DNA of 64,000 nucleotides from Albidovulum sediminis. Lineage in GTDB: Bacteria; Pseudomonadota; Alphaproteobacteria; Rhodobacterales; Rhodobacteraceae. The notes below the pieces were generated by a model. It was not told the DNA's origin. It saw only the letters and a list, made by a program, of their open reading frames with translations, and searched no databases. The stretch lies in assembly GCF_025380365.1 (NCBI RefSeq), contig NZ_JAOCQF010000003.1, forward strand, positions 124,001 to 188,000, written 5' to 3'. Positions 1 through 64,000 of the stretch are shown here, one piece after another; positions within the stretch are counted from its first letter, which is position 1, and every line of letters begins with the position of its first letter. A program made the translations under genes and the position numbers.

Positions 1-1064
1 GGATTGCCCAGAATCTCCAGTCGCCCCTCGGCGCGCCATCGCGCCATGGCGCGGTCACGCAGCGCGGCGTTGCGCCGGTCGATGAACGTCTGGCCGATCG
101 CGTCCTTGAGGATGAAGCAAAGCGCGGCGCGGATATCCCCGATGACGTTCGGCGTTCCCGCCTCTTCCCGCGCCTCGACGCTGGTGGAGTAGTCGTGGAA
201 CGCGGGCGATACGAAGCGCACGGTGCCCCCGCCGGGAAGGGTGGGAACCGTGGAGGCCACGGCATCCTTGCGCATCAGCAGGAGACCCGACGCCGCCGGG
301 CCGCCGGCGAACTTGTGCGGCGAGGTGACGATGGCGTCGATCGCGGCATCAGGCGCCGGGGTCATGCGGATGGGCAGGTAGGGGCCTGCCCCGGCATAAT
401 CCCAGACGACCTTCGCGCCCGCCTGCCTGAGCTGGCGGCTGATCCCCTCGACATCGGTCAGGATGCCGGTCACGTTCGATGCCGCCGAAAAGCTTCCCAC
501 CACCAGGCGCCGGCCCGAAGCTGCGGCAAGGGCGTCTGCAAGGGCCCTCCGATCCGGCCCACCGGCAGGGTCTTCGGGAATCTCCACGACCTCCGCCCCG
601 CTTTCGCGCCAGGGCAGGATGTTGGAATGATGCTCATAGGGGCCGAGGATGACCAGCGGCACCTCGCCACGCCGCACCGCCGCGTCGATACCGAGCAGGT
701 GGACAAGCCGGTTCAGGCCGGATGTCGCGCCTGAACCGGTAAAGATCACCGCCGTCTCCTCGCCCGCGCCGCACATGGCGCGGATGATGCCGCGCGCCTC
801 ACGGCGCATCCGTGTCATCACGCCGCCGCAGTGCGACGCCTCGGTGTGGCTGTTCGAATACCAGGGCAGGACTTCTTCCATGATGAAGTCCTCGACCGGC
901 CGGACGGCGCGGCCCGAAGCCACGTAATCGGCGTAAAGAAGCGGGCGCGGCCCGAACGGTCCGTCGATGCGCGCGTCGCGCCCGATCTCCGCGGCATGGA
1001 TGCGCCCGGCTACGTCATCGGAACCGAGGGCGGCGCGAAAGCGGTCGAAGGCGGAAAGGGTCAT
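1..1064 (-). CDS. Aminotransferase class V, cysteine desulfurase-like (cut by window edge)
   Basis: PLP-dependent class V aminotransferase, related to cysteine desulfurases and selenocysteine lyases. 354 residues are visible and the C-terminus lies beyond base 1. Reading the minus strand from ATG at 1064 gives an open frame with the family landmarks: GPYEHHSN (about 142-149, His over the PLP ring), an Asp region VVWDYAGAGPYLP (219-231), and the PLP lysine in SPHKFAGGP (K251). The substrate cannot be told from the sequence; the catalytic Cys loop, if there is one, would lie in the missing part. It is divergent from an Lrp/AsnC regulator 33 bp away, an arrangement that usually means the regulator controls the enzyme. 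Family call is firm; exact activity is unknown. Confidence 0.85.
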   Translation of the reverse strand, partial: MTLSAFDRFRAALGSDDVAGRIHAAEIGRDARIDGPFGPRPLLYADYVASGRAVRPVEDFIMEEVLPWYSNSHTEASHCGGVMTRMRREARGIIRAMCGAGEETAVIFTGSGATSGLNRLVHLLGIDAAVRRGEVPLVILGPYEHHSNILPWRESGAEVVEIPEDPAGGPDRRALADALAAASGRRLVVGSFSAASNVTGILTDVEGISRQLRQAGAKVVWDYAGAGPYLPIRMTPAPDAAIDAIVTSPHKFAGGPAASGLLLMRKDAVASTVPTLPGGGTVRFVSPAFHDYSTSVEAREEAGTPNVIGDIRAALCFILKDAIGQTFIDRRNAALRDRAMARWRAEGRLEILGN

Positions 1065-1097
1065 GGTCGGTCGTGATCTCCATCGGGTGCAGGTTCA

Positions 1098-1646
1098 ATG
1101 ATGATTGGACAATTGGCATGTTTCATCACATATATTACTCAACAATGTTTCATATTTGGGTCATATGATCTACAAAGCCAGAAAATCGATGCGATCGACA
1201 AGGCCATCCTCGATTGTGTCCAGGCCGACGGCACGCTGTCGCAGCGCGAGGTGGCGGATCGCATCGGGTTGTCGCAGAACGCCTGCTGGCGCCGGATGCA
1301 GCGGCTTGCGCAGAGCGGCATCCTCCAGGGGGCGGCGGCGCGGGTGAATGCGCGCGCACTTGGCCTCGACCTGACAGTGATGGTCTTCGTCAAGACGCGC
1401 AATCATTCGCCGGACTGGTCGAAACGGTTCCGCCAGAAGGTCGAGGCGATCCCGGAGATCACCGAGTTTCACCGCATCGGCGGCGAATGGGATTACTTCC
1501 TGAAGGTGGTGACGACCTCGATGTCCGGCTATGACACGGTCTATCAGCAACTGATCACCGTGGGCGATCTTGAGACCGTCACCGGCCACTTCTCGATGGA
1601 GACCATCCTTGAGGGGCGCCCGCTGCGGGTGCGCATTTCGGCCTGA
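1098..1646 (+). CDS. Lrp/AsnC family transcriptional regulator
   Basis: Small DNA-binding regulator with an N-terminal AsnC-type helix-turn-helix (from IDAIDKAILD through LSQREVADRIGLSQNACWRR) and a C-terminal ligand-sensing RAM domain (from LTVMVFVKTRNH to the end, with GEWDYFLKVV). The open frame is 182 codons, but family members usually begin only a few residues before the 'IDxxDxxIL' helix. The first 25 or so residues here are an odd aromatic, AT-rich extension that overlaps repeats likely to be the operator. No better in-frame ATG exists; TTG at 1113 is another option. It is divergent from a PLP enzyme, so it probably senses an amino acid and controls that gene. Family call is certain; start is uncertain. 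Confidence 0.88.
   Translation: MMIGQLACFITYITQQCFIFGSYDLQSQKIDAIDKAILDCVQADGTLSQREVADRIGLSQNACWRRMQRLAQSGILQGAAARVNARALGLDLTVMVFVKTRNHSPDWSKRFRQKVEAIPEITEFHRIGGEWDYFLKVVTTSMSGYDTVYQQLITVGDLETVTGHFSMETILEGRPLRVRISA
1118..1167. promoter_or_regulatory. AT-rich divergent control region with direct and inverted repeats
   Basis: The 9-mer ATGTTTCAT occurs at 1118-1126 and again at 1145-1153. An inverted repeat CATAT-N7-ATATG spans 1151-1167. This is the only AT-rich stretch between the divergent aminotransferase and Lrp/AsnC genes, and such regulators bind AT-rich repeats in their own promoters. It lies inside the longest reading frame of the regulator, so either the operator is intragenic or the annotated start is too early. 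The role is inferred. Confidence 0.4.
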
Positions 1647-1721
1647 CAACCCCGCCCGTTCGTCACGGATTGCCGCGATCCTCCATTGTCCGGACGGGCC
1701 GCAGCGTCTACATCGCAAGGC

Positions 1722-2519
1722 ATGAAACGTCTGATGAATGTCTTTCGCCCCAAACCGCGCGTCGCCGTCCTTCGCCTGCAAGGTGTCATCACCGCGGGCG
1801 GACGGGGCGGGCTGTCGGATCATGCCCTGGCCCCGGTGATCGAGCGCGCCTTTCGCAGGGGCAAGCCGAAGGCCGTCGCGCTGATCATCAACTCTCCCGG
1901 CGGGTCGCCTGTGCAGTCCGCCCTGATCGCGGCGCGCATCCGCCGCCTGGCAGAGGAGCGCAAGATCCCGGTTCACGCCTTTGTCGAGGATGTGGCCGCG
2001 TCGGGCGGCTACTGGCTGGCGACGGCGGCGGATGACATCTGGCTTGATGCCAATTCGGTCGCGGGCTCGATCGGCGTGATTTCGGCGGGGTTCGGCTTTG
2101 CGGAGCTGCTGGCCCGGCACGGGGTCGAACGGCGGGTGCATACGGCGGGCGCCTCGAAAAGCTTCCTCGACCCGTTCCGCCCGGAAAAGCCGGAGGATGT
2201 CGAACGCCTGCACGCGATCCTTGGCCCCATACACGAGTCCTTCAAGCAGCAGGTCGCCGCCCGTCGGGGCAGCCGGCTTGCCGCCGACCGCGACCTGTTC
2301 ACCGGCGACGTATGGGTCGGGCAGGGCGCGGTCGACGTGGGCCTTGCCGACGGCATTTCGCACCCGGTGCCGAAGCTCAAGTCGCTTTACGGAGACAAGG
2401 TCCGGCTGATGCCCTATGGTGTCAGGAGATCGATCTTCCAGCGGTTCACGGGCCGCCTGATCGGCGCGGCAGTGGACGAGATCGAGGAACGCGCGCTGTG
2501 GTCGCGCTACGGGCTTTGA
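1722..2519 (+). CDS. S49 family serine peptidase (SppA/SohB-like)
   Basis: Signal-peptide-peptidase-type serine peptidase of the clan with a Ser-Lys dyad. With the start at 1722 (265 residues) the nucleophile is S94 in VAASGGYWLA and the general base is K146 in TAGASKSFLD, the usual spacing for this clan. INSPGGSP (56-63) is the oxyanion-region motif. There is no clear N-terminal transmembrane segment, so it is a short, single-catalytic-domain form like those common in Rhodobacteraceae and may be peripheral to the inner membrane. I prefer MKRLMNVF at 1722 over the upstream ATG at 1686, because family members begin just before the first strand (VAVLRLQG). A tiny zinc-ribbon gene follows 4 bp later, so they are probably co-transcribed. 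Substrate unknown. Confidence 0.88.
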   Translation: MKRLMNVFRPKPRVAVLRLQGVITAGGRGGLSDHALAPVIERAFRRGKPKAVALIINSPGGSPVQSALIAARIRRLAEERKIPVHAFVEDVAASGGYWLATAADDIWLDANSVAGSIGVISAGFGFAELLARHGVERRVHTAGASKSFLDPFRPEKPEDVERLHAILGPIHESFKQQVAARRGSRLAADRDLFTGDVWVGQGAVDVGLADGISHPVPKLKSLYGDKVRLMPYGVRRSIFQRFTGRLIGAAVDEIEERALWSRYGL

Positions 2520-2523
2520 GGGC

Positions 2524-2694
2524 ATGGTCAAGATCGTCACCCTCTTTCTGATCGCGATGGCCATTCTCGCCGTCTTCGGCCGACTCAGGGTGCCACGCAT
2601 CGGCTCGCGAAGCTCCGAAGTGCGGCGCTGCCGCACCTGCGGAAGGCCGCTGATCGGCAAGTCGGACTGCGACTGCGGCAGGGGTGCCTCATGA
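2524..2694 (+). CDS. 56-residue membrane microprotein with zinc-ribbon-like cysteines
   Basis: Small open frame of 56 codons. Residues 3-19 form one hydrophobic helix (IVTLFLIAMAILAVFG), followed by a basic stretch and CRTCGRPL...CDC: cysteines at 36, 39, 49 and 51, like a minimal zinc ribbon. It starts 4 bp after the peptidase stop, and its TGA overlaps the ATG of the next gene (ATGA at 2691-2694), so it sits in a tight operon and is probably translated. I do not recognise a named family. It may tether or regulate a neighbour at the membrane, but that is inference only. Confidence 0.7.
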   Translation: MVKIVTLFLIAMAILAVFGRLRVPRIGSRSSEVRRCRTCGRPLIGKSDCDCGRGAS

Positions 2695-3482
2695 CAGTGA
2701 TCGCGGGACGCGCGCTCGTGACAGGCGGTGCCCGCCGCCTTGGACGCGAGATGGTCCTGTATCTGGCCGGTCGCGGCCTCGACGTCGCCATCCATTACGC
2801 AGGGTCCGAAAGCGCGGCCAAGGAAACCGCGCGGGAGGCGCGTGCGCTGGGTGTGCGGGCGGAAACCCTTCAGGCGGACCTGCTGGACGAGGCGCAGAGC
2901 CAGGCGCTGGTCCCCCGCGCGACCCAGACGCTGGACGGGCCGCTTACGGTCCTGGTCAACAACGCGTCGATCTTCGAATACGACAACATCCGCACCGCGA
3001 CCCGGCAAAGCTGGGACCGGCACTTCGAATCCAACCTGCGCGCGCCCTTCGTCCTGACACAGGCCTTTGCCGCCCAGGCACCCGGCGCCCTGCGCGGGCC
3101 CGGCGGCGCGCGGTCGCAGGCGCTGGTGGTCAACATGCTGGATCAGCGCGTGCGCAAGCTGACACCGGAATTCATGAGCTACACCCTGGCCAAGATGGGG
3201 CTTTGGGCTTTCACCCAGACTGCGGCACGGGCGCTTGCGCCGGATGTGCGGGTGAACGCGATCGGTCCGGGGTCGACGCTTCGGGGCGAACGGCAGAGCG
3301 CGGAACAGTTCGAGGCACAGCGCGCGGCGTCGGTTCTGGAGCGCGGCGCCAACCCTGACGACATCTGCGGCGCGCTTGGATATTTCCTCGACTCACCGTC
3401 CGTGACCGGCCAGCTTCTTTGCGTCGACGGCGGCCAGCACCTGGGCTGGAGGACCGCCGATATCCTCGGAATTCAGCCCTGA
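2691..3482 (+). CDS. SDR family oxidoreductase, pteridine/dihydrofolate reductase-like (FolM type)
   Basis: Short-chain dehydrogenase of 263 residues. The nucleotide motif is TGGARRLG (11-18), whose arginines favour NADP(H) and are typical of PTR1/FolM-like pteridine reductases. NNAS is at 90-93 and the catalytic Y164-x3-K168 lies in SYTLAKMG. The DQR after VVNML and GPGSTLRGERQS further on also match FolM-like enzymes rather than general SDRs. Such enzymes reduce dihydropterins or dihydrofolate in the cytoplasm. It is translationally coupled to the microprotein upstream and is followed by the AT-rich region before uvrC. The specific substrate is inferred from motif resemblance. Confidence 0.85.
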   Translation: MTVIAGRALVTGGARRLGREMVLYLAGRGLDVAIHYAGSESAAKETAREARALGVRAETLQADLLDEAQSQALVPRATQTLDGPLTVLVNNASIFEYDNIRTATRQSWDRHFESNLRAPFVLTQAFAAQAPGALRGPGGARSQALVVNMLDQRVRKLTPEFMSYTLAKMGLWAFTQTAARALAPDVRVNAIGPGSTLRGERQSAEQFEAQRAASVLERGANPDDICGALGYFLDSPSVTGQLLCVDGGQHLGWRTADILGIQP

Positions 3483-3781
3483 AGCAGCATCTGTGACAGC
3501 CCGCACCCTTGACTTGTCCACGTCTGCATCGGCAGTCACAAGGTTGTTACGATTCTCTCAATATTTTCAGATGTTTGCAGCACATGAAGTTTTTTATTCA
3601 ATGATTTCATAGCCTTGCATAACTGCCTAAAAAACAGGCAATTCCCGGAACGGGGCAAAATCAAAGGAGAATTTCCGCGTGCCCGAAAACTTTCACCAGA
3701 CTTATCCACAGAAACCGTGGACAGGTTTCCTCTTGCGCGCATCTGCGTAACATTGCAGCCGCAGACCGGAATCAGCCGCAG
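3483..3781. other. AT-rich intergenic island with a perfect DnaA box
   Basis: This 299-bp gap, mainly 3530-3720, is far richer in A+T than its surroundings. TTATCCACA at 3702-3710 matches the consensus DnaA box exactly, and TTGTCCACG at 3514-3522 is a two-mismatch relative. A short inverted repeat TGCCT-N7-AGGCA lies at 3624-3640. It could be a DnaA-regulated promoter for uvrC, a DnaA-titration site or part of an origin. One strong box is weak evidence for an origin. A Shine-Dalgarno-led micro-ORF also covers the box. Confidence 0.35.
3679..3750 (+). CDS. Possible 23-residue leader ORF upstream of uvrC
   Basis: A GTG at 3679 is preceded by AAAGGAGA (3663-3670) at a suitable distance and opens 23 codons ([20 protein letters not shown] then ASA) ending in TAA at 3748. 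It ends 31 bp before uvrC. The Shine-Dalgarno is better than that of uvrC itself, so it may be a regulatory leader peptide. There is no recognised homology, and ORFs this short arise by chance. Confidence 0.25.
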
Positions 3782-5659
3782 ATGACAGAGCATCCACCCC
3801 CCCCCGCCGACGGGCCGCTGAAAGGCCATGCCGTGGTCCAGTCCTATCTGCGGACGCTGACCGCGCAGCCGGGCGTCTACCGGATGCTCGACGCGGAAGG
3901 GCGGGTTCTTTACGTCGGCAAGGCGCGCAACCTCAAGGCGCGGGTGTCCAATTATGCGCGGCCTTCGGGGCATTCGGCGCGGATCGCGCGAATGATCCAT
4001 GCCACCGCCTCGATGATGTTCCTGACCACCCGGACAGAGACGGAGGCGCTGCTGCTGGAGCAGAACCTGATCAAGCAGCTGAAGCCCCACTTCAACGTGC
4101 TTCTCAGGGATGACAAGTCGTTCCCGAATATCCTGGTTTCCAAGGAATCCGGCTTTCCGCAGATCAAGAAGCACCGGGGCGCGAAGAAGGAAAAGGGCAG
4201 CTACTACGGCCCGTTCGCCAGCGCCGGCGCGGTGAACCGCACGCTGAACCAGTTGCAGAAGGTGTTCCTGCTCAGGAACTGCTCCGACGCGATGTTCGCC
4301 AGCCGCACGCGGCCCTGCCTGCTGTTCCAAATCAAGCGCTGCGCGGCGCCCTGCGTGGGCCGGATCGACGAAGCGGGCTATGGCGCGCTGGTCGCGGATG
4401 CCGAACGGTTCCTGCAAGGCAAGTCCACGCAGGTCCAGGCAAAGCTGGCCGAGGAGATGACGGCCGCCGCCGATGCGATGGAATTCGAGCGGGCCGCCGC
4501 GCTGCGCGACCGCATCCGCGCACTGACACAGGTGCAGTCGTCGCAGGGCATCAACCCGCGCGGCGTGGCGGAGGCCGATGTCATCGCGCTGCACATGGAG
4601 GGCGGCCAGGCCTGCGTGCAGGTCTTCTTCATCCGCGCCAACCAGAGCTGGGGCAACCGCGACTTCTATCCCAGGACCGGGTCAGGCGCGGAAGAGGCGG
4701 AAGTGCTGGAGGCCTTCCTCGGCCAGTTCTACGCCGACAAGGAGCCGCCCCGGCTCCTCCTGCTCTCGCATCCGATCGAGGATGCGGACCTGATGACGGA
4801 ACTGCTGTCGGACCGCGCGGGCCGCAAGGTGGAGATCAGCGTGCCCCAGCGCGGGGAAAAGGCGGAACTGGTCGAAAACGCACTGCGCAATGCGCGCGAA
4901 AGCCTCGGCCGCAAGATGAGCGAGAGCGCCGCGCAGTCGAAGCTGCTCGAAGGGCTTGCGGAGACTTTCGACCTCGACACCCCGCCGCGCCGGATCGAGG
5001 TCTACGACAACTCCCACATCATGGGCACCAATGCGGTCGGCGGCATGATCGTCTCCGGCCCCGAGGGGTTCGAGAAAGGCCAGTACCGGAAGTTCAACAT
5101 CAAGGGTGCGGATCTGACCCCCGGCGACGACTTCGGGATGATGAAGGAGGTTCTGACCCGGCGCTTCCAGCGGCTTCTGAAGGAAGACCCCGACCGGGAG
5201 ACCGGCGCCTGGCCGGACCTGATCCTGATCGACGGCGGCGCCGGGCAGGTTTCGGCCGTAATGGGGATCATGGAGGAGATGGGGGTCGAAGACGTGCCGA
5301 TGATCGGCGTGGCCAAGGGCATCGACCGCGACGCGGGGAAGGAGGAGTTCCACCGCCCGGGTCGGACCCCATTCGCCCTGCCGCACAATTCGCCCGTCCT
5401 CTACTTCGTCCAGAGGCTCAGGGACGAGGCGCACCGCTGGGCCATCGGCGCGCACCGCGCCAAAAGGGCGAAGACCGTCGGCGCCACGCCGCTCGACGAG
5501 GTCCCCGGGGTCGGCGCGACGCGAAAGCGCGCGCTGTTGCAGCACTTCGGATCGGCCAAGGCGGTCAGCCGCGCCGGCCTCGACGACCTGAAGGCCGTCG
5601 AGGGGATATCGGAAAAGGTTGCGCAGACCGTCTACGACTTCTTCCACGCAGGCGGGTGA
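3782..5659 (+). CDS. uvrC: Excinuclease ABC subunit C
   Basis: Dual-incision nuclease of nucleotide excision repair; it acts in the cytoplasm with UvrA and UvrB. 625 residues, the normal length for the family. The order is: GIY-YIG nuclease ([20 protein letters not shown], about 31-50), the four cysteines that hold the UvrC iron-sulfur cluster (C167, C179, C187, C191, with the same spacing as in E. coli), the UVR motif that binds UvrB (around [20 protein letters not shown]), the RNase H-like 3-prime-side... 5-prime nuclease domain (from [10 protein letters not shown] with [10 protein letters not shown]), and C-terminal helix-hairpin-helix repeats ([17 protein letters not shown], and [11 protein letters not shown]). 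It stands alone, convergent with the next gene, and no LexA-type repeat is evident upstream. Confidence 0.97.
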
Positions 5660-5665
5660 GGCGCC

Positions 5666-6256
5666 TTAGCCCTTGTGGTGCTCGCAGGTCACCGCCGGGT
5701 TGAAGGGCACGTCGACCCCGTTGGGATTCTCGCGGAACAGCCAGACATGCTGGTCGAAATGCGGCATGAAACCGTGTGCCTCGTCCCCGGCTGTCGCGGG
5801 ATCGTCGGACATGTGATCCCAGTGTCGGCCGTTGAACATGGGCGGGCCATTGCCGCCCGCGTCCATCCAGGCCTTCTCGAACACGAGGTTCTCGATCCCG
5901 ACAAGCGCAAGCGATCCGTCCGCTTGCGGCTCATAGAGCAGGATCGCGGGCGCTGCGAAATCGGTATGCATGCCGACGCCGTCCACCCGTTCGCCCCCCT
6001 GCGCGATCCCGAGAAGGTCGGGCCGCAGATAGTGAATCCCCATCGCGCCCCATTCGGGCGGCAGCCCCTCATGCCCAGCGTCGATGCAGTGACCGGACGG
6101 ATCGGGGATGAACCCGTCAGCCAGGGCGGCATTCACGTCCATGTACTTCTCGGTCGCCGCCCTCAGGGCATCAAGGTCATAGTCGTCGGCGTCGGCGGCC
6201 AGGGGCAGCCAGGCGGCACCCGCCAGCACCGCCGCAATCATCACGCGCTTCGTCAT
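5666..6256 (-). CDS. Secreted His-rich protein of unknown function
   Basis: 196 residues with a clear Sec signal peptide (MTKRVMIAAVLAGAAWLPL, likely cleaved after an Ala near 22-23). The mature part has many histidines in conserved-looking settings: HCIDAGHEGLP, GIHYLRP, GMHTDF, NGRHWDHMSD, EAHGFMPHFDQHVWLF and CEHHKG at the C-terminus. Two cysteines, near each end, could form a disulfide. This suggests a periplasmic metal-binding or cupin-like protein, but I recognise no named domain. It lies downstream of rppH on the same strand after a 182-bp gap and converges with uvrC 6 bp away. The start follows a GGGAGGGAACC ribosome site. Confidence 0.8.
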   Translation of the reverse strand: MTKRVMIAAVLAGAAWLPLAADADDYDLDALRAATEKYMDVNAALADGFIPDPSGHCIDAGHEGLPPEWGAMGIHYLRPDLLGIAQGGERVDGVGMHTDFAAPAILLYEPQADGSLALVGIENLVFEKAWMDAGGNGPPMFNGRHWDHMSDDPATAGDEAHGFMPHFDQHVWLFRENPNGVDVPFNPAVTCEHHKG

Positions 6257-6438
6257 GGTTCCCTCCCATCAGGCCGGAACACGTGCCGTGATCCGGCGGC
6301 GGGATACTACCACCGATCGCGGGGTTTCGGTCGGGCCAAGGTGCCGGCCGGGGCAGGGAATCCACTCGTTTCGAGGGGTGCCGCGCTACCGGGACGGGAG
6401 GAGCGATCACGCCTGCACGCGCAGGCGGCGTGGTGCGC

Positions 6439-6915
6439 CTAGTGCAGGTGCCCGCGGAACTCCGCGACGACTCGCTCATAGACGTCGCGCTTGAACGGGA
6501 CGATGCCGGCAATCAACTCGTCAGCGGTGATCCAGCGCCACTCGGAGAACTCCGGATGCTCGGTCGCGATGTCGATCTGGTCGTCGCGGCCCAGATAGCG
6601 GAACAGGAACCAACGCTGCTTCTGCCCGCGGTACTTGCCGCCCCAGACCTTGCCCAGAAGCTCGGGCGGCAGATCGTAGGTCAGCCAGTCGCTGCTGCGC
6701 GCGACAAGGCTCACCAGCTCGGGCGCGATCCCCGTCTCTTCCCGAAGTTCGCGCAGCGCCGCAGCGCGCGGCCTTTCGCACTTGTCGATGCCCCCTTGCG
6801 GCATCTGCCAGGCGGCAACCGGGCTGTCGAACCTTTGTCCGGCAAAGATCCGTCCCTCCGCATTGATCAGCATCACCCCCACGCAGGGGCGGTAGGGAAG
6901 ATCTTCCGCCTTCAC
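6439..6915 (-). CDS. rppH: RNA pyrophosphohydrolase (Nudix)
   Basis: Removes pyrophosphate from the 5-prime triphosphate end of mRNA and so starts RNase E-dependent decay. 158 residues. A perfect Nudix box begins at GGIDKCE and ends REETGI (GX5EX7REUXEEXGU). The RppH-type N-terminus [11 protein letters not shown] and the later [17 protein letters not shown] segment separate it from other Nudix enzymes. It starts with GTG at 6915, 3 bp after the ctpA stop, and is the last gene of the rsfS-rlmH-gpmI-envC-ctpA-rppH operon, so its expression is tied to ribosome and envelope functions. Confidence 0.95.
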
Positions 6916-6918
6916 CGG

Positions 6919-8256
6919 CTACTTCGCCTCGGCGATGGCTGACAGGCCCTTGAGGATGTCGATGGCATAGGCCAGCTGATAGTCTTCCTGCCGCAGCTTC
7001 GCCGCCTGCTCCGCGCGCGCCTGTTCTTCCTCCAGCACGCGCTTCTCGTCCTCGGTGACGGAATCGTTCGTCAGGCTTCCGCGCAGGGTGGCCTCGGTGC
7101 GGGCGCGATCGGCCGCGCTTGCGTCTTCCTCGGGCTCCTGCGGGGCGACCTTGGGCTGCTCGACCAGGATGTCGGGCGCGATGCCCAGCGCCTGGATCGA
7201 GCGCCCCGAGGGGGTGTAGTAGCGCGCCGTGGTCAGGCGCATGGCGCCGTTGCCACGCAGCGGAATTATCGTCTGGACCGACCCCTTGCCGAAGCTCTTG
7301 GTGCCGACGACGATGGCGCGGTGGTGATCCTGAAGCGCCCCCGTCACGATCTCGGACGCCGAGGCGGAGCCGCCATTGATCAGCACGACGATAGGCTTGC
7401 CCTCGGCCAGGTCGCCCGGCTCGGCGTTGAAGCGTTCGCTGTCTTCCGGGTTGCGGCCGCGCGTCGACACGATTTCTCCCTTGTCGAGGAAGGCGTCCGA
7501 AACCTCGATCGCCTGGGTCAGCAAGCCGCCGGGGTTGTTGCGCATGTCGATGACGAAGCCGTTGACCTTGTCCATGCCGCCGGCATCGCTGACCGCCTTC
7601 TTCAGCCCTTCCTCGAGGTTGACATAGGTCTGGTCGTTGAACGTCGTCACGCGGATCACGACGGTATCGCCCTCAAGCCTGGCGCGGGCGGCGGTCAGCT
7701 TGATCGTGTCGCGGATGATGGAGACGTCGAACGGCTCCTCGATATCCTTGCGCACCACGGTGACCACGATCTCGGACCCGACCGGCCCGCGCATCATGTC
7801 GACGGCCTGGTCGAGCGTCAGCCCGAGGACGCTTTCGCCGTTCACATGGGTGATGAAGTCCCCCGCCTGAATCCCCGCCTCGGCCGCCGGCGTGCCGTCC
7901 ATGGGCGAGACGACCTTGATGAAGCCCTCTTCCTGGGTCACCTCGATCCCAAGCCCGCCGAATTCGCCGCGCGTCTGAACGCGCATGTCGCTGAACTCGT
8001 CTGGCGGCAGATAGCTGGAATGCGGGTCGAGCGAGGTCAGCATGCCGTTGATCGCGGCCTCGACCAGTTCGCCCGGCTTGACCTCTTCGACATACTGCGA
8101 GCGGATGCGCTCGAAGATGTCCCCGAACAGATCCAGTTGTTCATAGACCGATCCCTCCTGATCAGCCTCCTGGGCGAGGAGGGGGCCGGCGACCTGGGTT
8201 GTGAAGACCGCCCCGGCCAGCGTGCCGCTCATCACGGCCATCAGATATTTCCTCAT
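6919..8256 (-). CDS. ctpA: C-terminal processing peptidase, S41 family
   Basis: Periplasmic or membrane-anchored serine protease with a PDZ domain that trims or degrades envelope proteins, including peptidoglycan hydrolases in well-studied bacteria. 445 residues with an N-terminal signal or anchor (1-29). The PDZ domain runs about 95-175 (GEFGGLGIEV, AGIQAGDFITHVNG). The protease core has the nucleophile S299 in GGSASASEIV and K324 in SFGKGSVQT, exactly 25 residues apart as in Tsp. The C-terminal tail (about 375-430) is charged and helical. Its gene follows the envC-like gene by 3 bp. That fits a module in which a protease controls amidase activation, though the link here is inferred from context. 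Confidence 0.95.
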   Translation of the reverse strand: MRKYLMAVMSGTLAGAVFTTQVAGPLLAQEADQEGSVYEQLDLFGDIFERIRSQYVEEVKPGELVEAAINGMLTSLDPHSSYLPPDEFSDMRVQTRGEFGGLGIEVTQEEGFIKVVSPMDGTPAAEAGIQAGDFITHVNGESVLGLTLDQAVDMMRGPVGSEIVVTVVRKDIEEPFDVSIIRDTIKLTAARARLEGDTVVIRVTTFNDQTYVNLEEGLKKAVSDAGGMDKVNGFVIDMRNNPGGLLTQAIEVSDAFLDKGEIVSTRGRNPEDSERFNAEPGDLAEGKPIVVLINGGSASASEIVTGALQDHHRAIVVGTKSFGKGSVQTIIPLRGNGAMRLTTARYYTPSGRSIQALGIAPDILVEQPKVAPQEPEEDASAADRARTEATLRGSLTNDSVTEDEKRVLEEEQARAEQAAKLRQEDYQLAYAIDILKGLSAIAEAK

Positions 8257-8259
8257 CGC

Positions 8260-9369
8260 CTACTCTTCCCTTGTTTCCACAAACCACGGCGCGGGGTCGA
8301 TCGGCTCCGCATCCTGTCTCAGCTCTATATAGAGCGTTTCCGTCCGCTCTGCGCCAGTCCCTTCCACGGCGGCCAGATCCCGCCCGCCCATCAGCCCGAC
8401 CGGAGCGCCGGCCTCGAGCACGTCGCCGGTTTCACCATAGACAGTCGACAGGCCCGCGAGAATCAGAAGATAGCCCGCTGCGGGTTCGAGGATCATCACG
8501 TTTTTGTAGTCTAGCAAGGGTCCGCGATACCGGATCGTCGCGGGCCACGGGGTGACAACCAGGGCTTCGGGGCGCGTGGCGACAAGCAGGCCGGGGCGCA
8601 CGATCCCGGCTGCATCGGCTTCGCCGGCGCGGCGCAAGAGAGTCCCGACGACCGGAAGGGGCAGCGCGCCTTTTGCCCCCGCGAAATCGGCAATGGGCGG
8701 GCCGACGTCGGATTGCAGGCGCGCGACCCCACGGGCGAAGGCTTCGAGCGTCTCGGCATTGGCGACCAGCGCCTGAAGTTCCTCGGGGTCTTCAAGGAAG
8801 CGTTGCGGCAGATCAGTGCGGTCCTGGACCGCCTGGCTGAGCGCCGTGCGCGCCGCCTGCGCGGCGGCAAGCCCGTCTTCGAGTGCGCCAAGCGCGCTGT
8901 CCTGCAACGCGCGCATCCGGGCGATTTCCTGCAGATCGCGGCGCAGATCGGCCGCCTCCGCCTCCAGCGCCGGCCCGACAGAGGCCATGATCATGCCGCT
9001 GCGCGCCGCAGCTTCCGGCCCGCCGGGATGCAGCAGCACGAGGGGCCCCGGCGCGTCGTCCATCGCGACCATGGCGGCCAGGACCTGCTCGATCCTCTCC
9101 CGCTTGGCCTCGAAGGAGCCGCGAATCTCCGCCTCCCGCAGGGCGGAACTGCGCAGCCCCTCGCGCAGCGCCGTCAGGCCGAGTTCATAGGCCCTGATCG
9201 TCTCGGTCAGCGCGGCGATCCGGTTCCGCGCCCCCTCTGCCTGGTTCAGCACGTCGATGGCCGCGCGCAGACCGGCCGCCGCCTTCTCGGCGGCCTCGGT
9301 CGCGGTGTCCGCGCAAACGGACTGCGCGAAAAGGACGCAGCCCAGCAGGATCGCGGCGCGGGTCTTCAT
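8260..9369 (-). CDS. Murein hydrolase activator, EnvC-like (degenerate LytM domain)
   Basis: 369 residues: a signal peptide (1-20), long coiled-coil helices rich in Ala, Glu and Arg (about 22-200), and a C-terminal LytM/M23-like fold. The catalytic zinc histidines of active M23 peptidases are absent: where active enzymes have a His after 'YGNxVIIxH' this protein has DYKNVMILEPAAGYLLIL. This is the EnvC situation, in which the domain activates cell-wall amidases at the division site instead of cutting. The start overlaps the gpmI stop by 4 bases and ctpA follows 3 bp after its end. The neighbourhood is strongly conserved in alphaproteobacteria. It can also be called a peptidase M23 family protein. 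Confidence 0.88.
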   Translation of the reverse strand: MKTRAAILLGCVLFAQSVCADTATEAAEKAAAGLRAAIDVLNQAEGARNRIAALTETIRAYELGLTALREGLRSSALREAEIRGSFEAKRERIEQVLAAMVAMDDAPGPLVLLHPGGPEAAARSGMIMASVGPALEAEAADLRRDLQEIARMRALQDSALGALEDGLAAAQAARTALSQAVQDRTDLPQRFLEDPEELQALVANAETLEAFARGVARLQSDVGPPIADFAGAKGALPLPVVGTLLRRAGEADAAGIVRPGLLVATRPEALVVTPWPATIRYRGPLLDYKNVMILEPAAGYLLILAGLSTVYGETGDVLEAGAPVGLMGGRDLAAVEGTGAERTETLYIELRQDAEPIDPAPWFVETREE

Positions 9370-10886
9370 CTTTCGATCAGCGTCCGTCCCGTCATCTCGG
9401 GCGGCAGCGGCAGCCCCATCAGGTCAAGCAGCGTCGGCGCGAGATCCGCGAGCCGCCCGTTCCGGAGCCGGGCACCGGCGGGGCCTCCGACCAGGATCAC
9501 CGGCACCGGGTTCGTCGTGTGCGCGGTGTGCGGCCCGCCGGTCTCGGGGTCGACCATCGTCTCGCAGTTGCCATGGTCGGCGGTCACGATCATCGCCCCG
9601 CCCGCCTTGCCAAGCGCGACAATTGCGCGTCCCAGACCCTGATCGACTGTTTCCACCGCCTTGATGGCCGCCGCCAGAACCCCGGTATGCCCCACCATGT
9701 CGGGATTGGCGAAGTTCACCACGATCAGGTCATATCCCGCGCCGATCGCCTCGACCAGTTTGCCCGCCACCTCGGGCGCCGACATCTCGGGCTGGAGATC
9801 GTAGGTCGCGACCTTGGGCGATGGCGCCATGTAGCGGTCTTCGCCCGGCTCGGGCGCTTCCTTGCCGCCGTTCAGGAAGAACGTGACATGCGGATATTTC
9901 TCGGTTTCCGCCAGGCGGAACTGCCGCAGCCCGTGCGCGGCCACCCAGGCGCCCAGCGTGTTGACCACGGGCCGCTTCGGATAGGCCGCCGCCATGAAGG
10001 TGTCGTGGGTCTTGGAATAATCCACCAGCCCCAGGATCGACGCCCAGTGCGGCCGGCGCTTCCGGGCGAAACCCGCGAAGTCGTCCTCACCGACGGCAAG
10101 AAGGATTTCGCGCGCACGGTCGGCGCGGAAGTTCAGGCAGAAGAACCCGTCCCCATCCCGCGCACCGGCATAGTCGCCGATCACGGTCGGCTGGATGAAC
10201 TCGTCGGTCTCCCCGCGCTGATAGGACCGGGCGACAGCCTCGGTCGCGTTCGGCGCGTGCTGTCCCGCCGCTCCGATCATCGCGTCATAGGCCCGCTCGA
10301 CCCGATCCCAGCGGTTGTCGCGGTCCATGGCGAAGTAGCGACCCGTCACCGTCGCCACGCGCACGCCGGCGGGAAGCCGGGCCATCAGGTATTCGACAAA
10401 ACCCGCGGCGGAGGACGGCGCGACATCCCGCCCGTCCGTCACCGCGTGCAGGGAGACCGGCACCCCCATGTCCGCCGCCAGCCGGCAGGCGGCCAGGACG
10501 TGGTCGATATGCCCATGGACGCCGCCATCCGAGATGACGCCCATCATATGCGCCGTGCCGCCCGAGGCCTTCAGTGATTCAAGGAACGCAAGGATCGCGG
10601 CATTCGAAAAGAAGCTCCGGTCCTCGATCGCAAGGTCGATCTGCCCCAGGTCCATCGCAACGACGCGCCCCGCGCCGATGTTGGTGTGGCCGACCTCGGA
10701 ATTGCCCATCTGCCCGGAGGGCAGGCCGACGTCGGGCCCGTGCGTCACAAGTTGCGCATGCGGGCAGTCGGCCATGATCCGGTCGAAGGCGGGCTTGAGC
10801 GCCTGCGCGACGGCATTCGCCTCCCGCTCGGGGCGCAGGCCCCAACCGTCGAGAATGCACAGGACCACGGGTTTCGGTCGGGTCAT
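9366..10886 (-). CDS. gpmI: 2,3-bisphosphoglycerate-independent phosphoglycerate mutase
   Basis: Interconverts 3- and 2-phosphoglycerate in glycolysis and gluconeogenesis, using two manganese ions and a phosphoserine intermediate. 506 residues, standard size. The metal-binding start VVLCILDGWGLR, the nucleophile S63 in GQMGNSEVGHTNIG, and the alkaline-phosphatase-fold motifs IVNFANPDMVGHTG and MIVTADHGNCE are all present. It lies between rlmH (90 bp upstream) and envC (4-base overlap). The 90-bp gap (10887-10975) contains no recognisable gene. Confidence 0.97.
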   Translation of the reverse strand: MTRPKPVVLCILDGWGLRPEREANAVAQALKPAFDRIMADCPHAQLVTHGPDVGLPSGQMGNSEVGHTNIGAGRVVAMDLGQIDLAIEDRSFFSNAAILAFLESLKASGGTAHMMGVISDGGVHGHIDHVLAACRLAADMGVPVSLHAVTDGRDVAPSSAAGFVEYLMARLPAGVRVATVTGRYFAMDRDNRWDRVERAYDAMIGAAGQHAPNATEAVARSYQRGETDEFIQPTVIGDYAGARDGDGFFCLNFRADRAREILLAVGEDDFAGFARKRRPHWASILGLVDYSKTHDTFMAAAYPKRPVVNTLGAWVAAHGLRQFRLAETEKYPHVTFFLNGGKEAPEPGEDRYMAPSPKVATYDLQPEMSAPEVAGKLVEAIGAGYDLIVVNFANPDMVGHTGVLAAAIKAVETVDQGLGRAIVALGKAGGAMIVTADHGNCETMVDPETGGPHTAHTTNPVPVILVGGPAGARLRNGRLADLAPTLLDLMGLPLPPEMTGRTLIER

Positions 10887-10975
10887 CGGCGGCTTCCTTT
10901 CGCTTTGCGCAACCTTCTAGGCCCCTTGGCGCGGCGGGGCAACGGGGCGCAGGTTCCGGAGTCGCAGGGGGACGT

Positions 10976-11446
10976 TCACGCCCGGTGATAGGGCAGGCCC
11001 GACAGGATGGAAGCCGCGCGATAGAGCTGTTCGGCCAGCATCGCGCGCGCAAGGGCATGGGGCCAGACCATCCGCCCGAGCGAGATCGCCAGATCCGCCC
11101 GGTCGCGCAGGTCGGCGGCGATCCCGTCGGCGCCGCCGATGACGAAGGCGACATCCTGACGCCCTTCGTCGCGCCACCGCGCAACGCGTTGCGCGAATTC
11201 GGGGGAGGTCAGCATGTCCCCGCGCTCGTCCAGAACCACGAGCACGGCACCGGCGGGGACGGCGCGCGACAGAAGTGCGCCCTCTGCCTCCTTGCCGCCG
11301 CCCTTCCTGTCCTCGACTTCATGTTCAATCGCAGGCCCAAGGCCCAGGGCTTTTCCCGTCCGGTCGAAGCGCCCGAGATAGTCGTCGATCAGATCGCGCT
11401 CCGGCCCCGCCCGGAGACGGCCGACCGCGCAAATGTGGAGCCGCAT
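10976..11446 (-). CDS. rlmH: 23S rRNA pseudouridine-1915 N3-methyltransferase
   Basis: SPOUT-class SAM-dependent methyltransferase that modifies pseudouridine 1915 in helix 69 of 23S rRNA. 156 residues from ATG at 11446, matching the family length of about 155. MRLHICAVGRL is the typical N-terminus; VIGGADGIAADL and LGRMVWPHALARAMLAEQLY form the trefoil-knot SAM site, and the protein ends LPYHRA as the family requires. The frame is open upstream to 11488, but the ATG at 11446 overlaps the rsfS stop (TGATG), so it is the natural coupled start. Confidence 0.96.
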   Translation of the reverse strand: MRLHICAVGRLRAGPERDLIDDYLGRFDRTGKALGLGPAIEHEVEDRKGGGKEAEGALLSRAVPAGAVLVVLDERGDMLTSPEFAQRVARWRDEGRQDVAFVIGGADGIAADLRDRADLAISLGRMVWPHALARAMLAEQLYRAASILSGLPYHRA

Positions 11447-11817
11447 CAGACCTTGCGTGTCGCAAGCCCGGTTCCGGCGGGCATCCACATCTTTTCGAGC
11501 TGGTAGAAGTCCCGCACCTCGGGGCGGAAGACGTGGACGATCACGTCCGAAGCGTCGATCAGCACCCAGTCACCCTGGTCCTTGCCCTCGATCTTGCAGG
11601 TCCGGCCAAGGTCCTGCTTCAGCCGCTCGGTCAGTTTTTCGGCGATGGCCGCGACCTGACGCGACGACCGGCCGGAACAGATGACCATGTAATCGGCAAC
11701 GCTCGAACGCCCGCGGAGATCGATCGTCACCACGTCCTCGGCCTTGTCATCGTCAAGGGAAGCAAGAATCCGCGCGAGCAGGCTATCGCTCGAAACCTCG
11801 GAGGACATGGCCTTCAT
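11446..11817 (-). CDS. rsfS: Ribosomal silencing factor RsfS
   Basis: Binds ribosomal protein uL14 (L14) and blocks subunit joining when nutrients are low. The core SLLARILASLDDDKAEDVV...SVADYMVICSGRSSRQVAAIA...GDWVLIDASDVIVHVFRPEVR is the standard RsfS domain. The start is ambiguous. The frame is open to 11943, but homologues begin near SSDSLLARIL, so ATG at 11817 (123 residues) or 11808 fits. I chose 11817 because its ATG overlaps the TGA of a 19-codon ORF with a strong Shine-Dalgarno. It is the first gene of a minus-strand operon that continues with rlmH. Confidence 0.92.
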   Translation of the reverse strand: MKAMSSEVSSDSLLARILASLDDDKAEDVVTIDLRGRSSVADYMVICSGRSSRQVAAIAEKLTERLKQDLGRTCKIEGKDQGDWVLIDASDVIVHVFRPEVRDFYQLEKMWMPAGTGLATRKV

Positions 11818-11873
11818 CGGCATCGCCCCCGCAGCCATACCGCCGGCTGCCGGCACTTGGGAAAACAGGACAT
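11814..11873 (-). CDS. Possible 19-residue leader ORF coupled to rsfS
   Basis: ATG at 11873 follows AAGGAGGA (plus-strand complement at 11875-11882), the strongest ribosome site in this stretch, and opens MSCFPKCRQPAVWLRGRCR. Its TGA overlaps the ATG of rsfS at 11817 (ATGA). It is Cys- and Arg-rich. It could feed ribosomes into rsfS or act as a regulatory leader. Length alone cannot prove it is translated. Confidence 0.4.
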   Translation of the reverse strand: MSCFPKCRQPAVWLRGRCR

Positions 11874-11927
11874 CGTCCTCCTTGGGTTGCGCGCCTGGAA
11901 CGAGCCCCGGCGCCGGGCCTTGCAAAA

Positions 11928-11956
11928 GAAGTAGCATCCGCAAGGTGAAATCTCAA
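11928..11956 (-). promoter_or_regulatory. Candidate promoter of the rsfS operon
   Basis: On the minus strand TTGAGA (11956-11951) is followed after 17 bp by TACTTC (11933-11928). The transcript would start near 11921 and would include the palindrome CCCGGCGCCGGG before the leader ORF. The -10 match is modest, so this is tentative. Confidence 0.3.
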
Positions 11957-12141
11957 TGACACGCGGCATTTTCGTCGGTATCGCCGGCGCGATGTCGCGT
12001 TTTCCGCGCAGTCGGCGGCCGCCGACGTGATCGCCGCGCCACCCGCGCCGACCTCGCCCCGGTCCGGCAGTCCTCGAAGGCGTAACGCGCGCGTTCCCTT
12101 CGCCCTTGCGGGAAAGGGGTGCAAGGAGTATCTGAACCGCC

Positions 12142-12228
12142 ATGAACCGCTTTTTCGACATGGATGACCGCGCGCGCCTGCCTTGGCGCTTCTACGGGTC
12201 CACCGTATCGATCCTCGCGCGCGCCTGA
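12142..12228 (+). CDS. Possible 28-residue ORF upstream of leuC
   Basis: ATG at 12142 opens 28 codons (MNRFFDMDDRARLPWRFYGS then TVSILARA). AAGGAG lies at 12123-12128, a slightly long 13-base spacing. It is not leucine-rich, so it is not a classic leucine attenuator peptide. The rest of the 11874-12282 gap holds GC-rich palindromes but no other gene I can support. Confidence 0.25.
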   Translation: MNRFFDMDDRARLPWRFYGSTVSILARA

Positions 12229-12282
12229 CTGGCGTTACCGCGCGCCCGACCCTGTATTTGCCCTTCGATCTGAGAGAAAGCC

Positions 12283-13686
<1,404 letters not shown>

Positions 13687-13760
13687 TTCCCACGCAAGCG
13701 ACTTGCGAGGCACAATCAGAAGACGAAAGCTGCATTGTCGCTTACACCGAAACGGCAACC

Positions 13761-13793
13761 GCCCACTTCCCATCGGCAAGTGGGCGTTTTTCT
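13761..13793 (+). terminator. Intrinsic terminator after leuC
   Basis: A perfect 8-bp stem GCCCACTT / AAGTGGGC (13761-13768 and 13778-13785) with a 9-base loop is followed by GTTTTTCTT. It lies 75 bp after the leuC stop and should end leuC transcription before the VPLPA-CTERM gene. Confidence 0.85.
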
Positions 13794-13852
13794 TGGGATT
13801 CCATGAAAAGGCGAAAATTCCGCTGCCACAAACTTGCCTTTTTTCATCCACG

Positions 13853-13880
13853 CTGACACATTCGCGACGTGTACTATACT
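13853..13880 (+). promoter_or_regulatory. Sigma-70 type promoter of the VPLPA-CTERM gene
   Basis: CTGACA (13853-13858), a 16-bp spacer and TATACT (13875-13880), five of six matches in each box. It lies between the leuC terminator and the ATG at 13966 and implies a 5-prime leader of about 80 bases. Confidence 0.7.
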
Positions 13881-13965
13881 TTAGCGTGTGCATTCCTCCT
13901 CTCGCCAACTTGGCGCTGGAACGGGCGGCAGGGCGTGGATGAAGGGTGTTAGGGGACGTCGGGAA

Positions 13966-14715
13966 ATGAAAAAGTCGCAGATTCTTGCAGCCGCAGCGGT
14001 GTTCGCAGCATCATCCGCCAGCGCTGCCACCGTGACGATCGAGTCCGTCGAGGGAGCCTGGACGAGTGCGACGGCGGTCAACGGCGCCTATTCCAGCAAG
14101 ATCACCGGCCTCGGCACCTCGGAACTGGGCTGGGGCATCCCGTTCTACAAGGGCGGCGCCCAGTCGGGATACGACTTCGTGGCGACCACGCCGCCGGCGG
14201 CGACGCTGTCCGAGGGGACATCGTTCGTCCTTGGCACCTTCACCCACAACAATTTCGTCATCCAGGGCGGAACCTCGATTGCCTCTGCGGTCCTGGAACT
14301 GACCTTCAACCTTTCCATCGACGGGGTCATGCACAGCTTTGCGCAGGCCTACGACTTCCTGCACTGGGAAACGCCGAACCTTGACAAGGTGTGCGCCAAC
14401 GGCGCGGCGAACGGCAGCGGCGTGAACTCCAAGGGTTGCGCGGACCGGGTGCAGGCGGTCAACAACCCCGCGCTCAGCCCCAGCTTCATCGCGGACGGGA
14501 TCGAGTACATCATCGAGATATCCTCCTTCGTCGGCTTCGGCACCGACAACAGCGGCATCCCGACCTTCTGGACGCGCGAGACCTACGCCAACTCCGCGCA
14601 GCTGACGGCCACCTATCACACCGTCGCCGCCGTCCCGCTGCCGCCCGCGGGCCTTGCCCTGCTGGCCGGACTTGGCGGTCTGGCGCTGCTGCGCCGGCGC
14701 CGCAAGATCGCCTGA
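13966..14715 (+). CDS. Exported protein with VPLPA-type C-terminal sorting tail (THxN-like)
   Basis: 249 residues. Signal peptide 1-20 ends ASA|AT. The C-terminus has the Rhodobacteraceae sorting tail: [20 protein letters not shown], then RRRRK, i.e. motif, transmembrane helix and a basic end, processed by an exosortase-like enzyme that is not in this window. THNN at 93-96, within [13 protein letters not shown], and the earlier WGIPF fit THxN-family PEP-CTERM proteins, a resemblance I give from memory. Two cysteines (KVCANG, KGCADR) may form a disulfide. The start is the ATG before [10 protein letters not shown]; longer in-frame starts upstream lack a signal peptide. Probably a surface or matrix protein. 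It has its own promoter and terminator between leuC and leuD. Confidence 0.85.
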
Positions 14716-14740
14716 AGCGGCTCTGAAGCCATTGGCAGCA

Positions 14741-14766
14741 CGCGCCCCGCAGGGGGCGCGTTTGTC
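14741..14766 (+). terminator. Intrinsic terminator after the VPLPA-CTERM gene
   Basis: Stem CGCGCCCC / GGGGGCGCG region (14741-14760, loop GCA) followed by TTTGT, 25 bp after the stop codon. Confidence 0.7.
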
Positions 14767-14872
14767 GTTCAGGGACCGCTTGGCGCGCCCGGCGCGTTGC
14801 GCTAAGAAGGCCCGCGTTCGGTCACGCCGTTCGTCTGGCCGCCGGCACTCCGTGCCCCTGAAAGGAGCGAAT

Positions 14873-15478
14873 ATGGACAAGTTCACCACGCTGACGGGAA
14901 TCGCGGCGCCGATGCCGCTGGTCAACATCGACACCGACATGATCATCCCGAAGCAGTTCCTGAAGACCATCAAGCGGTCGGGCCTGGGCAAGAACCTGTT
15001 CGACGAAATGCGCTACAACGCGGATGGCAGCGAGATCGAGGGCTTTGTCCTGAACCAGCCGGCCTATCGCGACGCCCAGATCCTGGTGGCGGGCGACAAC
15101 TTCGGTTGCGGCTCCTCGCGTGAGCATGCGCCCTGGGCGCTTCTGGATTTCGGCATTCGCTGCGTGATCTCGACCTCATTCGCCGACATCTTCTACAACA
15201 ACTGCTTCAAGAACGGCATCCTGCCCGTGGTTCTGCCGCAAGACGCGGTGGAAGTGCTGATGGAAGACGCGCGCAAGGGCTCCAACGCCCGGATGACCGT
15301 CAGCCTTGAGGATCAGACCGTCACCACTTCGGACGGCCGGAGCTTCGGCTTCGAGGTCGACCCGTTCAAGAAACACTGCCTTGTCAATGGCCTGGACGAC
15401 ATCGGCCTGACCCTTGAAAAGGTCACCGCGATCGACAGCTACGAACGGACCGCGGCGCAGTCGCGCCCCTGGGTCTGA
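14873..15478 (+). CDS. leuD: 3-isopropylmalate dehydratase small subunit
   Basis: Swivel-domain partner of LeuC. 201 residues. [15 protein letters not shown] near the N-terminus and [14 protein letters not shown] are the hallmark motifs; [17 protein letters not shown] follows. The start is the ATG at 14873 with GAAAGGAG seven bases upstream. The frame is open further back but only through shadow sequence. It is separated from leuC by the VPLPA-CTERM gene and followed by its own terminator. Confidence 0.97.
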
Positions 15479-15501
15479 GCCCGAAAAGGCAGGGGAAAGC
15501 G

Positions 15502-15527
15502 GGCCGCCCTTCCGGGGGCGGCCTTTT
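15502..15527 (+). terminator. Intrinsic terminator after leuD
   Basis: Stem GGCCGCC / GGCGGCC (15502-15508, 15516-15522) followed by TTTT, 23 bp after the stop. The remainder of the gap to 15757 holds only a small hairpin (GGGGTG-N9-CACCCC at 15711-15731) and no gene I can support. Confidence 0.8.
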
Positions 15528-15757
15528 GCATTCCGGTGCCCGCCAGATTCCTGCGCGGAAAATGATGCAATGCCGCACCAGTTAGGACACGAAAAGGCCG
15601 CATTGCCCCCGTTACTTGGTCAGCAAGATTGCGAGGGGAGCGGAATGTGGGCAAAAATGTGTCAGGAATGAGGCAGCCCGCCACAATCGCGGGAAGAGAA
15701 CTGGAACAATGGGGTGGCGGTGCATCACCCCTGGCCAAGTCGAGGGACTGAGCAGTG

Positions 15758-16591
15758 ATGTCGCGATTCACAGGCGCTCTGGCGCGCGCTGTGCTGGTGA
15801 TGGTTCTCGTCGCCATGCCTTCGCTGATGCTGCCGGGCGTGCACCGCGACACGACCCAGATCGTCGCGCTGGTCGCCATCTTTGCCTCCCTGCTTACCTT
15901 CATCGAGTACGTTGCCACCTATCCTTCGCTGATGGAGTTCCGTGACGCGCCGCCATTCAACCGGCTGCGCTTCCTGTCCCTGTTCATCACCGTATTCCTT
16001 CTGGCCACCATCGTTCGCGGCCAGAACGAGCAGACCGCGCTGACGCTTTTCGTCGAAACCATCGGCAACCGCCTGGGCGAAATGATCGACGTGCCCTACA
16101 GCCCCGTGCGGCTTTTCGTGCTGATGCTGCCCGACGACATGAGCCTGTACCATATGATCCTGATCAGGACCGCGGCCGGCATCTCCTACACCGTCTCGCT
16201 TGTAACGCTCATCGTTTTCGTGATCGCGCTGCGCGTCATCGACTGGCCGGCCCGACTGGGCACCTTCAACGTGTGGATCAACCTGCCGACGTTTGACCCG
16301 ACGACGGGGGGTGATGTCGTGCAGCGCCTGCGACGCGACGCGCGATTCAACATCGTCCTGGGCTTCCTGCTGCCGTTCTTCATTCCTGCGGGCATCCGTG
16401 CGGTGGCTTCGTCGTTCGAACCCGTCTCGCTGGAAAGCCCCCAGACGCTCATCTGGACAATGACGGCCTGGGCCTTCCTGCCCGCCTCGCTCCTCATGCG
16501 CGGGATCGCGATGGGCCGCATCGCCGGCATGATCGCCGAAAAGCGCCGCCGCAGCGAACGGCCCGCGCAGGGCGAGCTTCAACCCGTCTGA
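15758..16591 (+). CDS. Conserved integral membrane protein of unknown function
   Basis: 277 residues with about six hydrophobic helices: near 9-28, 34-57, 69-88, 144-165, 205-225 and 234-255. Conserved-looking loops include YPSLMEFRDAPPFNR and MLPDDMSLYHMI. The cytoplasmic C-terminus is basic (AEKRRRSERP). No catalytic motif or named domain is recognised. It starts at ATG 15758, after GAGGGA and one codon downstream of an in-frame GTG. It sits between leuD and leuB but follows a terminator, so a leucine link is only positional. It may be a Rhodobacteraceae-specific family. Confidence 0.8.
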   Translation: MSRFTGALARAVLVMVLVAMPSLMLPGVHRDTTQIVALVAIFASLLTFIEYVATYPSLMEFRDAPPFNRLRFLSLFITVFLLATIVRGQNEQTALTLFVETIGNRLGEMIDVPYSPVRLFVLMLPDDMSLYHMILIRTAAGISYTVSLVTLIVFVIALRVIDWPARLGTFNVWINLPTFDPTTGGDVVQRLRRDARFNIVLGFLLPFFIPAGIRAVASSFEPVSLESPQTLIWTMTAWAFLPASLLMRGIAMGRIAGMIAEKRRRSERPAQGELQPV

Positions 16592-16671
16592 CAATCGGGG
16601 CGGCTTGACCGGGCGCGCGCCTTTGGCTAGGCCAGCCCCGATCATCCTGTGTCAGCGCCGGAGTGCAACCC

Positions 16672-17778
16672 GTGGCCAATCCTTCCCTTCTCATTCTTCC
16701 CGGCGACGGCATCGGGCCCGAGGTCATGGCCGAAGTCCGCAAGGTCATCGGCTGGCTCGGCGAAAAGCGCGGCCTGAACTTCGACGTGTCCGAGGATCTG
16801 GTGGGCGGCGCGGCCTATGACGTTCACGGCGTGCCGCTTGCCGACAGCACCATGGCCAAGGCGCAGGCGGTTGACGCGGTGCTTCTGGGCGCCGTCGGCG
16901 GGCCGAAGTACGACAAGCTCGACTTCTCCGTCAAACCGGAGCGCGGACTGCTGCGCCTGCGCAAGGAAATGGACCTTTATTCAAACCTTCGCCCGGCCCA
17001 GTGTTTCGATGCTCTGGCGGATTTCTCGTCCCTGAAGAAGGACGTCGTTGCCGGTCTCGACATCATGATCGTGCGGGAACTGACCTCCGGCGTCTATTTC
17101 GGCGAGCCGCGCGGCATCTTCACCGAAGGGAACGAGCGGGTGGGCATCAACACCCAGCGCTACACCGAAAGCGAGATTGCCCGTGTCGCGCGGTCGGCCT
17201 TCGAGCTTGCCCGGCGGCGCAGCAACCGGGTCTGCTCGATGGAGAAGGCCAACGTCATGGAATCGGGCATCCTCTGGCGCGAGGTCGTGCAGGAGATCCA
17301 CGACAAGGAATACCCGGATGTCGAGCTTTCGCACATGTATGCCGACAACGGCGCGATGCAGCTTGTCCGCTGGCCGAAGCAGTTCGACGTGATCGTGACC
17401 GACAACCTTTTCGGCGACGTTCTGTCGGACTGTGCGGCGATGCTGACCGGCTCGCTCGGCATGCTGCCCTCGGCCAGCCTTGGCGCACCGATGGCGAACG
17501 GCCGGCCCAAGGCGCTTTACGAACCGGTGCACGGTTCGGCCCCCGACATCGCGGGGCAAGGCAAGGCGAACCCCATCGCCTGCATCCTGTCCTTCGCGAT
17601 GGCGCTGCGCTATTCCTTCGATCAGGGCGCCGAGGCAGACCGCCTCGAAAAGGCGGTCGAGAAGGTTCTGGCCGACGGCGTCCGCACCGCCGACCTGATG
17701 CAGAAGGACGGGGGAACGCCGGTCACGACCTCGCAGATGGGCGATGCCATTGTGGCGGCCCTCGAAGCGAGCCTCTGA
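16672..17778 (+). CDS. leuB: 3-isopropylmalate dehydrogenase
   Basis: NAD-dependent oxidative decarboxylase, the last dedicated step before the leucine transaminase. 368 residues from GTG at 16672 (reads [18 protein letters not shown]), which has CGGAG nine bases upstream; an in-frame GTG at 16663 would add three residues. Substrate-binding arginines lie in [20 protein letters not shown], the catalytic Tyr region in [12 protein letters not shown], the metal aspartates in [17 protein letters not shown], and the NAD motif in [18 protein letters not shown]. All are typical. Confidence 0.97.
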
Positions 17779-17798
17779 GACCTGCCCGCGGGGGTGCC

Positions 17799-17818
17799 GG
17801 GGGCGGCTTTCCGCCCCC
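17799..17818 (+). terminator. GC-rich hairpin after leuB, possible terminator
   Basis: Perfect 8-bp stem GGGGGCGG / CCGCCCCC with loop CTTT, 20 bp after leuB. No T-run follows, so if it acts as a terminator it is not a classic one. Confidence 0.4.
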
Positions 17819-17886
17819 GCCGCGTCTGGATCTTGCGTTGACGCCGCGGACGGTTCATTGAGCGGGCGCAGTCACGGGGCGGGTTC

Positions 17887-18864
17887 ATGAGCACACATGC
17901 CGGCAACAACATGCGCGCCGCACTGGTGATGCTCGCTGCCATGGGCGTGTTCGCGACGCATGACGTCGTGGTGAAGCTGCTGGGGGCGACCTATGCGCCG
18001 ATGCAGCTTCTGTTCTTCGGCTCGCTTCTGGGCTTTCCCATCGTCGCCGTCATCCTTCTCAACGACCGCCGCCACGAAAGCCTGCGCGCGAAGCACCCCG
18101 GATGGGTTCTGGTCCGCACGGCCTGCGCCATCGTCACAGGGGTGAGCGCGTTCTACGCCTTTTCCGAACTGCCGCTGGCGCAGGTCTACGCAATCCTTTT
18201 CTCGACCCCCCTGCTGATCACGATTCTCGCGATCCCGATCCTTGGCGAACGGGTGCGGCTCAGGCGATGGGCGGCGGTGATCACGGGCCTGATCGGGGTT
18301 CTGGTCGTGCTCAGACCCGGACAGGCCGATCTGTCGCTGGGCCATCTGGCGGCCCTGACCGCAAGCATCTGCAGCGCGGCGGTCTCCGTCATTGCCCGCA
18401 AGATCGGCAAGGACGAACGCTCCGTCGTGCTGCTGCTTTACCCGATGGTCGGCAATTTTCTGGTGATGGGCGCGATGCTGCCCTTCGTCTACGTCCCGAT
18501 GCCGATGGAGCATCTGGGCCTGATGGGCGTGATCGCCGTTTTCGGCCTTGCCGGGTCGTTCCTCGTGATCGTCGCCTACCGCGAGGGCGAGGCGGTGATC
18601 GTGGCACCCATGCAGTATTCCCAGATCCTCTGGGCAACCGGCTACGGCTACATCCTGTTCCGCGAGGGGCTTGACCTGGCGACCGCCATCGGCGCCGTCA
18701 TCATCATCGCGTCAGGCGTCTACATCGTCTTGCGCGAAGCACGGCCAGGCACGTCCGGCAACCGCCCCGTGCTTGAAACCCGCGGGCGGGCAGAGGTCGT
18801 CACCGCGCCGCGATCCAGCGTGCTGCAACGGATCCTCTCGAACCGGACGGTGGGGGATCGCTGA
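17887..18864 (+). CDS. EamA/DMT superfamily transporter
   Basis: Ten-helix drug/metabolite transporter with two EamA repeats. 325 residues. Repeat one covers about 8-140, with the motif LPLAQVYAILFSTPLLITIL and LGERV in the usual position after helix four. Repeat two runs about 155-280, ending with ILWATGYGYILFREG. A cytoplasmic tail of about 45 residues follows. The family exports or imports metabolites such as amino acids, nucleobases or SAM; the substrate cannot be read from sequence. It stands alone after leuB, and no promoter was identified. Confidence 0.9.
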   Translation: MSTHAGNNMRAALVMLAAMGVFATHDVVVKLLGATYAPMQLLFFGSLLGFPIVAVILLNDRRHESLRAKHPGWVLVRTACAIVTGVSAFYAFSELPLAQVYAILFSTPLLITILAIPILGERVRLRRWAAVITGLIGVLVVLRPGQADLSLGHLAALTASICSAAVSVIARKIGKDERSVVLLLYPMVGNFLVMGAMLPFVYVPMPMEHLGLMGVIAVFGLAGSFLVIVAYREGEAVIVAPMQYSQILWATGYGYILFREGLDLATAIGAVIIIASGVYIVLREARPGTSGNRPVLETRGRAEVVTAPRSSVLQRILSNRTVGDR

Positions 18865-18887
18865 CACGACCGCCGACCACCGGCCCG

Positions 18888-18925
18888 AAAAAACCGCGCG
18901 TGAGCGGTTGTCACCGTTCACGCGC
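18888..18925 (-). terminator. Strong minus-strand intrinsic terminator
   Basis: Arms at 18896-18908 and 18913-18925 pair over 13 bp with one G-T pair and a 4-base loop. Read on the minus strand the stem is followed by GG then six Ts (18893-18888). It lies 72 bp past the stop of the helical protein gene at 18997, which runs toward it. Confidence 0.85.
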
Positions 18926-18996
18926 AGAAATGGCCTGAAATGGATCGGGTTCAATGTCCGCGAAGAATTCTTCGGGTGGCATTACCGGGCCGGCCG

Positions 18997-19755
18997 TCAG
19001 CCCTTGAAGCTCGCAATATCCTTCACCTGCGCTGCAGCGGCCTTCACCTTCTTGGTCGTGATGTCCGCGAAATCCGGCGACTTCGTGTCGATGTTCATCC
19101 GGCCCAGATCGAAACCTTCGAACTTCTGGAACTCCTTCCAGAAGACGCGGTTGTAGTTCTCAAGCTCCTTGACCGAGTTCGACACGCTCCGCCCGGCCTG
19201 CTTGATGTGCTTGTCCCAGTTTTCCGGCGTCGGGTCCGACAGGAAAGCCTTTGCGCCGATCACGAACTTCTTCAGCGAGTCGTTCATGTGGATCCTCGCC
19301 AGCTCCTGGCGCCGTTCGATCCTCTCGACCATCGCCTTGATGTCTGCTTCCAGATCAAGGCTCTTCAGTGTTAAGCGCTGCGTCTTGGCTTCCTTCACGA
19401 TCGCCTCGATCGCCTTCACGACCGAACCGGCACCGATCATCTTCTTGACGTCCTTGATCGCGCTTTCAGCGGTATCGGCGACTTCGGTAAGGGCCTTTTC
19501 GTAGGGAACGATCGCCTTGGCATAGTAGTTCTTGACGGACTGGATCGCCGTCTTCAGCTCTTCCATATTGGCGGGGTTGTCCTTGCTGACCGCCATATCG
19601 GCCCAGTCGATCTTCTTGTGAACGGCCTCGGCCTTGTCGAGGGCATCCCCGATCCCGGTCTTTTTCATCTTGCCGATAAGGCCCTTCTTCTTTTGCCAAT
19701 CCTTGTTGGTCAGAATGTCGGGGTATGCGAGATAACCGATCTTGACGCCTGCCAA
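18997..19755 (-). CDS. Unrecognised Lys-rich all-helical protein
   Basis: 252 residues, predicted entirely helical and very rich in Lys, Ala, Asp and Glu, with no signal peptide, membrane helix or cysteine. It reads MAGVKIGYLAYPDIL at the start, then long amphipathic helices (for example ELKTAIQSVKNYYAKAIVPY and LEADIKAMVERIERRQELAR). A DPTPENWDKHIKQ turn is near 190. The start is TTG at 19755: GGAGGAAA lies eight bases upstream, whereas earlier starts (TTG 19779, GTG 19773) have that ribosome site inside their coding sequence. The composition differs from the Arg-rich neighbours. It is a single-gene unit with a strong terminator, next to tRNA-Pro. I recognise no family; a structural or protein-binding helical bundle is the only inference. 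Confidence 0.75.
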   Translation of the reverse strand: MAGVKIGYLAYPDILTNKDWQKKKGLIGKMKKTGIGDALDKAEAVHKKIDWADMAVSKDNPANMEELKTAIQSVKNYYAKAIVPYEKALTEVADTAESAIKDVKKMIGAGSVVKAIEAIVKEAKTQRLTLKSLDLEADIKAMVERIERRQELARIHMNDSLKKFVIGAKAFLSDPTPENWDKHIKQAGRSVSNSVKELENYNRVFWKEFQKFEGFDLGRMNIDTKSPDFADITTKKVKAAAAQVKDIASFKG

Positions 19756-19920
19756 TGCACTTTCCTCCGTCACAGTCAAAGTTCAACACACGCAACGCTA
19801 CGCGGCTGGCGCAATGCTTCACGGGGAAAAATGGAGTGTTGAAGGCAGAAATGCGTCCTTCGACGACTTGGTCGATTCCCCCTTGTGCTGCGCGGCCATA
19901 GGCATTAAACGCCACCCCGT

Positions 19921-19997
19921 CGGAGCGTAGCGCAGCCTGGTAGCGCACCTGCTTCGGGAGCAGGGGGTCGGAGGTTCGAATCCTCTCGCTCCGACCA
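19921..19997 (+). tRNA. tRNA-Pro (anticodon CGG)
   Basis: Complete cloverleaf of 77 bases with encoded CCA. The acceptor stem is CGGAGCG / CGCTCCG, the anticodon arm CCTGC-TTCGGGA-GCAGG gives anticodon CGG reading CCG, and the T arm contains GGTTCGAAT. No integrase, and no repeat of the 3-prime end, is visible nearby. Confidence 0.97.
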
Positions 19998-20105
19998 GAA
20001 TTCCCGAGATCACCGGACCGATAACCCGATTGAACGCGTTGAAGGTCGCTTTCGGCCCAGACGCAACCTGTCGGGGGTATAGCCTCCCGCGCAGGAGGAT
20101 CGATC

Positions 20106-21638
20106 ATGCGCAGAGTCGACCGGGCCCGGGGAGCCGGCGCCACAGGAAGCCAGGGTGCGCGCGGTGTGGACTACGGTCAGTTGTCCCACCCTTTCGCGCC
20201 GCAGTCCGTCTTTTCGGACGACGCGATCGCGGCGATGCATGAAACCGCGCTCAAGGTGCTCGAGAATCTGGGCATCCGGTTTCTCCTCCCCGAAGCTCGA
20301 AGCATCCTCGCCGCCGCGGGGGCGGTCGTCGATGAAGACAGCCAGATGGTGAGGATCGGCCGCGACATCGTCGCCGCCGCGCTGGCAACCGCGCCGCGTT
20401 CGTTCCGTCTGCGCGCCGCCCACCCGCGACATGAACAGGTCTACGCGCCGGGCCGGCTTCTGTTCGGCGGCTCGGGCGGATGCCCGAATGCCACGGACGC
20501 GGTCAGGGGCCGACGGCCGGGCCGGCTGACCGATTTCGAGGAGGCACTGAAGCTTCAGCAGCACTTCGACGTGATCCACATCCTCAGCCCCTCGGCCGAG
20601 CCTCAGGACGTGCCCGTTCATCTGCGCCACTACGCCATGATGCGGTCGCAGATGATGATCGGGACGAAACCCTTCTTCGTCTACGCACGCGGCCGCCGGC
20701 AGGTCGCCGACAGCTTCGAGATGATCCGCCTCGCGCTTGGTCTGGACGAGGCCGCGTGGCAGGACGGCGTCTGGGGCAAGACGGTGATCAACTCGAACTC
20801 GCCGCGACTGATCGACGTGCCGATGGCCGAAGGCATCATCGACTTTGCCCGCGCCGGGCAACTGACCATCATCACGCCCTTCTGCCTGGCCGGGGCGATG
20901 GCGCCCGTCACCGTCGCGGGGGCGCTGGTTCTCCAGCATGCCGAGGCGCTGGCCTGCATCGCGCTGGCCCAACTTGTGCGACCCGGCGCGCCGGTCAGCT
21001 ATGGCGGCTTTTCGTCCAACGTCGACATGAAGTCGGGGGCGCCGGCCTTCGGCACACCCGAGCATCTGAAGATGCAGATCGGGTCCGGCCAGCTTGCCCG
21101 CCTGATCGGCCTGCCCTGGCGATCCGCCGCCGGGTCGGCGGGCAACGCCGCGGACGTGCAGGCGGCGACCGAGAACATCATGGGCCTCTGGGGCGCGCTG
21201 ATGGCCAATGCGACGCTGACGATCCATGCCGCCGGCTGGCTCGAAGGCGGGCTGACCTTCGGCTATGAAAAGTTCATCCTCGATGTCGAGGCGCTCCAGA
21301 CCATTGCCGAGCTTTGCGCACGTCCGGAGGACACACCTGCGGCCATGGCCTACGACGCCATCGCCGAAGTCGGCCCCGGCGGACATTTCTTCGGTGCACA
21401 GCACACGATGGAACGCTACGACCGTGCGTTCTATGTGCCGCTGGTGGCCGATCTCAGCAACTTCGGCACCTGGAGCGAACACGGCGCCCTGACCGCCACG
21501 GAGCGGGCCACCGCCATCTGGCAGCGGGTCCTGGCAGAGTTCCGGCCACATTCCGGCGCCGGGGACGTGGCAGAGCGGCTGGCCCCGTTCATCGAGCGGC
21601 GCACTGCAGAAGGGGGTGCCTCTCCGTCCGACTCATGA
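20106..21638 (+). CDS. MttB-family (trimethylamine methyltransferase-like) protein, non-pyrrolysine
   Basis: 510 residues of the MttB superfamily, which transfers methyl groups from quaternary or tertiary amines to a corrinoid protein. FGGSGGCPNATDAV, YGGFSSNVDMKSGAPAFGTPE and ENIMGLWGALMANATL fit the family. There is no in-frame UAG, so this is the pyrrolysine-free type whose characterised members use glycine betaine, carnitine or similar compounds. No corrinoid protein gene is nearby; instead an MFS transporter follows 54 bp later, probably bringing in the substrate. The start has GCAGGAGGATCGATC in front. It begins 108 bp after tRNA-Pro. Confidence 0.87.
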   Translation: MRRVDRARGAGATGSQGARGVDYGQLSHPFAPQSVFSDDAIAAMHETALKVLENLGIRFLLPEARSILAAAGAVVDEDSQMVRIGRDIVAAALATAPRSFRLRAAHPRHEQVYAPGRLLFGGSGGCPNATDAVRGRRPGRLTDFEEALKLQQHFDVIHILSPSAEPQDVPVHLRHYAMMRSQMMIGTKPFFVYARGRRQVADSFEMIRLALGLDEAAWQDGVWGKTVINSNSPRLIDVPMAEGIIDFARAGQLTIITPFCLAGAMAPVTVAGALVLQHAEALACIALAQLVRPGAPVSYGGFSSNVDMKSGAPAFGTPEHLKMQIGSGQLARLIGLPWRSAAGSAGNAADVQAATENIMGLWGALMANATLTIHAAGWLEGGLTFGYEKFILDVEALQTIAELCARPEDTPAAMAYDAIAEVGPGGHFFGAQHTMERYDRAFYVPLVADLSNFGTWSEHGALTATERATAIWQRVLAEFRPHSGAGDVAERLAPFIERRTAEGGASPSDS

Positions 21639-21692
21639 TAGGCGCGGAGCCGGTTCGGTCGAAGCGACGACGCGAACAAGAGGGAGAAGACG

Positions 21693-22874
21693 GTGCGGCT
21701 GGACATCTTCGTGCTGATCCTCGGCTATGTGCTGAGCCAGTTCTATCGCGCTTTCCTGGCTGTCCTCGCCCCAGTGCTGGATCGGGAAATCGGCGTCACC
21801 GCCACCGATCTCGCGACCTCGTCTGGGTTGTGGTTCTTTTCCTTCGCGGTGATGCAGATCCCTGTCGGCATCGCGCTTGACCGGATCGGGCCGCGTGTGA
21901 CCGCATCCGTTCTTCTGGCGGCGGGCGGGGCGGGCGGCGCCGCGATCTTCGCGCTGGCGCAGGGACCGCTCGCGATACACGGTGCGATGGTCCTGATCGG
22001 CATCGGCTGCTCGCCCGTGCTGATGGCATGCTATTTCATCTTCGCGCGCGTCTACACGCCCGCGGTGTTCGGAACGCTGGCGGGTATGGTCATCGGCTTC
22101 GGATCGCTTGGCAACATCGCCGGATCGGCACCGCTTGCGATGCTGGTCGACGCGATCGGCTGGCGTGCATCCCTGTTCGGACTGGCGGCGACGACACTGG
22201 CGGTGGCGGCGGCCTTGGCGCTGGTCGTCCGCGACCCGGAACGTGTCACCGCAGAAGGCGGGGCACGCGGATCGCTCCTCGATCTCCTGCGGCTGCCGGG
22301 GTTCTGGGCCATCCTGCCGCTGATGGCGGTTGCCTATGCCCCTGCGGCATCGATCCGGGGGCTTTGGGCGGGCCCGATGCTCAGCGATCTTTACGACGCC
22401 GACACCGCGAGGATCGGAACCGCGACGCTGGCGATGGGTCTGGCCATGGTCGCGGGCAACTTCGCCTACGGCCCGCTCGACCGCCTGTTCGGAACCCGAA
22501 AGTGGGTCGTCTTCTGGGGCAACGCACTAGCCGCGGTGGCACTTGGCACGCTTGCCCTGAACCCGGATTCGGGTTTCTGGTCCGTCACCGCGCTTTTTGC
22601 GGCGCTCGGCCTTCTGGGATCGTCCTTCCCCGCGATCATGGCGCACGGGCGCGCGTTCTTCCCCCCGCATCTGATCGGTCGCGGTGTCACCTTCCTGAAC
22701 ATGTTCGGCATCGGCGGCGCAGGTATCCTGCAATTCGGCTCTGGCGCCGTGTTCGGGGCCGCGGCGCAGGGGGCACCCGGCAGCGGCGCCTATTCGGTGC
22801 TGATGGCATTCTTTCTGGCGCCCCTTCTGATCGGCCTTGTCGTTTACCTGCTCAGCCGGGAAACCCCGCATTGA
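21693..22874 (+). CDS. MFS transporter
   Basis: 393 residues with 12 hydrophobic helices. The A-motif-like loop is GIALDRIGPRVTAS (helices 2-3) and a second copy is YGPLDRLFGTRKWVV (helices 8-9). The central loop after helix 6 is short and polar (VRDPERVTAEGG). The start is GTG at 21693 after GAGGGAGAAGAC. It lies 54 bp after the MttB-family gene, so the two are probably one operon and the likely substrate is an amine-type osmolyte; that is inference from context only. Confidence 0.88.
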   Translation: MRLDIFVLILGYVLSQFYRAFLAVLAPVLDREIGVTATDLATSSGLWFFSFAVMQIPVGIALDRIGPRVTASVLLAAGGAGGAAIFALAQGPLAIHGAMVLIGIGCSPVLMACYFIFARVYTPAVFGTLAGMVIGFGSLGNIAGSAPLAMLVDAIGWRASLFGLAATTLAVAAALALVVRDPERVTAEGGARGSLLDLLRLPGFWAILPLMAVAYAPAASIRGLWAGPMLSDLYDADTARIGTATLAMGLAMVAGNFAYGPLDRLFGTRKWVVFWGNALAAVALGTLALNPDSGFWSVTALFAALGLLGSSFPAIMAHGRAFFPPHLIGRGVTFLNMFGIGGAGILQFGSGAVFGAAAQGAPGSGAYSVLMAFFLAPLLIGLVVYLLSRETPH

Positions 22875-22925
22875 CGCTTTCTGCCAACGCCCCGTTGCGT
22901 TAGTCAGGCAGGCAAAGGAGGCCTC

Positions 22926-23975
22926 GTGCGCATCGACCCGTCGAAGATCGAAGTGATCGCCCCGAACCTGAAGCGCCGCCTGTCCGGCGTCACGGCGACG
23001 ATCGCGCGGCTGGTCCCGATCCAGGCGGAGATGATCGGCATAGCCGCTACGGGTCCGGGCCTGCCTGCGGACGTGCCGCACCTGCCGCTCTGGCGCTGCT
23101 TCCTTCTGTCGCGTGACCGGGTGCGGGTCTGGCACGCGCGGCGCAACACCGAAATGCTTCTGGGCCTGGTGCTGCGCGGGGTCTTTCGCCGCCGCCTGCG
23201 GCTTCTCTTCACCTCGGCCTCGCAGCGCCGGCACAGCCGCTACTCCAAGTGGCTGATCGCGCGGATGGACCGCGTCATAGCCACGTCGCAGAAGACGGCC
23301 GCCTATCTGGACCGGCCCGCCGACGTGGTGCTGCACGGGATCGGAGCCGAAGGCTTCTCTCCACCCGGAGACCGCCGTGCGCTCCGCCGTGCCCTGGGCC
23401 TGCCCGAAGACGCGATCATCTTCGGCTGCTACGGCCGCATCCGCGCACAGAAGGGGACCGACGCCTTCGTGCACGCCGCCATCCGCCTGCTGCGCGACAG
23501 GCCGGGTGCCGTCGCGGTCGCGATGGGACGCGCCACGGCCGAACACGCGGCCTTCCTGTCGGCGTTGAAGGACGAGGTCGCCGCTGCGGGCCTTTCGGAC
23601 CGGATCCTGTTCCCGCCCGAGGTGACGGTCGACCGCATCGCCGACTGGTACCGGGTGCTTGACCTTTACGTTGCGCCGCAGCGGTGGGAGGGCTTCGGCC
23701 TGACGCCGCTCGAGGCGATGGCCTGCGGGGTTCCGGTCGTGGCCACCCGCGTCGGCGCGTTCGAGGAACTGGTCGACGATGGAACAACCGGCACGCTCGT
23801 CCCGCCCGGAGATGTCGAGGCGCTCGCCGTGGCGATTTCGGGCTGGATCGACACCCCCGGGCGGATGGCCGACGCGGGTTGCGCCGCCCGCCAGCAGGTC
23901 CTGTCCCGGCACCGGATCGAGGGTGAGGCGGAACGCCTGGTCTCGATCTATCGGGAACTTCTGTCCCGCGAATGA
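22926..23975 (+). CDS. Glycosyltransferase family 4, LpcC-like LPS core mannosyltransferase
   Basis: 349 residues. The N-terminus IEVIAPNLKRRLSGVTAT closely resembles LpcC-type lipopolysaccharide core mannosyltransferases of rhizobia and Rhodobacteraceae. The C-terminal Rossmann half has GRIRAQKGTD and the retaining-GT4 motif EGFGLTPLEAMACGVPVVAT (E-x7-E). It would act on the cytoplasmic face of the inner membrane, adding mannose or a similar sugar to Kdo-lipid A. The start is GTG with AAAGGAGG upstream. It is followed by a lipid A acyltransferase and a GT29-like gene, which supports the LPS role. Confidence 0.88.
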   Translation: MRIDPSKIEVIAPNLKRRLSGVTATIARLVPIQAEMIGIAATGPGLPADVPHLPLWRCFLLSRDRVRVWHARRNTEMLLGLVLRGVFRRRLRLLFTSASQRRHSRYSKWLIARMDRVIATSQKTAAYLDRPADVVLHGIGAEGFSPPGDRRALRRALGLPEDAIIFGCYGRIRAQKGTDAFVHAAIRLLRDRPGAVAVAMGRATAEHAAFLSALKDEVAAAGLSDRILFPPEVTVDRIADWYRVLDLYVAPQRWEGFGLTPLEAMACGVPVVATRVGAFEELVDDGTTGTLVPPGDVEALAVAISGWIDTPGRMADAGCAARQQVLSRHRIEGEAERLVSIYRELLSRE

Positions 23976-24080
23976 CCGCTTGTTGCATCCCTGCCGAGTT
24001 GCATGGGGGTGGGCCTTCGGCTACCAGAAGCGGGGAACGCCGACATCGGCGACATCCCCTGAGCCAGACCACCTGACGCC

Positions 24081-25001
24081 GTGACCGAGACAGCAAAGCT
24101 TTCCCAACGCCTGCGCATGGTGAACGACTGGATCAGCGACCGCCTGATCCGGGCGTTTCTTGCCGCGCTCCGCGTCCTTCCATTCGATCTGCGGCGTGCG
24201 CTCGGGGCGCGCTTCGTCTCGGGGGTGATCGCCCCGGTTGCGGGCTTTCGCCGCCGGGTGCGCGATAACCTGGCCCTTGTCATGCCCGATCTGCCGCAAG
24301 CCGAGGTGCGCAGGATGATGCGCGCGGTTCCCGCCAACATGGGTCGGGCACTGGTCGAATTGTATTCGCCCGAGGATCTGACGGCGCGGGTCAGGGACGA
24401 ACCCTTCCAGGGTCCGGGCGTTCCGGCGCTGGAAGAGGCGCACCGGACCGGGCGCGGCGTTCTGCTGGTGACGGGACACATCGGCAACTACGATTCGCTG
24501 CGCGCCGCGCTGATCGGGCGCGGATATCGCGTCGGCGGTCTTTACAAACCGATGCGCAACCCGTTCTTCAACGAACACTATGTCGCGACCATTTCCCGCA
24601 TCGGCCAGCCGCTGTTCTCCCGCAGCCGCCAGGGCATGGCCGCGATGGTCCGCTTCCTGCGGGAGGGTGGCATGGTGGGGGTGGTCCTTGACCAGCACAC
24701 AGGTCTGGGAGAGCCGGTGATGTTCATGGGCCGGCCGGCGATGACCGGCCTTGCCGTCGCTGAGATGGCGCTGCGCTACGACGCCCTCGTGCTGCCCTGC
24801 TACGGCATCCGGCGCAAGGATGGCGGCTTCACGCTCTGGTTCTCGGAGCCGGTGGCGCATTCCGACGCCCACGCCATGACCCAGGCGCTGAACGACGATC
24901 TGGAACGCCAGGTCAGGGCGCACATGGACCAGTGGCTCTGGACCCACCGCCGCTGGAAGGGTGTTCGGATCGACGAGAATACCGAAGGCAACCAGGCATG
25001 A
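24081..25001 (+). CDS. Lipid A late acyltransferase (LpxL/HtrB family)
   Basis: 306 residues. It transfers an acyl chain from acyl-ACP to the lipid A precursor at the inner membrane. The catalytic H-x4-D motif is H133-D138 in VTGHIGNYD, with a basic stretch before it (GFRRRVRDNLALVMPD) and LYKPMRNP, VVLDQHTG and FMGRPAMTG following as in LpxL/LpxXL proteins. It ends WLWTHRRWKG like the family. It starts with GTG at 24081. It overlaps the next gene by ATGA, forming an LPS core cluster with the GT4 upstream. Confidence 0.92.
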   Translation: MTETAKLSQRLRMVNDWISDRLIRAFLAALRVLPFDLRRALGARFVSGVIAPVAGFRRRVRDNLALVMPDLPQAEVRRMMRAVPANMGRALVELYSPEDLTARVRDEPFQGPGVPALEEAHRTGRGVLLVTGHIGNYDSLRAALIGRGYRVGGLYKPMRNPFFNEHYVATISRIGQPLFSRSRQGMAAMVRFLREGGMVGVVLDQHTGLGEPVMFMGRPAMTGLAVAEMALRYDALVLPCYGIRRKDGGFTLWFSEPVAHSDAHAMTQALNDDLERQVRAHMDQWLWTHRRWKGVRIDENTEGNQA

Positions 25002-25618
25002 CGCGCCTTGGCTTTCTCCTTGCGCGCACGCTGCGGCAAGAGGGGCCGCTGGCCTCGCTCTCGGTTGCGCAGGACGCACTCATGAAGGATCTGTCCGGGC
25101 GCCAGGTCGCCCTGGTAGGCAATGCCCGCTCGCTCGCGGAGGGCGAAAAAGGGGCGCAGATCGACGCGGCGGATGTGGTGATCCGGATCAACCGCGCGCC
25201 CATGCCCGACCCGCAGAGCCATGGCACCCGCACCGACTGGCTGGCGCTGGCCGTCCGCGCGGGCCGGGGCGACCTGCGCCGGCTGGCCCCCGGCCGCGTC
25301 CTCTGGATGTCGCACAAGCGCAAGCGCCTGACCTGGGCGGCCGCCTCCTCACCCGGATTCTACCTGCACCCGCTGTCCGACTGGGCGGCGCTGCGCGACG
25401 AACTTGGCGCGCCGCCGACCACCGGGCTGATGATGATCCGCCTGCTGGCCTCCAGCGACCTGGCGTCGCTTGAGCTGTTCGGCTTCGATTTCTTCGCCTC
25501 GCTGTCGCTGACCGGCAGCCGGACGCAGGCGCAGGTTCCGCACGACTTCACCGCCGAGCGCGCCTGGGTCGAGACGCTGATGGCGCGTGATCCGCGCATC
25601 CGCATGGCGGGCACATAG
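24998..25618 (+). CDS. Glycosyltransferase family 29-like (sialyltransferase-fold) protein
   Basis: 206 residues. VALVGNARSLAEGEKG (37-52) and DAADVVIRINRAP (57-68) followed by GTRTDWLAL match the L-type motif that binds CMP-sugar in the GT29 sialyltransferase family. The centre has PPTTGLMMIRLL, like the S-motif, and FGFDFF follows. A His within PHDFTAERAW near the end could serve as catalytic base. It is coupled by ATGA to the lipid A acyltransferase, so it probably adds a CMP-activated acidic sugar, perhaps Kdo or sialic acid, to the LPS core. The fold assignment is good; the donor sugar is inference. Confidence 0.75.
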   Translation: MTRLGFLLARTLRQEGPLASLSVAQDALMKDLSGRQVALVGNARSLAEGEKGAQIDAADVVIRINRAPMPDPQSHGTRTDWLALAVRAGRGDLRRLAPGRVLWMSHKRKRLTWAAASSPGFYLHPLSDWAALRDELGAPPTTGLMMIRLLASSDLASLELFGFDFFASLSLTGSRTQAQVPHDFTAERAWVETLMARDPRIRMAGT

Positions 25619-25713
25619 CGCGCAACGCGCGGATGCCGCAGTGCCGCAACTTGCCCTTTCATTGCGCGGCGCTTTCGGCTAAGGGGCCTCGTCCTTAACT
25701 TGAGGAGATCCCA

Positions 25714-26736
25714 ATGGGCTACAAGGTCGTTGTCGCCGGCGCCACGGGGAACGTGGGCCGCGAAATGCTGAACATCCTCGCCGAGCGGGAATTCCCCGTC
25801 GACGAGATCGCCGCACTTGCCAGCCGCAAGTCGCTTGGCACCGAAGTTTCGTTCGGCGACAAGACCCTGAAGACCAAGGACCTCGACACCTTCGACTTCA
25901 CCGGCTGGGACATCGCGCTGTTCGCAGTCGGCTCGGAGGCGACGAAGATTTATGCGCCGAAGGCCGCGAAGGCCGGCTGCGTCGTGATCGACAACTCCTC
26001 GCTCTACCGCTACGACCCGGAGATCCCGCTGGTCGTGCCGGAGGTCAACCCCGAGGCGGTGGAGCAGTACAAGAACCGCAACATCATCGCGAACCCCAAC
26101 TGCTCGACCGCGCAGATGGTCGTCGCGCTGAAGCCGCTGCACGACCGCGCGCGGATCAAGCGCGTTGTCGTCTCGACCTACCAGTCGGTCTCGGGCGCGG
26201 GCAAGGCCGGCATCGACGAGCTTTGGGACCAGACCAAGTCGATCTACAACCCGGTCGACGAGAAGCCCCCGGTGAAGTTCACCAAGCAGATCGCCTTCAA
26301 CGTGATCCCGCATATCGACGTCTTCATGGACTCCGGCGAGACCAAGGAAGAATGGAAGATGGTGGCCGAAACGAAGAAGATCCTCGACAAGTCGATCAAG
26401 GTCACCGCGACCTGCGTGCGCGTGCCCGTCTTCGTCGGCCATTCCGAGGCGATCAACCTCGAGTTCGAGGATTTCCTGGATGAGGACGAGGCCCGCGACA
26501 TCCTGCGCGAGGCGCCCGGCGTCATGGTCGTCGACAAGCGCGAGAACGGCGGCTACATAACGCCGATCGAATGCGTGGGCGAATACGCGACCTATGTCAG
26601 CCGCATCCGGCAGGACAGCACGATCGACAACGGGTTGAACCTCTGGTGCGTCTCCGACAACCTGAGGAAGGGCGCCGCGCTGAACGCCGTGCAGATCGCC
26701 GAGACACTGGGCAACCGCTGCCTGAAGAAGGGCTGA
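25714..26736 (+). CDS. asd: Aspartate-semialdehyde dehydrogenase
   Basis: NADPH-dependent reduction of aspartyl phosphate, the branch point to lysine, diaminopimelate, threonine and methionine. 340 residues. The nucleotide motif is GATGNVGREM near the N-terminus, the catalytic cysteine is C130 in ANPNCSTAQMV, and RIRQDS later carries substrate-binding arginine. The start follows TTGAGGAGATCCC, a strong ribosome site. It stands alone between the LPS group and a GT2 gene, with a hairpin 8 bp after its stop. Confidence 0.97.
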   Translation: MGYKVVVAGATGNVGREMLNILAEREFPVDEIAALASRKSLGTEVSFGDKTLKTKDLDTFDFTGWDIALFAVGSEATKIYAPKAAKAGCVVIDNSSLYRYDPEIPLVVPEVNPEAVEQYKNRNIIANPNCSTAQMVVALKPLHDRARIKRVVVSTYQSVSGAGKAGIDELWDQTKSIYNPVDEKPPVKFTKQIAFNVIPHIDVFMDSGETKEEWKMVAETKKILDKSIKVTATCVRVPVFVGHSEAINLEFEDFLDEDEARDILREAPGVMVVDKRENGGYITPIECVGEYATYVSRIRQDSTIDNGLNLWCVSDNLRKGAALNAVQIAETLGNRCLKKG

Positions 26737-26743
26737 GAGGTCC

Positions 26744-26828
26744 GGGCGCCGGAGATTGACCGGCGCCCGACAGAGTCGTAAGCAATGCCATGCGGCCGTT
26801 GATTTTGACGGCCGTGTCGTAAGTTTTT
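26744..26828 (+). terminator. Two hairpins between asd and the GT2 gene
   Basis: A perfect 9-bp stem GGGCGCCGG / CCGGCGCCC (26744-26752, 26760-26768, 7-base loop) follows the asd stop by 8 bp. A second stem CGGCCGT / ACGGCCG (26793-26799, 26808-26814) is followed by TGTCGTAAGTTTTT. The 8-mer GTCGTAAG occurs at 26775-26782 and 26816-26823, bracketing the second hairpin. Probably asd termination; neither hairpin has an immediate T-run. Confidence 0.5.
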
Positions 26829-26843
26829 CTTGGGACATAACTG

Positions 26844-27806
26844 ATGAAGATTGCAGTCTGCATTCCCACCCGGGCAAGGCCGGAACTTCTCGGATCATGC
26901 CTTGAGTCCCTGGCAAGACTGTCAGTGCCAGACGGGTGCGCGGTTCAAGTGATCGTGGTCGAAAACGACGTTTCCGCGCAGTGCCGGGAAATCGTCTCCG
27001 GCGCTTCCGAATTGTGGTCCCGGTTCGGAGAGATCACATATCATCATCAACCGCGCCTTGGGATCGCGATTGCAAGAAATACCTGCGTCAGGCTGTCGAT
27101 CGATTCCGGTGCCGATTTCATCGCATTCATCGACGACGACGAAACCCCCGAGCCGGATTGGCTCCTGAAGCACATTTCGGCGCAGGAATTCAGCCACGTT
27201 CACTTGCGGGGCGGACCCGTGCGCCTCGCCAGACCTGACAGAACGCGCGGCCTGCTGGATCGGATGATGCAGGCATCCCTTCTCAATCGCTACGAAGCGG
27301 TGGAAAGAAAGGCGCGCAAGGTTTCCACACGAAGCGATTCCGGCGCGACAACCATCGTCACGAACAACTGGTTCTGCAGCGCCTCGGTGTTTGCAGAGCA
27401 CGGAGTCTGGTTCAACGAAGCGCTTGGCATGGCGGGCGGAGAGGACACGGAGTTCTACAAGGACTGCAAGCGACGTGGACTTCGAACCGGCTGGGTCGAG
27501 GACGCCGTGGTCTGGGATCATCTGCCGGTGGAGCGGCTTTCACCCCTCTACCAGTTCAGGCGCGCAAGGGATCAGTCCAACTCTCATTTCCATCTGAAGC
27601 GGCGACTGGGAGAGCTTTCCAGACCTGCAACGCTCATCTCCGTGGTCGTCAAGGGCATCAGCCTCGTGGTCTTCTCACCCCTGGTCCTGATCGCTCCGAC
27701 CCACTTCCTGCTCCGCTTCCTGCGCACCTCCGGCTGGATTGTCGGCCGCGTTCAGGGGGTTCTTGGGAAAAGATCGGCGCACTACGCGTCCGTCACGGGG
27801 TCTTAG
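26844..27806 (+). CDS. Glycosyltransferase family 2
   Basis: 320 residues with the GT-A fold. The start is MKIAVCIPTRARPELL; the metal-binding acidic motif is AFIDDDETPEPDWL (D-x-D type), then a GGPV strand and NNWFCSASVF. MAGGEDTEFYKDCKRRG carries the catalytic acidic residues. A hydrophobic region near 265-295 may anchor the C-terminus to the membrane. The gene is clearly lower in GC than its neighbours and uses codons such as TCA, AGA and TTG more often, a sign of separate ancestry. It stands alone, so the acceptor (polysaccharide or LPS) is unknown. It converges with pbpC. Confidence 0.87.
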   Translation: MKIAVCIPTRARPELLGSCLESLARLSVPDGCAVQVIVVENDVSAQCREIVSGASELWSRFGEITYHHQPRLGIAIARNTCVRLSIDSGADFIAFIDDDETPEPDWLLKHISAQEFSHVHLRGGPVRLARPDRTRGLLDRMMQASLLNRYEAVERKARKVSTRSDSGATTIVTNNWFCSASVFAEHGVWFNEALGMAGGEDTEFYKDCKRRGLRTGWVEDAVVWDHLPVERLSPLYQFRRARDQSNSHFHLKRRLGELSRPATLISVVVKGISLVVFSPLVLIAPTHFLLRFLRTSGWIVGRVQGVLGKRSAHYASVTGS

Positions 27807-27859
27807 GCCGCGCAGGGGACGCCGGGAATTTGCCGGCGCTCTGAACCAGAGTCAGGCCG

Positions 27860-29896
27860 TTAGTTCACCGTCACCGACACGGCCGCGCTTCGGCCTTCGG
27901 CGTCGATCACCGAGAGCCGGTAGAAGCCGCGCCCGCCGAGTGAAAGGTGCGTCTCGGGTCCGGTCTGGCCAAGGGCGGCAGGCGCCCCGTTCACCATCCA
28001 CAGGAAGGGCGCCGCGCCGTCGCGGACGCGCACGGCAAGCGTGCCGTCGGGTGCCTCGACCTCGGCCCCGTCCGGGGGGAAGGCGACCTTGGGGGCGTCG
28101 GGTGTGGCCGATGCCAGCGCGGCACCTCGGGGCCGGAACGCGCGCAGCGGCAGCGGCAGGCGCGCGTTGGGCAGGATCAGCGTCGCGGGCGGGGGCGGCG
28201 GCAGCGGATCGAAGCGGGGCTTCAGCCGCCCGAAGACCTCGAACAGGATGGGCGCCGCAAGGTCGCCCCCGAAGGCGCCGGGCACCGGCGTTCCGTCCGC
28301 GCGCCCCATCCACACACCGGCCACATGCGCCCCGTCGAAGCCCACCGCCAGCGCGTCACGATGGCCATAGCTCGTGCCCGTCTTGTAGGCGAGCCTTCCG
28401 GGCGCGGCCCCGGCGGGGGGCGGCAGGCGGGACAGCGTGTCTGCGACCAGCCAGGCCGCCTCTGGCGCGACAAGGCGTTGGGAAAGATCGCCGGCCCCGC
28501 CCGGCAGGGCGGACAGGTGCACGGGCCGGCCCAGCCGCGCCAGCCCCGCGTACCCCTGCACGAGATCCTGGAGCGAGATGCCAAGTCCGCCGAGCGCGAC
28601 GGCGAGCCCAGGCTGGCCGCCCGGCACCTCGACCCGGGCCCCCGCCCGCCGCAGGGCCGCCAGCAGGTTGGCCGGGCCCAGCGCCTCGGTCAGGCTGACC
28701 ACGGGAATGTTCAGCGACTGGATCAGCGCCTCTCGCACCGGCAGGGTTCCGCGGAACCTGCGGTCGAAATTCTGCGGCGCGTAGACGCCGAAGGCCATGG
28801 GCCGGTCGTCGATCAGGGTCTCCGGATGGGCCAGGCCCTGATCGAAGGCCAGCGCGTAGACGAAGGGTTTCAGCGTCGACCCGGGCGAGCGCAGCGCCTG
28901 CGTCATGTCGACGAATCCGGTGCGCCCTTCGTCCGCCCATTCCGCGGTGCCGACCGAGGCCAGGATCTCGCCGGTGCGATGATCGGCCACCACGATGGCC
29001 ACCGACAGCCGGTCGCCCGCCCTGTCCGCCGCCTCTTTCGCGAGCGTTTCCAGCGCGCTCTGAAGGCCGCCGTCCAGCGTCGTCAGGTGCAGCCGCGCCG
29101 CAGGATCGGCCCGCCGCAACGCCGCTGACAGGAGCGGCGCGCGATCGGGGAAATCGCGGCGGAGTACGGGGACCCGTTCCTTCCCCGCGGCCACGGCGCG
29201 TTCGGGCGACAGCATCTCCGCCGCTTCCATCCGCTGAAGAACGCGGGCGCGGGCCTCTTCCGCGGCGGCGGGGAAGCGGTCGGGGCGGCGCCGTTCGGGG
29301 CTTTGCGGGATCGCGACCAGAAGTGCTGCCTCCGCAGGAGTAAGATGGCGCGGTTCCTTGCCGAAATAGGCCAGCGATGCGGCGCGCACCCCTTCCAGAT
29401 TGCCGCCATAGGGCGCCAGCCGCAGATAGAGATCGAGGATTTCGGGCTTGGTCAGCCGACGCTCCAGCGCAAGGGCCACACGGATTTGCCGAAGCTTTCC
29501 GGACCAGCGCCCGGTCCCGCTGTCCTCCAGCAACCGGGCGACCTGCATGGTCAGCGTGGACCCGCCGGACAGGATCCGTCCGTTCGCCAGCGCCTGCCCC
29601 GCCGCCCGCAGGAGCGCCATGGCGTCGACGCCCTGATGGTCGTGGAACCGCCGATCCTCATAGGCCACGAGCATGTCGAGGAAGAGCGGATCGACGGCGC
29701 CCGGGTCAAGCCGCCAGCGTCCGTCAGCGACGGTGAAGGCGCGCAAAAGCCCGCCGTCACGGTCGCGAACCTCGACCGAGGTTTCGACAGCGAGCGGCGG
29801 CAGGGCCGTCGCGGCCACCCAGCTATCGAAGCCATCGCGCGCAAGCCCGCCGCCGAACAGGAGCGCCGCCGCGAGGAAGAAGCCCCGGGCCCGCAT
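27860..29896 (-). CDS. pbpC: Penicillin-binding protein 1C
   Basis: Bifunctional class A PBP of 678 residues, acting in the periplasm from an N-terminal membrane anchor (1-20). The GT51 transglycosylase has catalytic E80 in VAYEDRRFHDHQGVD and GGSTLTMQVARLL. The transpeptidase has S340-x2-K343 in SPGSTLKPFVY, SLN in LIQSLNIPVV, and KTG in YKTGTSYGHRDA. The C-terminal 90 residues form the PBP1C-specific beta domain (FPPDGAEVEAPDG). Its ATG directly abuts the A2M stop (TAGATG), the classic yfhM-pbpC pairing in which PBP1C is thought to repair the wall after A2M traps a protease. Confidence 0.96.
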   Translation of the reverse strand: MRARGFFLAAALLFGGGLARDGFDSWVAATALPPLAVETSVEVRDRDGGLLRAFTVADGRWRLDPGAVDPLFLDMLVAYEDRRFHDHQGVDAMALLRAAGQALANGRILSGGSTLTMQVARLLEDSGTGRWSGKLRQIRVALALERRLTKPEILDLYLRLAPYGGNLEGVRAASLAYFGKEPRHLTPAEAALLVAIPQSPERRRPDRFPAAAEEARARVLQRMEAAEMLSPERAVAAGKERVPVLRRDFPDRAPLLSAALRRADPAARLHLTTLDGGLQSALETLAKEAADRAGDRLSVAIVVADHRTGEILASVGTAEWADEGRTGFVDMTQALRSPGSTLKPFVYALAFDQGLAHPETLIDDRPMAFGVYAPQNFDRRFRGTLPVREALIQSLNIPVVSLTEALGPANLLAALRRAGARVEVPGGQPGLAVALGGLGISLQDLVQGYAGLARLGRPVHLSALPGGAGDLSQRLVAPEAAWLVADTLSRLPPPAGAAPGRLAYKTGTSYGHRDALAVGFDGAHVAGVWMGRADGTPVPGAFGGDLAAPILFEVFGRLKPRFDPLPPPPPATLILPNARLPLPLRAFRPRGAALASATPDAPKVAFPPDGAEVEAPDGTLAVRVRDGAAPFLWMVNGAPAALGQTGPETHLSLGGRGFYRLSVIDAEGRSAAVSVTVN

Positions 29897-32800
29897 CTAC
29901 TCTGCCACCGTCACCCGGCCTTCGTCCGAACGCGCGCGGTAGTCGGGGCGATACATGTCCTCGACCGTGGCCGCCGGCAGGCGGTAGCTGCCCGGCGACA
30001 CCGCACGGACGACATAGGCCAGCCGGAACGTCTCGGCAGAGGTCCAGTCGACCGCCGCAAGGAACCGGTCCTGGCGGAACTCGACCGACCGGGTATCGCC
30101 GATGGTGTCGAGCCAGTCGAATGCGGCGATGTCGCCGCCGCGCAGAAGGTTCGGGTTGTCGATCTCGAAACCCGCGGGCAGCGGATCGTTCACCATCAGC
30201 CGCGCGCCGCCGCCGCCAAAGGGCGTGACCTCGACCACGGCCACCAGTCGCGTGCCCTGCGCCACCGATGAAAGGTCCACCGCCTCGCCTTCCAGGGTGT
30301 ACCAGGTCCGGGTGATGGCATAGCCGTTGCCCCCGGCAGGTTCGGGCGTAGAGGGAACGCCGAAGGTGGACAGCGTCAGCGTCGCCTCGGTCTGGCCGGC
30401 ATTGGTGATGACCTGCGCCTCACCCTCACCCGCCCCATCGGCCAGCGCGCGCACCAGGGGGCCCGTCAACGGCTCCCCGTTGGCGGTGAAGCGGACCCCG
30501 GCATCGGTCGCAAGGATCGCGTGCGTCGCCAGCAGCGCCCAGGTCGCCTCTTGCGTGGACAGCCGGCGAGAGGCGAGATGGGCGGCCACCGATTGCCCGA
30601 TGGCATCCTGTGGCACCGCCTCCGACCCCGCCTCTGCCGCCAGTGCCAGAAGCGCCGTCGCGTCACGCAGGCCGGATCCGTAGTCCGCCCGCCAAAGTTG
30701 CGCCTCCTGCCCCGAACCCGCCAGCGTTCCGTCGCGCGACAGGATGTCGGCGGCCTGCCGGAACATCGCGTCCGCCCGGCGCTGGTCGCCGTAGAAGGCC
30801 AGTGCCGCGCCAAGCTGCGCCGCCGCAATCGGGGTGTCGAAGGCATCCGCCTTGACGTCGGCGTAATAGCGCAGATCGCCCAGGACCGCCGCACCCTCGC
30901 GGGCCAGAACCATCATCGCATAGGCGAAAGGCCCGCCATCGGAGTCGAACTCCGCCGCGTAGTTGAGCTGGTTGCGGAGGTTGTCGAGCGCGTTTCGGAA
31001 CGCCGTGTCCGGCACGTCGTAGCCTTGCGCGCGGGCGCGGCTGAGAAAGTCGGTCACGAAGGCATCGAGCCAGAGATCGCCCGAGTCCGGGTACCAGAGG
31101 CCGAACCCGCCCGAGGAGGACTGATTCAGCAGAACCTGTCCGACTGCCTCCTGCAGGCGCTGACGGATACCACCGGCATCCCCGGCGTTGCCCAGGGCAG
31201 AGGCCAGTTCCTCGAAATACAGAAGCGGCAGCGCCCGCGACGCAATCTGTTCGGTGCAGCCGTATGGGTAACGGTCCAGCGATGCCAGGATGCCGGGCGC
31301 GTTGAACCGGGCGATCGGGCCCAGCGCAAGGGTCGCGCGCCCCGTTCCCGGAACGAAATCGGCGAAGACGTTGTCATCGAGCGTGAAGGACGCCCCCGCG
31401 GCCAGCGTGAACTGGTGCTGCCGGATCGTCTCGGGGTCGTTGGAGCGGACGGGAACCGTCAGCACCTTGGTCAGCTGGCGGCCATCCGGGGTTGTCAGGG
31501 CAATCCGGACTGACGCATCCCCCTCGCCCGCGGGGGCGGTCAGGGGGATCGACAGCTTTGCCTTGCCTTGGTCTTCCAGATCGACGCCTGAGGGCGCCGC
31601 GCCCAGCCCCAGCCCCTCGGCGGTGACGTCCAGCCCCATCCGGCCGGACGGGCCGGTGGCATGCACGATCTCGAGCCTGAGCGTGCTTTCGTCGCCCGGC
31701 GCAAGGAAGCGCGGGACCGAAGCCGTGACAACGACCGGATCGCGCACCAGCACATCCTGTTCGGCCTTGCCCACCCCCGATTTCGACCACGCCACGGCCA
31801 TGACCCGCACGGTGCCGTTGAACGAAGGCAGCGCGAATTCCGTGCGGGCGTAGCCATCCGCGCCGACGGTCAGCGGGCCGGAGAAGTAGGCCACAAGCTC
31901 TTCGGTCGGGGGCGGCGCCTGAAGCCGCGCAGCCCCGGCATCCCCGCCCGAACGGACCTGCCCCATGGCGCCGTTCTGGCCGTCGATCAGGCGGCCGTAG
32001 ACATCGCGGATCGCCATGCCAAGGCGCTGTTGGCTGAAGTAGTGGTCCACCGGATCGGGCGCCTTGAAGGCGGTCAGGTTCAGGATGCCCACATCGACCG
32101 CAGCGATGGTGACCTGCGCGGTTTCGCCCGGGGTAATCCCCTCCACCCTGACCGCGACCGGCAGCGGGCCGCGCGGGTCGACCTCTCCCGCAACCTCGAT
32201 CTCCGTGGCCAGGCGCCTGATCCCCGGATCGACCTTGGCGTAGGACAGGCCCAGCGCGCGCGCGGGTGTCCGCCCCGCCGCCACATCCATCGGCCTGAGG
32301 ACCGAGGCCGTCACATAGGCCCCTGCCCCCCAATCGTCCGTCACCGGCAGATCGACGGTGTTTGCCCCCTCGACGACGGGCACCGCCTTCATCGCGATCA
32401 GCCGGTTCGACACGACATTGACCAGCGCCACGCCAGCCGCGCGCGCCGTGATTTGGACGCGGGCGGTATCGCCCGGCCGATACTCCGCCCGGTCCAGCGC
32501 AAGCTCGAGCGTGTCGGGCGTGCTGGCGGTATCGGCGGGAACGTACCAGCCGGCGTAAAAGGACACCGACGCCGCCCCCGCGCCGCCATCGGCGGCTTCG
32601 ACGACCAGTTCGTATTCACCCCAGTCGACACGGCCCGCGACACGGACCGGCTCACTCCCCAGATCCGCCACGCCCTCGTCGGCGACGGTTCGCGTCGTGG
32701 TCACGTCCCAGTTCCATTCGCCGTAAAGCGCATACCACTGATAGCGCCGTTCCAGCCGGTTGAGCCGCCACTTGACCCGAAGCGGCGCGGGCCGGGCGTC

Positions 32801-35371
32801 CGGCCCGACCGCGATCAACTGGAACTCGGCCGGCACGCCCTGCGGCGAAACGCCATCGGCAAAGGCGGGGCGAATGCCGATGACCGGCACATCGGGCAGC
32901 ACCAGCCGATCGATGGTCCGTTCGACCGGACGGCCCGATCCTTCGGACAGGCGAATGCCGTAGCGCACCGACAGCGGCCGCATCGCATCGGCCCCAAGCT
33001 CGGGCAGCGACACCCGAAGCGATGCCTTGCCCTCGGCGTCGGTGGCGCCGGGGTCGGCGATATAGTCGTAATAGATCGGGAACTCCGCATCCTCGCGGCC
33101 GAAGCGGAAGCCGGGATGCCCCGGCAGTTCGCCCGCCGCGCTGATCCGGTAGTCGCCCTCGATCGGCAGGTCGGCGCCCGGCGCGCCGAACAGGTAGCGC
33201 GCGTCGATGTCGATTGCGGCGGCTTCACCCAAGCGCAACGGCCCCTCGGCCATCGACAGGACGAAATCTATCCGCTCGGGCAGGAAATCCTCGACCAGGA
33301 AGGCCTGCGAGGCCAGGACCGGCCCGTCCTCCTCGGCGCGCGCCTCCATGCGCCAGGTGCCGCGCGGGGCCGAACCGGCCAGCGCGAACGTCACCGCGCG
33401 CCCCCCTGCGCCCGCGTCCGGGGCGAGGCTGCGGGCATATTCCACACCATCCGGGCGCAGCAGCCGAACGGTCAGGGGAAGTCCCTCTATCGCGACGGTG
33501 TGCGCGTCGCGCGCCAGGATCGTCGCGTTCACCACCTCGCCCGCGCGGTAGGCGCCACGGTCGGTGGACAGGAACACGTCGATCGCCGGCGCCGCCGCCC
33601 GGCCGGCCACCCCACGGTCGGACAGGTCGAACTCCGGCTCGGTCAGCGACAGGTAGGAAAAATCCTCGTCCCTCTCGACGGTCAGCAGGGCGGGGGCAAG
33701 CCCGCCCGTGCCGGACACGAGGCCGGGCGGGAAATGGGCATAGCCGTCTGCATCGGTCTCAGCCGACGCGATCTCGGCGTTCGCGCGCGAATAAAGCCGC
33801 ACGGTCGCGCCGGCCTTGGCAGACGCGTCGTTCAGGCTGCGCGCAAAGACATGCAGCCCGTCCGCCCCCTGCATCGTCGCAAACCCGATGTCGGAGATCA
33901 CGAACCACTGCGTCGCCGATGGAATGAGATCGGGGTCGGTGTCCTTCACCGCCGCCCGCAGCGCGTAGATGCCGGGCCCGAGGTCCTTGAGCACCGCGTC
34001 GAGCGGCAGGCGCGTGGTCACATCGCGGTTCGTATCGGCCCGGGCGGTATCCGCCTCTCCGCGCCAGACCTCGGCGGCGTACTGGCTGGTGAAGTATTCG
34101 GCTGTCCAGTAGTCAAGCGGCCGGCCGATGAAATCGTCCCGGAAGGCGCCGACCAGGTTGCGATCCGAGACGCTCCAAAGGCTGAGCGTGAGGGCCGGCG
34201 CATTCACGGTTTCGACCGGAATGCCCGTCTCGGCCGCGCGCGGCAGGATGTAGGCGCGCCCGGGGAACCGGACCGCCGGCGCACGATCCCGGACGTAAGC
34301 CTGGATCGTGACATCCTTCATCAGGACTTCGCCATCGTCGGCGGGCAGGCCCTGCCGGAAGGTGATCGCGTAGCGCCTGCCATGTTCGACACCGCTGACG
34401 CAGATGTTATCCGCGTCGCTTTCGACGGCAAGCCCCGCCTCGGGCAGGGCGACGAAGGGCGCATAGTCGACCCCGTCGCCGTTCAGGTAATCGGTGAAGG
34501 TCACGCAGATGCGCGGAATGGCGCCTTCGCTCTCGACCCGGTGCTCAAGTATCCTGAAGCCGTACTTCCCGACCGCCACATCAAGCAGGGCGGCTGCCTC
34601 GTCGCGTGGCTGAACTTCCTGCGCCAGTCGCAGCGCCGGGATCATGTCGCGCCCGCGGTCTGCCATTTCCAGCGCGCGCGCCAGGACATGCAGGGCATTG
34701 GCGCGGTGCGCGGATCTGTCGGCGCGAAGATAGGCGTTGACCGCAGCAGAAACGGCGGTGCGCGCCGCCCAGCCGCGATCGACGCCCTCCGTCTCGCCGA
34801 AGGCGAGCAGCAGGTCCGCATATTCTGTCCAGTCGGGAGTCGCATCCGTAAGGGTGAGCGCCGCGCCCTGAAGCCGCATCGCCGCGGCGACATCGCCCGT
34901 CGCACGGGCGGCAGCAGCCGCAGCCAGAAGATCGTCGGCCGGCATGGTCGCGCCGATGTGGCGCTGCGCCAGATCCCGCGCCAGGGCGAGCGCGTCGTCA
35001 AGGCTGATCTCCCCGAGAAAGCGCAGGTCCTGAGCGCGTGCCGGAGCGCGTTCCAGAACCTGCGGGTCCGTCGCGTAAACCCGGCCCGAGATCGCGCCCG
35101 CGTAGGGGCGTTCTTCCGTGACATCCGACTTGAGGAAACATGCGTTGGACCGGGCGTTGAACGTCAGCGCCTGGCAATCGGGCGTGGCCAGGCAGGCGGC
35201 AGAACAGGCCTCGCTTGTCGTGTCGAACAGCGCGCGCAGGTCCGACCCGTAGAAATCCACGTCTGCCGACAAGACCAGCCGCCGTTCGGGAATCAACTCC
35301 CGATCCTGGGCGAGCGCCGCCGTGCCGATGATCGCAAGAGTTGCAAAAAGACAGAACCCCGGCAGGCGCAT
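29897..35371 (-). CDS. Bacterial alpha-2-macroglobulin with N-terminal PAN domain
   Basis: Giant periplasmic protease trap of 1,824 residues. Start at 35371, with CAGGAGG upstream; signal peptide MRLPGFCLFATLAIIGTAAL then AQ. A PAN/apple domain with paired cysteines follows (ACSAACLATPDCQALTF, NACFLKSD). The long middle consists of macroglobulin beta domains (MG/A2M_N, with DVFLSTDRGAYRAGE as the typical entry to the MG2 region). The thioester motif is intact: YPYGCTEQ, Cys at 1372. The A2M family homology continues with NQSSSGGFGLWYPDSGD. The lack of a lipobox suggests a soluble protein. Proteolysis in the bait region should expose the thioester, which couples to the attacker. Paired with PBP1C. 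Confidence 0.95.
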   Translation of the reverse strand: MRLPGFCLFATLAIIGTAALAQDRELIPERRLVLSADVDFYGSDLRALFDTTSEACSAACLATPDCQALTFNARSNACFLKSDVTEERPYAGAISGRVYATDPQVLERAPARAQDLRFLGEISLDDALALARDLAQRHIGATMPADDLLAAAAAARATGDVAAAMRLQGAALTLTDATPDWTEYADLLLAFGETEGVDRGWAARTAVSAAVNAYLRADRSAHRANALHVLARALEMADRGRDMIPALRLAQEVQPRDEAAALLDVAVGKYGFRILEHRVESEGAIPRICVTFTDYLNGDGVDYAPFVALPEAGLAVESDADNICVSGVEHGRRYAITFRQGLPADDGEVLMKDVTIQAYVRDRAPAVRFPGRAYILPRAAETGIPVETVNAPALTLSLWSVSDRNLVGAFRDDFIGRPLDYWTAEYFTSQYAAEVWRGEADTARADTNRDVTTRLPLDAVLKDLGPGIYALRAAVKDTDPDLIPSATQWFVISDIGFATMQGADGLHVFARSLNDASAKAGATVRLYSRANAEIASAETDADGYAHFPPGLVSGTGGLAPALLTVERDEDFSYLSLTEPEFDLSDRGVAGRAAAPAIDVFLSTDRGAYRAGEVVNATILARDAHTVAIEGLPLTVRLLRPDGVEYARSLAPDAGAGGRAVTFALAGSAPRGTWRMEARAEEDGPVLASQAFLVEDFLPERIDFVLSMAEGPLRLGEAAAIDIDARYLFGAPGADLPIEGDYRISAAGELPGHPGFRFGREDAEFPIYYDYIADPGATDAEGKASLRVSLPELGADAMRPLSVRYGIRLSEGSGRPVERTIDRLVLPDVPVIGIRPAFADGVSPQGVPAEFQLIAVGPDARPAPLRVKWRLNRLERRYQWYALYGEWNWDVTTTRTVADEGVADLGSEPVRVAGRVDWGEYELVVEAADGGAGAASVSFYAGWYVPADTASTPDTLELALDRAEYRPGDTARVQITARAAGVALVNVVSNRLIAMKAVPVVEGANTVDLPVTDDWGAGAYVTASVLRPMDVAAGRTPARALGLSYAKVDPGIRRLATEIEVAGEVDPRGPLPVAVRVEGITPGETAQVTIAAVDVGILNLTAFKAPDPVDHYFSQQRLGMAIRDVYGRLIDGQNGAMGQVRSGGDAGAARLQAPPPTEELVAYFSGPLTVGADGYARTEFALPSFNGTVRVMAVAWSKSGVGKAEQDVLVRDPVVVTASVPRFLAPGDESTLRLEIVHATGPSGRMGLDVTAEGLGLGAAPSGVDLEDQGKAKLSIPLTAPAGEGDASVRIALTTPDGRQLTKVLTVPVRSNDPETIRQHQFTLAAGASFTLDDNVFADFVPGTGRATLALGPIARFNAPGILASLDRYPYGCTEQIASRALPLLYFEELASALGNAGDAGGIRQRLQEAVGQVLLNQSSSGGFGLWYPDSGDLWLDAFVTDFLSRARAQGYDVPDTAFRNALDNLRNQLNYAAEFDSDGGPFAYAMMVLAREGAAVLGDLRYYADVKADAFDTPIAAAQLGAALAFYGDQRRADAMFRQAADILSRDGTLAGSGQEAQLWRADYGSGLRDATALLALAAEAGSEAVPQDAIGQSVAAHLASRRLSTQEATWALLATHAILATDAGVRFTANGEPLTGPLVRALADGAGEGEAQVITNAGQTEATLTLSTFGVPSTPEPAGGNGYAITRTWYTLEGEAVDLSSVAQGTRLVAVVEVTPFGGGGARLMVNDPLPAGFEIDNPNLLRGGDIAAFDWLDTIGDTRSVEFRQDRFLAAVDWTSAETFRLAYVVRAVSPGSYRLPAATVEDMYRPDYRARSDEGRVTVAE

Positions 35372-35437
35372 GCGAACCTCCTGTAACCAACGGATCAAGG
35401 GTGCCATGGCCCGGATAGGGACGCAATCGCGAAGGGC

Positions 35438-36418
35438 CTAGGCGGGCGATTGAAATCCGAGACGGAAGGCGGCCCCCGACGGCGCGGGAAGCAGGACGAT
35501 CTCGGCCCGATGGGCGGCCAGGATGTTGCGCACGATCGACAGGCCCATGCCGGTCCCGCCACTGTCCCGCCGCGTGGTGAAGAACGGCTCGAAAATCCGC
35601 GCGGCATTGCCGGGGGAAATTCCTCGCCCGTCATCGGCGACGGTCAGCGACACGCCTTCCCGGCCCCGCTCCAGACGCAGCGTCACTTGACCTGCCCCGC
35701 TTTCCGCCGCGTTTCGCAACAGTTGCCCAAGCACCACGCGCAGGCCACCGGCAGACATCGGCAGTACCCCTTCGCCGCCGATCGGTCTCAGGACAAGGTC
35801 CGGATGGTCCTGCTGCAGGGCGGGCACCAGATCGGCCAGCACGGTCTGTCCAAGATAGCGCGTTTCGCGGGCGCGGGCAGCGGCGCGCAGCGCGGCAAGC
35901 CGGTCCTCGATCTGTGCGCGCGCGCCGTCGATCTCGCCCAGCAGTCTCCGGTCACCCGGCGCCAGCGTGCCGCCATCCTCGATCAGTTCGACCGCCGCGC
36001 GGATTGCCGCGACCGGGGACTTCAACTCATGCGTGACATGGTCGGTATAACTTCGGATCGTCGCTTCGCGGTCGCGCAGGGTTTCGGCCATGTCCATGAC
36101 GCTGCGTGCGGTGCGGTGCAGTTCCCGCGTTCCGAAATGCGCGGGCGGCGGCACCGGGCCGGAAAGGCCGCCGACAACCTGATCGGAGGCATAACGCTCC
36201 AGCGCCGCGATCGGGCGTAGCAGGAGCCGCACCAGAAGCCAGCCCAGCCCCGCCGTCAGCACTATGATCGCCGCCCCGAGAAGGTAGGCGGCATTTCGGA
36301 ACCCGATCTCCGGTCCGAGGTATCTGAGCGCGATCAGCCCCGCGAAGGACATCGCCAGCGTTCCGGCCAGCGCCCCGCCGAGGACAAAGCCGAGCGAGGG
36401 TCGCCAGCGCCGGTTCAT
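35438..36418 (-). CDS. Sensor histidine kinase, CreC-like
   Basis: 326 residues: two membrane helices (about 10-32 and 42-64) with a short periplasmic part, a HAMP-like linker (RLLLRPIAALERYA), a phosphoacceptor box with His about 130 in HVTHELKSPVAAI, and an HATPase domain with LLRNAAES, DDGRGISPG and GGTGMGLSIVRNI. The ELKSPVAAIRAA sequence and the short sensor region resemble CreC. I prefer ATG at 36418 because it overlaps the response regulator stop (ATGA); an in-frame GTG lies two codons earlier. It is 66 bp upstream of the A2M gene on the same strand, so it may control it. Confidence 0.93.
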   Translation of the reverse strand: MNRRWRPSLGFVLGGALAGTLAMSFAGLIALRYLGPEIGFRNAAYLLGAAIIVLTAGLGWLLVRLLLRPIAALERYASDQVVGGLSGPVPPPAHFGTRELHRTARSVMDMAETLRDREATIRSYTDHVTHELKSPVAAIRAAVELIEDGGTLAPGDRRLLGEIDGARAQIEDRLAALRAAARARETRYLGQTVLADLVPALQQDHPDLVLRPIGGEGVLPMSAGGLRVVLGQLLRNAAESGAGQVTLRLERGREGVSLTVADDGRGISPGNAARIFEPFFTTRRDSGGTGMGLSIVRNILAAHRAEIVLLPAPSGAAFRLGFQSPA

Positions 36419-37089
36419 GCGCACGGCCCCATCCGGACACCGACCCCGTGCACGGTCTCGACGGCATCCGCGCAGCCCGCATCGGCAAGCTTGCGGCGCA
36501 GGTTGCGCAAGTGGCTGTCCAGCGTCCGGTCAGAGACCTGGCTGCGCGCGCCCCAGATCCCGGCGATCAGCTGCGCCCGGCCGACAAGCCGCGCCGGCTG
36601 GGCGAGGAGAAGGCCAAGCAGCCGGAACTCGGTCGCGGTCAGCGCAACATCGGCGCCGTCGACCCGGCAAACATGCGATAAGCGATCGAGGGAAACCCGG
36701 CCATGGTGCAAAGGCGCTGCCCGCGCCCCGCCATGCGTCCGCTTGAGGATGGCGCGCACGCGGGCCACCAGTTCGCGCGGACTGAAGGGCTTGGTCACAT
36801 AGTCGTCCGCGCCCATCTCCAGGCCGAGGACGCGGTCGATCTCGTCATCGCGTGCGGTCAGGAAGAGGATGGGCACATCGCCTTGCGCGCGGATGCGGCG
36901 GCAGACCTCGAACCCCTCCATTTCCGGCAGGCCGACGTCGAGCACGACCAGATCCGGCGCCTCGCGCGCGACATGGATCAGCGCGCGCTGGCCGTCTGCC
37001 GCCGTGACGGTCGCGAACCCCGCGCGTTCGAGCGTCATGGTCACGAGTTCGCGCAACCGCGGGTCATCGTCGACGATCAGGATCTTCAT
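36415..37089 (-). CDS. OmpR-family response regulator, partner of the CreC-like kinase
   Basis: 224 residues. The receiver domain has ILIVDDDPRL, phosphoacceptor D51 in VVLDVGLPEMEGF, and the conserved Thr and Lys (LFLTARDDEID, TKPFSPRELVARV). The C-terminal winged helix (LTATEFRLLGLL, SDRTLDSHLRNLRRKL) is the OmpR/PhoB type. It is coupled to the membrane protein upstream and the kinase downstream by ATGA overlaps. The sequence does not show its binding sites. Confidence 0.95.
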   Translation of the reverse strand: MKILIVDDDPRLRELVTMTLERAGFATVTAADGQRALIHVAREAPDLVVLDVGLPEMEGFEVCRRIRAQGDVPILFLTARDDEIDRVLGLEMGADDYVTKPFSPRELVARVRAILKRTHGGARAAPLHHGRVSLDRLSHVCRVDGADVALTATEFRLLGLLLAQPARLVGRAQLIAGIWGARSQVSDRTLDSHLRNLRRKLADAGCADAVETVHGVGVRMGPCA

Positions 37090-38585
37090 TCCCCACGCAC
37101 TCCGGTCAGGGTGGGCTGAAGATAGAGGGACACGCGCCAGTTGCGAAAGCCCCAATCCCGCCAGCCTTCGATCCGTGGCGCGGCGATCGTGCAGGGCAGC
37201 GGTTGAGGACTGGCCGCAAGGGCCGCGGCGGCGGTGGGGCCAAGAGCGCAGAGGTAGTCCCAGTCCGGCTCGGCACGGGTCAGGTTGTGCGTCGCGATGA
37301 TCGCCGCGAAGTTGACGAAGGCGCAGGCGTAAAGCGTTCCGAAGCCAAGCGTGGCTGCGCGCGAGAGCAGCCAGCGGTTCGGCAGGCCGCGCCCGATCTG
37401 CCAGGCGGTCAGCGCAAGGCCCCCGGCGACAAGGCCCATCCAGATGAAGGCATGCAGGCGCAGATAGGTCAGGCCGTAGGCCGCCACGTAGAGGTCAAGG
37501 CGCAGGGCCGCGGACAGGCACAGGAGCAGGTTCTGCGCCAGCCACAGGTGCAAAAGCGGCCTGAGACTGCGCCTTGTGTCCAGATAGGGCCGCGCGGCCA
37601 GCGCGAAGGCGCCTGCCAGCAGCGCCGTCGCCAGCAGCGGATAGGCGCCCCGATGGGCATAGCTCGCATGCGACATCCCGTCGGGAAGCTCCGCGCCGGC
37701 GGTCAGGATCGCGAGATCCAGCACATTCTGGCCGCCGATCAGCAGGTTGAAGACCCAAAGCGCCCTGAGCGTGGATCGGGCGTTGATGCCAAGGTGCGGC
37801 AGGCGCCACGAAGGCCGCGGGGCATGGGCCGGGAACGGTGCCATGCGGTCGAGCAGCGGCCAGGCCAGAAGCCCGAACCCTATCCAGAACGCGCCGCGCT
37901 GCATCAGGCTCGGGAGGTCGAGATCCTGCGTCAGCGCCCGCGACAGGAGCGGGTTGGCCTCTGCCAACAGCGCGCCGAAGGCCACCAGCCCGGCAACCGG
38001 AAACCCCCAGTCGCGCAAGGCGCCCCGCAGCAACGCGTTGTCTGGGCCGGCACCGGCCTGTCCCGTGCACGAACGCAGGTCGAGGGTTCCGAGCCAGGCC
38101 ACGAACGCCCCGAGACCGCCGAAGGGAAGGCGCGCGGCCAGGCGCAGCGCGGCCGTGCCAGACTGCCCGCCCCCTGCACCGGGCGCGCGGCACAGCACGA
38201 TCGCGGCCGTCAGCCCCGCGATCAGGAACGCGACCGAAAGGGGCTGAGCCAGTTCGACCACGGGCGCGGCAGCCGCGGCCAGAAGGGCGGCTGGCCGAAG
38301 CAGCACCTTTCGCGGGCGCGCATCCGCGCAGGCCACAAGAAACACCCCCGCCGCGAAAAGCGCCATCGACAGGCCGGGGGTCTGGCGCCAGAAAAGCAGA
38401 TCGGCCAGCCCCGCGATCAGAAGCAGGCGCAGGCCGTGGCCCTGCACCCGGCGCGACCCGCCCGACGCCGGGGGCGGCGCGGGTGGCCGCCCTTCGCGGC
38501 CGCCATCTTCTGTCGCCGCATCAAGCCACCAGCCATCCAGCGCGACTGACGCCGGCACTCCGGCGACGGAATAGTATCTGTGCAT
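37086..38585 (-). CDS. Polytopic membrane protein, DUF4173/DUF4153-like
   Basis: 499 residues with roughly a dozen hydrophobic helices between about 50 and 445, then a soluble C-terminal segment with paired Trp motifs (IEGWRDWGFRNWRVS). It has the DUF4173-type features NVLDLAILTAGAELPDGMSHASYAHRGAYPLL and LRLHAFIWM. Function of this family is unknown. The ATG at 38585 is preferred over the one at 38618. It is the first gene of an operon with the response regulator and kinase, so its membrane part may report envelope stress to them, much as CreD belongs with CreBC; that analogy is inference. Confidence 0.85.
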   Translation of the reverse strand: MHRYYSVAGVPASVALDGWWLDAATEDGGREGRPPAPPPASGGSRRVQGHGLRLLLIAGLADLLFWRQTPGLSMALFAAGVFLVACADARPRKVLLRPAALLAAAAAPVVELAQPLSVAFLIAGLTAAIVLCRAPGAGGGQSGTAALRLAARLPFGGLGAFVAWLGTLDLRSCTGQAGAGPDNALLRGALRDWGFPVAGLVAFGALLAEANPLLSRALTQDLDLPSLMQRGAFWIGFGLLAWPLLDRMAPFPAHAPRPSWRLPHLGINARSTLRALWVFNLLIGGQNVLDLAILTAGAELPDGMSHASYAHRGAYPLLATALLAGAFALAARPYLDTRRSLRPLLHLWLAQNLLLCLSAALRLDLYVAAYGLTYLRLHAFIWMGLVAGGLALTAWQIGRGLPNRWLLSRAATLGFGTLYACAFVNFAAIIATHNLTRAEPDWDYLCALGPTAAAALAASPQPLPCTIAAPRIEGWRDWGFRNWRVSLYLQPTLTGVRGE

Positions 38586-38699
38586 CACTTTCCCTCCTGC
38601 TGCGCGGGAAGGCTGCACCTGGCGCCGCGCAGAAGGTGGTGAGGGAACGTGCAGGAAATGCGCAGGACGGTGGTGACCGTCCGCGACAGGCCGCGCGGA

Positions 38700-39467
38700 T
38701 CAGGCCGTTGCCGGGGTGTAACCGGCAGATGCAGCCAGGAGCGCCCGGGTATAGTCGGTTTCGGCCCGGTGCGCCGCCAGGGCAGCGCGCGTCAGCTCCT
38801 CGACCGCAAGCCCGTGCTGCATGACGATCAGCCGCTCGCACATGTGCGCAACGACGGCCAGATCGTGGGAAACCATCAGGTAGGTCAGGCCCCGTTCGGC
38901 CCTGAGCCGGTCGAGAAGGTTCAGAACCTCTGCCTGGATCGAGGCATCGAGCGCCGACGTGGGCTCATCAAGCAGCAGGATCTGCGGCTCGAGGATCAGC
39001 GCGCGGGCGACGGCGACACGCTGCCGCTGCCCGCCGGAAAGCTGGTGCGGATAGCGGAAGCGGAAGGAGGGGCCAAGGCCCACGTCCGCCAGCGCCTGTT
39101 CGATCCGCGCCTCGCGGTCGGAGAAGCCGTGGATCGCCAGCGGCTCGGACAGGACCTTGTCCACCGTGTGGCGGGGATGGAGCGAGGCGTAGGGGTCCTG
39201 GAACACCATCTGGACCTGCCGGTAGAAGGTCGCGGGCCTTGGCGTCGCGAGCGTCTGCCCGCCCAGCGCGATCCGCCCGGCACTGGTCGGCGCCAGCCCG
39301 CAGATCGCACGAAGCACGGTCGACTTGCCCGAACCCGACTCACCCACGATGCCGAAGCTTTCGCCCCTGGCCACATCGAACGAAACCCCGCGGACGGCGC
39401 GCACCGTATCGCCGCCACGGGTGAACGTGACCCCGAGCGACTCGACCGACAGCATCACCTCGCCCAT
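38700..39467 (-). CDS. Peptide ABC transporter ATP-binding protein (DppF-like)
   Basis: 255 residues. Walker A GESGSGKSTVLRAI, the Q-loop, signature LSGGQRQRVAVARAL, Walker B ILLLDEPTSALD, and the H-loop MVSHDLAVV are all intact. The DppF/OppF subgroup is indicated by the second position in the operon and VFQDPYASLHPRHTV. It powers the peptide importer encoded upstream. Start at 39467 overlaps the previous gene; ATG at 39455 is possible too. A hairpin GGACGGT / ACCGTCC (38665-38682) lies after the stop but lacks a T-run. Confidence 0.93.
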   Translation of the reverse strand: MGEVMLSVESLGVTFTRGGDTVRAVRGVSFDVARGESFGIVGESGSGKSTVLRAICGLAPTSAGRIALGGQTLATPRPATFYRQVQMVFQDPYASLHPRHTVDKVLSEPLAIHGFSDREARIEQALADVGLGPSFRFRYPHQLSGGQRQRVAVARALILEPQILLLDEPTSALDASIQAEVLNLLDRLRAERGLTYLMVSHDLAVVAHMCERLIVMQHGLAVEELTRAALAAHRAETDYTRALLAASAGYTPATA

Positions 39468-40288
39468 GCGGCATCCCTTTCCAGCACCGGCAGCGGACGC
39501 TGGCCGCCCTCGATCTGCGGCAGGCAGTTCATCAACCCGCGCGTGTAGGGGTGTTGCGCCTGCTTGAGTTCCGACGCCTTCAGTTCCTCCACCACGCGGC
39601 CGGCATACATCACCAGCACCCGGTCGCAGAAGGACGACACCAGCCGCAGGTCATGGCTGATGAAAATCAGCCCCATGCCACGTTCGGCCACGAGGCGGTC
39701 GAGGATGCGCAGCACCTCGACCTGCACCGTCACGTCGAGCGCCGAGGTCGGTTCGTCCGCGATCAGGAGGTCCGGTTCGGTGACCAGCATCATCGCGATC
39801 ATGGCGCGCTGTCCCATGCCGCCCGACAGCTCGTGCGGATAGGCGCGGAACACCCGTTCGGGGTCGCGGATCTGCACCGCCTCAAGCATGGCGATGGCGC
39901 GCGCCTTGGCCTCGGATCGAGGCTGCGTGGCGCCGAACTTCAGCGCCTCCATCAACTGCCGGCCTATCGTCATCACCGGGTTGAGCGAGAATTTTGGGTC
40001 CTGCATGACCATCGACATGCGCGCGCCGCGCAGGGTTCGCCACGTCGCGGGCGATGCGGCGCGCAGGTCGATCCCGTCGAAGTCCAGCACCTTCGCCATC
40101 GCCTTGCCCGGCGGCGGCGTCAGGCCCAGGATCGCGCGGCCGGTCTGGCTTTTGCCCGAACCGCTTTCCCCCACGATCCCCAGCCGTTCCCGCCCCAGCG
40201 TGAAACTGACGCCGCGCACAACCTCGGACGGGCCCTGCCGGGTCGGGAAGGTCACGCGCAGGTCTTCGACCGTCAGGAGTGTCGTCAT
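39455..40288 (-). CDS. Peptide ABC transporter ATP-binding protein (DppD-like)
   Basis: 277 residues from ATG 40288. Walker A GESGSGKSQTGRAI, signature LSGGMGQRAMIAMML, Walker B LLIADEPTSALD, and ISHDLRLVSSF. MVMQDPKFSLNPVMTIG is typical of DppD/OppD. The C-terminus has the family extension QAQHPYTRGLMNCLP, which in many members carries an iron-sulfur or regulatory site. Coupled to the DppF-like gene by a short overlap; 49 bp after the permease. Confidence 0.92.
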   Translation of the reverse strand: MTTLLTVEDLRVTFPTRQGPSEVVRGVSFTLGRERLGIVGESGSGKSQTGRAILGLTPPPGKAMAKVLDFDGIDLRAASPATWRTLRGARMSMVMQDPKFSLNPVMTIGRQLMEALKFGATQPRSEAKARAIAMLEAVQIRDPERVFRAYPHELSGGMGQRAMIAMMLVTEPDLLIADEPTSALDVTVQVEVLRILDRLVAERGMGLIFISHDLRLVSSFCDRVLVMYAGRVVEELKASELKQAQHPYTRGLMNCLPQIEGGQRPLPVLERDAAWAR

Positions 40289-40337
40289 CGGCGGGAGCCT
40301 CCGGCGGAGGTATTTCGGGCAAGATGAAAATGCGCGG

Positions 40338-41252
40338 TCATTTGCGGGCCTTCGGGTCAAGGACGTCGCGCAGCCCGTCGCCGAGCAGGTTGAAGCCGAG
40401 CGATACGATGAAGATCGCGATGCCGGGCACGGTCGCCACCCACCACTGGTCGATCAGGAACCGCCGCCCCGAGGCGATCATCGCGCCCCATTCGGGCTGC
40501 GGCGGCTGCGCGCCGAGGCCGAGGAAGCCGAGGCCGGCCGCGGTCAGGATGATGCCGGCCATGTCGAGCGTGACGCGGATGATGACCGAGGACAGGCAAA
40601 GCGGCGTGATGTGGTACCACAGGATGCGGGCCGAAGACGCACCCTGCAGCCGCGCGGCGCTGATGTAGTCGCTGTCCCGGATCGTCAGCGTCTCGGCCCG
40701 GGCCAGGCGGGCATAGGGCGGCCACGAGGTGATGGCGATGGCGATGATCGCGTTCTCGATCCCCGGGCCGAGGGCGGCGACGAAGGCAAGCGCGAGGATC
40801 AGGCGGGGAAACGCCAGGAAGATGTCGGTCACGCGCATCAGGACCGTATCGGTCCAGCCGCCGAAATAGCCCGAAGTGGTGCCGACCAGAAGCCCGATCG
40901 GGGTGGCGATGACCGCGACCAGAACCACGACCATCAGCGTCAGGCGCGATCCGTGCACGATCCGGCTGAAGATGTCTCGGGCCAGGTCGTCGGTGCCGAA
41001 CAGGTGCCCCTCCGACAGGGGGGGCAGGAAGCGTTCCGTGCGCAGATCGCCCCCGATGACCGGATCGAAGGGGGCGATGACATCGGCAAGGACCGCCACG
41101 AGGATCAGGATGAGGACGATTGCTAGCCCGACCATGGCGAGCCAGTTGGACCGGAAGGCGAGCCAGGTCCGGTAGACCTGGCCCAGCCGCGCCTGCCGGC
41201 GTGACTTCGGCTGATCGGACAGGAGCCATTCCCGGCGGGAAAGCGCGGTCAT
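40338..41252 (-). CDS. Peptide ABC transporter permease (DppC-like)
   Basis: 304 residues, with five to six membrane helices. LFGTDDLARDIFSRIVHGSR is the DppC hallmark and SWPPYARLARAETLTIRDSDYI is the EAA loop contacting the ATPase. A leader of about 30 residues precedes the first helix (LAMVGLAIVLILILVAVLAD). Overlaps the DppB-like gene by 4 bases. Confidence 0.93.
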   Translation of the reverse strand: MTALSRREWLLSDQPKSRRQARLGQVYRTWLAFRSNWLAMVGLAIVLILILVAVLADVIAPFDPVIGGDLRTERFLPPLSEGHLFGTDDLARDIFSRIVHGSRLTLMVVVLVAVIATPIGLLVGTTSGYFGGWTDTVLMRVTDIFLAFPRLILALAFVAALGPGIENAIIAIAITSWPPYARLARAETLTIRDSDYISAARLQGASSARILWYHITPLCLSSVIIRVTLDMAGIILTAAGLGFLGLGAQPPQPEWGAMIASGRRFLIDQWWVATVPGIAIFIVSLGFNLLGDGLRDVLDPKARK

Positions 41253-42310
41253 GCCTGCCTCCGCACGCGGGGGTCGAGAAGGCTGTAAAGCAGGTCAGAC
41301 AGCAGGTTCAGCCCGACGAAGATCGCGCCGATCAGCAGCGTGCCGCCCAAGACCGCGTTCATGTCCGAGTTCTGCAGCGAATTGGTGAGGTACTGGCCAA
41401 GCCCCGGCCAGGCGAAGACGGTTTCAGTCAGGACCGAGCCCTCCAGCAAGTTCGCATAGGAAAGCGCCACCACGGTGACAAGCGGCACGGCGGCATTCCG
41501 GAGCGCGTGCACCCAGATGATGCGCCATTCCGGCACGCCCTTGACGCGGGCGGTGATGATGTATTCCTGCGCCAGTTCGTTCAGCATGAAGCTGCGCGTC
41601 ATCCGGCTGATGTAGGCCATGGAGAAATACCCCAGAAGCGAGGCGGGCAGGATGATGTGGGAAAAGACGTTGCGGAACGCCTCCCACTGGCCCTGCATGG
41701 CGCTGTCGATCAGCAGAAGGCCGGTCCTTGGCGTGATCGCGTATTCGTAGGCGATATCGACGCGGCCCGGACCCGCCACCCAGTTGAGCCGCGCGTAGAA
41801 GACGAGAAGCCCCAGCAGCCCCAGCCAGAAGATCGGCGCAGAATAGCCGACAAGGCCAAGGACGCGCACCACCTGATCGGCAAGCCGCCCCTGCCGCACC
41901 GCCGCCCAGACCCCCATCGGGATGCCGAGCGTCGTGCCGATGAGGATGGCCACGGTCGCGAGTTCCAGGGTAGCGGGAAAGACACGGGCGATATCCTCGA
42001 CGATCGCGCGCTTGGTCAGGAAGCTTTCGCCGAAATCGCCAGTCAGAACCTTTTGCAGATAGATCCAGAACTGCTCGTAAAGCGGCTTGTCGAGGCCAAG
42101 TTCCACGAAGACGCGGTCATAGACCGATTTCGGTGCGCGGTCGCCGATGACCGCGAGCACGGGATCGACTGGCACCACCCGCCCGATCAGGAACGTGACG
42201 ACAAGCAGACCCAGGAAGGTCAGCGCGACCGTGGCCAGAAGCTTTGCGGCCTTCACGAGGACATGAGGGAGGGCGCTGCCGCGCCCTCCGCCATCCGTTG
42301 AATTGCTCAT
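41249..42310 (-). CDS. Peptide ABC transporter permease (DppB-like)
   Basis: 353 residues with six membrane helices. GLDKPLYEQFWIYLQKVLTG and FGESF are typical of DppB/OppB, and SYANLLEGSVLTETVFAWPG and ITARVKGVPEWRIIWVHALR mark the conserved cytoplasmic loops. It follows the binding-protein gene by one base. Forms the channel with the DppC-like subunit. Confidence 0.93.
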   Translation of the reverse strand: MSNSTDGGGRGSALPHVLVKAAKLLATVALTFLGLLVVTFLIGRVVPVDPVLAVIGDRAPKSVYDRVFVELGLDKPLYEQFWIYLQKVLTGDFGESFLTKRAIVEDIARVFPATLELATVAILIGTTLGIPMGVWAAVRQGRLADQVVRVLGLVGYSAPIFWLGLLGLLVFYARLNWVAGPGRVDIAYEYAITPRTGLLLIDSAMQGQWEAFRNVFSHIILPASLLGYFSMAYISRMTRSFMLNELAQEYIITARVKGVPEWRIIWVHALRNAAVPLVTVVALSYANLLEGSVLTETVFAWPGLGQYLTNSLQNSDMNAVLGGTLLIGAIFVGLNLLSDLLYSLLDPRVRRQA

Positions 42311-42311
42311 G

Positions 42312-43904
42312 TCACTTGGTCACATGGGCATAGTTGTTGTCGTTGAACGACGGGCCGACGATGAAGCCGTTCACGTTGGCCCGCATCGCCGAAACCTCGA
42401 TTTCCTGGAACATGATCACGAAGGGCGAGGTTTCCTGGCTTTCCTTTTGCAGATCGATGTACATCTGCGCGCGCTTGGCAGGATCGGATTCCAGCACCGC
42501 CGCATCTGCCATGGCCGTCATTTCCGGGATATCCCAGGCATTGCGCCACGCCAGCGGCTTCGATGCGGCTTCGTCCGAGTTGTCCGGGTTGCGCGCGAAG
42601 GTGTCGGCGTTGGTGTGCGGGTCCTGATAATCCGGGCCCCAGCGGCCGATGTAGATGTCGTGGTTGCGCGCGCGGTACTTGGTCAGCGTCTGCTGGCCGT
42701 CGCCCGGGATCAGTTCCATCTGGATGCCCGCCTGCGCCATCGTCTGCTGGATCGCCTGCGCGATGCCGGTGATTTCAGGCGTGTTGCGGGTGTCCATGGT
42801 CACCGAGAATCCGTCGGGCAGCCCCGCCGCGGCCAGAAGTTCCTTCGCCTTGGCGACATCGAGCGAGAACGGCGTCTCCTCCAGCGCGCCGAGGAAGCCC
42901 CGCGGCAGGAAGGCCTGGTGGACGATGACCTTGCCCTTCATGATCGTGTCGGCAATGGCCTGGTAGTCGACCAGATACTTCATCGCCTGCCGCACTTCCG
43001 GCTTGGCGAGGTTCTCGTTCTTCTGGTTCAGGCCAAGGTAGTAGATCGACCCCTTCGGCCCTTCCTGGATCTTGAGGTCCGGGTTCGCGCGCACCGCGTC
43101 GATCTCCTCGGCGGTGAGGGAACGCGCGATGTCGATGTCGCCCTGTTCCAGCAGCAGGCGCTGCGTCGCGCCTTCGGGGATGTGGCGGTAGATCACGCGG
43201 GCCATCGGCGCGGGATCGCCCGAATAGTTCGGGTTCCGCTCCATCACCACCGCCTCGTTCGCGCGCCATTCGCGGATGGTGAAGGGGCCGGAGCCGGCAT
43301 AGTTGGTCTTCAGCCACTCATAGCCGAAGTCGCCATTCGCCTCATGCTCCATGACCAGCTTCTTGTCGACGACGAAGCCGACCGTGGCGGTAAGGCAGTA
43401 AAGCAGAAGCGTCGGCGCGTAGGGCTTGTCCATCTTGAAGACGACGGTGTCGTCGCCTTCCTGCACCACCATCTGGTCGACATTCTCGGCATTCAGGCCG
43501 AACTGGGTCAGGATGAACGCGGGCGACTTGTCGAGCTTGACCGCGCGGGTCAGCGAAAAGACCACGTCCTCGGCCGTGATCGGGTTGCCGGAGGCGAAAG
43601 TGCGGCCCGGCCGGATCTTGAAGCTGATCGACAGCCCGTCCGGGGCGACTTCCCAGCTTTCGGCGATCTTGCCGTAGATCTTGGTCACGTCGGCGGGGTC
43701 GTAGCCGATCAGCCCCTCATAGGCGTTGCCGGCGATTTCCGACGCTGTGAACTCGAATATCTCCGCCGGGTCGAGCGAGATGATATCGTCGATCGCCCAG
43801 GCCTGGATCAGCGTGTCGGCAGGTGTTTCCGCCCGGGCGCCGGGCGCGCCCAGAAGCGCGAAGACCGCGACAGTGGCAGCCAACAGTGTTCGACTGTGTA
43901 GCAT
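42312..43904 (-). CDS. Peptide ABC transporter substrate-binding protein (family 5)
   Basis: 530 residues, with a Sec signal peptide ending near ARAETPAD. SBP family 5 features include IISLDPAEIFEFTASEIAGN, WEVAPDGLSISFKIRPGRTF, ITAEDVVFSLTRAV and a substrate-chamber region around YYLGLNQKNENLAKPEVRQA. The ligand may be a di- or oligopeptide or another small solute; this cannot be told from sequence. It is the first gene of the complete importer operon running to 38700. Confidence 0.93.
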   Translation of the reverse strand: MLHSRTLLAATVAVFALLGAPGARAETPADTLIQAWAIDDIISLDPAEIFEFTASEIAGNAYEGLIGYDPADVTKIYGKIAESWEVAPDGLSISFKIRPGRTFASGNPITAEDVVFSLTRAVKLDKSPAFILTQFGLNAENVDQMVVQEGDDTVVFKMDKPYAPTLLLYCLTATVGFVVDKKLVMEHEANGDFGYEWLKTNYAGSGPFTIREWRANEAVVMERNPNYSGDPAPMARVIYRHIPEGATQRLLLEQGDIDIARSLTAEEIDAVRANPDLKIQEGPKGSIYYLGLNQKNENLAKPEVRQAMKYLVDYQAIADTIMKGKVIVHQAFLPRGFLGALEETPFSLDVAKAKELLAAAGLPDGFSVTMDTRNTPEITGIAQAIQQTMAQAGIQMELIPGDGQQTLTKYRARNHDIYIGRWGPDYQDPHTNADTFARNPDNSDEAASKPLAWRNAWDIPEMTAMADAAVLESDPAKRAQMYIDLQKESQETSPFVIMFQEIEVSAMRANVNGFIVGPSFNDNNYAHVTK

Positions 43905-43971
43905 TCCTTTTCTCTCCGCTGTTGATTTTGTTGTCTTTTGCCCCGCGCCCGGGTTCAGGGCGCCGCCTTGG

Positions 43972-44001
43972 GATTAACCGCCCGGTCAAATTCCAAGTCA
44001 A
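43972..44001 (-). promoter_or_regulatory. Candidate promoter of the peptide importer operon
   Basis: On the minus strand TTGACT (44001-43996), an 18-bp spacer and TTAATC (43977-43972), about 70 bp upstream of the binding-protein ATG. The -35 match is good and the -10 moderate. Confidence 0.4.
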
Positions 44002-44037
44002 GGACAATCGCTGCGCCGGGGGCGGAAAGATATGGGC

Positions 44038-44928
44038 TCAGGAGGCAGGCCTGCGCGCCTGGGTGCCGGATGCAAGGACAAACCTCGGCTCGGGCAGTCC
44101 CGCGGCATCGATCGGTGCCGCGAAGGTCTGGCCCGCCAGCGGGAAGGCCGCCCGTTGCGCCTCATCCATGCCCTGTAGGGCCGTGGTGCAGCAGAGGGTG
44201 GTCAGGTCCGGGCCGGCAAAGGCCGGGCAGGACGTGTGTGGCGCCGGGAAGTCCACCGACCGCAACCGGCTTCCGTCCGGCCCGTAGCAGGACACCCGCG
44301 CCGCGCCCCATTCCGCCAGCCAGAACCGCCCCTGCGAATCGAACACCGCGCCGTCCGGGTTCAGCTCTTCCGCGGCGAGATCCAGCCAGACCTCGGGCTG
44401 ACCTCGGGGCCAGCCATCAGGGCCCAGCGCAAGGCGCATCACCTTGCGCGTGGGCGTGTCGGTGAAGGTGGCGAAACGGCGGTCGGGCGCAAAGGCGATC
44501 GCGTTCGAGATGGTGACCCGGGCGACAAGCCGGCGGAGTTCGCCGCCATGGTAGCGGTAGATCGCGCCCCGTTCCGGTTGCGCCGCCTTTCCCATCGTGC
44601 CGATCCAGAAGCCGCCCCAGGGGTCGGCGCGGCCGTCATTCGAGCGGGTGACGGGGTCATCCGGTTCGAGCGCAACCATATCGGTTCTTTCTCCGCTGCC
44701 CAGATCGAACCGGAACAGCGCGCTTTCCGACGCGATCAGGAGCGTGTCACGGTCGATCCAGCCCGCGGCCGAGACATGTTCGTCGAAGAACCATTCGGCG
44801 GTGCCGTCCGCACTTTTCGACAGCAACCTTTTTCCGATGATGTCGAACCAGAACAGCGTCTCTCGCTCGGGGTGCCAGAGAGGCCCCTCGCCCAGGGTGC
44901 AGGGCCGGCTGTCAAAGACACCGCTCAT
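44038..44928 (-). CDS. SMP-30/gluconolactonase family lactonase
   Basis: 296 residues, a six-bladed beta-propeller lactonase. [20 protein letters not shown] gives the first metal Glu, [18 protein letters not shown] the metal Asn and Asp, and [19 protein letters not shown] another metal Asp. Placed after 2-keto-3-deoxygalactonate kinase and aldolase, it probably opens galactono-1,4-lactone or a similar sugar lactone at the start of that pathway. The ATG at 44928 overlaps the aldolase stop. The open frame continues upstream to 45540, but that part is an out-of-frame shadow of the aldolase. Confidence 0.9.
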
Positions 44929-45530
44929 GTCCAGGCCTCGTCGAAGGCTGCGACAACCCTTGCGGCGCGCTCCGCCGTCTCCGCCACGCCCTGACCGAGG
45001 CGATAGAGGGCCGTGCCCAAGCCGAAGCCGTCGGCCGAGGCCGCGCGCCATTGCGCAAAGTTTTCCGGGCCGGCGCCGCCGACGGCATAGACGCGGGTTC
45101 CGGCAGGCAGAACCGCGCGCAAGGCGGCCAGCCCGGCTGGGCCGGCAACATTCCCGGGGAATAGCTTCAAGCCGTCCGCGCCGGCCCTGAGCGCGGCAAA
45201 CGCCTCGGTCGGGGTGAACACGCCGGGCCAGCTTTGCAGCCCCCGCGCCTTCGTCGCCGCGATCACCTCCGGATCGCAGTTCGGAGAGACGACCAGCCGC
45301 CCGCCCGCCTCGGCCACAGCCGCGACCTCCTCGCAGGTCAGGACGGTTCCCGCCCCGATCAGCGCATGCGCGCCGAGGGCCGCGGCAAGCGCGCCGATGC
45401 TGTCCAGCGGGCGGGGCGAGTTCAGCGGCACCTCGATCGTCGTGATACCCGCCTGCACCAGGGCCTCGCCGACGGCCACGGCCGCGTCGGGGGTGATCCC
45501 GCGCAGGATCGCGATCAGCGGCCGCCTCAT
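44925..45530 (-). CDS. dgoA: 2-dehydro-3-deoxy-6-phosphogalactonate aldolase
   Basis: 201 residues, class I KDPG/KDPGal aldolase. [10 protein letters not shown] with a following Glu-containing strand ([10 protein letters not shown]), [22 protein letters not shown] and the Schiff-base lysine in GLKLFPGN. The order of residues and LNSPRP favour the galactonate rather than the gluconate (Eda) form. It splits the phosphorylated keto-deoxy acid to pyruvate and glyceraldehyde 3-phosphate. Coupled by ATGA overlaps on both sides. Confidence 0.9.
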
Positions 45531-46435
45531 GCCCTCGCACTCCTGATCCGGGCGCGGATCATCGCCAATCCGGCCAGCACCATGTCGGCACCCTCCGCGC
45601 ATTCGGCCGCGACGCCTTGCGCGCCAAGCGCCTGCGCATAGGCCGCCGCCACCCCGGGCGCCCCGACGACCGCAACCCGTTGGCCAAGCCAGAAGGGGCG
45701 CATGGCGGCAAGTTCGGCGCCGATCAGGAGCCCCGACAGCCGCGATCGCGCCGCGCGCGGCGCAAGGCCATGTAGCAACCCCTCCGCCCGGATCGAAAAC
45801 AACTCGGTGGCAAGCCTTTCGGGTCGCGACAGCGCCCGCGAAACGCCATCGAGAAAAGCCTCCGGGTCTTCGCCCTCCGGCGCCATTTCGTGGCGCAGGA
45901 CCGACTGCGTGGACAGAAGCGCGAACAACTCCCCCGTCATCGCGGTGCGGAAACCGACCACCTCGCCCGCCGAGACCCGCGCCCATTTGCTGTGCGTTCC
46001 GGGCAGGCAGATCACGCCGTCAAAATCGGGGTTGCCGGCGATGAAACCGGCTATCTGCGTTTCCTCCCCGCGCATCACGTCGGCGGGCCGGTCCTGCGAC
46101 AGGCCCGGAACGATGCGCAGGTCGAGCCTCGGATCGGCGGCAGGGGCCCTGACCAGGGCCTCCGCAGGATCGGTTCCGGCGGGCACCGCGCGATACTTCG
46201 CCTCGGTCCAGCCATGGCGGGCGCCGACCATGCCGCAGGCGATCACCAGCGTTGCGCGGCCCGGGGCAAGCCAGCCGCCGATGAGGTCCGCAAGTGCAGC
46301 TTCGTGTCCTGCGGCGCCGGGATGCGCGGTGTTCGCGGCTTCGGCGGTGGCGATCACGCCCTCCGGCCCCAGCGCAACTGCACGGATACGGGTCGAGCCC
46401 CAGTCGACCGCAATCCAGTCCAGCCTTTCGTCCAT
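45527..46435 (-). CDS. dgoK: 2-dehydro-3-deoxygalactonokinase
   Basis: 302 residues, DgoK family of the ASKHA fold. [16 protein letters not shown] is the first phosphate-binding loop; [35 protein letters not shown] and [13 protein letters not shown] are family hallmarks. It phosphorylates 2-keto-3-deoxygalactonate to feed the aldolase. The start at 46435 is chosen by homology to [13 protein letters not shown]; the in-frame ATG at 46456 is possible. First gene of a three-gene operon, divergent from the LysR gene 339 bp away. Confidence 0.93.
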
Positions 46436-46774
46436 TCCGTCACCACCGTTCCGCATCACCTGGGCACCTGCCGCCGGTATATTCCCCGAAGCCGCGGCGG
46501 AAAGGAAGTGTGGGCAGACCGGGAAACCGCATGCGCAGGCCCGGGGCGGCGCAGGTTCACTGCGGATCGCGAGTCGGTCGTGAGAACTTGGCCATTTTGG
46601 GCTGGAACAGAGCCTTTTTCTACAGGATCGCCGTCCGCGGCTGCGAAGGCGATGCCTGCAACGCCTTGCCCTGTCGGTGCCGGCACTGCTACGCAGTCGT
46701 ATCGATGTGATGGCAAGGCAACCGCTGTTCCCGTCGCGGGGGCGCCGCCATCGCAGGGGAACGGAGCGCGGGGA
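46436..46774. other. Intergenic region between dgoK and the LysR gene
   Basis: 339 bp between divergent genes, less GC-rich around 46590-46720 than its neighbours. It should contain both promoters but I could not place them with confidence. A Cys-rich potential frame ends at 46710 but has no ribosome site or recognised motif. Confidence 0.4.
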
Positions 46775-47659
46775 ATGATCGAGAAGCTGGAAATGTTCCT
46801 CGCTGTCGCCAAGGAGGGCCACTTCGGACGCGCGGCGGCAAGCCTCGGGATCGCTCAGCCGACGCTGTCGACCGGCATCAAGCAGCTTGAGGATCAGCTT
46901 GGCGTTCAGTTGATCTTTCGCGGTTCGCGCTTCGGCGGGCTTACCCCGGAAGGGCACCGCGCGCTGATCTGGGCACGCCAGATCGTTGGCGACGCGCGTC
47001 AGTTGCGCGACGAGATGCGCTATTCCCGCGACGGCCTGACCGGCCACCTGCGCATCGCCGCGATCCCGACCGCGCTGACATGGGCGGGCAGGCTGACGAC
47101 CCGGTTCGGGGAAAAGCATCCGAACGTGCGCTTCACGATCCTGTCGCGCACCTCGATCGAGATACTGTCGATGCTGGAAAACCTCGATATCGACGCCGGC
47201 ATCTCCTACCTCGACAACGAGCCGACCGGGAAAGTCAGCACCGAACCGCTTTACAACGAAAGCTACACGGTGGTGTGCAACGCCAACTCCCCCTTTGCCG
47301 GGCGCGAGAGCGTGGGTTGGGAAGAACTGGAGGGGCAGCGTCTCTGCCTTCTCACCCCCGACATGCAGAACCGCCGCATCATCAACCGGCATTTCGAGGA
47401 GGCGGGCTTCACCCCCGAGGCGCGAATCGAGTCGAACTCGACGGTCGTGCTGGTGGCCAATGTGCTGAATGGGGGCTGGGTGACCGTGCTGCCGGACGAC
47501 ATGGCCACCTTTCTGACGGCGGGGAAACCGCTTCATGTCATCCCCCTTGCAGGCGCTGCGCGCGATCATGTCGTGGGGCTGGTCGCACCTTATCGTGAAC
47601 CGCATACGCCGGTCCTGCGCGCGTTGCTCTCGGAGGCCCGCAGATTGTCCGAGGTTTAA
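46775..47659 (+). CDS. LysR-family regulator of the fds formate dehydrogenase operon
   Basis: 294 residues. The N-terminal winged helix is MIEKLEMFLAVAKEGHFGRAAASLGIAQPTLSTGIKQLEDQLG, with the co-inducer domain from about 90 on (LTGHLRIAAIPTALTW, SSTVVLVANVLNGGWVTVLP). The ATG at 46775 follows GGAGCGCGGGGA; a much longer open frame upstream is a shadow of dgoK. It lies 108 bp upstream of fdsG on the same strand, and a perfect LysR box sits between them. FdsR plays this role in related bacteria; the co-inducer is probably formate (inference). Confidence 0.92.
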   Translation: MIEKLEMFLAVAKEGHFGRAAASLGIAQPTLSTGIKQLEDQLGVQLIFRGSRFGGLTPEGHRALIWARQIVGDARQLRDEMRYSRDGLTGHLRIAAIPTALTWAGRLTTRFGEKHPNVRFTILSRTSIEILSMLENLDIDAGISYLDNEPTGKVSTEPLYNESYTVVCNANSPFAGRESVGWEELEGQRLCLLTPDMQNRRIINRHFEEAGFTPEARIESNSTVVLVANVLNGGWVTVLPDDMATFLTAGKPLHVIPLAGAARDHVVGLVAPYREPHTPVLRALLSEARRLSEV

Positions 47660-47673
47660 GGCGAACTGTCAGC

Positions 47674-47694
47674 TTGATCACGAATTCATATCAA
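47674..47694 (+). promoter_or_regulatory. LysR-type box (T-N11-A palindrome) upstream of fdsG
   Basis: TTGAT-N11-ATCAA, a perfect 5-bp dyad with the T-N11-A core, ending one base before the -35 box. This is the classic activator position for LysR-type regulators and the likely target of the regulator just upstream. Confidence 0.75.
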
Positions 47695-47723
47695 TTGACG
47701 GAAATCTGTTATTGATTTACGAT
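47695..47723 (+). promoter_or_regulatory. fds operon promoter
   Basis: TTGACG (47695-47700), a 17-bp spacer and TACGAT (47718-47723). The start of transcription would be near 47730, which argues against the early ATG at 47729 and for the fdsG start at 47768. Confidence 0.7.
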
Positions 47724-47767
47724 TAAGAATGAGCATGAGAGTTGGCCGGAGCAACCCGGAGGAATTC

Positions 47768-48244
47768 ATGCCGCGCCCCAATGGCGAACCCTCTGCCGAC
47801 CGGATTTCGGCGGTGATCGCGGACCATCTGCACTTGGAAGGCCCGCTTCTTCCCATGCTGCACGCAATGCAGGAAGAATTTGGCCACGTCCCGCAAGCGG
47901 CGGTCGATCCGATCGCGGCGGCGCTGAACATCGGCAAGGCCGAGGTCCATGGCGTGATCTCCTTCTACCACGACTTCCGCGAGGCCCCGGCAGGCCGTCA
48001 CGTCGTCAAGATCTGCCGGGCTGAGGCCTGTCAGTCCGTCGGCGGCGATACGCTGGCCGAGGCAACGCTCGCGAAACTCGGGCTCGACTGGCACGGCACC
48101 ACGCGGAACGGCGCGGTGACGATCGAGCCGGTCTATTGCCTGGGCCTTTGCGCCTGCGCCCCGGCGGCGATGGTCGACGGCAAGGTCGTAGGCCGGGTCG
48201 ACGAAGCGAAGATGGCGACGATCCTGAAGGAGGCCGGCGCATGA
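47768..48244 (+). CDS. fdsG: NAD-dependent formate dehydrogenase, gamma subunit
   Basis: 158 residues, NuoE-like thioredoxin-fold subunit with one [2Fe-2S] cluster ligated by C83, C88, C124 and C128 (ICRAEACQS and YCLGLCACAP). It passes electrons within the cytoplasmic FdsABG complex toward FdsB. The start at 47768 follows CCGGAGGAATTC; the in-frame ATG at 47729 lies at the predicted transcription start. First gene of fdsGBACD; ATGA overlap with fdsB. Confidence 0.95.
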   Translation: MPRPNGEPSADRISAVIADHLHLEGPLLPMLHAMQEEFGHVPQAAVDPIAAALNIGKAEVHGVISFYHDFREAPAGRHVVKICRAEACQSVGGDTLAEATLAKLGLDWHGTTRNGAVTIEPVYCLGLCACAPAAMVDGKVVGRVDEAKMATILKEAGA

Positions 48245-49758
48245 AGATCTACGTCCCCCGCGACAGCGCTGCCAAGGCGCTTGGCGCCGACGATGTCGCC
48301 GCGGCGATCGCCGCCGAGGCGAAGCGCCGTGGCGATGCCGTCGAAATCGTCCGCAACGGCTCCCGCGGGATGATCTGGCTTGAGCCTCTGGTCGAGGTCG
48401 AGAAGGACGGCACCCGCCGCGCCTATGGCCCGGTGAGTCCCGCTGAGGTTCCCGCGCTGCTCGACGGCACGCTTGGAACCCTTGGCCGGGTCGAGGACAT
48501 CCCCTTCTTCGCGCGCCAGACCCGCCTGACCTTCGCCCGCGTCGGCGTGACCGACCCGCTCAGCCTTGCCGACTACGAGGCGCACGGCGGCCTTGTCGGC
48601 CTGCGCCGCGCGCTGGGCATGACCGCTGCCGACATCGTTGCCGAGGTTACCGCATCGGGCCTGCGCGGCCGGGGTGGCGCGGGCTTCCCGACCGGCATCA
48701 AGTGGGAAACCGTCCGCAAGGCTGGCGGCGAGCGCAAGTACATCGTGTGCAACGCCGACGAAGGCGACAGCGGCACCTTCGCCGACCGCATGATCATGGA
48801 GGGCGACCCCTTCACCCTGATCGAGGGCATGGTCATCGCCGGTCTCGGTACCGGTGCGACGAAGGGGTATGTCTACATCCGCTCCGAATACCCCGATGCG
48901 ATCGAGGTGATGGAAGCGGCCGTCAGGGCCGCGCGCGGGGCCGGGATCCTGGGGGCGGGCGTTCTGGGCTCCGGCCACGCCTTCGACATGGAAATCCGCA
49001 TGGGCGCGGGCGCCTATGTCTGCGGCGAGGAGACCTCGCTCCTGAACTCGCTCGAGGGCAAGCGCGGGATCGTGCGGGCCAAGCCGCCGCTTCCCGCGCT
49101 GGAAGGGCTGTTCGGCAAGCCGACGGTCGTCAACAACGTCCTGTCGCTCGCCACCGTTCCCGTGATCTTCGAAAAGGGCGCGGGCCATTACGCGGGTTTC
49201 GGCCTTGGCCGGTCCAAGGGCACGATGCCGATCCAGATCGCGGGCAACGTGAAACACGGCGGCCTGTTCGAAACCGCCTTCGGCTTGCCGCTGGGCGAAC
49301 TGGTCAATGACATCGGCGGCGGCACCGCCTCCGGCCGCCCGGTCAAGGCGGTGCAGGTGGGCGGGCCGCTGGGCGCCTACATGCCGGTGTCGAAGTTCGA
49401 CACCCCCTTCGGCTACGAGGAATTCGACGGCCAGGGCGGCTTGATCGGCCATGCGGGCGTCGTCGTCTTCGACGACACCGCCGACATGCTGAAGATGGCG
49501 CGGTTCGCGATGGAGTTCTGCGCGGTCGAAAGCTGCGGCAAGTGCACGCCCTGCCGCATCGGCGCGGTCCGGGGGGTCGAGACGATCGACCGCATCCGCC
49601 GGGGCGATGCCGATGCCAAGGGGATCCTGACCGACCTGTGCGAGACCATGAAGGACGGCTCGCTCTGTGCGCTGGGCGGGTTCACCCCCTTCCCGGTGAT
49701 GAGCGCGCTGACCCATTTCCCTGACGATTTCGCCCACCATAAGGAGGCCGCGGAATGA
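48241..49758 (+). CDS. fdsB: NAD-dependent formate dehydrogenase, beta subunit (diaphorase)
   Basis: 505 residues, NuoF-like. The NADH-binding motif is GLRGRGGAGFPTGIKWE, the FMN-binding motif is CNADEGDSGTFADR, GAGAYVCGEETSLLNSLEG follows, and the [4Fe-4S] ligands are CGKCTPCRIG plus the later Cys in GSLCALGG. An N-terminal thioredoxin-like segment is present (about 1-90). It reduces NAD+ with electrons from the formate site. Overlaps fdsG and fdsA by four bases each. Confidence 0.96.
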   Translation: MKIYVPRDSAAKALGADDVAAAIAAEAKRRGDAVEIVRNGSRGMIWLEPLVEVEKDGTRRAYGPVSPAEVPALLDGTLGTLGRVEDIPFFARQTRLTFARVGVTDPLSLADYEAHGGLVGLRRALGMTAADIVAEVTASGLRGRGGAGFPTGIKWETVRKAGGERKYIVCNADEGDSGTFADRMIMEGDPFTLIEGMVIAGLGTGATKGYVYIRSEYPDAIEVMEAAVRAARGAGILGAGVLGSGHAFDMEIRMGAGAYVCGEETSLLNSLEGKRGIVRAKPPLPALEGLFGKPTVVNNVLSLATVPVIFEKGAGHYAGFGLGRSKGTMPIQIAGNVKHGGLFETAFGLPLGELVNDIGGGTASGRPVKAVQVGGPLGAYMPVSKFDTPFGYEEFDGQGGLIGHAGVVVFDDTADMLKMARFAMEFCAVESCGKCTPCRIGAVRGVETIDRIRRGDADAKGILTDLCETMKDGSLCALGGFTPFPVMSALTHFPDDFAHHKEAAE

Positions 49759-52634
49759 AAGACTTCATCATCCCCCAGGACGACCGCGACATGGGCACCC
49801 CCGCCCGCACCGGCGCGCCGGTCACGCTGACCATCGACGGTTTCGAGATCACCGTGCCCGAGGGTACCTCGGTCATGCGGGCCGCGGCCGAGGCCGGCAT
49901 CAAGGTGCCGAAGCTCTGCGCCACCGACAGCCTTGAGGCGTTCGGGTCCTGCCGGCTCTGCGTCGTGGAGATCGAAGGCCGCCGCGGCACGCCCGCATCC
50001 TGCACCACGCCCGTGGCGCCCGGCATGGTGGTTCACACCCAGTCCTCCAAGGTCAAGAAGATCCGCAAGGGGGTGATGGAGCTTTACATCTCCGACCACC
50101 CGCTGGATTGCCTGACCTGCGCCGCGAATGGCGACTGCGAGTTGCAGGACATGGCCGGCATGGTCGGCCTGCGCGATGTGCGGTATGAGCCGGGCCGGAA
50201 CCACTTCGAACAGCGCTTCGCCGTCGGGCCGAACCCGGAATACATCCCGAAGGACACGTCGAACCCCTATTTCACCTACGACCCCGCCAAGTGCATCGTC
50301 TGCTCCCGTTGCGTGCGCGCCTGCGAGGAGGTGCAGGGCACCTTCGCGCTGACGATCGAGGGCCGGGGCTTCGAAAGCCGGGTCAAGGCCGGCGCGGCCG
50401 CCGATGATTTCCTGTCGTCGGACTGCGTGAGCTGCGGCGCCTGCGTGCAGGCCTGCCCGACCGGCACGCTCCAGGAAAAATCGGTGATCGAGCTTGGCAC
50501 GCCCGAGCGGTCCGTCATCACCACCTGCGCCTATTGCGGCGTGGGCTGTTCGTTCAAGGCGGAACTGAACGGCGACGAACTGGTGCGCATGGTGCCCTAC
50601 AAGCACGGCAAGGCGAACCGGGGCCATTCCTGCGTCAAGGGCCGCTTTGCCTATGGCTATGCGACGCATCAGGACCGCATCCTGAACCCGATGATCCGCG
50701 AGACGATCCACGAGCCGTGGCGCGAAGTGTCCTGGGATGAGGCGCTCGGCTTTGCCGCGGCGCGCCTGTCGGGCCTGCAGGAAAAATACGGCCGCCGGTC
50801 GATCGGCGTCATCACCTCGTCGCGCTGCACGAACGAGGAGACCTATCTGGTCCAGAAACTGGCCCGCGCGGTATTCCGCAACAACAACACCGACACCTGC
50901 GCCCGAGTCTGCCATTCGCCCACGGGCTACGGCCTTGGCCAGACCTTCGGCACCTCGGCCGGCACGCAGGACTTCGACTCGGTCGAGCATACCGATGTCG
51001 TCATCGTCATCGGCGCCAATCCGACCGACGGCCACCCGGTCTTCGCCAGCCGCCTGAAGAAGCGGCTGCGCCAGGGCGCGAAGCTGATCGTGATCGACCC
51101 GCGCCGCATCGACCTGGTGAAGTCGGCGCACATCGCGGCCTCGCATCACCTGCAGCTGCGCCCCGGCACCAACGTCGCCGTGGTCACCGCGCTGGCCCAT
51201 GCCATCGTGACCGAAGGCCTTTTCGACGAGGCCTTCATCCGCGAACGCTGCGACTGGGACGAGTTCCTGACCTACGCCGAGTTCGTCCGCGATCCGCGCA
51301 ACAGCCCCGAGGCGACGGAACTGCTGACGGGTGTTCCCGCCGCAGAACTGCGCGCGGCGGCGCGTCTCTTTGCCCGCGGCGGCAACGGGGCGATCTACTA
51401 CGGCCTTGGCGTGACCGAACACAGCCAGGGCTCCACCACCGTCATGGGCATCGCGAACCTTGCGATGCTGACCGGCAATATCGGCCGCAAGGGCGTGGGG
51501 GTAAACCCGCTGCGCGGCCAGAACAACGTCCAGGGTTCGTGCGACATGGGGTCGTTCCCGCATGAACTGCCGGGCTACCGCCACGTGAAGAACCCCGAGG
51601 TGCGCGCGATCTTCGAGAACATCTGGGGGGTGGAGATCGACGCCGAACCGGGCCTGCGCATCCCCAACATGCTGGATGCGGCCGTCGATGGCACCTTCAA
51701 GGGCCTTTACTGTCAGGGCGAGGACATCCTGCAGTCCGACCCCGACACCAAGCATGTGGCCGCCGGCCTTGCCGCAATGGAATGCGTGATCGTCCACGAC
51801 CTGTTCCTGAACGAAACCGCGAACTACGCCCATGTCTTCCTGCCCGGCTCGACCTTCCTCGAGAAGGACGGGACGTTCACCAACGCCGAACGCCGCATCA
51901 ACCGCGTTCGCAAGGTGATGGCGCCCCGGAACGGCTATGCCGACTGGGAAATCACCCAGATGCTGGCCAACGCGATGGGCGCGGGCTGGACCTACACCCA
52001 CCCGTCCCAGATCATGGACGAGATCGCGGCGACGACGCCTTCGTTCGCCGGCGTGACCTATGACCTTCTGGAGGAGAAGGGCTCGGTCCAGTGGCCCTGC
52101 AACGAGAAGTCGCCCGAGGGCACGCCGCTCATGCATGTCGACGGGTTCGTGCGCGGCAGGGGGCGGTTCATCGTCACCGAATACGTGGCGACCGACGAAC
52201 GCAGCGGCCCGCGCTTCCCGCTTCTGCTGACGACCGGGCGCATCCTCAGCCAGTACAACGTCGGCGCGCAGACCCGGCGCACCGCGAACGTCGTCTGGCA
52301 CGACCAGGACGTGCTGGAGATCCATCCGCACGACGCGGAGAACCGCGGCGTCAAGGACGGCGACTGGGTGCGGATCGCATCGCGTTCGGGCGAAACAACG
52401 CTGCGCGCGCAGGTGACGGACCGGGTCGCCCCAGGGGTCGTCTACACGACCTTCCACCATCCCGACACGCAGGCGAACGTGGTCACGACCGACTTTTCGG
52501 ACTGGGCCACGAACTGCCCCGAATACAAGGTGACGGCGGTGCAGGTCGGCCTGTCGAACGGCCCGACCGGCTGGCAGCAGGACTACGCGGTTCTGGCCGA
52601 GCAGTCGCGCCGCATTCTTCCGGCGGCGGAGTAG
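49755..52634 (+). CDS. fdsA: NAD-dependent formate dehydrogenase, alpha subunit (molybdenum)
   Basis: 959 residues, the catalytic bis-MGD subunit. The N-terminal [2Fe-2S] domain has C55, C66, C69 and C83; the HxxxC cluster is H115, C119, C122, C128; two ferredoxin clusters follow (CIVCSRCVRAC, CVSCGACVQAC); and the last [4Fe-4S] is CAYCGVGC. The molybdenum ligand is C386, followed by a His, in RVCHSPTG, so the enzyme uses cysteine and not selenocysteine. This architecture is that of the oxygen-tolerant Rhodobacter capsulatus FdsA, with the same Cys number. It oxidises formate to CO2. Confidence 0.97.
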   Translation: MKDFIIPQDDRDMGTPARTGAPVTLTIDGFEITVPEGTSVMRAAAEAGIKVPKLCATDSLEAFGSCRLCVVEIEGRRGTPASCTTPVAPGMVVHTQSSKVKKIRKGVMELYISDHPLDCLTCAANGDCELQDMAGMVGLRDVRYEPGRNHFEQRFAVGPNPEYIPKDTSNPYFTYDPAKCIVCSRCVRACEEVQGTFALTIEGRGFESRVKAGAAADDFLSSDCVSCGACVQACPTGTLQEKSVIELGTPERSVITTCAYCGVGCSFKAELNGDELVRMVPYKHGKANRGHSCVKGRFAYGYATHQDRILNPMIRETIHEPWREVSWDEALGFAAARLSGLQEKYGRRSIGVITSSRCTNEETYLVQKLARAVFRNNNTDTCARVCHSPTGYGLGQTFGTSAGTQDFDSVEHTDVVIVIGANPTDGHPVFASRLKKRLRQGAKLIVIDPRRIDLVKSAHIAASHHLQLRPGTNVAVVTALAHAIVTEGLFDEAFIRERCDWDEFLTYAEFVRDPRNSPEATELLTGVPAAELRAAARLFARGGNGAIYYGLGVTEHSQGSTTVMGIANLAMLTGNIGRKGVGVNPLRGQNNVQGSCDMGSFPHELPGYRHVKNPEVRAIFENIWGVEIDAEPGLRIPNMLDAAVDGTFKGLYCQGEDILQSDPDTKHVAAGLAAMECVIVHDLFLNETANYAHVFLPGSTFLEKDGTFTNAERRINRVRKVMAPRNGYADWEITQMLANAMGAGWTYTHPSQIMDEIAATTPSFAGVTYDLLEEKGSVQWPCNEKSPEGTPLMHVDGFVRGRGRFIVTEYVATDERSGPRFPLLLTTGRILSQYNVGAQTRRTANVVWHDQDVLEIHPHDAENRGVKDGDWVRIASRSGETTLRAQVTDRVAPGVVYTTFHHPDTQANVVTTDFSDWATNCPEYKVTAVQVGLSNGPTGWQQDYAVLAEQSRRILPAAE

Positions 52635-52638
52635 GCGC

Positions 52639-53460
52639 ATGACCCGGCCGCTGGCGCGCAGCATGCCCGGCCTGTCCGTCCAGCCGGACGGGCAGCGCGC
52701 GATCGTGCGCGCCCTGCCCGAAGAGGTGCCGATCGCCCTGGTCTTCGACGGCACCACCCAGGCCGTGATGATGGCGACGCCCGGCGACATTGCCGATTTC
52801 GCCCATGGCTTCGCGCTGAGCGAGGGCATCGTCGACGACCTGTCCCAGATCGAGGACTTCGAGGAAGCCGACCATGGCGGCGGCATCGAGGCCCGGATGT
52901 GGCTTCGTACCGACCGGGCCGAGGCGCTGAAGGCCCGCCGCCGGGTGATGGCCGGTCCCGTGGGCTGCGGCCTGTGCGGGATCGACAGCCTTGACCAGGC
53001 GCTTCGCCCCCTGCCGCGGATCGCGGCGGGGAGTCCGCTTCTGTCGCGGGCCGATGTCGCCGGGGCGACCGAGGCCCTGGCCGGGCTTCAGCCGCTTCAT
53101 GCCCAGACCCGCGCGACCCATGCGGCGGGGTTCCTCCTGCCCGGACAGGGCATCGTCGCCGTGCGCGAGGATGTGGGCCGGCACAACGCGCTCGACAAGC
53201 TGATCGGCGCGCTGGCCCGCACCGGCATCGACGCTTCGGCCGGGGCCTTCGTCATGACCAGCCGCGTGTCGGTGGAACTGATCCAGAAATCCGCGTTGGC
53301 GGGCTGTCCGGTGCTGATCGCCGTGTCCGCCCCGACCGCGACCGCCCTGCGCCTGGCCGAAGAGGCCGGGATCACGCTGGCCGCCTTCGCCCGTGGCGGC
53401 GGCTTCGACCTTTATTCCCATCCTGACCGCATATCGACCGGAGTGTCCCATGTCGCCTGA
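52639..53460 (+). CDS. fdhD: Formate dehydrogenase accessory sulfurtransferase FdhD (FdsC)
   Basis: 273 residues, FdhD family. It passes sulfur from a cysteine desulfurase to the molybdenum cofactor before insertion into FdsA; in Rhodobacter the homologue is called FdsC and binds bis-MGD. The mobile Cys pair is C110 and C113 in GPVGCGLCGIDS, and AREDVGRHNALDKLIG-type sequence occurs as VREDVGRHNALDKLIG. It is 4 bp after fdsA and overlaps fdsD by 11 bp. Confidence 0.95.
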   Translation: MTRPLARSMPGLSVQPDGQRAIVRALPEEVPIALVFDGTTQAVMMATPGDIADFAHGFALSEGIVDDLSQIEDFEEADHGGGIEARMWLRTDRAEALKARRRVMAGPVGCGLCGIDSLDQALRPLPRIAAGSPLLSRADVAGATEALAGLQPLHAQTRATHAAGFLLPGQGIVAVREDVGRHNALDKLIGALARTGIDASAGAFVMTSRVSVELIQKSALAGCPVLIAVSAPTATALRLAEEAGITLAAFARGGGFDLYSHPDRISTGVSHVA

Positions 53461-53653
53461 GAAGATGGTCCACATGGCCAATCAGATCGCCACCTTCTTC
53501 AAGACCCAGCCCGGCGAGGACGCGGCCGAAAAGGTTGCCGCCCATATCCGCGACTTCTGGGAACCCCGGATGCGCGAGCAGCTTCTGGCCCATGTCGCCG
53601 CGGGGGGCGCAGGCCTTGATGCCGTGGTGGTCGCGAGCACGCGGAAGCTCTGA
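53450..53653 (+). CDS. fdsD: Formate dehydrogenase delta subunit
   Basis: 67 residues, MSPEKMVHMANQIATFF at the start, IRDFWEPRMREQL in the centre, and a C-terminal VASTRKL. This small helical protein matches FdsD, needed for FDH assembly. The frame is open farther up (53393), but the ATG at 53450, inside the end of fdhD, gives the family-length product. Confidence 0.92.
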   Translation: MSPEKMVHMANQIATFFKTQPGEDAAEKVAAHIRDFWEPRMREQLLAHVAAGGAGLDAVVVASTRKL

Positions 53654-53702
53654 AGCCGGGCAGGCGGTTCCCGCCGCGCGATACCTGGTGTAATCAGGGT
53701 CC

Positions 53703-54290
53703 ATGTCACCCGCGTTCCGCCCTCCCGTCCCGCTGCGCAGGGGCCGCGTCCACGAAGCCTGTGGGCCCGGGGCAATGGGCTTTGCCGCTGCCACCTGCGC
53801 GCAGGGGTCGGGGCAGATCCTGTGGATCCGCGAAGCCTGGCGGGCCAAGGCGCTCAACCCCGTGGGGCTGTCGCTGTTCTTCGACCCGCACCGGCTTCTC
53901 TGGGCCTCGGTGGCCGACCAGACCGACGCCCTCGCCGTCGCCGAAGAAGCGCTGAAGGACGGCGCCGTACCCCTGGTCATCGTGGAACTCAGCGGCGCGC
54001 TCGACCTGCGCGAGGGGCGGCGGCTGCAACTGGCGGCCAAGGCCGGCCAGACCACCGGGCTGTGCCTGATCCCCGAAGGCATGGGCAGCAACGCCGCCGA
54101 AACCCGCTGGTACTGCACCCCCCTTGCCGCCGCGGGGGGGACGGACTCGACTCCGATGCGGTGGGCGCTTATCAAGAACAAATCAGGAACATTGGGGACC
54201 TGGGATGTTCGATGGGATCACGCGGCGCGTCGTCTCGATGTGGTTCCCCCGGTTGGCGAGCGACCGGGTCCTGCGCCTGCGCCCGGTTGA
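53703..54290 (+). CDS. imuA: Mutagenesis cassette protein ImuA
   Basis: 195 residues, RecA/SulA-related fold without an intact Walker A. GRVHEACGPGAMGFAAAT, VLIRE-type segment ILWIREAWRAKALNP, and VVELSGALDLREGRRLQLAA match alphaproteobacterial ImuA (sometimes called ImuA2). It begins the ImuA-ImuB-DnaE2 SOS mutasome, where it supports translesion synthesis. Its end overlaps imuB by 86 bp. I looked for the alphaproteobacterial LexA box (GTTC-N7-GTTC) in the 49-bp gap upstream; only GTTC-N7-GCGA is present, so SOS control is not shown. Confidence 0.85.
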   Translation: MSPAFRPPVPLRRGRVHEACGPGAMGFAAATCAQGSGQILWIREAWRAKALNPVGLSLFFDPHRLLWASVADQTDALAVAEEALKDGAVPLVIVELSGALDLREGRRLQLAAKAGQTTGLCLIPEGMGSNAAETRWYCTPLAAAGGTDSTPMRWALIKNKSGTLGTWDVRWDHAARRLDVVPPVGERPGPAPAPG

Positions 54291-55695
54291 CGCGCCCTTC
54301 GCGCTGACGCTTCGCCAGAACAATACCGAACGGCTTTACTGCCTGAACGACCGCGCCGAGGCGGCGGGGCTGCATCGCGGCATGCCCTTCGCCGATGCCC
54401 GCGCCTTCTGCCCTGACCTGCACAGCGCTCCGGCCGCTCCCCCGCGCGATGCGCGCTTCCTTGCGATGCTGCGCCGCTGGGCCACGCGCTATTGCCCATG
54501 GGTGGGTTTCGAGGGGGAGGACGGGCTGGTCCTGGACATCACCGGATCGGCCCATCTGTTCGGCGACGAAGCAGCGATGCTGACGGACATGCACGCGCGG
54601 CTGTCGCGCGCGGGGCTGACGGTGCGGCTGGGGCTTGGCGCCACGCGCGGGGCGGCCTGGGCCTTTGCCCGTTTCGGCGGGGCGGCGTTTCGGGCCGGGG
54701 GCGACAGGGATGCGCTTGGCCGCCTGCCCGTCGCCGCCCTGCGGCTTGAGGCGGATACGGTCACCGCGCTGGAGCGGCTGGGGCTGCGCACCATCGCCGA
54801 CCTGGCCGCCACGCCACGCGCACCGCTTGCCCGGCGCTTCGGCCCCGCGGTGCTGATGCGGCTGGACCAGGCGCTTGGGGCCCGTGCCGAACAGATCGCG
54901 CCCGAGGCCGAGGCGCCCCACTACGGCGTCCGCCTGACCCTGCCCGAGCCGATCGGGCTGGTCGATGACGTGATGGCGGGAACCGCGCGGCTGATCGACC
55001 GGCTCTGCGCCCGGCTGAAGGACAACGCGGCGGGCGCCCGCGTCCTGTGCCTGACGCTGCGCCGGGTCGACCAGGCCAGCCAGCAGGTGGAACTGCGCCT
55101 GGCCAGCGCGCTGCGCGATCCGGCCCGCATCCTGCCGCTCTTCGAACGCGGGGTCGGTGCGGTTGAAGCAGGTTTCGGCATCGACCAGATGCGGCTTGAG
55201 GCGACGGTCGTCGAGCCCCTTGCCGTCGAACAGCTCGGCTCCATCCCGCGCCGGGGGGGTGGCGGCGGCGGCGACCGGATCGAGGATTTGATCAACCGCA
55301 TCGGCACGCGGATCGGGCTGGAGAACATCCGCCGCTTCCTGCCCGCCGACAGCCATATCCCCGAACGCAGCTTCCTGGTCGCGCCCGCCGCCTGGTCCCG
55401 GTCCGAAGGGGCCTGGGTCGCGCTGCGCCCGCGCCCGCCGATCCTGTTCCGGCCCGAACCGATCGCGGGCACCGGCCCCCGCCCCCCCGGACAGTTCCGC
55501 TGGCGGCGAATGGGCTTCGACACGGCGCGCGCCACCGGCCCCGAACGCATCGCCCCGGAATGGTGGCTGGAGGACGACGGCTGGCGCACGGGCGTGCGCG
55601 ACTACTGGCATGTCGAGACCCGGCAGGGCCGGCGGCTGTGGCTGTTCCATACGCCGCAGAACCCCGGCTGGTTCGTGCAGGGGGAATTCGCATGA
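54205..55695 (+). CDS. imuB: Inactive Y-family polymerase homologue ImuB
   Basis: 496 residues. The Y-family fold is present (LASDRVLRLRP, ADARAFCPDL, thumb and little-finger regions around LGLRTIADLAATP), but the catalytic acidic triad of DinB is not in the usual positions; the start WFPRLASDR replaces DxD. ImuB bridges ImuA, the sliding clamp and DnaE2. QLGSIPR near 355-361 resembles a clamp-binding motif (inference). The ATG at 54205 is chosen from homology; the frame opens earlier. Overlaps dnaE2 by ATGA. Confidence 0.9.
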   Translation: MFDGITRRVVSMWFPRLASDRVLRLRPVDAPFALTLRQNNTERLYCLNDRAEAAGLHRGMPFADARAFCPDLHSAPAAPPRDARFLAMLRRWATRYCPWVGFEGEDGLVLDITGSAHLFGDEAAMLTDMHARLSRAGLTVRLGLGATRGAAWAFARFGGAAFRAGGDRDALGRLPVAALRLEADTVTALERLGLRTIADLAATPRAPLARRFGPAVLMRLDQALGARAEQIAPEAEAPHYGVRLTLPEPIGLVDDVMAGTARLIDRLCARLKDNAAGARVLCLTLRRVDQASQQVELRLASALRDPARILPLFERGVGAVEAGFGIDQMRLEATVVEPLAVEQLGSIPRRGGGGGGDRIEDLINRIGTRIGLENIRRFLPADSHIPERSFLVAPAAWSRSEGAWVALRPRPPILFRPEPIAGTGPRPPGQFRWRRMGFDTARATGPERIAPEWWLEDDGWRTGVRDYWHVETRQGRRLWLFHTPQNPGWFVQGEFA

Positions 55696-58600
55696 CCCGC
55701 AAGGCCGCCGCCCCGCTGCGCCCCCACAACCGGCCCGGCTATGCCGAACTGTGCGTCACCACCAACTTCACCTTCCTGACCGGCGCCTCCCACCCCGAGG
55801 AGATGGTCGCGCGGGCCGCCGAACTGGGGCTGGAGGCGATCGCCATCACCGACCGCAATTCGCTGGCCGGCGTGGTCCGGGCCTATTCCGCCCTGAAGGA
55901 GTTGCGGCGCGAAGCCGAGGAGACCTTGCGCATCCGGTCGCAGCACCGGATCGACCCCTGTTCGCGCCAGGAAATCGGCCAGCCGGAAGGCATCGCCCGC
56001 CCCGCTCTGCCCCATCCCGTCCCGCCCCATTCCCCCGGCCCGCGCCTGCCGCGGCTGATCGTGGGCTGCCGCCTGGTCCTGGCCGACTGCCCGGTCGAAT
56101 GGATCGCGCTGCCCACCGACCGGCCCGCCTATCACCGGCTTTGCCGCCTTCTGACGCTGGGCAAGCGGCGGGCGGAGAAGGGGGGGTGCCTGCTCCATCT
56201 CTCCGACCTTCTGGAAGGGTGCCGGGGCATGGTCCTGATCGCCCTGCCGCCCGCCGACCTGTCCCGCGCCCTGCGCCCGGTCCAGACCATGCGGCGGCGC
56301 TATCCCGATCATGTCTTCCTCGGTGCCGCGCCGCGCTATGACGGCTCGGACCAGGCCTGGTTCGACGCCTGCGCGACGCTTGCGCTGCGCGTCTCGGCGC
56401 CGATGGTGGCGGTGGGCGATGTGCTGATGCACCGCGCCGGGCGGCGGCAACTGGCCGATGTGCTGACCTGCCTGCGCGAAGGCTGCACCATCGACCGGAT
56501 CGGCACGCGGGCGCTGCCCAACGCCGAACGCCGGCTGAAGGGCGCGGAGGACATGGCGCGGCTTTACCGCAACCACCTGGCCGCGGTCCGCCGCACGCTG
56601 GAGATCGCGGCGCGCTGCAGCTTCTGCCTGAGCGAGCTGAGCTACGAATACCCGGACGAGATTTCGGACGGCGAAACCCCGCAGCAACGGCTTGAGCGGC
56701 TGACGGCCGAGGGATTGGCCCGGCGCTGCCCGGAGGGCATCCCCGACCGTTACCGCGCGCTTGCGGAAAAGGAGATCCGGCTGGTCGGAGACCTGGGCTT
56801 CGCCGCCTACTTCCTGACCGTCCACGACATCGTGAGCCATGCCCGCTCGATCGGCATTCTCTGCCAGGGGCGCGGGTCGGCGGCGAATTCGATCCTTTGC
56901 TGGGCGCTGGGCATCACCGATGTCTCGCCCGACATGATCAGCATGGTGTTCGAGCGTTTCGTGTCGAAGTACCGGGGCGAACCGCCCGATATCGACGTCG
57001 ACTTCGAGCATGAGCGGCGGGAAGAGGTCATCCAGTGGATCTACCGGAAATACGGCCGCCACCGCGCCGGGCTCTGCGCCACGGTGATCCACTTCCGATC
57101 CCGCGCCGCGATCCGCGAGGTGGGAAAGGTCATGGGCCTGTCGCAGGACGTCACCGCCAGCCTTGCGGGCCAGATCTGGGGCATGTCGAACGGGGGCGCC
57201 GACCCCGACCGCATCCGCGAACTGGGTCTCGACCCGCGCGACCGGCGGCTGTCGCAGACCATCCGCCTGATCGGAGAGATCATCGGCTTCCCCCGCCACC
57301 TGTCGCAGCATGTCGGCGGCTTCGTCATCACCCGCGGGCGGCTGGACGAGCTTTGCCCGATCGAGAACGCGGCGATGGAGGATCGCACCGTCATCGAATG
57401 GGACAAGGACGACATCGACGCGCTGGGCATCCTCAAGGTCGACGTCCTGTCGCTCGGCATGCTGACCTGCATCCGCAAGGCCTTCGACCTGCTGCGGGAT
57501 CACGACAGGACCGATCTGACCATCGCGACGATCCCGCAGGAGGACCGGGCGACCTACGACATGCTCTGCGTGGCCGATGCGGTGGGGGTGTTCCAGGTTG
57601 AAAGCCGGGCGCAGATGAACTTCCTGCCCCGGATGCGGCCGCGCACCTTCTACGACCTGGTGATCGAGGTCGCGATCGTCCGTCCCGGCCCGATCCAGGG
57701 CGGCATGGTGCAGCCCTACATCCGCCGCCGCCAGGGGCATGAGGCGGTCAGCTTCCCCTCGAAGGAACTCGAGGGCGTCCTGGGCAAGACGCTGGGGGTG
57801 CCGCTTTTCCAGGAACAGGCGATGCAAATCGCCGTGGTCGCCGCGGGCTTCACCGCCGAGGAGGCAGACCGCCTGCGCCGGTCGCTGGCCTCGTTCCGGC
57901 GCATGGGCACGATCGGCGCCTTCCGGGACAAGTTCATCGCCGGGATGCTCGCCAACGGCTACACCCCCGAATTCGCGGAACGCTGCTTTTCCCAGATCGA
58001 GGGCTTCGCCGACTACGGCTTTCCCGAAAGCCATGCCGCCGCCTTCGCGATGCTCACCTATGTCTCGTCCTGGCTGAAGCGGCACCACCCGGCTATCTTC
58101 GCCTGCGCGCTGCTGAATTCGCAGCCGATGGGCTTTTACGCCCCGGCGCAGATCGTGCGCGACGCCCGTGAACACGGGATCGAGGTGCGCCCCGTCTGCG
58201 TCAACCGCAGCGACTGGGACAACCGGCTGGAACGGCGCCCCGACGGGGCACTGGCGCTCAGGCTCGGCTTTCGCCAGATCCGGGGCCTTCGGGAAGAGGA
58301 TGCGCGCTGGATCGTGGCGACGCGCGGCAACGGTTTTCCCGACCCCGAAAGCCTGTGGCTCCGGGCCGGCGTGTCGCCTTCGGTGCTGGAACGGCTGGCC
58401 GAGGCGGATGCCTTTTCCGGCATGGACCTGACCCGTCGCGACGCGCTCTGGCAGGTGCGTGCGATCCGCGCCCCGGCGCCGCTGCCGCTGTTCGCCGACC
58501 CTATCGACGGCGAGGGCATCCGTGAACCGCAGGTCGAACTGCCCGCCATGCACCTGGGCGAAGAGGTGGTGGAGGATTACGTGGCGCTGCGCCTGTCGCT

Positions 58601-59072
58601 GCGCGCCCACCCGATGGAGCTTCTGCGCGCCTCCCTCCCCGGCCTGACCCCGCATGTGGAACTGGCAACGGCACCGCCGCGGCCACTTTCCGTCTGCGGC
58701 CTTGTCATCACCCGCCAGCGCCCCGGCACCGCCTCGGGCGTGATCTTCCTCACGCTCGAGGATGAGACGGGCGTGTCGAACGTGGTCGTCTGGCCCAAGG
58801 TCTATGAACGCTTCCGCCGGGCGGTCATGGGCGGGCGGCTCTTGCGGGTGACGGGCCGGCTGGAGCGCGAGGGTATCGTCGTGCACCTGATCGCCGATCG
58901 GATCGAGGATCTGTCACACCGCCTGTCCGAGCTTGGCCACCCGCTGGACGGGGCCGTGGGGATCACGCAGCCCCAGGCCGACGACGCGCCGCGCCCGCCC
59001 CGCCAGCCGGCGCGCGCACGTCACCCGCGCGAACAGGCCAAGCAGCTGTTCCCCAGCCGCGATTTCCACTGA
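55692..59072 (+). CDS. dnaE2: Error-prone DNA polymerase DnaE2 (ImuC)
   Basis: 1,126 residues, C-family polymerase. PHP domain at the N-terminus (YAELCVTTNFTFLTGASHPE). The catalytic palm contains DIDVDFEHERRE, GRGSAANS in LCQGRGSAANSI, and LKVDVLSLGML. A helix-hairpin-helix and OB domain follow (VFLTLEDE-type segment IFLTLEDETGVSNVVVWP). About 45 residues rich in Pro and Arg are inserted in the PHP domain (about 74-120) relative to shorter homologues. It performs lesion bypass with ImuB. The ATG follows the imuB stop (ATGA). Confidence 0.95.
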   Translation: MTRKAAAPLRPHNRPGYAELCVTTNFTFLTGASHPEEMVARAAELGLEAIAITDRNSLAGVVRAYSALKELRREAEETLRIRSQHRIDPCSRQEIGQPEGIARPALPHPVPPHSPGPRLPRLIVGCRLVLADCPVEWIALPTDRPAYHRLCRLLTLGKRRAEKGGCLLHLSDLLEGCRGMVLIALPPADLSRALRPVQTMRRRYPDHVFLGAAPRYDGSDQAWFDACATLALRVSAPMVAVGDVLMHRAGRRQLADVLTCLREGCTIDRIGTRALPNAERRLKGAEDMARLYRNHLAAVRRTLEIAARCSFCLSELSYEYPDEISDGETPQQRLERLTAEGLARRCPEGIPDRYRALAEKEIRLVGDLGFAAYFLTVHDIVSHARSIGILCQGRGSAANSILCWALGITDVSPDMISMVFERFVSKYRGEPPDIDVDFEHERREEVIQWIYRKYGRHRAGLCATVIHFRSRAAIREVGKVMGLSQDVTASLAGQIWGMSNGGADPDRIRELGLDPRDRRLSQTIRLIGEIIGFPRHLSQHVGGFVITRGRLDELCPIENAAMEDRTVIEWDKDDIDALGILKVDVLSLGMLTCIRKAFDLLRDHDRTDLTIATIPQEDRATYDMLCVADAVGVFQVESRAQMNFLPRMRPRTFYDLVIEVAIVRPGPIQGGMVQPYIRRRQGHEAVSFPSKELEGVLGKTLGVPLFQEQAMQIAVVAAGFTAEEADRLRRSLASFRRMGTIGAFRDKFIAGMLANGYTPEFAERCFSQIEGFADYGFPESHAAAFAMLTYVSSWLKRHHPAIFACALLNSQPMGFYAPAQIVRDAREHGIEVRPVCVNRSDWDNRLERRPDGALALRLGFRQIRGLREEDARWIVATRGNGFPDPESLWLRAGVSPSVLERLAEADAFSGMDLTRRDALWQVRAIRAPAPLPLFADPIDGEGIREPQVELPAMHLGEEVVEDYVALRLSLRAHPMELLRASLPGLTPHVELATAPPRPLSVCGLVITRQRPGTASGVIFLTLEDETGVSNVVVWPKVYERFRRAVMGGRLLRVTGRLEREGIVVHLIADRIEDLSHRLSELGHPLDGAVGITQPQADDAPRPPRQPARARHPREQAKQLFPSRDFH

Positions 59073-59082
59073 GCCGGCTGCG

Positions 59083-59871
59083 TCAGAACCGCAGCGACAG
59101 GCAGGACATGCCGCCGTCGAGCTTGGCACATTCGCTGTTGCCGATCTCCTGCACGCGGTAGCCGGCCTTGCGCAGGCTTTCGGCCGTTTCGGGAAAGCCC
59201 GCCGCCATCAGCACGACATCGTTGTAGCGGATCGCGTTGGCCGCGGCCTCCTCCCCCGGCGCGGTCAGGATCACGCGGTAGCCGTCGAAGCAGCCCGACT
59301 GCGCCAGCCGCCCGGTCGCCAGGATCGTCTGGCCGTCGAGGAGCGAGCAGTCGGTCTTGAAATGGAGAACGCCGTCCGGCACCCGGATTTCGCGCAGGCT
59401 CCGGCCCCAGTCGGCCAGGATCGCGCGCAGTTCCGCGATGCCCGCCGCGTTGGTGCGCGCCGACTGGCCCACCAGAACCTCCCGCGGGGTGAAAAGGATG
59501 TCGCCCCCCTCGATCGTGCCGGGGCCGCGGATTTCCCGCACCTCGGCGAAGAGCCCGCGGATCACGGGCGCCATTTCGGCGACCTCGCCCGCCCGCGACG
59601 GCGCGCCGGGCCGCATCAGGACCGCCCCTTCGGGCAGACAAAGCGCCGTATCCTCGACGAAAAGCGCATCGGGAAACGGCTCGAGCGGGGGCAGTTCGAC
59701 CACCTCTGCCCCGGCCGCGCGCAGGGCCGCGACGTAATCGGCATGATGTTTCAGCATCAGGCCAAGATCCGGCGCGCCGGTATCGACGGCACGCAGGCCA
59801 TGGGTGACGCTTTCGCCGGGGCGGCGGGTGATCGCGCGGGTGAACTGCCAGGAGGGGTCGGTCCGGGTCAT
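59083..59871 (-). CDS. Dimethylarginine dimethylaminohydrolase family protein
   Basis: 262 residues, pentein fold of the arginine deiminase/amidinotransferase group. The catalytic Cys is C257 in GGMSCLSLRF, the His is H170 in VLHFKTDCS, and FVEDTALCLPEGAVLMRPGA with E73 and D74 and GTIEGGDILF match dimethylargininases (DDAH). It would convert methylated arginines to citrulline plus methylamine or dimethylamine. It is the last gene of a minus-strand operon with an aminotransferase and TetR regulator, 34 bp downstream of the aminotransferase. Other penteins of this group act on related guanidines, so the substrate is probable, not certain. Confidence 0.87.
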   Translation of the reverse strand: MTRTDPSWQFTRAITRRPGESVTHGLRAVDTGAPDLGLMLKHHADYVAALRAAGAEVVELPPLEPFPDALFVEDTALCLPEGAVLMRPGAPSRAGEVAEMAPVIRGLFAEVREIRGPGTIEGGDILFTPREVLVGQSARTNAAGIAELRAILADWGRSLREIRVPDGVLHFKTDCSLLDGQTILATGRLAQSGCFDGYRVILTAPGEEAAANAIRYNDVVLMAAGFPETAESLRKAGYRVQEIGNSECAKLDGGMSCLSLRF

Positions 59872-59905
59872 CGGGTGCAGCCTTTCAATCGTCGGTCTGA
59901 AGGGG

Positions 59906-61096
59906 TCATGCCTCGGCCCGCTGGCCGGACAGGGACAGGGAATGCGCGACCATGCGACCGCTGGCGGTGCGGAAGCGGTCGTCGTCCACGGTCAGCGCCA
60001 CGCGGACCCAGCCGCCCAGCGTTTCGCCGAACGCCGATCCGGGCATCACCGCGACGCCTGCATCCAGAAGCCCCAGGGCAAAGTCGCGGTCCGACAGGCC
60101 GCTGGACCGGACATCCACCAACGCGAACATCCCCGCCTCTGGCCGGTGGACGCCCAGCGCCGTCTGCTGGGTCAGAAGGTCGGCCAGATAACGGGCGCGG
60201 GCGGCGAACCGCGCCCGCATCCCGCGCGCGGCCTCGGAGGGCCGGGACACGGCCTGCGCGGTCATGTCGGCGATGAAGGGCTGGTTTCCGAACAGCATGG
60301 TTTCCGACAGGGCCAGCAGACGGTCCGCGAACTCCCTCGACCCGACGCACCAGCCCGAACGGAAACCCGGTGCGGCGTGGGACTTGGAGATCGAGGCCAC
60401 GACGACAACCCTGTCGGCGAAGCCCGTGCGCGCCAGGGGCGAGACGAAGGTCACGCCGTCGAATACCAGTTCCTCGTAAACCTCGTCGGAGATGATCCAG
60501 AGGTCGTGTTCCACCGCCAGCCGCCCGATCGCGTCGATATCCCCGGCGGTCAGGACCGCGCCGGTGGGATTGTGCGGCGTGTTGAGGAGGATGGCACGCG
60601 TGCGCGGCCCGATCCGTTCGGCCAGATCCTGCGCCGACAGGCGAAACCCGTTTTCGGCCCGAAGCGGTACGGGAACCACGCGCGCACCGGATGCGGCGAT
60701 GACGCCTTCGTAGGTCGCATACATCGGGTCGCCCACCAGGATCTCGCATCCCGGCTCGGCAATGCCCATCAGAACGGCATAAAGCGCGGTCTGGGTTCCC
60801 GGAAAGCACAGGACCTGATTGGGGTGCACCGGCCTGCCCAGGCGGGCGGCGTATCGGGCGGCCAGGGATTCGCGCAGGTTGTGCTCCCCCCGGCCGTCGG
60901 AATACTGCGTCCGGCCGGCGCGCATGGCGGCCACGGCGGCCTCGACCAGATCGGCCGGTGCGGGCACGTCCGGGTTGCCGATCGTCAGGTCGACGACATC
61001 CTCCCCCGCCGCAATGCGCTCCCGTGCGCGCACGTGCAGTTCCCACTTCGCGCCGCCCAACCCGGCCAACCTGTCCAGAACGGGTGAATATCTCAT
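59906..61096 (-). CDS. Class I/II PLP-dependent aminotransferase
   Basis: 396 residues, fold type I. Substrate and PLP motifs: LTIGNPDVPAPADLVEAA, YSDGRGEHNLRESLA, NTPHNPTGAVL (Asn for PLP), ISDEVYEELVFDG, and the Schiff-base lysine K238 in SISKSHAAPGFRSGW. It ends with an Arg-containing VRVALTVDDDRF. The amino donor is not determined. Being coupled to a TetR gene and followed by a dimethylargininase, it may transaminate a methylarginine-derived or amino acid substrate; in mammals AGXT2 transaminates dimethylarginine, so the pairing is suggestive. Confidence 0.9.
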   Translation of the reverse strand: MRYSPVLDRLAGLGGAKWELHVRARERIAAGEDVVDLTIGNPDVPAPADLVEAAVAAMRAGRTQYSDGRGEHNLRESLAARYAARLGRPVHPNQVLCFPGTQTALYAVLMGIAEPGCEILVGDPMYATYEGVIAASGARVVPVPLRAENGFRLSAQDLAERIGPRTRAILLNTPHNPTGAVLTAGDIDAIGRLAVEHDLWIISDEVYEELVFDGVTFVSPLARTGFADRVVVVASISKSHAAPGFRSGWCVGSREFADRLLALSETMLFGNQPFIADMTAQAVSRPSEAARGMRARFAARARYLADLLTQQTALGVHRPEAGMFALVDVRSSGLSDRDFALGLLDAGVAVMPGSAFGETLGGWVRVALTVDDDRFRTASGRMVAHSLSLSGQRAEA

Positions 61097-61740
61097 CCCT
61101 TCGCCTCGTCTTCCGCAAGATCAATGCCGATGATCGCCCCGACAGAGCGCAGGCCGATCCGTATCAGTTCGCCGCCTTCGAACGCCTCGGGCAGCGCTCC
61201 GGCCTCCAGCCAAAGTCCGTCGAGAACCGCGTTGCTGGCGATGGCCAGTTGCCGTTCCTCCGACGCGGGCACCCCGCGCCCGGCTTCGGCCAGCGCGTCG
61301 GCGATGCGGCGCTGAAGCAGATCCCGGTAGTGGAGGTAGGTGCCCTCGTGCGTCTTGCGCATGGCCGGATCGCGCCAGACCATGTGGATGAATCCGGCCC
61401 AGAGCGACAGCGCCTCGGGCGCGGCCACCGGCGGCGTGACGGAGGCTACGATCATCCGGGCCAGACGTTCCCGCGCGCCATCACGCCCCGGCATCGCGGC
61501 GGCGTCGATCACCTGGGTCTGGCCAAGCATGTGAAACCGGTAGGCGGCGTTCAGAAGATCCTCTTTCGAGCTGAAATAGTGACGAATCATGCCCTGCGTC
61601 ACACCGGCCTCCTGCGCGATCGCGCGAACGGTCGCCGCCGCCGGACCATGCCGGGACACAAGCGTCAGGGTGGCGCGCATCAGCGCCTCCTTGCGGCTTT
61701 CGGGGGGTTCGCGCCGGAAGATGCGTCGGGGTTCGGCCAT
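61093..61740 (-). CDS. TetR/AcrR-family regulator
   Basis: 215 residues from ATG 61740. N-terminal helix-turn-helix: KEALMRATLTLVSRHGPAAATVRAIAQEAGVTQGMIRHYF, and a helical ligand-binding domain with SLWAGFIHMVWRDPAM, like BetI. It is the first gene of an operon with the aminotransferase and dimethylargininase (ATGA overlap). A near-perfect -10 box within a palindrome lies 12-31 bp before the ATG, so it probably represses itself. The frame is open to 62121 but only as a shadow. Confidence 0.93.
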   Translation of the reverse strand: MAEPRRIFRREPPESRKEALMRATLTLVSRHGPAAATVRAIAQEAGVTQGMIRHYFSSKEDLLNAAYRFHMLGQTQVIDAAAMPGRDGARERLARMIVASVTPPVAAPEALSLWAGFIHMVWRDPAMRKTHEGTYLHYRDLLQRRIADALAEAGRGVPASEERQLAIASNAVLDGLWLEAGALPEAFEGGELIRIGLRSVGAIIGIDLAEDEAKG

Positions 61741-61751
61741 GGGTCCAACAA

Positions 61752-61771
61752 AATTATACAAACGCATAATT
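61752..61771 (-). promoter_or_regulatory. TetR operator palindrome overlapping a near-leaderless promoter
   Basis: AATTAT-N8-ATAATT (perfect 6-bp arms). The minus-strand -10 box TATAAT is at 61758-61753, so transcription would start within a few bases of the ATG at 61740, giving a nearly leaderless mRNA. No convincing -35 was seen at 16-18 bp. The rest of 61772-62029 holds no gene I can support. Confidence 0.65.
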
Positions 61772-62029
61772 AAAGCAATCGCGAGCGCGCGCAACCGGAA
61801 TCCGAGCCGGCAGCGGCAACTGTCGGCGGTATCGCGCGCCCCGAAGTTCGCCCCCGGGCGCCTGCCATTTCCGCCACCTTGCCGCCGGCCAGCCCTTCGC
61901 GCAGTCCCTATGCTTATTCCAAGGTCGATGAATGCCCGAAGCCTGCGCTGTCCGGGCGGTCCATCCCGGTTCGAGCGGTGATCGGGCGGTCGCTCGCAAG
62001 AACGATCCGCAGCGAAGGTCAGGAGATCC

Positions 62030-62910
62030 ATGCAAGCGCCGTCGAAGACAGGGGAAGGAACCGCGAAGGAGGTCTTCCTCGCCCTCCTCAAGCTAGGGCT
62101 TACCTCGTTCGGCGGGCCCATCGCGCACCTGGGCTACTTCCGGGACGAGCTGGTGATCCGGAGGCAGTGGCTTGATGAGCGTGCCTATGCCGATCTCGTG
62201 GCGCTGTGCCAGTTCCTGCCGGGGCCGACATCGACGCAGACCGGGTTCGCCATCGGTCTGATGCGGGCGGGCTGGGCCGGAGCACTGGCGGCCTTCGTGG
62301 CCTTTACCCTGCCTTCTGCGCTGATGCTCGGTGCCTTTGCACTGGCAGGGGCAGGGATCGGACGACCAATCGGAGAAGGCGCGCTGCACGGGCTGAAGCT
62401 GGTCGCCGTCGCCATCGTGGCACAGGCCGTCTGGGGCATGGCTCGCAGTCTATGCCCCGATCGCACCCGGACGGGAATCGCCGCCGGGGCTTTGCCCTGC
62501 TGGCATTCCTGGCCGTCATGCTCCTCTTGCCCCTGATTGCGGGGACGTCGCAGGCCCTGGCCTTCGTCGACTGCTACTTCCGCGCGGGCGCGCTGGTCTT
62601 CGGTGGAGGGCATGTGGTCCTGCCCATGCTACAGGCCGAAATCGTGGCGCCCGGCTGGGTTTCGCCCGATCGGTTTCTTGCCGGTTACGGTGCGGCGCAG
62701 GCGGTTCCCGGGCCGCTGTTCACCTTCGCGGCCTATCTTGGCGCGGTCACCCCGGTCGAGCCGAATTGATTGCCCGGCGCGGTCGGGAACAGCACGGACT
62801 TTGCCTTGGCGCTTGCCAGCTTCCTGCTGCTGGTCGTCTGGAAGGCTCCGCCGTGGTTCGTCGTCGTCGCAGCCGCGATGAGCGGCGCGACCCTCACACT
62901 GCTTGCCTGA
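62030..62910 (+). pseudogene. Broken chromate transporter chrA
   Basis: The first half of a ChrA protein starts at ATG 62030: FGGPIAHLGYFRDEL, ALCQFLPGPTSTQTGFAIG, LVAVAIVAQAVWGMARS. The frame then fails near 62480, and the second half continues in another frame: FRAGALVFGGGHVVLPMLQA and GYGAAQAVPGPLFTFAAYL. A stop (TGA 62767-62769) follows EPN, and the last piece after it, in the same frame, is FALALASFLLLVVWKAPP. About 290 residues are encoded where intact ChrA has about 400. So the gene has a frameshift with loss near 62480 and a deletion of roughly 90-100 residues near 62770. It is not expected to be functional. Confidence 0.85.
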
Positions 62911-62942
62911 CGGCCGCTGGCACGCTGACCCGAAGGGCGGCG

Positions 62943-63785
62943 CTACCTGCGATAGGTCCGCGGGTCCAGCGCGCCGCCCGAGGCAGGACCGCGCAGGGGC
63001 TGGATCAGCATCCGGTCAAGCCACAGGTCGCGCGGCGTGCGGAACTGCTCGATGCCGATCTCCATCCGATCATGCCCCTTTGCCGGCTGGGCGACATAGG
63101 TGCCCAGAAGCCGGTCCCACCAGGGAACCGAGAAGCCGAAGTTGGAGTTCGTCTCGCGCGGGTCAACCGAGTGATGAACGCGGTGCATGTCCGGCGTGAC
63201 GAGGACCAGGCGCAACACGCGATCCAGCCCGGGCCGCAGGGTGATGTTGGAGTGATTGAAGAGAGAGGCGGCATTCAGGATCACCTCGAAGGCCAGGACC
63301 GCGATCGCGGGCGCGCCGATCGCGCCCACCACGGCAAGCTTGATCGCCATCGAGAGAAGGATCTCGATCGGGTGAAAGCGCAGGCCCGTGGTCGCGTCGA
63401 AATCCAGGTCCGCGTGATGCATGCGGTGCAGGCGCCAAAGCCCCGGAACGGCATGGAACATCACATGCTGAAGATAGATCGCCAGATCGAGGATCAGGAT
63501 CGCGCCGACGAAGGCAAACCAGCGCGGCACCTCGATGACGTTGAAAAGCCCCCAGCCCTTCGCCTCGGCCATCCCGGCCAGGCCCACCGCGAGAACCGGG
63601 AACGACAAGCGCAGCACCGCCGTGTCGAGCGCGACCAGCGCCAGGTTGTTGGTCCAGCGGATCAGCCGGGGAATCTCGCGCCGGCGCCTTGGCGCCGCCA
63701 GTTCCCACACCATCATCGCGACCAGAACGCCCAGAAAGGCAGCCAGCCGGAAACCGGGCTCATGGACCAGCAGGAACTCGGACAT
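62943..63785 (-). CDS. Sterol desaturase/fatty acid hydroxylase family protein
   Basis: 280 residues, membrane di-iron enzyme. The histidine motifs are H107-x3-H111 (QHVMFH), H120-x2-H123-H124 (HRMHH), SLFNHSNI and HRVHHS. Hydrophobic helices flank them (about 12-28, 48-72, 92-110, 145-175). The ATG at 63785 gives family length, though the frame is open to 63950. The family adds hydroxyls or double bonds to lipids such as carotenoids, sterols or ornithine lipids; no neighbour identifies the substrate. A 215-bp gap to the window end has no gene I can support. Confidence 0.9.
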   Translation of the reverse strand: MSEFLLVHEPGFRLAAFLGVLVAMMVWELAAPRRRREIPRLIRWTNNLALVALDTAVLRLSFPVLAVGLAGMAEAKGWGLFNVIEVPRWFAFVGAILILDLAIYLQHVMFHAVPGLWRLHRMHHADLDFDATTGLRFHPIEILLSMAIKLAVVGAIGAPAIAVLAFEVILNAASLFNHSNITLRPGLDRVLRLVLVTPDMHRVHHSVDPRETNSNFGFSVPWWDRLLGTYVAQPAKGHDRMEIGIEQFRTPRDLWLDRMLIQPLRGPASGGALDPRTYRR

Positions 63786-64000
63786 CGTGGCGACCTCGCC
63801 GCGGCCTTGGCGCTCGCAAGGCATCCATTGAATGTCTAGGGTTCGCGGGCAATCCCTGTCAACAAAGGCAGAGGCCGGCGCGACGAGTTGTGCATTCTTT
63901 CTGCCCTTGCAGGCAGCTTGGCGCGTTCTGTGCATTGACGCCGCGCGCACAACCGTTCAGTTAAGGGACCTGAACCGCCCAGGCTCTGTCCACGCGGCCT

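Follow-up and report, generated by a model that had tools for sequence, protein, structure and literature searches.

Three tightly joined genes on the minus strand of the window, a stretch of 64,000 nucleotides of DNA from the marine-type bacterium Albidovulum sediminis, probably form a TetR-repressed operon for methylarginine and arginine catabolism, which would represent a reduced copy of an arginine-transaminase regulon with an added gene for a DDAH-type hydrolase. The genes are arranged in the order tetR (61093–61740; 215 aa, with a BetI-type C-terminal domain), a gene for a PLP-dependent class I/II aminotransferase (AT; 59906–61096; 396 aa), predicted to be an AruH/AspC-like arginine:pyruvate transaminase, and the DDAH-type gene (59083–59871; 262 aa), whose product is predicted to convert N-methylarginine to citrulline and methylamine or dimethylamine. 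The stop codon of tetR and the start codon of the AT gene overlap by 4 bp (ATGA, 61093–61096, minus strand), which likely couples their translation, and the AT and DDAH genes are 34 bp apart, confirming the original prediction that the three genes are joined by overlap or short gaps. All three frames are open, with GC3 values of 0.80–0.87. No ABC importer genes adjoin tetR in the window, and no gene for an AruI-type decarboxylase lies in the 34-bp gap between the AT and DDAH genes; the operon is a pared-down copy without importer and linked AruI. A chromate-transporter-like frame adjoining the operon is broken.

Enzymes encoded by the operon

The best match of the DDAH-type hydrolase in the PDB was the DDAH of Pseudomonas aeruginosa (3rhy; E = 8e-54) with 101 of 252 positions identical (40%), and 11 of the 14 PDB sequences matched are DDAHs. 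Residues D68, E73, D74, R93, R139, H170 and C257 of the window enzyme correspond to D60, E65, D66, R85, R132, H162 and C249 of the P. aeruginosa enzyme, and all ten catalytic or binding positions checked are identical. At the positions assigned to the α-amino, carboxylate and guanidino groups of the substrate, the window residues are the same as in P. aeruginosa. In an alignment of 67 rows, eight of the ten positions agree in 66–67, whereas L18 is kept in 62 and Glu114 is replaced by Asp in 18. According to the PDB records, the crystallised proteins 1h70 and 3bpb carry changes at C249 and H162, and exchanging the catalytic Cys for Ser abolished the activity of the P. aeruginosa enzyme, as cited in a passage of PMC10256801. 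The window enzyme scored below the cut-offs of the NCBIfam models NF045658 for dimethylargininase (210.7 bits, cut-off 450) and NF045660 (173.3 bits, cut-off 340). Because such equivalog cut-offs are a criterion for the transfer of names rather than a biochemical one, we call the protein DDAH-type and do not transfer the name DDAH itself. It shares the key residues of the P. aeruginosa enzyme (1h70/3rhy) but differs from it by these scores and by its operon partners, an aminotransferase and a TetR regulator. CtlX, a putative citrullinase of the same Pfam superfamily (PF02274), was rejected as an identity of the hydrolase, which contains FPDALFVED and HFK and lacks the FPNN and HTN motifs of CtlX; the latter has been implicated in the use of citrulline by Phaeobacter, according to excerpts of PMC9007349.

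The scores below the equivalog cut-offs would also fit a different substrate, in that the DDAH-type enzyme and then AT may act on one unusual guanidino amino acid, e.g. a hydroxylated or otherwise N-substituted arginine, instead of methylarginine. Guanidino-modifying enzymes are versatile; nevertheless, the α-amino, carboxylate and guanidino positions agree with those of the P. aeruginosa enzyme, and we regard such a substrate as distinctly improbable.

The AT belongs to Pfam family Aminotran_1_2 (214 bits) and scored below the cut-off of every NCBIfam model among the best 25 of 79. The best of these was GntC with 255.5 bits, and MppQ was among the PDB matches, which raised the idea that the operon makes a guanidino natural product by GntC/MppQ-like chemistry. 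The GntC match stays below the cut-off of 415 and is unspecific, because a different aminotransferase from Roseibium reaches a higher score with this model (275.1 bits). Moreover, no further biosynthetic genes were recognised alongside, and the gene context in relatives consists of an importer and catabolic enzymes. Therefore, we rejected a biosynthetic function, which is very improbable.

The TetR regulator and its candidate operator

The regulator scored above the cut-offs of both Pfam domains TetR_N and TetR_C_6, a combination it shares with BetI-type repressors; it differs from these by its score on the BetI equivalog model (86 bits, cut-off 201.3) and by its gene context. With the DNA-binding domain TetR_N and a palindromic operator predicted by comparison, it has the features of the TetR family. 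The palindrome spans 20 bp (61752–61771) and reads AATTATGC-N4-GTATAATT on the minus strand. It includes a perfect dyad of AATTAT and ATAATT spaced by 8 bp, whose 6-bp arms (61752–61757 and 61766–61771) match exactly, as originally claimed.

The window sequence agrees with all 16 defined positions of the 20-bp pattern, a score reached by none of 300 random sequences with like dinucleotide make-up, and the pattern occurs at a single place in the 4.29-Mb genome even with up to three mismatches allowed. Upstream of tetR, at least 12 of the 16 positions matched in 28 of the 34 regions compared, and the other six stayed below this threshold; these counts are partly circular, since the consensus had been derived by eye from these very loci, and leave out eight of 41 loci without a TetR match at 1e-15 (L089, L092, L093, L095, L097 and L100–L102). 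Seven of eight further loci outside the consensus, some of them close kin of consensus members, also reached at least 12 of 16 (L104, 13; L105, 16; L121, 14; L122, 15; L123, 13; L125, 13; L126, 16), the exception being L124; L180, likewise outside the consensus, scored 14. In the 28 regions scoring at least 12 of 16, to which this comparison was confined, pairwise identity was 76% inside the palindrome versus 27–38% in the flanking 10-bp blocks. The conservation of the palindrome across genera, next to flanks which fail to align, provides strong comparative evidence for a candidate TetR operator.

The original prediction also placed the −10 box of a near-leaderless promoter inside the dyad. 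A TATAAT sequence is indeed present (61753–61758, minus strand), with five of its six bases in one arm and the sixth outside it. Its role as a promoter element was not borne out, because comparison by eye of TTGACA with the hexamers located 16, 17 and 18 bp upstream gave 0, 0 and 2 matches in six positions, and a scan with the sigma-70 consensus yielded no promoter (0.1 expected). If TATAAT were the −10 box, this would imply a leader of about 6 nt; lacking a −35 box, a near-leaderless transcript stays conditional. Repression controlled by the product, as further proposed, is a guess.

Related loci and the arginine-transaminase core

The core unit in relatives consists of a Lys/Arg-type ABC importer next to the genes tetR-AT-AruI, AruI being a 2-ketoarginine decarboxylase. 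Genes for AruI-type decarboxylases directly follow the AT orthologues in 22 of 33 relatives; the AT genes of the two closest relatives (75% and 71%) are also followed by AruI. Three of the decarboxylases scored 702 (L008), 705 (L012) and 708 bits (L121) on model PRK07524 (cut-off 500). Two of the importer binding proteins (L003 and L104) were scanned; for both, the best family was Lys/Arg/Orn, at 223 and 222 bits, short of the cut-off of 256. Judged by these genes, the core appears to be an arginine-transaminase operon of the AruH/AruI type which recruited DDAH, rather than a DDAH pathway with a helper enzyme. An AruI-like gene gave no match at 1e-60 in eight of the 33 AT-containing genomes outside the own one; three of these genomes are incomplete (G008, G022 and G166, the last with an AruI fragment where a contig ends), whereas completeness is at least 98% for G135, G170, G120, G150 and G088, indicating that AT can exist without AruI.

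The AruH-AruI pair of P. aeruginosa and AspC-IlvB1 of Sinorhizobium meliloti resemble the loci of the relatives in combining an aminotransferase with an adjoining PRK07524-type 2-ketoarginine decarboxylase, and the likeness extends to the Lys/Arg/Orn-type importer in relatives and to an Ensifer locus of the same layout (tetR-AT-AruI next to ABC genes). The window operon differs from these systems by the missing decarboxylase, the added DDAH gene and the adjacent TetR control; AruH-AruI is controlled by the two-component system AruRS. The rhizobial AspC/IlvB1 pair is the likely counterpart of the AT-AruI unit. According to passages of PMC7268258, S. meliloti AspC, with the AruI-like IlvB1 encoded downstream, has measured arginine:pyruvate transaminase activity and also accepts ornithine, agmatine and putrescine, and IlvB1 prefers 5-amino-2-oxopentanoate sevenfold over 2-ketoarginine. 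Given this substrate range, such operons could in reality act on ornithine.

We also weighed the possibility that the operon serves arginine or ornithine only, DDAH clearing methylarginines that inhibit arginine enzymes or the transporter instead of feeding the cell. This would agree with the ornithine use of AspC/IlvB1, with AT-AruI-tetR without adjoining DDAH being the commoner form, and with the four ureohydrolase-family genes in the own genome. However, uptake for use fits better to the genomes in which importer and DDAH genes occur together without AT, namely G086, with an operator (14/16), and G093, where DDAH is the last gene of an ABC operon and no operator or tetR was seen. Because DDAH is linked to importer and/or operator without AT in these few genomes, they point to a methylated arginine as substrate, and we consider an arginine- or ornithine-only operon rather unlikely.

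Ruegeria pomeroyi DSS-3 (SPO_RS20095–20130) and Phaeobacter inhibens DSM 17395 (PGA1_RS19255–19290) contain tetR, AT and DDAH genes of the same kinds as the window, with operators scoring 13 and 16 of 16, respectively. Unlike the window, they keep AruI and the importer (ABC next to tetR-AT-AruI-DDAH); their annotation is generic ('arginine deiminase family protein') and names no methylarginine function. In G198, an AT-AruI operon with an operator (15/16) has no tetR in the 18 kb fetched, and tetR, ABC and DDAH genes occur elsewhere in the genome with their own operator(s), which argues for one regulon. An AruI-DDAH pair is present in G030. DDAH has joined or left the regulon more than once. 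Of 198 genomes, 19 contain both AT and DDAH versus 6.9 expected, in a statistic that ignores phylogeny, and 31 of 35 further DDAH loci showed no AT, AruI, tetR or ABC marker beside DDAH. Some loci are duplicates with identical DDAH (L004/L169, L014/L185, L024/L168), and L071 and the Phaeobacter porticola plasmid NZ_CP016365 contain the same DDAH position.

Compared to these loci, the window copy might be a relic with little present function, having lost AruI from the AT-DDAH gap and the importer beside tetR, next to a broken frame; a search with the binding protein alone gave a best match of 35% identity in the own genome. However, all three genes are open with the GC3 values given above, the key residues of DDAH are intact, the operator is complete, and L009, L010 and L015 share the tetR-AT-DDAH form while keeping importer genes. 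A relic is unlikely on these grounds, and we continue to prefer a catabolic operon. The original idea of a nitrogen-recovery pathway from methylated arginine is partly supported by the DDAH residues, the AruI-adjacent AT orthologues, the conserved palindrome and the importer links in relatives, and needs changing in that arginine transamination is the core, DDAH being recruited, and the window has neither importer nor linked decarboxylase.

Possible partners elsewhere in the genome

A diverged AruI-like gene (39%) is present at an unlinked site (G000:C11:1941689–1943242). Such a gene occurs in all four genomes with tetR-AT-DDAH but without AruI (the own one, L009, L010 and L015) and in none of the other eight compared alongside, so it is possible that it replaces the lost AruI of the operon. 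We grade this no higher because G031, G043 and G193 carry both genes, and because 60 of the 198 family genomes, including 56 that lack AT, carry the unlinked gene (E ≤ 1e-150). Being common and under-represented together with AT (4 versus 10.3 expected), it may have another job. No operator with at least 12 of 16 positions was present in 17 kb around it. The own genome also contains a gmaS-type gene scoring above its cut-off in a gmaS/N-methylglutamate-type cluster of the methylamine-assimilation type, which could use released methylamine.

Proposed pathway and its significance

We propose that the operon originated from a TetR-controlled arginine-transaminase regulon of Alphaproteobacteria by reduction and addition of the DDAH gene. 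TetR would bind the 20-bp palindrome covering the −10-like box and switch off its own operon until released by an arginine-like ligand (arginine, methylarginine or a derived keto acid). DDAH would then convert N-methylated arginine to citrulline and methylamine or dimethylamine, and AT would transaminate arginine with pyruvate, yielding 2-ketoarginine; methylarginine, ornithine or citrulline may be further amino donors. In relatives, AruI would decarboxylate the latter towards 4-guanidinobutyrate and GABA, whereas the diverged unlinked gene may supply this step in the own organism, and its gmaS/N-methylglutamate-type cluster could assimilate the methylamine. In this scheme, gene order, conserved active-site residues, operator conservation and the recurrent linkage come from computation, whereas the substrates, the inducer, repression and the part played by the unlinked gene are inferred.

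Research on bacterial DDAH has centred on its enzymology and on its value as a model of the human enzyme, and to our knowledge little is known of its use by bacteria. Among the papers listed, we found no bacterial methylarginine regulon, and literature searches for bacterial methylarginine catabolism and for the R. pomeroyi locus tags gave nothing useful; the main text of a paper on R. pomeroyi transporters (PMC10130141) contains no SPOA00 tag and mentions arginine once. The kinds of components are already known, and the unusual point is that they are brought together under a single common DNA switch which recurs in many relatives. As a tentative extension, these loci may form a methylarginine regulon, in which one TetR-type (methyl)arginine sensor and one 20-bp palindrome control a dedicated importer, DDAH and an arginine-transaminase route, assembled repeatedly in Rhodobacterales; methylated arginine from decaying protein would then be a marine nutrient, and dimethylamine would enter methylamine metabolism. 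The conserved operator and the repeated importer linkage offer a direct handle on the use of DDAH by bacteria in two strains that are easy to handle in the laboratory, P. inhibens DSM 17395 and R. pomeroyi DSS-3. If the proposal is true, methylated arginine would be a source of nitrogen and methylamine in the sea, and TetR-type methylarginine sensors could be found by their operator.

Organization of the operon and predicted identity of its products

On the minus strand, tetR (61093–61740) is followed in the same orientation by AT (59906–61096), coding for a class I/II PLP-dependent aminotransferase, and then by the gene for a DDAH-type hydrolase (59083–59871). The original prediction that they are joined by overlap or short gaps was borne out by an ATGA overlap between tetR and AT and a spacing of 34 bp between AT and the DDAH gene. 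The window belongs to contig C14; the whole genome, 4.29 Mb with a completeness rating of 100%, contains one DDAH match at E ≤ 0.001. Downstream, 10 bp separate the end of dnaE2 (55560–59072, plus strand) from the DDAH stop codon, and a broken chromate-transporter-like frame (62030–62536) lies upstream. In the latter gene (62030–62769), a 168-aa frame covers positions 2–136 of 368, and the C-terminal half seemingly carries on in another frame, as judged by eye. A DDAH gene was also observed at dnaE2 in genome G194 (L198, 3127–7870), where it sits within dnaE2 (6429–7271, minus strand): residues 55–1061 of DnaE2 match on one side of it and the C-terminal part (1027–1170) on the other. This DDAH and that of the window share only about 49% identity.

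The hydrolase matched 14 distinct sequences in the PDB, 11 of which are DDAHs, the best being the Pseudomonas aeruginosa DDAH 3rhy (E = 8e-54; 101 of 252 aligned residues identical). It carries the same residue as the Pseudomonas enzyme at all ten positions checked (L18, D60, F63, E65, D66, R85, E114, R132, H162 and C249, Pseudomonas numbering); those other than C249 and H162 presumably have functional roles in the P. aeruginosa enzyme. The ten positions are kept in 62–67 of 67 aligned rows, except for E114, which is Asp in 18. Catalytic roles of C249 and H162 are supported by altered crystallised forms among the PDB matches and by PMC10256801. Because its score is under the NCBIfam dimethylargininase cut-offs, we refer to the enzyme as DDAH-type. 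The best NCBIfam model for the AT is GntC (255.5 bits), an unspecific match, since another aminotransferase, one of Roseibium, reaches 275.1 bits on the same model. The regulator has a TetR_N and a BetI-type C-terminal domain; its score is too low for an assignment as BetI.

A conserved probable operator upstream of tetR

The perfect 6-bp dyad noticed originally is present and forms part of a larger, 20-bp palindrome, AATTATGC-N4-GTATAATT (61752–61771). Scored by a 16-position pattern derived from the same loci, this operator reached at least 12/16 in 28 of the 34 regions upstream of tetR, with 16/16 in the window, and less than 12/16 in six (L072, L085, L087, L088, L099 and L013, whose tetR is unlinked to DDAH). 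Seven of eight further AT/tetR loci showed 13–16/16, and the eighth (L124) had no operator at ≥12/16. Mean pairwise identity was 76% within the 20 bp versus 27–38% in the surrounding 10-bp blocks. The inner C and G of both half-sites, which lie outside any −10 box, are invariant in 28/28 loci, and conservation therefore tracks the palindrome. With up to three mismatches allowed, the strain's own genome has one such site.

Loci with separated genes tie the parts of the operon together. Genome G198 has tetR, an ABC importer and DDAH at one locus (L002, operator 15/16) and AT with aruI, coding for an AruI-type 2-ketoarginine decarboxylase, at another (L122, operator 15/16), with no tetR in the 18 kb fetched around AT-aruI. 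G199 carries tetR and the operator at both loci (L003, 15/16; L121, 14/16), and G086, with no AT at E ≤ 1e-90, has the operator (14/16) between the importer genes and a divergent DDAH gene. A second conserved element, TTGTAGTAA, was observed about 15–23 bp before the operator in L002, L003, L008, L009, L015 and L071, mainly at loci with a divergent importer; it is absent from the window and is perhaps part of the importer's promoter.

The promoter was originally placed with its −10 box in the dyad and its start point a few bases before the ATG. A TATAAT sequence indeed lies within the right half-site, where TetR, once bound, would cover a −10 box, but no −35 box was found for it and a promoter scan returned none; the near-leaderless start can therefore only be inferred. 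The operator ends ≤20 nt from the position aligned with the first residue of the window's TetR (a putative start position) in 16 of 28 loci, and annotated starts lie 37 nt (P. inhibens) and 52 nt (R. pomeroyi) from it.

Gene neighbourhoods in related genomes

The AT was detected (E ≤ 1e-90) in 34 of 198 family genomes, including that of the strain itself. In the 33 loci outside it, some cut by contig ends, tetR precedes AT in 25, an AruI-type decarboxylase gene immediately follows in 22 (two cut short), and a four-gene importer set is divergent from tetR in 10; an eleventh (L098) is reordered and of weaker identity. DDAH is the last operon gene in four (L070, L071, L073, L074), and a 115-aa DDAH-like frame in its place in L075 is apparently a remnant. 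The decarboxylases of L008 and L012 reached 702 and 705 bits on PRK07524 ('5-guanidino-2-oxopentanoate decarboxylase', cut-off 500), and the importer binding proteins of L003 and L104, the two that were scanned, gave Lys/Arg/Orn as best family (223 and 222 bits, cut-off 256). In a second set of 24 loci from a scan of genome contigs, DDAH lies inside an AT operon in five (L008, L009, L010, L012, L015) and adjoins tetR and a divergent importer without AT in two (L002, L003). Compared with the window, Ruegeria pomeroyi DSS-3 and Phaeobacter inhibens DSM 17395 have the complete arrangement on plasmids, with the importer genes divergent from tetR-AT-aruI-DDAH. As a separate association, DDAH lies one conserved frame from a different aminotransferase (28–30% identical to the AT; PRK08912 type in L017) in six loci of Stappiaceae and kin (L017–L019, L021–L023).

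One Ensifer genome has tetR-AT-aruI divergent from the importer genes, and we infer that this locus corresponds to the AspC/IlvB1 locus of Sinorhizobium meliloti. According to PMC7268258, the amino donors that AspC (SMc02262) uses with pyruvate as acceptor are arginine, agmatine, ornithine and putrescine, and the downstream IlvB1 is AruI-like, yet sevenfold more active on 5-amino-oxopentanoate; SMc02259, close to SMc02262 by number, is an ABC amino-acid binding protein according to PMC2848018. With ornithine among the substrates of AspC, the role of the AT may lie in ornithine and not arginine transamination; arginine is a substrate of AspC as well.

DDAH was found (E ≤ 1e-50) in 40 of the same 198 genomes, and together with the AT in 19 versus 6.9 expected (Fisher p = 2.6e-7, kinship ignored). 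Five of the 40 DDAH loci adjoin AT, one aruI alone (G030), two this kind of importer without AT (G086, G093) and one lies near a more distant importer set (G136); the other 31 have none of these alongside, a few showing only generic 26–34% matches some kb off. In a quick-method tree of 67 rows, operon-linked DDAHs cluster, and that of the window groups with L002 and L003 (SH-aLRT 99). Given the starred branches, the AT-linked group and the importer/TetR-linked group each require at least three changes (gains or losses), so DDAH must have moved into or out of these contexts on several occasions.

Candidate partners elsewhere in the genome and proposed function

The window operon contains no aruI. 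A diverged AruI-like gene elsewhere in the genome (L067, G000:C11:1941689–1943242), adjoining seeming Trk-type transporter genes, exceeds the PRK07524 cut-off (523 bits) and is 38–40% identical to six operon-type AruIs; it may supply the decarboxylase of the route in this strain. The importer is lacking as well, the best match in this genome to its binding protein being 35% identical. Such an unlinked gene occurs in all four genomes with AT-DDAH but without AruI, and in 60 of 198 family genomes, more rarely with AT than expected (4 vs. 10.3). A third AruI-like gene (L146, G213:C64:26000–39500; 43% identical to the strain's unlinked copy) adjoins, by eye, seeming ureohydrolase, transporter and aldehyde dehydrogenase frames, as expected for a full 2-ketoarginine route. 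The strain's own genome has four ureohydrolase-family genes, and one further gene exceeds the cut-off for the type III glutamine synthetase/GMAS type (as does one in 1 of 14 control genomes), a gene type that includes GMAS. This gene (L205) adjoins frames resembling N-methylglutamate synthase subunits by eye.

DDAH, arginine-transaminase route and TetR control are each of known kinds; a full-text search listed no publication joining them among its matches, which is weak evidence of absence because subscription journals are mostly outside its coverage. Most likely, TetR would bind the palindrome and thereby repress the operon, with an arginine-like ligand relieving this repression. DDAH would convert methylarginines to citrulline and (di)methylamine, the GMAS-type cluster could assimilate the methylamine freed, and the AT would provide the entry step of arginine-transaminase catabolism.
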